A stretch of DNA of 25,161 bases, from positions 1 to 25,161 of IMG/VR virus record IMGVR_UViG_3300047550_002673. One strand, given 5' to 3'. The translations under genes and the position numbers were made by a program. Below, one piece after another: positions 1 to 25,161 of the stretch. Numbering within the stretch: the stretch's first letter is position 1; every line of letters begins with the position of its first letter. Source of the DNA: a virus. The notes below the pieces were generated by a model. The model was not told the DNA's origin. It saw only the letters and a program-made list of their open reading frames with translations, and did not search any database.

Positions 1-223
1 TAATGCAGCCTGACGAAGTAATCTGACCCACATAGGGTTACTATCGTTCATATATGTGGTGTAGTGTTAGTGATGGGTAGTAACTAACATCAAATAACAC
101 CACTCTGCATCCGATTTACGATTGTTCCTTTTCGAGAATCGGATTAAGACACATAAGGAACTACACACATAAACACTCAATAGGAAGCAGTCTCGGACCA
201 GGGTTCGACTCCCTGCGGGTCCA
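1..223 (+). ncRNA. ssrA: tmRNA (ssrA), 3' portion, truncated by window start
   Basis: The 3' end is a T arm: stem 199-203 (CAGGG) pairs with 211-215 (CCCTG) around the 7-nt loop TTCGACT. The 7-nt acceptor strand CGGGTCC (216-222) and discriminator A223 follow. CCA is not encoded, so it would be added after transcription. The run TCTCGGAC just before the T stem matches the conserved tmRNA sequence at this place and replaces the anticodon arm of a normal tRNA. Upstream lie nested perfect stems: 56-62 with 97-103, 65-71 with 83-89, 109-116 with 137-144, and a bulged stem 14-21/38-46 with inner CCC/GGG. This is the pseudoknot-rich layout of tmRNA. TAA at 1-3 would be the stop of the tag reading frame, followed by a GCAGC helix strand. 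tmRNA rescues stalled ribosomes and tags the unfinished protein. The 5' tRNA-like half and tag codons lie outside the window, so tag sequence and acceptor pairing (expected 5' strand GGACCCG) cannot be checked. Confidence 0.85.
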
Positions 224-261
224 CTTAAGGTTATGACATTACATCCAACGGAGGTACCACT

Positions 262-570
262 ATGTTCAAAAAACTCCTTGATGATGTCATTAGATGGATG
301 TATAAGCATGAAGAATCCACCGACACACCATCAGCACCACAAACAATCGAAGTAGGTTTACGGCGTAAACTTATCAGTGATGAATACAGAGATATTGTAG
401 AAGATTTACGTCAAGCAAACACGTTAGCAAAGTTATTGGAAATGCGTAAACGTATTCAAGAATTTCAAAAAAATGTGATAGAAAGTAACGAATATAATTG
501 GGGTAAACAATATATTCTCGACTTGTACAAAATGTGGAAAATTAAATATCACCACTGGAAAAAGTTCTGA
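262..570 (+). CDS. Hypothetical protein (102 aa)
   Basis: Not recognised. The product is a charged, mostly helical small protein with many Lys, Arg and Glu residues, no Cys and no membrane segment. It has an amphipathic-looking central stretch (about residues 35-75) and a basic, aromatic C-terminal end. The start is supported by a strong ribosome binding site, CGGAGGT at 249-255, seven bases before the ATG. It is the first protein gene downstream of the tmRNA, 38 nt past its 3' end, and its stop overlaps the binding site of the next gene, so the three genes to 1272 probably form one transcript. Small proteins in this position of T4-like genomes are often host-takeover factors, but nothing in the sequence shows a function. 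Confidence 0.8.
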   Translation: MFKKLLDDVIRWMYKHEESTDTPSAPQTIEVGLRRKLISDEYRDIVEDLRQANTLAKLLEMRKRIQEFQKNVIESNEYNWGKQYILDLYKMWKIKYHHWKKF

Positions 571-576
571 GGGGTT

Positions 577-954
577 ATGTTAAAAAGAAAAATTACAAAG
601 GCTACTTCCGCAGTCAAAAAGTTATTTAAGACTGGTAATACTAGAAAGACTTTGATGTGCAAAGTATGTGAAAAGATAGAGGTGGAGGTTTCGTTCGACA
701 CAGCAGCAGTTACTTGTTCATATTGTGTCCAACGGCAACTTCCTCCACCCGAAGGTATCAAACCAAAAGACCCTACGGAAAAGTTTCCCCGCGGTTGGGC
801 GCTGAAGGCACGATATGTTCACATTGATGGCCGTGTGTTCGAAAAAGGGAAAGACACAGGCGAAGTGGTTACACCAGAAGTAGTAAAACCAAGGAAGGAA
901 AGAAAGGAAAAGAAAAAGGTAACCAAGAAGAAAACTCCAAATCGGAGAAAGTAA
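577..954 (+). CDS. Small zinc-ribbon protein with Lys/Arg-rich tail (125 aa)
   Basis: Two CxxC pairs (C28/C31 and C47/C50) spaced 15 residues apart form a likely four-Cys zinc ribbon. It is followed by a Pro-rich linker and, from about residue 103 to the end, a strongly basic tail made mostly of Lys, Arg and Val. The N-terminal 25 residues are also basic. Such a layout fits a nucleic-acid-binding protein, but no family is recognised. The start is set by GAGGGG (569-574), which overlaps the stop of the upstream gene, three bases before the ATG. The stop at 952-954 touches the ATG of the next gene at 955. The basic tail could also serve in binding an acidic partner such as RNA polymerase or the ribosome. 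That is inference only. Confidence 0.85.
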   Translation: MLKRKITKATSAVKKLFKTGNTRKTLMCKVCEKIEVEVSFDTAAVTCSYCVQRQLPPPEGIKPKDPTEKFPRGWALKARYVHIDGRVFEKGKDTGEVVTPEVVKPRKERKEKKKVTKKKTPNRRK

Positions 955-1272
955 ATGCTTCAATTACCACCAAACAAACCATTTCCAGTCATACAAAAAT
1001 TTCTTCAAGACAATGAAGCGCTAGTGTACTGGTATATGACGTTGAGTATTTCAAAGGCAATTAAAAACAACGAAGAAAAAACAGAACTATTTTCTTTTGG
1101 CGGTCATAGCGAGAATATTGCAGTAGTCAAAAAGATGGATTATGAAAAGGTATTGACCGATGCAATATCACATTTCAGTAAAGCAGAAGAGTATGAACAC
1201 GCAGCATTCGCACGTGATTTATTAACCAAGTGGAAGGTAGAACAAGTAATAAACGATAAACCAACGGAGTAA
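955..1272 (+). CDS. Hypothetical protein (105 aa)
   Basis: Not recognised. It is a mixed-charge, largely helical protein without Cys, signal peptide or membrane segment. The second half (about residues 58-95) looks like two amphipathic helices, with alternating Ala/Phe/Leu and Glu/Lys. The ATG follows directly on the stop of the zinc-ribbon gene, so translation is probably coupled. The upstream bases (GGAGAAAGTAA) give a GGAG about nine bases before the start. The binding site of the following HNH gene lies inside its last codons. It shares an operon-like string with the two preceding small genes, and nothing here indicates its job. Confidence 0.78.
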   Translation: MLQLPPNKPFPVIQKFLQDNEALVYWYMTLSISKAIKNNEEKTELFSFGGHSENIAVVKKMDYEKVLTDAISHFSKAEEYEHAAFARDLLTKWKVEQVINDKPTE

Positions 1273-1275
1273 TCT

Positions 1276-1788
1276 ATGGGGCTGGACACTACGAGATGCG
1301 TAGTCCTTAATGCCACATACGAACCCATTACAATTGTCTCATCCAAACGAGCGCTTATCTTGTATCTTGAAGGTAAGGCGATGATTGTAGAAGAACATCC
1401 AGACTTGGTGGTGCGGTCACCGAATCAGACGTTCCCTGTTCCTACGAGTATAGTGCTGAAGCACTTCGTAAAGGGTCGTATGGTATTTCGGACTAAAGCA
1501 CTACTCACACAACGAAATCTATTTATTCGTGACCAGTATACGTGTCAGTATTGTGGTCGCACCAAACAACAAATCAGACATTCTGAATTCCTCACACGGG
1601 ACCACGTAATCCCGCGTCATATGGGAGGAAAGGATATCTGGGAAAACGTGGTCACCTCTTGTAATTCGTGCAATAACAAGAAGGCATACCATCTATTAGA
1701 AGATATTAATATGACCCTCTTGAAAAATCCCACAGCACCTACTATATTTGAGTTGTGGACTAGACAACAGAAACGATTACACCACTAA
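1276..1788 (+). CDS. HNH endonuclease (170 aa)
   Basis: The C-terminal half holds a complete HNH (beta-beta-alpha-metal) module. Structural zinc pairs are C90/C93 and C129/C132. The core is D109-H110 in the RDHVIPR motif, a conserved Asn in WENVV (N124), and the closing CNNKK (N133). The N-terminal part (residues 7-60) resembles the leader of bacterial free-standing HNH proteins, with VLNATYEPITIVSSKRA followed by a Gly-Lys-Ala segment. The enzyme should nick or cut DNA using one metal ion. GGAG at 1266-1269 sets the start, inside the stop region of the preceding gene. No interrupted gene or intron is visible on either side, so a homing role is not supported. Roles in host DNA breakdown, packaging or mobility are all possible. 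Confidence 0.93.
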   Translation: MGLDTTRCVVLNATYEPITIVSSKRALILYLEGKAMIVEEHPDLVVRSPNQTFPVPTSIVLKHFVKGRMVFRTKALLTQRNLFIRDQYTCQYCGRTKQQIRHSEFLTRDHVIPRHMGGKDIWENVVTSCNSCNNKKAYHLLEDINMTLLKNPTAPTIFELWTRQQKRLHH

Positions 1789-1804
1789 ACAAGGATAAAA
1801 GGTT

Positions 1805-2428
1805 ATGATAGACGAACAGAAAATTGAAGAAAATTACAACAAGTTTATGGAGTATGTGAAGGCAGATTCGCGTGCCGACCAACTTGTTGCGATGTACGAA
1901 GATTATGGTAATGAACTAATGACTGCCCCCGCCTCGGGTAAGGCGCATTACCATAACACATTTCCAGGTGGTTACATTGACCACGTTCTCCGTGTGGTAG
2001 ACGCTACTCTACAATTTTCTTCATTATATAAGAAAATGGGTGGAACTATTAATTTCACAAGAGAAGAAGCTGTGTTTTCTGCTCTTCATCATGATTTAGG
2101 AAAGTTGGGAAATCCTGGAACGGCTCCATACTATCTAGACCAAGATTCGGATTGGCATCGTAAGCGTGGTGAGTTGTACAAGCATAATCCCAATCTCCCA
2201 TATATGCAGGTTCCTGACCGTGCATTAATGACACTACAACGATATGGAATCAAACTGACAGACACAGAATGGTTGAGTATTAAATTATCTGATGGTTTGT
2301 ATGACGAAAGTACGAAGGCATATCTTAAAACATTTACACCATATCCACTAGAAAGTAGTCTCCCACGAATCATTCACGTAGCAGATTATATCTCCAGTCA
2401 AGTAGAAAACGACTTTACCAGATTTTAA
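1805..2428 (+). CDS. HD-domain metal-dependent phosphohydrolase (207 aa)
   Basis: HD-superfamily motifs are in order: H60 in the PGGYIDH segment, the H96-D97 doublet within HHDLGK, and a distal Asp (D194) in HVADYIS. These are the metal ligands of the family, whose members remove phosphate from nucleotides or cleave phosphodiesters. The 207-residue size is a single HD domain without fused sensor parts. No membrane segment is seen. AGGA at 1793-1796, eight bases before the ATG, is the likely ribosome binding site. The gene follows HNH by 16 nt and is closed by a hairpin, so it ends the transcript that starts near the tmRNA. In a phage a nucleotide-pool or signalling-nucleotide function is plausible, but the substrate cannot be read from the sequence. 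Confidence 0.88.
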   Translation: MIDEQKIEENYNKFMEYVKADSRADQLVAMYEDYGNELMTAPASGKAHYHNTFPGGYIDHVLRVVDATLQFSSLYKKMGGTINFTREEAVFSALHHDLGKLGNPGTAPYYLDQDSDWHRKRGELYKHNPNLPYMQVPDRALMTLQRYGIKLTDTEWLSIKLSDGLYDESTKAYLKTFTPYPLESSLPRIIHVADYISSQVENDFTRF

Positions 2429-2437
2429 TATTGTATA

Positions 2438-2475
2438 ATATAACCGTTCAAAAACACTTGGACGGTTATATTTAT
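2438..2475 (+). terminator. Stem-loop terminator after the HD gene
   Basis: A 14-pair stem (2438-2451 with 2458-2471, one G-T wobble) encloses a 6-nt loop and runs into TTTAT. It begins ten bases past the stop of the HD gene, and its U tract is short and interrupted, so termination may be partial. Confidence 0.6.
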
Positions 2476-2479
2476 ATAG

Positions 2480-2546
2480 GACCAGCGCATAGTGCGGGGT
2501 CATTCAACCGTGACGCTCAATACTGAGGTCACATAATATAGGAGGT
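2480..2546 (+). promoter_or_regulatory. Structured 5' leader of hsp20 and its ribosome binding site
   Basis: Two small hairpins stand in a row. The first is 2480-2501: GACC with GGTC outside, CGCA with TGCG inside. The second is 2510-2532: GTGAC with GTCAC outside, CTCA with TGAG inside. A near-perfect ribosome binding site, AGGAGGT (2540-2546), follows six bases before the ATG. The binding site itself is not visibly paired in these two hairpins. The leader could stabilise the mRNA or tune expression; a heat-sensing role is only a guess. Confidence 0.45.
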
Positions 2547-2552
2547 CATTTT

Positions 2553-3032
2553 ATGACTCATTTAGTATTTCGCCCATTCGGGTCAACGGTTTTGAACAAT
2601 AGAGAAAACTTCATCAGCACATTTGATAAGATGTTTGATGAAATCACTCGAAGAGATTTTCCCGAACTCTTTCAACATTGGGGAGCAGAACCTTTCGGAA
2701 AGGCAGCATATCCAAAGGTCAACGTAATTTCGCATGACGAGTCTGTGACGATTGAAGCAGAACTCGCCGGTTATAAGAAGGATGAAATTGATATTGAGGT
2801 TAAGGAAGGAGTCTTAACCATTTCAGGCGGTGCATCTCAATTGAACGAGCAAACTGATAAATCTGTTTATCTGCTTCGTGAACTTAAGCGTAGTTCGTTC
2901 AGTCGTTCATTTAAGCTCGGTGACCAATTGGATGCCTCAGCAGTAGACGCACAGTTTGACAACGGGTTACTCACAGTTACCATCCAAAAATTGACTAAGG
3001 AGCCAGCAAGTAAAAAGGTTACGATTAAGTAA
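2553..3032 (+). CDS. hsp20: Small heat-shock protein Hsp20 / alpha-crystallin family (159 aa)
   Basis: This is an ATP-independent chaperone that holds unfolding proteins. The N-terminal arm (1-50) carries Phe-rich helices, and the alpha-crystallin domain spans about residues 52-150. The family signature A-x-x-x-N-G-L-L-x-V is present as A133 to V142 (AQFDNGLLTV). The EAELAGYKKDEIDIEV segment (67-83) and the following ISGG turn are also typical of bacterial-type Hsp20. A short C-terminal V-T-I (156-158) could be the I/V-x-I oligomer contact. An excellent ribosome binding site (AGGAGGT) suggests high expression. hsp20 genes are common in T4-like phages of cyanobacteria and other aquatic hosts, where they are thought to help during infection or assembly. 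The gene has its own leader after an upstream terminator. Confidence 0.95.
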   Translation: MTHLVFRPFGSTVLNNRENFISTFDKMFDEITRRDFPELFQHWGAEPFGKAAYPKVNVISHDESVTIEAELAGYKKDEIDIEVKEGVLTISGGASQLNEQTDKSVYLLRELKRSSFSRSFKLGDQLDASAVDAQFDNGLLTVTIQKLTKEPASKKVTIK

Positions 3033-3059
3033 TTTCACTTTAACCAACAGGAGGTTTGT

Positions 3060-3116
3060 ATGTGCTGTTGTTTAGTTTGTAAGTGTAGTTGCTGTGTTAA
3101 CAACATAACCTATTGA
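3060..3116 (+). CDS. Cys-rich micro-protein (18 aa)
   Basis: An 18-codon frame begins with ATG five bases after a perfect AGGAGG ribosome binding site (3049-3054) and ends with TGA at 3114-3116. Seven of its 18 residues are Cys (positions 2, 3, 4, 7, 9, 11, 12), clustered as CCC, CxC and CC, with a polar VNNITY tail. There is no relation to any family I recognise. The Cys density suggests metal binding or a redox/thiol role, or a regulatory leader whose translation senses Cys supply. It lies 27 nt after hsp20 and just before a stem-loop and a terminator, so it is probably translated from the hsp20 message. The strong binding site is the main reason to call it. Its small size keeps confidence moderate. 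Confidence 0.55.
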   Translation: MCCCLVCKCSCCVNNITY

Positions 3117-3143
3117 CGGGAGGTGGTCCTTCACTGGTTATGT
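3103..3143 (+). other. Two-tier stem-loop covering an SD-like sequence
   Basis: ACATAACC (3103-3110) pairs perfectly with GGTTATGT (3136-3143). Within the loop, 3119-3123 can pair with 3128-3132 (one G-T wobble), enclosing the purine-rich GGGAGG at 3118-3123. The 5' arm overlaps the last codons of the Cys-rich micro-ORF. Stretch 3144-3185 holds no gene; an orphan AGGAG at 3168-3172 is followed by no start codon. Confidence 0.45.
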
Positions 3144-3185
3144 CTGGTATCCAACCTTAAATTTTAGGAGATAGACTAGAAATAT

Positions 3186-3228
3186 AACGAGCCGGACTGG
3201 TTCTTACTGGTTCGGTTCGTTTTTCTTT
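3186..3228 (+). terminator. Rho-independent terminator after hsp20/micro-ORF
   Basis: A 12-pair stem (AACGAGCCGGAC, 3186-3197, with 3210-3221; two G-T wobbles) is followed by TTTCTTT. It is the most terminator-like structure in the window and separates hsp20 and the micro-ORF from the membrane-protein gene that starts ten bases later. Confidence 0.75.
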
Positions 3229-3237
3229 GGAGAATAT

Positions 3238-4239
3238 ATGAGTAAATTTTTTAATTTCAAAACACTGGTTTCATTTACCGCATTGACAATCGCAGGATGT
3301 GCCGCACTGTTTTCTGTAACAGGTATTGGTACCTTGTTTGCAGGTGCAGCGGTATCTGCGATGGTTATGGCAAGTGCTTTGGAATTAGGTAAGTTGGTTG
3401 GCATTTCGTTCCTATATCGGTACTGGCCAGAGATTCCAAAAGCATTAAAAAGTTATATGGCAACCGCAAGTGTTATCTTGATACTAATAACTTCGGCAGG
3501 TATCTATGGATACTTGTCCTCTGCGTATGCTAAGGTTGCAGCAGAACCATTGAAGATGAATGCAGATATCCAAATCTATAATTCTCAGATATCTACGTTA
3601 GAAGAGGAAATCAAGAGAAAAACCGCACGTCTGGACCAAATTATTTCCCTTCGTGGTCAACAAGAAAATCGTGTTGATGAGTTGATTAGTAAAAGTACCA
3701 CGGGGTCGAATACAACTATTCGTAACGCACAAAATAGTTTAGCAGAACTGAATAGAACCGCAACAACACTACAACGTGAAATTAACCAAACGTCTGCACA
3801 ACGAGATACGCTGAAAGCAAAGAGTATTACAACCGAAGTAGAAATCAATACAAATTCAGACATCGGTACGTTCGTATATATTTCCCGTGCAATTGGTGTA
3901 GAATTGGATACCGTGGTTAAATGGTTTATATTAATTATCGTATTGGTATTTGACCCACTTTCAATCTGTTTGGTTCTTGCATACAATTTCTTGGTCAAAC
4001 GAGAAGAGAAACCAGAACAACAAAAAGAAGAAATAAAGACATTTACTGTGTATGATGAAAAACCAACTGAAATAGAACCCGTTGTGGAAAATAAAATAAC
4101 TGTGGTAGAAGAATCTCCACAAATAGACCCAACTGACCCATATCCGCAATATATGACTAAAGCAGAAACAGAAGAAGTATTGGAAAATTTCTGGAAAAAG
4201 AAGACTATAGCTAAATATAAGGATATTAATATCTTTTAA
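3238..4239 (+). CDS. Multi-pass membrane protein with large coiled-coil domain (333 aa)
   Basis: Four hydrophobic segments are seen at about residues 9-29, 31-57, 73-93 and 226-252. Between the third and fourth lies a roughly 120-residue region (105-205) rich in Glu, Lys, Gln, Leu and Thr with heptad character, which looks like a coiled coil. After the last membrane segment comes an 80-residue acidic, Pro-rich tail ending in a basic helix. With four crossings, both ends would be on the same side and the coiled coil on the other, probably periplasmic. GGAG at 3229-3232 sets the start. Similar membrane/coil proteins occur in T4-like phages of aquatic bacteria, but I know of no assigned function. 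Effects on lysis timing, superinfection or membrane organisation are possible. It starts right after a terminator and has no obvious promoter of its own. Confidence 0.85.
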   Translation: MSKFFNFKTLVSFTALTIAGCAALFSVTGIGTLFAGAAVSAMVMASALELGKLVGISFLYRYWPEIPKALKSYMATASVILILITSAGIYGYLSSAYAKVAAEPLKMNADIQIYNSQISTLEEEIKRKTARLDQIISLRGQQENRVDELISKSTTGSNTTIRNAQNSLAELNRTATTLQREINQTSAQRDTLKAKSITTEVEINTNSDIGTFVYISRAIGVELDTVVKWFILIIVLVFDPLSICLVLAYNFLVKREEKPEQQKEEIKTFTVYDEKPTEIEPVVENKITVVEESPQIDPTDPYPQYMTKAETEEVLENFWKKKTIAKYKDINIF

Positions 4240-4247
4240 TAGACCAC

Positions 4248-4276
4248 TTGACAAAATCCCCAATTCGGTGTATATT
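4248..4276 (+). promoter_or_regulatory. Sigma70-type (early) promoter for uvsE operon
   Basis: A perfect -35 box TTGACA (4248-4253), a 17-bp spacer and the -10 box TATATT (4271-4276) predict a start near 4283, some 20 nt before the uvsE start codon. It is the best host-type promoter in the window. Confidence 0.75.
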
Positions 4277-4297
4277 TAATGTACTACTTAATTGGGG
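4258..4297 (+). promoter_or_regulatory. Inverted repeat pairing the promoter spacer with the uvsE ribosome binding site
   Basis: CCCCAATT (4258-4265, within the -35/-10 spacer) is an exact reverse complement of AATTGGGG (4290-4297), which contains the G-run serving as uvsE ribosome binding site. The loop is 24 nt. Only transcripts that read in from upstream contain both arms. Transcripts from the nested promoter start after the first arm. Confidence 0.55.
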
Positions 4298-4303
4298 GTT
4301 TTC

Positions 4304-5203
4304 GTGCCTATCAACGTTGGTTACTGTTGTATCAATAATACACTCAACAAACGTGGTATCACCACGGGTCGTGCGATGCGTAAAGCAACCTTTGAAGCTA
4401 AGGGGTTGAAGTACGCATCTGAACTAGCACTTGCAAACGCCAATGACCTACTGACTATTCTAAAGTGGAATGCCGATAATGATATCAAGGTATTCCGTAT
4501 GGGGTCTGGTATTTTCCCGTGGGGTACGGAATACAAGGAAACTCACCTTCCAGACTATTTTGCAATTGTCAGTAAGTTGAAAGAGTGCGGTGACTTCGCC
4601 AAAGCTACTGGCCAACGTATCACCGCACATCCCGACCACTTTGTAAAGTTGGGTTCGGAGAAAGAGTCTGTTGTATTGAATTCTATCAAGGATTTGGAAC
4701 TCCATTCTACTGTGTTTGACTATATGGGATTGGAAGAAAGTCCATACAACGCTATCAATATTCACGTGGGTATGAATTTCTCTGAGGAAACCGCACAACG
4801 TTGGATTGACAACTATCGTCGTTTGTCACCGAATCTTCAAGCACGTATGGTGGTCGAGAATGATGACAAGGAATCCGCATTCTCCATTATTCAACTGTTT
4901 ACGTATCTCCATACAGAATTGGATATTCCACTTACCTTCGACTATTTTCATCACCAGTTTCACCCAGACGGATTAACCACACAAGACGCTGCAGAACTTT
5001 CCGCTGGAACTTGGCCAGAAGGTATCACTCCACTCTTTCACTATAGCGAGAGTAAGAATATCAATGAAAATGTTACGGGTAATCCTCGCGCTCACGCTGA
5101 TTATGTGTTTTCTCGTATTGACGATTTTGGACTCACGATTGATGTTGACCTCGAAGCGAAAGCAAAAGAACTCGCACTATTCAAATACAGAGAATTAGTA
5201 TGA
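4304..5203 (+). CDS. uvsE: UV damage endonuclease UvsE/UVDE (299 aa)
   Basis: This TIM-barrel nuclease nicks DNA 5' to UV photoproducts and starts excision repair without a glycosylase. The N-terminal GYCCINNTL segment, the RAMRKATF and NANDLLTILKWN segments, and metal/catalytic positions all fit the family: H109/H112 (AHPDH), H154 (NIHVG), E185 (VVEND), D213 with H216/H217 (FDYFHH) and H246. Length matches the usual 280-310 residues. I choose GTG at 4304, giving MPINVGY, because GGGGGTTTTC then a start codon also precedes the gene at 8586. The TTG at 4292 would lie inside the G-run and add MGVF. A dedicated promoter lies upstream. The stop overlaps the next start (ATGA), so this gene leads a coupled operon. 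Confidence 0.93.
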   Translation: MPINVGYCCINNTLNKRGITTGRAMRKATFEAKGLKYASELALANANDLLTILKWNADNDIKVFRMGSGIFPWGTEYKETHLPDYFAIVSKLKECGDFAKATGQRITAHPDHFVKLGSEKESVVLNSIKDLELHSTVFDYMGLEESPYNAINIHVGMNFSEETAQRWIDNYRRLSPNLQARMVVENDDKESAFSIIQLFTYLHTELDIPLTFDYFHHQFHPDGLTTQDAAELSAGTWPEGITPLFHYSESKNINENVTGNPRAHADYVFSRIDDFGLTIDVDLEAKAKELALFKYRELV

Positions 5204-5349
5204 ATACACTACTTGACATTCTAGCAGGAATAGTATATTTTATTATATCACTACTGATTATCGCAGTTATCAGTGTAGTGTATTTCTTTTCAATAATCAT
5301 TATAGTAATTAACGAACTTATCAATTACATCAGACATAAACTACGATGA
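5200..5349 (+). CDS. Small membrane protein (49 aa) coupled between uvsE and glycosyltransferase
   Basis: An ATG at 5200 overlaps the uvsE stop in ATGA, and the frame runs 49 codons to TGA at 5347-5349, which overlaps the glycosyltransferase start, again as ATGA. It fills the whole gap between these genes, and four-base overlaps on both sides strongly favour a real, translationally coupled gene. The product is almost entirely hydrophobic: residues 4-41 consist of Leu, Ile, Val, Phe, Tyr and Ala with a single Asp at 6, long enough for one long or two short membrane helices. It ends with a basic tail (YIRHKLR), which would face the cytoplasm. No family is recognised. It could be a membrane anchor or partner for the neighbouring glycosyltransferase, or a small membrane-perturbing peptide. 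Confidence 0.75.
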   Translation: MNTLLDILAGIVYFIISLLIIAVISVVYFFSIIIIVINELINYIRHKLR

Positions 5350-5981
5350 CACCACTAATTTCATTTGCTATTACGACACATAACGAAGGTGAATACATTC
5401 GTGAGTTGTTAGACCAGCTTGTTCCTCACTGTGAACAAACGGGCGATGAAATCGTTGTCGTAGATGACAACTCTACAGATGTATTTACACAGAATCTACT
5501 GTACGATTATGCAGATAAGGACAAGATTCAGTTATATCAGCACGAATTGAATAATGACTTTGCTTCACATAAGAACTTTTTAAACAGTAAGTGTCGTGGA
5601 GAGTATATTTTTCAAATTGATGCTGATGAAAAGTTCCACAATAATCTATTGACCTATCTACACGATATTGTGGATAACAATAAGAACATTGACCTATTCT
5701 TGATTCCGCGCGTCAATATTGTCAATGGACTGACCGAACAAGATATTCGTGGATGGGGATGGCGAATCAATGAGAAGGGTTGGGTAATGTTCCCAGATTA
5801 TCAAACTCGTCTATACAGAAATGTTGAAGAAATTAAGTGGGAAGGAAACGTACACGAACGTATTATAGGATATAAGACCACTGCACCACTTCCAGAGGAA
5901 GAAGAATGGTGTCTCTATCATATCAAGGAAATCGAACGTCAACGTAAACAAAACGACTATTATGCAACCATTACACGCTAA
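5346..5981 (+). CDS. Family 2 glycosyltransferase (211 aa)
   Basis: GT-A fold enzyme that moves a sugar from a nucleotide sugar to an acceptor. The N-terminal strand SFAITTHNEGEYI leads to VVVDDNSTD (nucleotide-binding D40/D41). The metal-binding DxD is D92-A-D94 within QIDADEKF, and the VHERI segment (169-173) plus a C-terminal H-x-x-x-E-x-x-R-Q helix resemble LPS-type GT2 enzymes. At 211 residues it is a bare catalytic domain with no membrane helix. The start overlaps the upstream small membrane gene by four bases and lacks a clear ribosome binding site, so it relies on coupling. Its 3' end overlaps the next gene by 20 bases. Phage GT2 enzymes may modify virion proteins, DNA bases or host surface sugars; which applies here is unknown. 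Confidence 0.9.
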   Translation: MTPLISFAITTHNEGEYIRELLDQLVPHCEQTGDEIVVVDDNSTDVFTQNLLYDYADKDKIQLYQHELNNDFASHKNFLNSKCRGEYIFQIDADEKFHNNLLTYLHDIVDNNKNIDLFLIPRVNIVNGLTEQDIRGWGWRINEKGWVMFPDYQTRLYRNVEEIKWEGNVHERIIGYKTTAPLPEEEEWCLYHIKEIERQRKQNDYYATITR

Positions 5982-6993
5982 TCAAGCACTCACATACGAT
6001 GATATCCAATTAATTCCAGGATATTCGGATATTGAGTCACGACAAAATATTGACCTTACGACTCAACTCACTACTAATTATAGTATTAGGGTTCCGTTGG
6101 TCGCATCTCCAATGGATACCGTCTGTGATAGTGAGATGGCAGTCGCTATGGCAGAACTTGGTGGTATCGGATGTATCCACAGGTTCTTGACTATCTCACA
6201 ACAGGCACACGAAGTTGCGTTTACCAGTAAGACGGTTCGTAATCGTGATTGGTGGACCCCACACGTGATGGCGGCAGTTGGAGCAAACGGTGATTATTTG
6301 GAACGTGCACAAGAGTTGGTCAATAACGGTGCGAATATTATTTTGATTGATGTCGCTCACGGATACCATAAGTTTGTTCGTGATGCAATTCTTAACTTAA
6401 AGAAGAATCTACCGTCTACTGTAGATATCGTCGCAGGAAATATCGCTACTGGTAAGGCAGCAGAAGCACTCCAAGATTGGGGAGCAGATGCACTTCGGGT
6501 TGGTATCGGTGGTGGGTCACTCTGTACGACCCGCGTTAAGACGGGGTTTGGTGTTCCCAATGTTACGTCATTGTCAGATGTCGCAACGGTAGCAAAGGTT
6601 CCTGTGATTGCTTGTGGTGGTATCAGAAATAGTGGTGACATTGCGAAGGCACTCGCAGTTGGAGCAAACGCAGTCATTCTTGGGTCACTTATTGCAGGAA
6701 CGAAGGAAGCTCCTGGTGCTATGATTGAGAAGTCAAATGGGTTATATAAGCGGTATCGTGGTGCAGCATCCTTGGAGACGAAGAGCATCCACGGACAAGC
6801 ACAACGTAACGTAGAAGGTGAATCAACTATCGTACCTTTTAAGGGTAAAGTAAAGTTTGTGGTGGATGGACTGTTGGATGGATTACGTTCTGCACTATCC
6901 TACGCTGGTGCAAGTAATCTGACCGAGTACTTTCCCGAATATGTGGTTGTGACGAATGCAGGAGTTCGTGAGGCACAACCGCATCTACTCTAA
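5962..6993 (+). CDS. IMP dehydrogenase / GMP reductase family protein (343 aa)
   Basis: The product is a TIM-barrel enzyme of guanine nucleotide metabolism. The N-terminus LTYDDIQLIPGYSD and the VASPMDTV loop match IMP dehydrogenase. The catalytic loop is GIGGGSLCTTR with nucleophile C188. CBS domains are absent, so length (343) is that of GMP reductases or CBS-less GuaB forms. The late segment VEGESTIVPFKGKV looks nearer to GMP reductase, while the front half looks like IMP dehydrogenase, so the reaction direction is open. Two departures from the family stand out: GGGS replaces GPGS in the catalytic loop (G184), and IACGGI replaces the ADGG(I/C) motif, putting C218 where the substrate-ribose-binding Asp sits. 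It is the last gene of the coupled uvsE operon and could supply guanylate for phage DNA. Confidence 0.9.
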   Translation: MQPLHANQALTYDDIQLIPGYSDIESRQNIDLTTQLTTNYSIRVPLVASPMDTVCDSEMAVAMAELGGIGCIHRFLTISQQAHEVAFTSKTVRNRDWWTPHVMAAVGANGDYLERAQELVNNGANIILIDVAHGYHKFVRDAILNLKKNLPSTVDIVAGNIATGKAAEALQDWGADALRVGIGGGSLCTTRVKTGFGVPNVTSLSDVATVAKVPVIACGGIRNSGDIAKALAVGANAVILGSLIAGTKEAPGAMIEKSNGLYKRYRGAASLETKSIHGQAQRNVEGESTIVPFKGKVKFVVDGLLDGLRSALSYAGASNLTEYFPEYVVVTNAGVREAQPHLL

Positions 6994-7004
6994 CCGGAGG
7001 AGAT

Positions 7005-7544
7005 ATGAGAAAATTGATTACGATTATCTCATGTATGTGTGTAGCAACCGTTGGGTTCAGTTCGTTAAAAGTGATTTACGTACCCAACAGTAGTGTATAT
7101 TCAAATCCTACCCCAGTTGAACAATTTATGGACCGTATTGCGGACATTGAAACGCCTGGTGGTGGGTACCATACAGTTAACAAGTATGGAATGATGGGTC
7201 GGTATCAATTCAGTTCACAGACAATTCAAGCAGTTGGACTTCGAGTGACCCGTCAACAATTTTTACGAAATAAAGAGTTACAGGATACGGCTATGGTTCG
7301 CCTGATGACACAGAACGAAGAAGAACTTTCACCGTATATTGAACGTTATACTGGTCGTACCGTAAAAGGGGTACGTATCAATCGTGCTTCCATTCTTGCG
7401 GGTGCTCACTTTGCGGGTGCTAATGGAGTGAAAGCATTCTTAACCAATAATAGTCAAACAGGTACCGTTGATGGGTTCGGTACCTCGCTGAAAAAGTATA
7501 TGTCCTATTTCAGTGAATTTCATTTACCCCCATTGAGAGGATAA
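7005..7544 (+). CDS. Exported lysozyme-like / lytic transglycosylase-like protein (179 aa)
   Basis: Residues 1-20 form a basic start plus hydrophobic stretch, like a signal peptide or N-terminal anchor. The rest resembles the lysozyme-like superfamily: a candidate catalytic Glu (E49 in DIETPGGGY), then KYGMMGRYQFSSQT (60-73), which mirrors the G-x-(M/Y)-Q-x-x-x-x-T core of soluble lytic transglycosylases, and a later AGAHFAGANGVKAFL helix (132-146). It would cut peptidoglycan. GGAGGAG directly upstream gives a strong start. It lies ten bases after the GuaB-like gene. Because the gp5-like needle here lacks a lysozyme domain, this protein is a candidate for the cell-wall enzyme of lysis or of DNA entry. 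Whether it is secreted by signal peptide or packaged is not visible. The family call rests on motifs only. Confidence 0.7.
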   Translation: MRKLITIISCMCVATVGFSSLKVIYVPNSSVYSNPTPVEQFMDRIADIETPGGGYHTVNKYGMMGRYQFSSQTIQAVGLRVTRQQFLRNKELQDTAMVRLMTQNEEELSPYIERYTGRTVKGVRINRASILAGAHFAGANGVKAFLTNNSQTGTVDGFGTSLKKYMSYFSEFHLPPLRG

Positions 7545-7545
7545 A

Positions 7546-7836
7546 ATGTATACCTTTGTAGTAGTAACATTGTCACTCATCATAGTTGGATTGTCATACG
7601 CATGTTGGAATCTTCTGAAAAAGAATGAAGAATTAGAAGATGCTATCAACGAATTCTATGCTCGTACTAATGCAACAGTACGATATATGCGATTTATGGA
7701 TGAACGTCAGATGTTTGAAAGTGACGATGAAGTAGGACAAGTATTTAAATTATTAGTTGAAACTGTAGATAAACTCTACGGATTCGTTACGGAGATTCGC
7801 GATGGTAACACAACAGAACAAGAAACAAACCAATAA
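7546..7836 (+). CDS. Single-span membrane protein (96 aa), hypothetical
   Basis: Residues 2-22 form one membrane helix (VVVTLSLIIVGLSYACW core), followed by a charged, helical and probably coiled-coil region from about 25 to 85. The basic K25-K26 after the helix places the C-terminus in the cytoplasm. GAGG lies just before the ATG, which itself comes one base after the stop of the lysozyme-like gene. The last 35 bases overlap the start of the late sigma factor in another frame, so the two may be co-translated. No family is recognised. Its position between a cell-wall enzyme and a late regulator would suit a lysis accessory protein or a membrane anchor, but there is no direct evidence. Confidence 0.75.
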   Translation: MYTFVVVTLSLIIVGLSYACWNLLKKNEELEDAINEFYARTNATVRYMRFMDERQMFESDDEVGQVFKLLVETVDKLYGFVTEIRDGNTTEQETNQ

Positions 7837-8545
7837 AGTTTATTTTAGTCAGGAAACTGAAGACGCAATCATAAAATACAATAAGTCAGACGACCCCGAA
7901 AATCGGGAACAATTGTTTAGAGAAAAAATACATGGACCTCTTGATAAGCTAGCAGAAAACGTTATCAATCGGTTCAAATTTCCATATATGGAGGGTACCT
8001 TTGACGAAATCAAGTCACAGGTAGTCTCTTTTCTGGTTATCAATTTACATAAGTTTACCGAAGATAAGGGTAAAGCATTCTCATACTTCAGTGTGATTGC
8101 AAAGAATTATTTAATTTTACACAACAATAATGCATACAAGGAAGAACGTCGAGTACTCTACTTCTCGGACCAAACCGAAGACTCATTTACCCTAGAAGAA
8201 ATGTTAATAGTCGAACCTGAAGTCAAGGATGGTACAGTAGATATGAAGGAATTCTTGAAATTATTGGTAGAATATTGGGAGTTTAACCTAGACCGTTTTT
8301 TCAAGAAAAAGAGAGATAAGGAAATTGCTGCCGCAATAGTGAAATTAATTGAACGTATCGATAATATAGACAATTTCAACAAAAAAGCTCTCTACCTTAT
8401 GGTACGGGAAATGACTAATTATAAGACTGCCCACATAACTAAGGTTATTAACAAAATGCGGCCCCAAATTATCAAAATGTTGAACGAATTCCGCCGGTAT
8501 GGACATCTTTCAGACCCCACCACATATTTCCAGTATAAAAAGTAA
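7802..8545 (+). CDS. 55: Late-transcription sigma factor, T4 gp55-like (247 aa)
   Basis: This phage sigma factor directs host RNA polymerase to late promoters. The stretch KAFSYFSVIAKNYLI (about residues 91-105) is the sigma region 2 signature seen in gp55 proteins of T4-like phages. It is preceded by VSFLVINLHKFTEDKG and followed by YKEERRVLYFSDQ, then an acidic linker. A basic C-terminal half (about 170-245) probably holds the remaining DNA/polymerase contacts. Length is larger than T4 gp55 (about 185 residues) but in the range of its relatives in aquatic phages. GGAG at 7791-7794 sets the start, inside the upstream gene. It sits directly before the structural genes it should activate and is followed by a hairpin. 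Confidence 0.85.
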   Translation: MVTQQNKKQTNKVYFSQETEDAIIKYNKSDDPENREQLFREKIHGPLDKLAENVINRFKFPYMEGTFDEIKSQVVSFLVINLHKFTEDKGKAFSYFSVIAKNYLILHNNNAYKEERRVLYFSDQTEDSFTLEEMLIVEPEVKDGTVDMKEFLKLLVEYWEFNLDRFFKKKRDKEIAAAIVKLIERIDNIDNFNKKALYLMVREMTNYKTAHITKVINKMRPQIIKMLNEFRRYGHLSDPTTYFQYKK

Positions 8546-8576
8546 ATCCTATCTATTTATATTATAGGATTTTAGG
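8544..8576 (+). terminator. Hairpin after the late sigma gene (weak terminator or processing site)
   Basis: AAATCCTAT (8544-8552) pairs perfectly with ATAGGATTT (8564-8572) around an 11-nt AT-only loop apart from one C. The U-run (8570-8573) is short and interrupted by AGGGGG, the ribosome binding site of the next gene. Read-through is therefore likely, and the hairpin may instead mark the border between regulatory and structural transcripts. Confidence 0.45.
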
Positions 8577-8585
8577 GGGTTTTCT

Positions 8586-8972
8586 ATGGATATCAATTCC
8601 GAACTGTATGATGGAAAGAGTCTAGCCAACATCTTCTCAGAAATACACAAAAATACCGACAGTAAACGGGCTCAAATCAACTCGTTTATTATGAAAATGG
8701 TCCAACTCATCCGCACACCAGAAGACGCTGCGGTGATTGGACCTATTGTGCAGGGATTCTTGGAAGTGAACGTTAAGAACGACGAGCACTTAGTTCGTGT
8801 TGCGCAGATTGCACAACGTATCGTGTCGGTTGGCGTCAAATCCAGTACAGCATCATTAGATGGGTTGTTGTCAGAATCAGAAAAAGAAGCATTATTGGGT
8901 GACATTAAAGCAGAAATTCAAGACCTTCAAGAAGATGTGAAGGACTTGGATGATGTGTTTGCGGAGAAGTAA
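8586..8972 (+). CDS. Hypothetical protein at head of baseplate cluster (128 aa)
   Basis: Not recognised by motif. It is an all-helical, acidic protein. The last 30 residues carry a Leu/Ile heptad-like pattern with many Glu and Asp (about 100-124), suggesting a short coiled coil. There is no Cys and no membrane segment. GGGGG at 8575-8579 plus TTTTCT precedes the ATG, the same arrangement as in uvsE. It begins the run of virion genes right after the late sigma factor and lies two bases before the gp5-like gene, whose ribosome binding site is inside it. A baseplate assembly or chaperone role follows from position only. Confidence 0.8.
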   Translation: MDINSELYDGKSLANIFSEIHKNTDSKRAQINSFIMKMVQLIRTPEDAAVIGPIVQGFLEVNVKNDEHLVRVAQIAQRIVSVGVKSSTASLDGLLSESEKEALLGDIKAEIQDLQEDVKDLDDVFAEK

Positions 8973-8974
8973 TC

Positions 8975-10351
8975 ATGGGAACGTTCGGACACATCCCGTA
9001 TAATACAGATATTAACAATCCTGGAGCCTCTGCGTTTCCACGATTTTCTGTATATACACCGGTTCCGTACCAAGAAGCAATAGTAGAGGATGTAATCCTC
9101 AACAGTACCCATCCTGATTATGGAGACGGCCGTAATGTTGGTAAAATTAGAGTTAGAATTATACCAGATTCACAAAACGTACCATTTGCGGAGTTGGATA
9201 CTGCAATGCCGTTGGATTCGAAAATAACTGAATATCCATTAATCCAAGAAAAGGTAATGGTCGTTCGTTATGGTCCACAACTCTATTATTTACGAACAGT
9301 TAATACATCTAATAAAATAACCGAAAACTCTCATCCAGGATTATCCAACAGATTATCGCCACAACCATCTTCAGTACAACGTAGTGATGCTGCTCAAATA
9401 GCAGCGGCTGGGGGACAACCATATCAACCTGCTAGAATCGTAGAAGAAAAACCATTAGGTCAAGAATTTAGTGAAAATCAAACTGTACGTAGAGTTCAAT
9501 CACACGAAGGTGACCTAACACTACAAGGAAGATTTGGTAATATTATACGGTTTGGGTCAAGTTTGTTCAGTAACCCAACCGCAGAATATGCACAACCTAA
9601 TTTGTTACTGACAGTTGGTCAACGACCAAACGCTCCTATAGCTCCAAATACTACGAACAATATGTACTCGTTGGTATATGAAGATATTAACGACGATGCT
9701 TCAACAATCTGGATGGTTACGGATGAAGAGGTAACATTCGGAGCCGCGACAGCAAAGAGTCAATCTTCAAACAAAGCACATTTACGTTCGTCAAATATAG
9801 AAGACCGTAAATATACTGGGGCGCAAATATTTGTAAACTCAGATAGAGTAGTACTAAACAGTAAAGTAAACGAAATTTCCCTATTTTCAAACACCGAAAT
9901 TAACCTAAGCGCATTACAATCAATCACAATAGATTCAGAAAATTCCGTGTATTTGTCATCAAATATGGATATTTCTTTGGACGCAATCGATGATGTGACG
10001 GTTTTTGGAAAGACCATAACCCTCAGTTCTAATGGGGGAGATTTTTCAAATAAATCGTCTGGTAACTACTCTATTTTAGGGAAAAAGATATTTATAGGTA
10101 CGTCAAATGATGTCTCAGAACCGATGGTTTTGGGTTCATCTTTGTCCTTGTTCTTACAACGGTTAATTGACGTATTTACCACACAACTACCACTATCGGT
10201 CGTAACAACACCAACAGGACCAGGTGTCATATCGTTTTTACCGTTGATAGGGGCGTTACGGGCATTACAAGCAACACAACTTGGGGTAACACCTCAGATG
10301 GCAGTATTTAACAGTTCGGATAACTTCGTAACCAAAAATAATTCCGTATGA
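8975..10351 (+). CDS. 5: Baseplate hub / tail needle protein, T4 gp5-like without lysozyme domain (458 aa)
   Basis: This is the central spike that pierces the outer membrane. Residues about 30-110 form the OB-fold region (EDVILNSTHPDYGDGRNVGKIRVRII) typical of gp5 and VgrG hubs. A linker rich in Pro/Gln/Ala follows, then SHEGDLTLQGRFGNIIRFGS (about 178-197). From about residue 298 to 353 the sequence falls into octads such as EINLSALQ, SITIDSEN and SVYLSSNM, with beta-branched residues at fixed places, the pattern of the gp5 C-terminal triple beta-helix. The lysozyme domain found between these parts in T4 is missing: no catalytic Glu/Thr region fits in the space. The 3' end overlaps the next gene by ATGA. 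GGAG at 8963-8966 precedes the start. Confidence 0.85.
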   Translation: MGTFGHIPYNTDINNPGASAFPRFSVYTPVPYQEAIVEDVILNSTHPDYGDGRNVGKIRVRIIPDSQNVPFAELDTAMPLDSKITEYPLIQEKVMVVRYGPQLYYLRTVNTSNKITENSHPGLSNRLSPQPSSVQRSDAAQIAAAGGQPYQPARIVEEKPLGQEFSENQTVRRVQSHEGDLTLQGRFGNIIRFGSSLFSNPTAEYAQPNLLLTVGQRPNAPIAPNTTNNMYSLVYEDINDDASTIWMVTDEEVTFGAATAKSQSSNKAHLRSSNIEDRKYTGAQIFVNSDRVVLNSKVNEISLFSNTEINLSALQSITIDSENSVYLSSNMDISLDAIDDVTVFGKTITLSSNGGDFSNKSSGNYSILGKKIFIGTSNDVSEPMVLGSSLSLFLQRLIDVFTTQLPLSVVTTPTGPGVISFLPLIGALRALQATQLGVTPQMAVFNSSDNFVTKNNSV

Positions 10352-10743
10352 GTCTACCATCAGAAGCAGAATTAAGAAAACAAACGTTGGATACTTTATT
10401 ACCAGATACGTTGTTTACTGGGTCAATACAAGATATAGAATCTCGGGCAAACGAAACGGTTTCTTCGTACCAACAAAGGATACCGCAGATTCCAGAGTTA
10501 CCTAGTATTGGGTCATTAGTACCAAGATATATACCACCGATTCCGACGTATGGAGAAATAAAAGAACTAATCCATAATAGAATCAAAGAAATTAAAAAAC
10601 AAAAACAAGAAGCATCTATTTCCGCACAAAATGAACTTGTTGAAAAATCAAAAGATTCGTTCGCATATAGACAACAATTGTTACAAACAAAACAAGCTAC
10701 GCAAAATGTTAAAAACGTGCTTGGTAGATTTAATAATCAATAG
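10348..10743 (+). CDS. Hypothetical tail/baseplate-associated protein (131 aa)
   Basis: Not recognised. The first 45 residues are helical and charged. A central Pro-rich segment (about 46-70) contains the repeat-like PQIPELPSIG and RYIPPIPTYG stretches. The last 60 residues form one long basic/Gln-rich helix with coiled-coil character. There is no Cys and no membrane part. Its ATG overlaps the stop of the gp5-like gene (ATGA), which ties its synthesis to the needle and suggests a partner or chaperone of the hub. Alternatives are a small virion protein or a tape-measure-related factor. Neither can be shown from this sequence. Confidence 0.8.
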   Translation: MSLPSEAELRKQTLDTLLPDTLFTGSIQDIESRANETVSSYQQRIPQIPELPSIGSLVPRYIPPIPTYGEIKELIHNRIKEIKKQKQEASISAQNELVEKSKDSFAYRQQLLQTKQATQNVKNVLGRFNNQ

Positions 10744-10754
10744 AGGAAACTACT

Positions 10755-11111
10755 ATGGATAAAGCATTATTCAGAGCATACGTTAAGGAATTGGTAAGAG
10801 AGCAAATACAAGAATCAGTAGAAAAAGAAGTTAAGAAGATTCTTCCAAAACTCCTAGAAGAAGCCGTAGGAGAAATTAAATCTCTCCAAGAAACGACTGT
10901 AACCGTACCATCCAAACCAAAACCAAGTCGTGCACAATTAGCACAAATGATGGGATTGGAACGTCTTGGTGATACCATAACCGCAACAACAAACGGAATG
11001 GGTAAAGTCATGCCGACTCCTCCAAAGGGTGTAGATGAAGATAGTCCAGTTTTCCAAGCTATCAATCGTGATTATTCACAATTGATGAAAGCAATGGGAA
11101 TGAACAAGTAA
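10755..11111 (+). CDS. Hypothetical protein between gp5 and gp25 (118 aa)
   Basis: Not recognised. The N-terminal 48 residues form a strongly charged amphipathic helix (REQIQESVEKEVKKILPK core) with a coiled-coil look. A Pro/Lys linker (53-60) follows, then a short helical piece with Met-rich ends (AQMMGLERLG and LMKAMGMNK). GAGG just past the stop of the upstream gene gives a clear start. The stop is one base from the ATG of gp25. Small helical proteins between gp5 and gp25 are found in relatives of T4 and are presumed structural or assembly factors. That is context, not proof. Confidence 0.78.
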   Translation: MDKALFRAYVKELVREQIQESVEKEVKKILPKLLEEAVGEIKSLQETTVTVPSKPKPSRAQLAQMMGLERLGDTITATTNGMGKVMPTPPKGVDEDSPVFQAINRDYSQLMKAMGMNK

Positions 11112-11112
11112 T

Positions 11113-11637
11113 ATGGCACAAAAATTCATAGGAGTCACACTTCCAATTCGGATGGGTCAAACAGGAATGTTTGAGTCATCCGTAGACCTTATTCGTCAAA
11201 CAAAGACTAACTTTGCTAATTTAATTTTGACAAAAAAAGGAGAACGATTAGCACAACCAGAGTTAGGATGTGACCTATGGCAAATTGTGTTCGAACCACT
11301 AACGGATGAAAATGTCGAAAAGGCAAGACTAGCAGTACTTGATGCAGTGGAAAAGTGGTTACCATACCTAGAAGTAACTGACTTTACTATTACACCAAAC
11401 ACAGATACTAATAGATTATTCATTAAATGTGCATACGTATTTAAAAATAATCCTAATGTAAAAGATAGTCTTGTAGTGTATACAAACGAAGCAAACACAC
11501 TTGCTGCAGTATTTAATGCAGAACAAACTGAGATAGCGTATGGAACTACTGGTAGAGGTGTAGGCGGCCGCAGATTTTTCATACCAAGTGGACCTCGATT
11601 TGATATCGCAGAAACTGGACCCATAGAGTTTATATAA
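11113..11637 (+). CDS. 25: Baseplate wedge subunit gp25 (174 aa)
   Basis: This wedge protein primes sheath assembly and is shared by phage tails, R-pyocins and type VI secretion (GPW_gp25 family). Recognisable parts are the N-terminal LPIRMGQTGMF, the helix DLIRQTKTNFANLILTKKGER, and the signature ERLAQPELGCDLWQIVFEP (44-62) with the conserved E-x-x-x-x-P-x-x-G core. The strand-rich second half (ITPNTDTNRLFIKCAYVF) is also typical. The protein is about 40 residues longer than T4 gp25 (132), with an extra Gly/Arg/Phe-rich C-terminal arm (about 140-174). The upstream ribosome binding site is poor, so it may depend on coupling to the preceding gene, one base away. gp6 follows after 14 bases with its own AGGAG. 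Confidence 0.93.
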   Translation: MAQKFIGVTLPIRMGQTGMFESSVDLIRQTKTNFANLILTKKGERLAQPELGCDLWQIVFEPLTDENVEKARLAVLDAVEKWLPYLEVTDFTITPNTDTNRLFIKCAYVFKNNPNVKDSLVVYTNEANTLAAVFNAEQTEIAYGTTGRGVGGRRFFIPSGPRFDIAETGPIEFI

Positions 11638-11651
11638 TTTAGGAGTCATGA

Positions 11652-13571
11652 ATGGCAACCACACAACCAGTAAATTTACAACCTCGTCCAAGTGTAAAGC
11701 AGATAAATTATCTTGCTAAGACATTTGGCGACTTTAGGCAAAATCTTATAGAGTTTGCGAAAGCATACTATCCAAACACATATTCTGATTTCAATGAAAC
11801 ATCACCTGGTATGATGTTTATTGAAATGGCATCATATTTGGGTGATGTGTTGTCATTTTACATTGATAATTCTTTTAAAGAAAATTTGTTGGCTTATGCC
11901 GAACAACAAGAAAATGTAGTGACCATCGCACAGTTTCTTGGATACAAACCAAAGTTAACTTCTCCTGCATCGGTAGAAGCAAAATTATATCAATTGGTTC
12001 CTGCCACAATTCAAGATGGTGTGTATATACCAAATCCAAAATTCTTATTAAAGATTAAGGCGGGTAGTTCATTTTCCACCAGTGGATTAACGTCAGTATC
12101 ATTTAGATTAATTGAAGATGTAGATTTCACAAATATCACATCAGAAAACTATGTAATAAACACGTTTGCGGGTGGTAATCCACAAACCTTTATCGTATCA
12201 AAACCTGCAAAGTTGTTGGCAGCAGAAGAAAAAACTACCACATTTACTTTTGGAAGCCCAGAAAAGTTTACTTCAGTAGTTTTACCAGACGATAATATTA
12301 TTGGGGTCAAAGATGTTACCGATAGTAACGGAAATAAATGGTATGAAGTAGAATATCTAGCACAAGATTTGATAATGGATGATTTAGATGTTACTAGTAA
12401 CGTAGAAACAGGTCAATTACCAAGTTCAAAACTACGATTAAAAAAAGCATCAAGAAGATTTATTACACGAATTAACAGAGACTTAAAAACAGAAATGATG
12501 TTTGGTTCTGGTGTTGGTGATGATGCAGAATTAGGGTTGACGTTGGATTCTCGTCAAGTAGCAAATTCTCAATACGGAACAACTATCCAAAACGTACTTG
12601 GAAACGTTGCATTAAATAATGTAAATTACTTAAATAGTAATGCGTATGGATTAGCACCATCAAATATAACCCTTACTGTGACTTATTGGGTTGGTGGAGG
12701 AGTGGATAGTAATACTCCGTCAAATACTATCGTAAATGTAAATAATTTAATTGTTCAAAATGATACTACACAATATACAACAACGGAAGCACAAGTATTT
12801 GCAGCAGCAATACAAAGCGTAACAGTTAATAATGAACTTCCGGCAACTGGTGGTGGTGATGGTGAATCAATTGATGAAATTCGTCAAAACGCATTAGGAT
12901 TTTTTAATGCACAAAACCGTGTAGTAACTACCGAAGATTATGTAACACGAACATATGCATTACCATCAAAGTATGGTAGAATTTCTAAAGCGTATGCAAT
13001 TCGTGATGAACAAATTAATCAAATTCAAGTATTAAATGATACCACGTATGTTAATAATCCAGTCAAACCTAATGTTATCAACTTATATACGCTTGGGTAT
13101 GATTCCAACGGAAAACTTTCAACGTTAAATACTATTGTAAAGGATAATTTGGCTAGATACCTAGAACAATTTAGATTACTTACTGATGATGTTAATATTT
13201 TAGATGCGTTTATCATTAATATTGGAGTAAAATTTGATATTGTAGTGTTTAGAAATTATAACGTAAATGATGTATTAGCAAGAAGTATTGGCGTTGTACA
13301 AGAATTTTTCAACATCAATAAGTGGGATATCGGACAACCAATTATATTGTCCGATTTAACATACGAAATTGGTTCTGTTGATGGTGTCCAATCGGTAAAG
13401 AATGTAGAAATCTTCAACAAGTATCAATTTAAAGATGGAGCAAACTACCAAAATTATAGATACTCCATAGAGGATGCTACAATTGACGGAATCATCTACC
13501 CAAGTTTGGACCCGAGTGTGTTTGAATTGAAATATCCACAAACCGACATTATTGGGAATGCGACACAATGA
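11652..13571 (+). CDS. 6: Baseplate wedge subunit gp6 (639 aa)
   Basis: gp6 forms the inner ring of the baseplate and joins neighbouring wedges. The N-terminal region carries the family pattern NETSPGMMFIEMASYLGDVLSFYID, then LAYAEQQENVVTIAQFLGY (up to about residue 105). The middle is beta-rich, and the C-terminal part holds the J-like core with ESIDEIRQNALGFFNAQNRVVTTEDY (about 412-438), which in this family precedes the domain contacting neighbouring wedges. Length (639) is close to T4 gp6 (660). AGGAG (11641-11645) sets the ATG at 11652 rather than the out-of-frame ATG at 11648. The gene ends in an ATGA overlap with the next tail gene. No missing pieces were noticed. Confidence 0.93.
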   Translation: MATTQPVNLQPRPSVKQINYLAKTFGDFRQNLIEFAKAYYPNTYSDFNETSPGMMFIEMASYLGDVLSFYIDNSFKENLLAYAEQQENVVTIAQFLGYKPKLTSPASVEAKLYQLVPATIQDGVYIPNPKFLLKIKAGSSFSTSGLTSVSFRLIEDVDFTNITSENYVINTFAGGNPQTFIVSKPAKLLAAEEKTTTFTFGSPEKFTSVVLPDDNIIGVKDVTDSNGNKWYEVEYLAQDLIMDDLDVTSNVETGQLPSSKLRLKKASRRFITRINRDLKTEMMFGSGVGDDAELGLTLDSRQVANSQYGTTIQNVLGNVALNNVNYLNSNAYGLAPSNITLTVTYWVGGGVDSNTPSNTIVNVNNLIVQNDTTQYTTTEAQVFAAAIQSVTVNNELPATGGGDGESIDEIRQNALGFFNAQNRVVTTEDYVTRTYALPSKYGRISKAYAIRDEQINQIQVLNDTTYVNNPVKPNVINLYTLGYDSNGKLSTLNTIVKDNLARYLEQFRLLTDDVNILDAFIINIGVKFDIVVFRNYNVNDVLARSIGVVQEFFNINKWDIGQPIILSDLTYEIGSVDGVQSVKNVEIFNKYQFKDGANYQNYRYSIEDATIDGIIYPSLDPSVFELKYPQTDIIGNATQ

Positions 13572-14800
13572 AAAAACTACTAACGGCATCCAAAGACGCA
13601 ACTATATATCAAGCATTTCCTGATAGAAATGCTGGATTAGATGAAATTTTAGAAATTGGTAAAACACCAGATGTAAATTTTACTACGTCAAATTATAGTA
13701 ATAGTGCGGTACGAACATTTATATCGTTTGATTTACCAACAACGGCTAGTGTCTCTTCTAATGCGAATTATTATTTAAATTTACGTTTAGCAAACGCAGA
13801 ACGTGTACCACGAAATCAAAAAGTATTAGTGTATTCAGTGTCTCGGTCATGGGACGAAGGTAGTGGATATTTTTATCAGGACACAAAAAATGTACAAGAC
13901 GGTATTACGTGGAGACAATACGGAACTACAATTGGCTCATTTGAGTTTACAGGGAACGGTACGCAAACCGTATTTTCCGCTTCAGCAGGATATACAATTG
14001 TAGAAGCAATATCTGTAAGTGTAGGTGGAACACTATATAGTGGTTCTCAATACAGAACGTCTGGAAGTAATTTAATACTAGCAACACCTCCCGGACTCGT
14101 TACAGGGTCATTTACTGGTTCTCTTGGAATATTATGGACAGTAAATGGTGGAAACCTACTAACAGGTTCAACATCTGCAAGTGTAACATTAACAGAATAC
14201 CCATTACAAGACCTACGTATTGATGTGACAAACATCTTACGTCCTATCGTAAGTCAATCCTTACAAAGTACATTTAATGGATTTGTTGTACAATTCCCAA
14301 CAACAGACGAATTAAACATCATAAATGAAGGAAATATTAAAGTATTTTCTACACAAACGCACACGATACATCAACCAACGTTAGAAATTGGATGGGATAA
14401 TCAAACATTTAGTACTGGAAGTTTGCTACCTATACCTTCGTTGAATGTTAAAGTCGTTCCTAATAATTTAAGAGAAACATATACGGAAGGTGATATTTCA
14501 AAAGTTACATTAACTGTTCGTGATGAATATCCATTACGTTCATTTGATAGTACATTACGATACAAAAACAAGTATTATCTTCCAACGTCATCATATTATT
14601 CTGTGGTAGACACACAGAGTAACACTACAATTATTGATTTTGATGATGCAACTAAAATTAATACTGACCCAACTGGTTCGTATATAGTTCTTGACACGAC
14701 CCCATTATATAAGGGTAGATTTTATACGATAAAGTTTAAAGTAAATTCTGGAGAATACTCTCGCGTAATTAATAGTGATATGCTATTCAAGGTAATATAA
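13568..14800 (+). CDS. DNRLRE-like tail/baseplate protein with inserted fiber-type domain (410 aa)
   Basis: Residues 5-122 and 190-278 match the pattern of a DNRLRE / carbohydrate-binding-module-like beta sandwich: DATIYQAFPDRNAG, EILEIGK, RTFISFDLP, SRSWDEGSG, ITWRQ, then NGGNLLTGSTS, LRIDVTNILRPIV, NGFVVQFP and a late H-Q-P-T-L-E-I strand. Between them (about 123-190) sits a separate small beta domain, FTGNGTQTVFS...SVGGTLYSGSQYRTSG...ILATPPG, of the kind repeated in phage tail fiber proteins. The remaining 130 residues are another beta-rich domain. The protein is probably a baseplate-peripheral component that could contact sugars. It overlaps gp6 by ATGA, so it is expressed with the wedge proteins. 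T4 has no direct counterpart that I can name. Confidence 0.75.
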   Translation: MKKLLTASKDATIYQAFPDRNAGLDEILEIGKTPDVNFTTSNYSNSAVRTFISFDLPTTASVSSNANYYLNLRLANAERVPRNQKVLVYSVSRSWDEGSGYFYQDTKNVQDGITWRQYGTTIGSFEFTGNGTQTVFSASAGYTIVEAISVSVGGTLYSGSQYRTSGSNLILATPPGLVTGSFTGSLGILWTVNGGNLLTGSTSASVTLTEYPLQDLRIDVTNILRPIVSQSLQSTFNGFVVQFPTTDELNIINEGNIKVFSTQTHTIHQPTLEIGWDNQTFSTGSLLPIPSLNVKVVPNNLRETYTEGDISKVTLTVRDEYPLRSFDSTLRYKNKYYLPTSSYYSVVDTQSNTTIIDFDDATKINTDPTGSYIVLDTTPLYKGRFYTIKFKVNSGEYSRVINSDMLFKVI

Positions 14801-14801
14801 T

Positions 14802-15083
14802 ATGCCAGATATTAACATTCTTACAATTCCAAATCCAGATAGTGCAGACATTATAAGTAAAAATACAATAGACATTTCATTGACTTCTACGGACGTAAGT
14901 GCATCATATTATAGTTCATCAATTCAACAAAATTACGCGGGAAATGGATTGTCTGTGGTAACTCCACGGCCAGACTCTCCGATAGAACGGGGTAATATCT
15001 ATTTTACGCCACTTTATACGGAAAAATTGGATTATCAAGAATGGAAGTCTAGAGTCAACAAAAACTTTTTAGAGCTTAACTAA
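14802..15083 (+). CDS. Small tail protein, hypothetical (93 aa)
   Basis: Not recognised. It is Ser/Asn/Ile-rich, without Cys or membrane parts. It begins with alternating Ile/Asn/Pro and has a Tyr/Ser-rich patch (SYYSSSIQQNY, about residues 35-45), a Pro-rich stretch near 55-60, and a C-terminal helix with DYQEWKSRVNKNFLELN. That last element resembles the ends of small baseplate plugs or linkers. The start comes one base after the DNRLRE gene, and its stop (TAA) shares one base with the next ATG. Composition and placement fit a minor virion protein. Confidence 0.75.
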   Translation: MPDINILTIPNPDSADIISKNTIDISLTSTDVSASYYSSSIQQNYAGNGLSVVTPRPDSPIERGNIYFTPLYTEKLDYQEWKSRVNKNFLELN

Positions 15084-15946
15084 TGCCAAATCAGCAAAAT
15101 TTTAAACAAGATATTGCAAAAGGATTTGATAACTATTCAAAATTCACAGTATCTCGGGTTTTCACCACCACAAATGACACATTGTTACAGGCGGAAGTTC
15201 CGGCGGACTTTCCTAACTCCGCTCTTGCTAATAATGTTGAAATTAATTTATATAGTTTAGCAGACAATTCGTTAATATACTCAGATTTTATATCTAATAG
15301 TATCACTGGTGCAATATCTACACAACGTATCCAGTATAGTGATAACACATATCGAACGTTTCTATACCTAGACTTCTCAAAACTCACAGATTTATTTATT
15401 CCATCCGGACAATATTCTGTATCCTTGAATTTCTTATCTGATGAACTGGGGTCGTTTGACGATAGAACGCTCAAAATAACTAAAATTTCAAATTCACGTA
15501 AGGAAGTTGAACTGGAAGTATCAGATACTACTAAATTAAAAATGTTCGCATTACCTGCACTAAATACTACATGGGTAGGTGATGCCGTAAAACAAGTATT
15601 TAACCAACCCAACAGTAATCAAAATATTCCAACGATACCGAATAACTTAACTACTTCGTCAATAAATAATCAACTATCGTCAAGTATAGTAAGTAGTATC
15701 AACAAATATAATTTTGATGAAGGGACAGCAAATATTTATGCCATATCACAAAATATATTAAATACTGCATACGTAAAGGTAAACGAACGAATTAACCAGT
15801 TGAATTCAAGTAGTAGAATGAGATTTACAAACGAAGAATTAAATACAATAATTACTACGGAAGTAAGTGCATCATACGTGAAATATATTAATGATAATGC
15901 ATTACAAGTTAGTCAATTACCTTATGCTCTGTCCACAGGAGAATAA
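15083..15946 (+). CDS. Tail/baseplate structural protein, hypothetical (287 aa)
   Basis: Not recognised by family. The first half (about 1-155) is beta-rich and resembles an Ig-like or baseplate-decorating domain, with NVEINLYSLADNSLIYSDFI and GQYSVSLNFLSDELG strands. The second half (about 170-287) is Ser/Asn-rich and turns helical, containing SSSIVSSINKYNF and repeated Asn/Ile/Ser runs, ending in a helix with EVSASYVKYINDNALQVSQLP. The start overlaps the upstream stop by one base. No Cys occurs. Together with its neighbours it forms an unbroken run of virion-type, Ser/Thr/Asn-rich genes between gp6 and the 1471-residue protein. Confidence 0.75.
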   Translation: MPNQQNFKQDIAKGFDNYSKFTVSRVFTTTNDTLLQAEVPADFPNSALANNVEINLYSLADNSLIYSDFISNSITGAISTQRIQYSDNTYRTFLYLDFSKLTDLFIPSGQYSVSLNFLSDELGSFDDRTLKITKISNSRKEVELEVSDTTKLKMFALPALNTTWVGDAVKQVFNQPNSNQNIPTIPNNLTTSSINNQLSSSIVSSINKYNFDEGTANIYAISQNILNTAYVKVNERINQLNSSSRMRFTNEELNTIITTEVSASYVKYINDNALQVSQLPYALSTGE

Positions 15947-15949
15947 TTT

Positions 15950-16576
15950 ATGCAAATATTTCCTACTGATGTAGCAAGAGCATTCACAGTACAATCTGGT
16001 TCTACTAATTTATCTACAACTCCATTAACTGTAGATTATATAAAATATAATGAAGTATTTAAGGATGTTCCGTTAACCCTAGGAAATACATCAGATGTAT
16101 TTTATATAAAAATGTATCCGATAGTATCTACTACTACAATAAATGTATTTCCACAAAGTAGCTCCCAGACAATTACACAAGCAACGCCACTCATAATTCC
16201 GCCAACATCATCAAAGCAGGTGTTTGTTAGAGTAACAGAAGATTTAAATAATTTACCAGACCAAACAATTCCAGGAACAATTAAATTTTTCTTATCGGCA
16301 ATGGTACCATCTGGTTCGACGCTAATAGGACCATCACAGGAAACAGATTCGTCAAAGTTTCCAAATGGTTCCTTGTGTTCTCAAAATAGTGAATGTCAAT
16401 CGGGACATTGCGACAACCCAGAAAATAAACTTGATGCGGGAATATGTAAAGACCCACCACCTGGGCAAACAACAACAGATGAAAAGGTGCCTGATAAACC
16501 TCAATCACCAACTAATCCATCTCCTTTACCGGGAACCGACGATGGTTCTGGTTCCACAAGACAACCTTTGACTTAA
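15950..16576 (+). CDS. Tail-associated protein with four-Cys module and Pro-rich tail (208 aa)
   Basis: Residues 1-125 are beta-rich, Ser/Thr/Pro-rich and resemble an Ig-like or decorating domain (VFYIKMYPI, KQVFVRVTEDL, IKFFLSAMVP). Then comes a compact Cys module, C143-x5-C149-x4-C154-x11-C166, in the form LCSQNSECQSGHCDN...AGICKDP. This spacing is like the EB/Dickkopf-type disulfide modules seen in secreted bacterial and eukaryotic proteins. It is followed by a low-complexity tail rich in Pro, Thr, Asp and Gly (167-208). GGAG just before the start supports the ATG. The neighbouring structural proteins have few Cys, so four in 24 residues stand out. The domain may fold only outside the cell or bind metal. 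A host-recognition or tail-tip role is possible. Confidence 0.78.
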   Translation: MQIFPTDVARAFTVQSGSTNLSTTPLTVDYIKYNEVFKDVPLTLGNTSDVFYIKMYPIVSTTTINVFPQSSSQTITQATPLIIPPTSSKQVFVRVTEDLNNLPDQTIPGTIKFFLSAMVPSGSTLIGPSQETDSSKFPNGSLCSQNSECQSGHCDNPENKLDAGICKDPPPGQTTTDEKVPDKPQSPTNPSPLPGTDDGSGSTRQPLT

Positions 16577-16586
16577 GAGATACTAG

Positions 16587-19500
16587 ATGAGTAATAAGAT
16601 ACGTGTCACTTGGCAAAACCCAGACTTTTTAGAAAAAACATATAACAAAGGTAAAGACGGATTAGGTGACAGTTATACACCTGACCAATATCAAATCGTT
16701 TTCACCACAGAAGAATTGAACCGATTACTAACAGAATTTAATGTTACTATTTCACAATGGAGTGGGTTGGATAGTAATGGTATTTCTGAATATTTTCGTG
16801 AATCTGGAGAAAGTTTAAGTGGTGCGATGGTTCGTGAATTAAAACGTAGATTAAATAGAATTTTATTTTACGATAAACTTACAAATGTTTATACATACTT
16901 TCCATTTAGTGATAAGAACGCAACATCACAATCTAAAACCAATGTGATGAAGTATATGTTAGATATCCTACAATCATATCGGGATATCACGCAACGTATT
17001 TTAAATAAAGAATCTGGGTTAGCGGAAGACGCGGAATACTCCCCACCATCGGACGCAGAACGTTTAAATTTGATTGATGTATCGGGTACGGAAACCACAA
17101 ATCAAATTAATATAAATCTAAAAATAAGCAAGTTACAGATTCCATTACTTGATTCACTTATTTCTGCGACAACTAATTTACTGACGCAGAAATCTGTAGC
17201 ATTTTTTGACGAGTCAAGAGAATATAAAACTATATTAAATCTTGGAAATGATAGACAATTCCTTGCACAAGCATGGAGAGTGTCACCAACAAAACCAAAT
17301 GCAATTCAAGTAAAGTTATTTAGTCCATTAAGTAATGAAATTCAATTATATGACTTTGCCTTTGTCAGTAGAGAATTAGCAAAGTCAGTAATTGATATTG
17401 TAGAATTTGCTCTTGGCCCACAAGTAGATAATACACCATACTTACGTCCACGAAATATCGACTTAAGAAAACATATTCCTAATAAAAAGAAAGTTACAAA
17501 CGTAACATTAAATTCACTGGGAATGGGAACGGGGTCATCGGGTACAATTGTCAACAGTACCGTATCATATGATGATGTGGCATTCCGTAGATGGTTTACT
17601 AGTGATTTTAAATCCTCAGAACTAAACATAGAATTTACGGATTACAGTAAATTTGTAACATTTGGTTCTGCATATAATAGATTAAACGCATTTTCACAAA
17701 AACTATTAAAGATAGAACAACTTACGGTTGAAGCTACTGCAAGTGTATCAAGTAGTACTGTGGGCGCATCCTTGAAGGCATTAGAAAAAGAAAATATTAT
17801 TAGAAACTTTGACCCATACGAGCAGTTCCTTTATTTTGCCACGGAATCAACAGCATACTCTTCATCGGCATTTTATGTAGAAGGAGAAGTAGAATATAAT
17901 CCAACTGGTTCATGGCCAAAGATGATTGATGGTACACTATATTCTCCAACAAGTTCTATTACCGCATCGTGGTTACCGACGCAGTTGGCAATAGCACAAC
18001 GATATGATGATAATAATCCAAATTACTTAACTAAACATTTACCACAACATATTCAGGACGATACAAACTCTACCGATTTCTTAACATTGATATCGATGTT
18101 TGGTCACATGGTTGATAATGTCAAAGTTTATATCGACCAATTTTCAAATATTTATTCGACAAGTCCAAACCCATACGAAGAATTAACGATGGACCAAGTG
18201 TATGAAGTTGCACAATCATTTGGTTTACAACTTCCTAATGCATACTCATTAGAAAATTTACAAACATTTATCTCATCAATTTCGGGAGAAAGTGGTTCTC
18301 GTTCATTAGTTGCGGAAACATGGAAACGATTCCTTCATAGTTCCGTATACCTATCAAAAACAAAGGGGTCACGTACCTCATTTGATGCATTGTTGAATAC
18401 GTATGGATTGAATTCACCAATTTTACAAATCAAGGAAACAACATATCCCACGACTGGTAATTACATTAAGTCAGATGAATTAACTTATGGATTATCATTT
18501 ACTGGTAGTTCTGCTAACTTGATTAAGGTTCCATTTGTATCGTCATCAATTACCGCATCTACAGTACAGTTTAGATTTATTCCCGAGTTACGTCAAAGTA
18601 GTTCAATTGTAACTGGTGATTTAAAATGGGCAATCGACGTAGTTCCTCACCCATCCGCATCAGATGTATTATATCTTGATACGGGGTCAACTGGTGCATT
18701 ACGAATTATTAACGGTATCAATAAAGTAAATTATGGAAAAATTCAAGTAGTTAGTGGGTCCAATAGAACCGTAATTGCTACAAGTAGTTACTTCCCACTG
18801 TTCAGTGATGACTATACTAGTATTATGTTACGTAGTCAATCTGGAGACTTGACGATTTTACAAACCGATGGTGACCAAATATTGTATCAAGAATCAATGT
18901 CGGTCAACTTATCATCGTTGTGGAACTCTACACAATTTATTTATGTCGGTGGTAGTGGGTCTATTCGACTCAATAAATTTGATGGTATAGTTGATGAAGT
19001 TCGTGTGTGGGGAGAAAACATATCCGCAGACGATTTCGTATCACAGACATATGACCCTGGGTCATATTATGGTACGGATTATACATCTTCATATGCAAAT
19101 CTTTATGCACACATTGCGTTCAGTCAACCATTATCATCAATTACACAATCCGTAGTAAACGAAAGTCCATACCAAAATCTTTCAATTGTTGCAACGTTCC
19201 CCGCAACAGGTTTTACAACCGCATCATTTGCACGACTAGCACGACCAGTAAAGCAGTTTACTCCAGTTGTGGGTTCTACGATTTATACTAATAAGAAAGT
19301 TGTTGTTGCATCACCACCATCATTTGACTTCAGATTTGTGGACGAAAATGGGACAAGGACTCTTAAGAAAGACGTAAGTATTAAATCAGTTGAAGAAAAG
19401 ATTTATACCAGTGGACAAAATGTCGTATCTGTTGCAGTGTCACCCACCGATTTTACCAATCAAACGATTCTTCGTTCAATGGGTGTTATCGATGTTAATA

Positions 19501-21002
19501 ATACAATCGGTACTCCACGTAACATAGAAGCATTAAATTATAGTAACCTTACACAATTAGAACGTTATTTCAAACAATATTATAATAAAACAGTAAATCC
19601 AAACGAATATACTAGATTCTTTAAAGACTTGGTACAATCTCCAAGTGAAATGGCAGAAGAGATGGTACCTGCTCGTGCGAAGTTATTAAATGGTATCGTA
19701 ATTGAATCACCAATCCTTCATAGAAATAAAACCTTTTTGATGAAGACGATTAAGGTAGATGGTACAAATACAAAAGAATTGGATTTGTATCGGTTGGGGT
19801 CGGGGTCAGAAGATGTAGGCGCGTATCCGTTCACATCATCAATTAATACAAGAACATATAGTACATTTGAAGCAGATACATTATTAGTATCTGGGACGTT
19901 GGATACTAAACTTGAAATTTATGCAGTAAGTAGTAGTAAAAAAGCGTCACTCCCATCGACAAGACAAGTTATACAATATGTTGGTGTATCATTAGTATCA
20001 TCATCTTTACAAGATGAAAATAGTTCATTCTTGTACGTTGAGGCAGACTCAATTAGTGGAGCACCGACAGAAGAACCAACTTCTCCATATCCACGTAATC
20101 CATACTTCGGTATTCCGGGTAGTTCATCGGTAGCGTCAAGACTTCCAAGTGAAGATGGTACATTAACCCCAATTTATGATATTCCACCACGGTCTGATTT
20201 TAGTGATGTGGGTACAACAACCTATTTCCATAAATCAAATGGTAAGTATTCGTATGACATATATACGTCATATAAAAAAGAATATTTGGTCAAATTAGAT
20301 ACTCAAACTGATTCGCCACTTGATAGATTGTACGCACCGATTACATTACTAGATAAGAATTCGTTGTTGACATCTCCTGGTAGAGATACGGGTACAATCG
20401 TGTCCACAACGTACAGTTCTGGGTCATATTCCTCAGGTATTATCAAAGTTGCAAATATATTTACTATCTTAGGTATAGAAGGTGCTACTGGATTACGACT
20501 CAGATTATACCGAGACGAAGGTAGTAGAGCCACCGACGTAACTCGTAGTTTTTCAACTGCACCATCGTTGAATAGTGGAGTACTATTTGATGCTGTATTG
20601 GACGGTAACCCAGATGTATTTCCGTATACTTTAGTTCAAACTAACAACTCAGATATTTATTACAGTATAGACAACACAACATCATCGACTATTGTATCGG
20701 AAATTAATATTTATTATTTCGCATATGAACCTGCAAATCTAATTCCTACGGGATATCTCCCAAGACATTATAAGTTCAGTAGAGAAAACAATACGGCCTT
20801 AAAAAGAAGAAATTACTTAGGGACAAAAGGTACCGACTCGGATGTACCGGCAGGATGTCCGTGGAGTCCCTGCCCACCATTTAAGGTTGCACCGTCAGGG
20901 GAATATACGATAGTTGTCAACCAAGCGGCATCTAATGCACGACTACCAGAGACAAATAATATTACATTTGGTGGGGGCGGAACGTTGGATGTCAAACAAT
21001 AA
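16587..21002 (+). CDS. Large baseplate protein with LamG-like domain (1471 aa), possible gp7 counterpart
   Basis: This is the largest gene in the window. An N-terminal helical part (1-150) has FRESGESLSGAMVRELKRRLNRILFYDK. At about 480-610 there is a segment like tail protein I of P2 and wedge proteins: LPQHIQDD, then MFGHMVDNVKVYIDQF, and YLSKTKGSRTSFDALLNTYG leading to IKE. From about 635 to 850 a concanavalin/LamG-like sandwich is seen, ending with RLNKFDGIVDEVRVWGENIS. The rest is beta-rich, with a Gly/Pro-rich C-terminus carrying a GCPWSPCPP cluster. Position after gp6 and the wedge-like motif suggest the gp7 role (T4 gp7 is 1032 residues), but that is inference. LamG-type domains commonly bind sugars, so it may also touch the host surface. 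Confidence 0.8.
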   Translation: MSNKIRVTWQNPDFLEKTYNKGKDGLGDSYTPDQYQIVFTTEELNRLLTEFNVTISQWSGLDSNGISEYFRESGESLSGAMVRELKRRLNRILFYDKLTNVYTYFPFSDKNATSQSKTNVMKYMLDILQSYRDITQRILNKESGLAEDAEYSPPSDAERLNLIDVSGTETTNQININLKISKLQIPLLDSLISATTNLLTQKSVAFFDESREYKTILNLGNDRQFLAQAWRVSPTKPNAIQVKLFSPLSNEIQLYDFAFVSRELAKSVIDIVEFALGPQVDNTPYLRPRNIDLRKHIPNKKKVTNVTLNSLGMGTGSSGTIVNSTVSYDDVAFRRWFTSDFKSSELNIEFTDYSKFVTFGSAYNRLNAFSQKLLKIEQLTVEATASVSSSTVGASLKALEKENIIRNFDPYEQFLYFATESTAYSSSAFYVEGEVEYNPTGSWPKMIDGTLYSPTSSITASWLPTQLAIAQRYDDNNPNYLTKHLPQHIQDDTNSTDFLTLISMFGHMVDNVKVYIDQFSNIYSTSPNPYEELTMDQVYEVAQSFGLQLPNAYSLENLQTFISSISGESGSRSLVAETWKRFLHSSVYLSKTKGSRTSFDALLNTYGLNSPILQIKETTYPTTGNYIKSDELTYGLSFTGSSANLIKVPFVSSSITASTVQFRFIPELRQSSSIVTGDLKWAIDVVPHPSASDVLYLDTGSTGALRIINGINKVNYGKIQVVSGSNRTVIATSSYFPLFSDDYTSIMLRSQSGDLTILQTDGDQILYQESMSVNLSSLWNSTQFIYVGGSGSIRLNKFDGIVDEVRVWGENISADDFVSQTYDPGSYYGTDYTSSYANLYAHIAFSQPLSSITQSVVNESPYQNLSIVATFPATGFTTASFARLARPVKQFTPVVGSTIYTNKKVVVASPPSFDFRFVDENGTRTLKKDVSIKSVEEKIYTSGQNVVSVAVSPTDFTNQTILRSMGVIDVNNTIGTPRNIEALNYSNLTQLERYFKQYYNKTVNPNEYTRFFKDLVQSPSEMAEEMVPARAKLLNGIVIESPILHRNKTFLMKTIKVDGTNTKELDLYRLGSGSEDVGAYPFTSSINTRTYSTFEADTLLVSGTLDTKLEIYAVSSSKKASLPSTRQVIQYVGVSLVSSSLQDENSSFLYVEADSISGAPTEEPTSPYPRNPYFGIPGSSSVASRLPSEDGTLTPIYDIPPRSDFSDVGTTTYFHKSNGKYSYDIYTSYKKEYLVKLDTQTDSPLDRLYAPITLLDKNSLLTSPGRDTGTIVSTTYSSGSYSSGIIKVANIFTILGIEGATGLRLRLYRDEGSRATDVTRSFSTAPSLNSGVLFDAVLDGNPDVFPYTLVQTNNSDIYYSIDNTTSSTIVSEINIYYFAYEPANLIPTGYLPRHYKFSRENNTALKRRNYLGTKGTDSDVPAGCPWSPCPPFKVAPSGEYTIVVNQAASNARLPETNNITFGGGGTLDVKQ

Positions 21003-21069
21003 TCTAATTTAAACTTAAATACTTTATACTTATAGTAGTAGAAGTACTTCACTCAGGAGATACAGAAAT

Positions 21070-21723
21070 ATGGGATACTTAGATAAATCCACAATCACGG
21101 TGGACGCTATTTTAACGAACCGTGGACGCGAATTGTTGTCGCAAGGTACTGGAACTGGAAATTTCCAGATTACCAAGTTTGCCGTAGCCGACGATGAAGT
21201 TGATTACGGTTTGTATAATACCGCTCACCCATTGGGGTCTAACTATTACGGTGCTATCATCGAAAATATGCCTGTATTAGAAGCAACTCCTGATGAAACT
21301 CAAATAATGAGATATAAGTTGGTGACGGTTTCCGGTGCAGACGCATCGGGGGTGGTTGTCATTCCACAAATCACTAATATCGGATTTGACAACGCAGTAA
21401 AATCATTAAGTTATAGTCAAACGGTAACTACCACATCTAATACAGAAATTGAACCAAAGACTACCTACACCGCAACAAGTCAAGGTCAAGTTGAGGCAGA
21501 TGGGTATACATTAGTTATCGCAGACAGTACATTAGCAAAATTAGAACTAGTAAACCCAAGTACTGGTGAAGTTGTATCAAATACTCGCGGTTCCGTCTTG
21601 GGTAAGGGATTCAAGTTCAAGATTACCGCAAAGAACAAAACCGGAACAACTACCGTTACAATCTACGGAAACAATTCTGGGGCAGCATATACGTTTACGT
21701 TAAATACCACAGCATCAGCATAA
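21070..21723 (+). CDS. Tail structural protein (217 aa), hypothetical
   Basis: The first 90 residues hold a motif I associate with structural proteins of aquatic T4-like phages: LDKSTITVDAILTNRGRELL, then FQITKFAVADDEVDY and YGAIIENMPVLEA. The C-terminal part (about 135-215) is a Thr/Lys/Gly-rich beta domain of Ig-like character. Its role is not known to me. GGAG at 21055-21058 precedes the ATG. The 67-nt upstream gap (21003-21069) is AT-rich with a 10-bp palindrome (GAAGTACTTC, 21041-21050) and no convincing promoter. The codon use looks somewhat less AT-biased than that of the large protein before it, which may reflect high expression. Confidence 0.75.
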   Translation: MGYLDKSTITVDAILTNRGRELLSQGTGTGNFQITKFAVADDEVDYGLYNTAHPLGSNYYGAIIENMPVLEATPDETQIMRYKLVTVSGADASGVVVIPQITNIGFDNAVKSLSYSQTVTTTSNTEIEPKTTYTATSQGQVEADGYTLVIADSTLAKLELVNPSTGEVVSNTRGSVLGKGFKFKITAKNKTGTTTVTIYGNNSGAAYTFTLNTTASA

Positions 21724-21743
21724 CTCTAATACCAGGATAGCAT

Positions 21744-22814
21744 ATGCCATATAGTATATTTACAACATTCGACACAGGTAGTGATATCGCTTCCTTAAAA
21801 GGAACAGAAGTAACTACTGGGCTGTGGTCAAACGACACGGGAAGTCTATCAGCAATTTATAGTTCAAGTGTTCAAATCGGTATCTCCGGTGAATACTATT
21901 ATGACTTATACAACGGGTCAAATACAACCACATCCGACGTACAATTCTCCGTTGCGTATGGGCACGTTAGTGGTGCAGGGTCACCACCCCTTACCACATT
22001 AAATACATCGACGCTACCAACCCAAGTTATCTATTCACAATATAGAAATATTCTTTTGGGTGCAGACGTAGAAACTTTCTCATTTGGTCCTTCATCAAGT
22101 CTAGTATCATCAAATGATATTTACGTTATTAATGTTCAACGAGCTCGATTGAAGCAAGCACTCGACCCGGGTAACTGGCAATTAGGTTTATCTGGTTCAA
22201 AGGGTGTTCGTACCTTCATTGATGATAGTGGATTGGGAACCGCAGTCGTAGGAAACGTAATTGCAGATAATGTATATAACGTTCGTTCTGGTTCACTTGA
22301 TGCCGGAATTTACACCAGTGACTCAACGTACTATGGATTGGTATTCCCTGCATATGGAGTTATCATTCTCCATCCATCTGCGGTCAGTTCATCGGTTGGG
22401 TTTGTCAACGCAGCAAACAATGTTAGAACATCCACTACACAACCATTCGCAGCATATACAGGCAGTGGTATTACTGAATATCAATATCAACACGAAGGAT
22501 TGGTACGGTCGGTTTCTGCATCGATGGTAGCAGGTTCACCATTCGTTGCACGGTCAGCAGAAAAGATTACCTCAACAAACTACTTCGTTCGTTTGAAGAA
22601 CAGTGAATATAACTACTCAAACAATCCATCATACTATACTGGTTCACTACCACAAAATGTATTACCAGAATTTAGAGATAAACCAATTACCTATGTCACT
22701 ACAATTGGTTTATACAATGACCAAAATGAATTGCTAGCAGTAGCAAAACTCAGTAGACCAGTTCAAAAGAGTACTGATAAGGAAGCATTGGTTCGCGTTC
22801 GTTTAGATTACTAA
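21744..22814 (+). CDS. Virion structural protein, paralogue A (356 aa)
   Basis: This protein is beta-rich, Ser/Tyr/Thr-rich, with no Cys and no membrane segment. Its last 85 residues contain YYTGSLP, then KPITYVTTIGLYNDQNELL and AVAKLSRPVQKS. The same block occurs in the following gene product (FYTGSL, YVTTIGLFNANNEMVAIGKLSNPIQR), so the two share a C-terminal domain. A mid-protein strand pair, LVFPAYGVIILHP, is likewise echoed there by IFYDKGVVLLKP. The YVTTIGLY...L.AVAKLS block is familiar from structural proteins of T4-like phages of aquatic bacteria. AGGA just before the start supports the ATG. Likely a peripheral tail, neck or fiber component; the exact site in the particle is unknown. 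Confidence 0.78.
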   Translation: MPYSIFTTFDTGSDIASLKGTEVTTGLWSNDTGSLSAIYSSSVQIGISGEYYYDLYNGSNTTTSDVQFSVAYGHVSGAGSPPLTTLNTSTLPTQVIYSQYRNILLGADVETFSFGPSSSLVSSNDIYVINVQRARLKQALDPGNWQLGLSGSKGVRTFIDDSGLGTAVVGNVIADNVYNVRSGSLDAGIYTSDSTYYGLVFPAYGVIILHPSAVSSSVGFVNAANNVRTSTTQPFAAYTGSGITEYQYQHEGLVRSVSASMVAGSPFVARSAEKITSTNYFVRLKNSEYNYSNNPSYYTGSLPQNVLPEFRDKPITYVTTIGLYNDQNELLAVAKLSRPVQKSTDKEALVRVRLDY

Positions 22815-22837
22815 TTCGCTAGTTCAGGTGGAATGTT

Positions 22838-23686
22838 ATGACCAATCCTGTTACAGCGTTTAAATCTCTTGCACCAAGTGAATATACGGTAACTCCGTTT
22901 GCAGCATCGGCCCCGTTTTCGTACACGTACATTTCGGGGTCGTCTGCAAATTCTAATGATGTTCGTATTTTATATGGTGTAAAGTACGTAACAAGTAGTG
23001 CAACACGTTCACCAAACGACCAATACGATTTGTTCGATTCAGTCGTACAAACGTTTTATTCTCCACTTCCATACACACAGTATGGAATCCAATCCTCATC
23101 GTATCATCCAACTGGGTCAGTATTTGTTATCAGTATAACACAAGATGTATTTGGTGAGGAAGTAGTACCTGGTACAGTAAGTATAGTAGTTGGTTCATCC
23201 GCATCTTACGATGACCAACGAGGAAATATGTTCATTTCTCAATCGGGTGTTGCAACATTTATTGGTAGAATATTTTACGATAAGGGTGTTGTACTATTAA
23301 AACCTACAACTGGGTTAGTAAGTGGTGGGTTGACTTCAAGTGGGATATGTATAGTAAGTGGAACAAACGTTCAAGTTAATTTTACATCATCTGTAACTTT
23401 ACACGAACACGCAGTTCGAGTAAGACTCAATCCAACAGATTTTAATTTTGCAGTATACAATCCATCGGTGGACAGAGCGTTTTACACAGGTTCACTGACA
23501 ACTCCATTACAATCCATGACTTCGCGAAGTATGGAGCCAAGTAATACTACATATCTTGCACCGTATGTCACAACAATAGGGTTATTTAACGCAAATAATG
23601 AAATGGTTGCGATTGGTAAACTATCAAATCCAATCCAACGAACTTTTGATAGTATTCAAACGTTTGTTGTCAAATTTGACACCTAA
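22838..23686 (+). CDS. Virion structural protein, paralogue B (282 aa)
   Basis: The C-terminal domain of this beta-rich protein parallels that of the preceding gene: FYTGSL at about 218-223, then YVTTIGLFNANNEMVAIGKLSNPIQR (about 244-269) and a closing VVKFD strand. The N-terminal 120 residues differ, beginning with a Pro/Ala/Ser segment and VRILYGVKYVTSS, so the pair probably arose by duplication followed by divergence or exchange of the front part. No Cys-rich or membrane segments are present. AGGTGG is found nine bases before the ATG. Tandem placement and shared domain suggest that both proteins take equivalent positions, or form hetero-oligomers, in the virion. Confidence 0.78.
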   Translation: MTNPVTAFKSLAPSEYTVTPFAASAPFSYTYISGSSANSNDVRILYGVKYVTSSATRSPNDQYDLFDSVVQTFYSPLPYTQYGIQSSSYHPTGSVFVISITQDVFGEEVVPGTVSIVVGSSASYDDQRGNMFISQSGVATFIGRIFYDKGVVLLKPTTGLVSGGLTSSGICIVSGTNVQVNFTSSVTLHEHAVRVRLNPTDFNFAVYNPSVDRAFYTGSLTTPLQSMTSRSMEPSNTTYLAPYVTTIGLFNANNEMVAIGKLSNPIQRTFDSIQTFVVKFDT

Positions 23687-23701
23687 TGGTGGAGAACTAA
23701 T

Positions 23702-24220
23702 ATGAGTTTAGAACAGTTGTATAATAATGCATCAAGTGGAACATATGTCGGTCAAGCAAAGGCGGCACAAACAGCAGGTCCAGGAGATAGTTTTTTTGAT
23801 GGTAGTCGTAGAACTACTAGAACTATCGCTAGTGCTGATGTGTTTCAAACAGAATTTACTAAAAACGAAGCAGGAACTTATGTAGTTGGTGGTGCGCAAG
23901 GTACAGTTCCTCCATCAAATGATAAGAGTTATACATATTCACGTTGGACGGGAGAAGCACTTAAACTTCCGTTTGATGGAAAGGGCCCGGCATCATTGGA
24001 TAAGGGATTCTATGATAATTCTAGATTTAGAACAGCTACCACACCAAAGGGTCCACAAACTGTACATAACTATACCCCACTAGAAGGTAAAGGGTATATC
24101 GATACGAACGCATCAGCTAGAGCTAGATACAATTCTACATCTACGTCACCGATTGGTGGTAGTGGAACAACTGGTGGTAGTGGTGCAAGTAGTGGAACTA
24201 AGGGTACTGGAAAAATATAA
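23702..24220 (+). CDS. Small virion-type protein with Gly/Ser-rich tail (172 aa)
   Basis: Not recognised by family. The body is Thr/Gly/Tyr/Phe-rich and low in hydrophobic core residues, with stretches such as GDSFFDGSRRTTRT and SYTYSRWTGEAL. This suggests an extended or partly disordered protein. The last 25 residues are a Gly/Ser/Thr low-complexity tail (GGSGTTGGSGASSG), encoded by imperfect repeats of GGTGGTAGTGG between about 24165 and 24190. GGAG before the ATG sets the start. It is the last gene of the structural run and lies 19 bases before a nuclease gene of another functional class. It may be a linker or decoration protein of the tail or head. Confidence 0.72.
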   Translation: MSLEQLYNNASSGTYVGQAKAAQTAGPGDSFFDGSRRTTRTIASADVFQTEFTKNEAGTYVVGGAQGTVPPSNDKSYTYSRWTGEALKLPFDGKGPASLDKGFYDNSRFRTATTPKGPQTVHNYTPLEGKGYIDTNASARARYNSTSTSPIGGSGTTGGSGASSGTKGTGKI

Positions 24221-24239
24221 TTAAATTAAAGAGGTTACA

Positions 24240-24590
24240 ATGAAACCACGCAGTGCAAAAAATAAAGGTAAACGGTTACAAAATGCAGTACGAGATATGA
24301 TTTTAGAAAACTTCACTCAGTTAGAACCAGATGATGTGGTGTCAACATTAATGGGTGATTCGGGTACCGATATCAAGCTGTCACCTGCGGCCCGTAAGGT
24401 GTTTCCATACTCTCCAGAGTGTAAGAACCAAGAAAAGATGAACATCTGGGCTTCTCTGGAACAAGCAGAAGGGAATACGAAAGAAGGGACTACTCCCGTC
24501 CTATTCTTTAAGAGAAATAATACACCAGTGTACGCGGTTATTCCCGCAGAACACTTCTTCCAATTGGTCAATAAAAAGACCGTTGAATAA
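24240..24590 (+). CDS. PD-(D/E)XK nuclease, resolvase-like (116 aa)
   Basis: A compact nuclease core is visible. An N-terminal helix with KGKRLQNAVRDMIL carries basic residues. Then comes D44 in GDSGTDIKLS and the E60-C61-K62 triad in SPECKNQ, followed by helix IWASLEQAE and a final strand PVLFFKRNNTPVYAVIP. The spacing D44...E60-x-K62 is that of the PD-(D/E)XK superfamily, which includes Holliday junction resolvases and other phage nucleases. At 116 residues it is near the family minimum. AGAGG precedes the ATG. It sits directly before the primase, which fits a role in replication or recombination. Substrate preference (junctions, flaps or host DNA) cannot be told apart here. Confidence 0.82.
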   Translation: MKPRSAKNKGKRLQNAVRDMILENFTQLEPDDVVSTLMGDSGTDIKLSPAARKVFPYSPECKNQEKMNIWASLEQAEGNTKEGTTPVLFFKRNNTPVYAVIPAEHFFQLVNKKTVE

Positions 24591-24599
24591 AAAGAAAAC

Positions 24600-24636
24600 T
24601 TGACAACTTGACGAAGAGGGGTTAGATTTGTAGTAT
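24600..24636 (+). promoter_or_regulatory. Tandem -35 boxes before the primase gene
   Basis: TTGACA (24600-24605) has a 17-bp spacer to TAGATT (24623-24628), and TTGACG (24608-24613) has a 17-bp spacer to TAGTAT (24631-24636). They arise from a short tandem repeat, ACTTGAC. The first would start transcription at about the ATG at 24635 and the second inside the gene, so the arrangement is odd for the assigned start codon. Confidence 0.4.
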
Positions 24637-25161
24637 GAATCTAATCTCTCTTTTGTCGCAAATATTAGGTGATTATAAAGAATTCGGGAAAGGTGAAGTT
24701 TACTTTTCCTGTCCTTTCTGTCATAACCATAAGAGAAAGTTTGCAGTCAATGTCATCAAGAATGCGTTTCATTGTTGGCATTGTGGAGCACGGGGACGTT
24801 CTTTAATAACACTATTTAAGAAGTTGGATGTTTCTCCGTCCCAACTCAAAGAACTGCGGTCACTCCTATCCGATGACCAAATAAACAATTATATTGAAGA
24901 AGATACGAATACCGACTTGTATCTTCCGCCTGGGTTCAAACCGTTGTGGGTACCCAGTAAGAGTATACATTATACAAGTGCAATCAAATACCTAAAGAAT
25001 AGAGGAATCACGGGGTATGATATTATAAGGTATCAGATGGGGTATACGATGGATGGTCCATACGCTAATCGGATTATTATTCCTTCGTATGATAGTAACA
25101 ACAAACTTAACTACTTCCTCGCACGAAGCTTCTACGAAAGTGGATTGAAGTATAAGAATCC
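24635..25161 (+). CDS. DNA primase, N-terminal part (175 aa visible, cut by window end)
   Basis: This DnaG-type primase makes RNA primers for lagging-strand synthesis. An N-terminal zinc finger is visible, with C26/C29 in SCPFCHNH and C47/C50 in FHCWHCGARGRS. The GARGRSLITLF turn after it is typical of CHC2 zinc-binding domains. The next part, YLKNRGITGYDIIRYQMGY (about 119-137) and NRIIIPSYDSNNKLNYFLARSF (145-166), matches the start of the catalytic RNA-polymerase domain. The catalytic Toprim residues lie beyond the window. The ATG follows GAGGGG (24616-24621) by 13 bases, longer than usual, and no nearer in-frame start fits. Because only the start is present, a primase-helicase fusion cannot be excluded. 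Confidence 0.88.
   Translation, partial: MNLISLLSQILGDYKEFGKGEVYFSCPFCHNHKRKFAVNVIKNAFHCWHCGARGRSLITLFKKLDVSPSQLKELRSLLSDDQINNYIEEDTNTDLYLPPGFKPLWVPSKSIHYTSAIKYLKNRGITGYDIIRYQMGYTMDGPYANRIIIPSYDSNNKLNYFLARSFYESGLKYKN

Follow-up and report, generated by a model that had tools for sequence, protein, structure and literature searches.

A one-piece tmRNA gene at a fixed position in related uncultured phages, truncated by the edge of an IMG/VR contig

Introduction

tmRNA is the RNA that frees stuck bacterial ribosomes, and integration commonly takes place at the 3' end of its gene. That phages can carry a tmRNA is established. Ten phages with tmRNA were listed in 2014 (PMC4131195), and 402 of 18,146 phage genomes, given as 2.3%, carried one in a 2021 data set (PMC9004378). 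Mycobacteriophages of the Bxz1 group and Bacillus phage G have a complete tmRNA in a large genome (PMC4131195), and Methylophage Melnitz, an aquatic T4-like phage, has a tmRNA that is permuted, made of two pieces and placed under a glutamine riboswitch (PMC9004378). Other cases have received other readings: mycobacteriophage DS6A has an RNA consisting of the tRNA-like domain only, proposed to be a decoy (PMC4131195), and Maribacter phage Panino, with a tmRNA and an integrase, has been discussed as an attachment-site case (PMC11590407).

The DNA analysed here (the window) is a whole IMG/VR record of 25,161 bases without end repeats. Positions 1-223 very probably represent the 3' side of a tmRNA gene that is complete and functional in the phage and that the end of the contig cuts at the tag stop; the set of relatives compared with it is a new lineage.

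Results

The original prediction, that this phage carries a tmRNA, was borne out by the Rfam model RF00023, which matched positions 1-226 of the plus strand with 57.8 bits (cut-off 47; E 2e-20), and by complete copies in relatives. The match was truncated at its 5' side, beginning at model position 126. The contig starts exactly with the stop codon of the tag; it holds the final two thirds of the gene, and the 5' half lies past its edge. ARAGORN made no tmRNA call on the window because the gene is incomplete. The nearest complete copy (L164) was identical at 207 of the 223 positions (93%), without gaps. The features are as follows.

1-223 (+): 3' part of a one-piece tmRNA (ssrA), from tag stop to discriminator A; RF00023, and 93% gap-free identity to the complete L164 tmRNA
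1-3 (+): TAA, stop of the tag frame; alignment with complete relatives
13-59 (+): pseudoknot PK2, with P6 (13-21/38-47) and P7 (28-34/53-59); covariation
65-105 (+): pseudoknot PK3, with P8 (65-71/83-89) and P9 (75-81/99-105); covariation
109-161 (+): pseudoknot PK4, with P10 (109-116/137-144) and P11 (124-130/155-161); covariation
199-215 (+): T arm (199-203/211-215) with TTCGA loop; sequence, 100% paired with compensatory changes in the alignment
216-223 (+): acceptor 3' strand CGGGTCC and discriminator A; sequence, with pair partners from relatives
262-2428 (+): downstream neighbours, comprising two small unknown proteins, a 105-aa protein, an HNH endonuclease and a phosphohydrolase-like protein; related contigs have their homologues behind the tmRNA in matching order

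A T arm with a TTCGA loop, expected of a tmRNA, was present at 199-215. The window holds the 3' strand of the acceptor only, where U220 would supply the U of the G3:U70 pair, and the stop TAA only of the tag frame. A223 is the last base of the RNA proper and CTT comes next; CCA is not encoded and, as had been predicted, the CCA-adding enzyme of the host would be needed.

The perfect stems that had been noticed in the sequence, one of 8 bp and two of 7 bp, correspond to P10 (8 bp), P11 (7 bp) and P8 (7 bp). The segment also forms a bulged P6 of 9 bp, a P7 of 7 bp and a T stem of 5 bp. P9 had one A-C mismatch in the window, at which L164, read from its sequence, was fully paired. Of 200 dinucleotide shuffles, 199 folded less well than the segment (z -2.7).

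PK2, PK3, PK4 and the T arm of the window part were written by hand, and their pairs were counted in 17 sequences, one of which (L139) stood in its row with shifted coordinates and no 3' end, leaving the other 16 rows unaffected. Paired cells made up 89.7% of the total and 100% in P11, and both sides changed in 30 of the 50 pairs. Double-sided compensatory cells numbered 161, against 52.6 in shuffles and 4 to 15 in controls with partners slid by one to three columns; the window itself served as the template for the helices and the aligned sequences share ancestry, and these controls are accordingly not strict probabilities, with a margin that is nevertheless very large. PK2 to PK4 lie downstream of the tag, as in a tmRNA, and every helix covaries. 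A chance structured region that is no tmRNA would agree with the missing ARAGORN call on the window, but the Rfam E-value, the complete relatives called by both Rfam and ARAGORN, and the covariation refute this explanation, which is left with a negligible probability.

The tmRNA was carried by about thirty IMG/VR contigs of related uncultured phages. A pattern search with the T arm and acceptor returned nine contigs, another placed in the tag region two more, and a third near the 5' end 26 stretches, mostly new. Complete genes in relatives scored 98 to 143 bits with RF00023. In all contigs compared, the tmRNA lay upstream of the same row of genes as in the window; in the nine first contigs it preceded homologues of the window genes at 577-954, 955-1272 and 1276-1788, followed by homologues of further window genes as far as the fetched stretch reached. 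When contigs were instead found independently of the RNA, through the protein encoded at 955-1272, six of six carried the tmRNA (three already known). For the first small unknown protein (262-570) a search with a degenerate pattern found no relatives, and direct comparison found distant homologues in L006 and L008. GenBank phages yielded neither a close DNA match to the window nor a remote one to its first 600 bases. With intact copies in the same place in about thirty related phages, the tmRNA is a real, long-kept phage gene.

Several relatives had tRNA clusters near the tmRNA. Dense clusters 3' of it comprised about 20 tRNAs in L142 (4800-9811) and about 15 in L146 (8100-11265). In L164 (1968-1975) the upstream reading frame apparently ends in a TAG that overlaps the first tmRNA base, which would suggest co-transcription and processing of the tmRNA. 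A divergent tmRNA subgroup (L005, L141, L143, L148 and L152) had the strands of P5 swapped (GCAGC...GCTGC, vs. GCTGC...GCAGC elsewhere) and a tag ending in TGA.

The position of the gene bears on whether the contig edge could be an attachment-site remnant of a prophage, that is, the 3' end of a host ssrA used for integration. Such a remnant would fit the frequent integration at tmRNA 3' ends and a contig that starts inside the gene. Precedent exists in the discussion of Maribacter phage Panino (PMC11590407). Against it, the contig retains 223 bases of the RNA, vs. a short att core, and relatives have the whole gene inside their phage contigs. No integrase (PF00589, Phage_integrase) was found in 11 related records, those of 145-167 kb included, and the exact 3'-end pattern had no match in the bacterial genomes of an 84,980-species collection. 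The full-length internal copies and the lack of an integrase largely refute a remnant, for which an integrase together with a partial gene would be expected; it is considered highly improbable.

As for the retained parts of the gene, the seven-pair acceptor was fully paired and kept G3:U70 in all 23 distinct full-length copies, with the general form GGGNNNN/NNNNTCC. Its inner pairs covaried (GGGCCCG/CGGGTCC, GGGCCTG/CAGGTCC, GGGCGTG/CACGTCC, GGGCACG/CGTGTCC and GGGCGTA/TACGTCC). The tag frame was intact and ended in LALAA, again in 23 of 23 distinct copies. Both features had been named beforehand as a refuting test, in that the lack of a GGACCCG-type acceptor strand with the G-U pair and of a tag frame stopping at the TAA (1-3) would have spoken against a tmRNA; all full copies in the relatives had them.

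Tags in the relatives were GNYNLALAA, GNYTLALAA, GNTQLALAA, GNQNLALAA, GNNQLALAA, GNQLALAA, GNSYSQPLALAA and GNYNSPALALAA. ARAGORN gave a different tag for L005, which was discarded as a mis-set frame, the aligned frame reading GNQNLALAA. Tag length ranged from 8 to 12 residues in steps of whole codons, synonymous codons differed and LALAA was fixed; this variation by whole codons, with synonymous changes before a fixed end, supports translation of the tag. The tag of the window is probably GNQLALAA, as in L164, its nearest relative.

A decoy, that is, a degenerate tmRNA titrating SmpB or blocking trans-translation of the host, draws on the report that a molecule made up of the tRNA-like domain can be a strong inhibitor of tmRNA (PMC4131195). 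A decoy has no need for a tag, whereas the relatives keep the tag frame, its stop and all pseudoknots with compensatory or synonymous change, and a decoy is rated very unlikely.

LALAA at the C-terminus is an ordinary, degron-like ending. GNNQLALAA, read in one phage copy, was also the tag of two bacterial tmRNAs, found among 294 genomes from the phylum of a Planctomycetota MAG and, by eye, otherwise unlike the phage RNA; LALAA is therefore not phage-specific. In the tag-pattern scan, the matches listed were mostly Bacteroidota tmRNAs with [YF]ALAA tags. With the LALAA pattern, which also admits F, eight of nine matches in 395 Bacteroidota genomes were FALAA, and the ninth was a putative GKFNLALAA. 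The suggestion that the phage might bring its own degradation tag consequently became doubtful, given an ordinary ending and a tag shared with bacteria. Assignment of a host from the tag was abandoned, as the bacterial tmRNAs with GNNQLALAA were unlike the phage RNA and the 3'-end pattern matched none.

Regarding the phages themselves, the window has baseplate genes of a contractile tail (gp25- and gp6-like), and also encodes Hsp20, a UvdE-type endonuclease, an IMPDH/GMP reductase domain protein and a RusA-like resolvase. The longer relatives were of 145-167 kb, up to 166.6 kb. The phages with this tmRNA are best read as large, contractile-tailed and probably virulent. SmpB was not found in the long relatives, and the partners of the tmRNA must therefore be those of the host.

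Other genes of the window had features of their own. The small heat-shock protein Hsp20 (2553-3032), whose gene stands in one row with the tmRNA, was 95 to 97% identical in the closest contigs. The UvdE-type UV-damage endonuclease (4292-5203) was 95% identical to that of L004, vs. about 56 to 76% for neighbouring genes there, and this contrast suggests that the gene was exchanged recently. The IMP dehydrogenase/GMP reductase domain protein (5962-6993; Pfam 338 bits) belongs to nucleotide metabolism, and its gene is, to our knowledge, uncommon in phages.

Discussion

Established tmRNA biology and the features retained in this lineage point to ordinary trans-translation with host partners, because the features kept are those for alanine charging, SmpB-dependent entry and translation of the tag. 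The predicted course comprises expression, charging, rescue, tagging and a benefit to the phage. The tmRNA would be transcribed during infection, and host enzymes would trim it and add CCA. Host AlaRS would then charge it with alanine through G3:U70, and host SmpB would bring it to ribosomes stalled on broken messages. Translation would switch to the short tag (here probably GNQLALAA) and the ribosome would be freed, while the stalled peptide, now tagged, would pass to a ClpXP-type protease of the host. The likely benefit would be that ribosome recycling is maintained during the degradation of host mRNA and DNA. Relative to the tmRNA of the host, the phage RNA may be a supplement, a replacement or a competitor.

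A phage tmRNA specialised for infection, for example one targeting particular host or phage products or outlasting the inactivation of host tmRNA, is regarded as unlikely. If it were true, the variable tags before the fixed LALAA would be an adaptation to host adaptors or proteases.

A tmRNA is in itself expected for large phages that are also rich in tRNAs. With 23 distinct full sequences from one lineage and at a fixed position, the present set is a clean and deep set of phage tmRNAs and strong evidence of selection on structure and tag, and it eases testing why phages carry tmRNA.

Among isolates, the best matches to the baseplate wedge protein were those of Microcystis phage Mel-JY01 and Flavobacterium phage immuto (about 40% identity), but neither genome had a tmRNA over the cut-off. 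The tmRNA of Methylophage Melnitz is permuted and in two pieces, whereas the present one is in one piece, and Rfam found no riboswitch in the relatives scanned, unlike the glutamine riboswitch of Melnitz. The Bxz1 group and Bacillus phage G, likened here from published text alone, similarly have a complete tmRNA in a large genome. Compared with the one-piece bacterial tmRNA (ssrA, RF00023), the full-length phage tmRNAs are shorter (334-353 nt vs. mostly 390-400 nt in the bacterial tmRNAs of the Bacteroidota sampled), begin their acceptor with GGGC- instead of mostly GGGG-, and have no encoded CCA; the G3:U70 acceptor, the T arm, the tag frame, the pseudoknots and a LALAA-type end are common to both.
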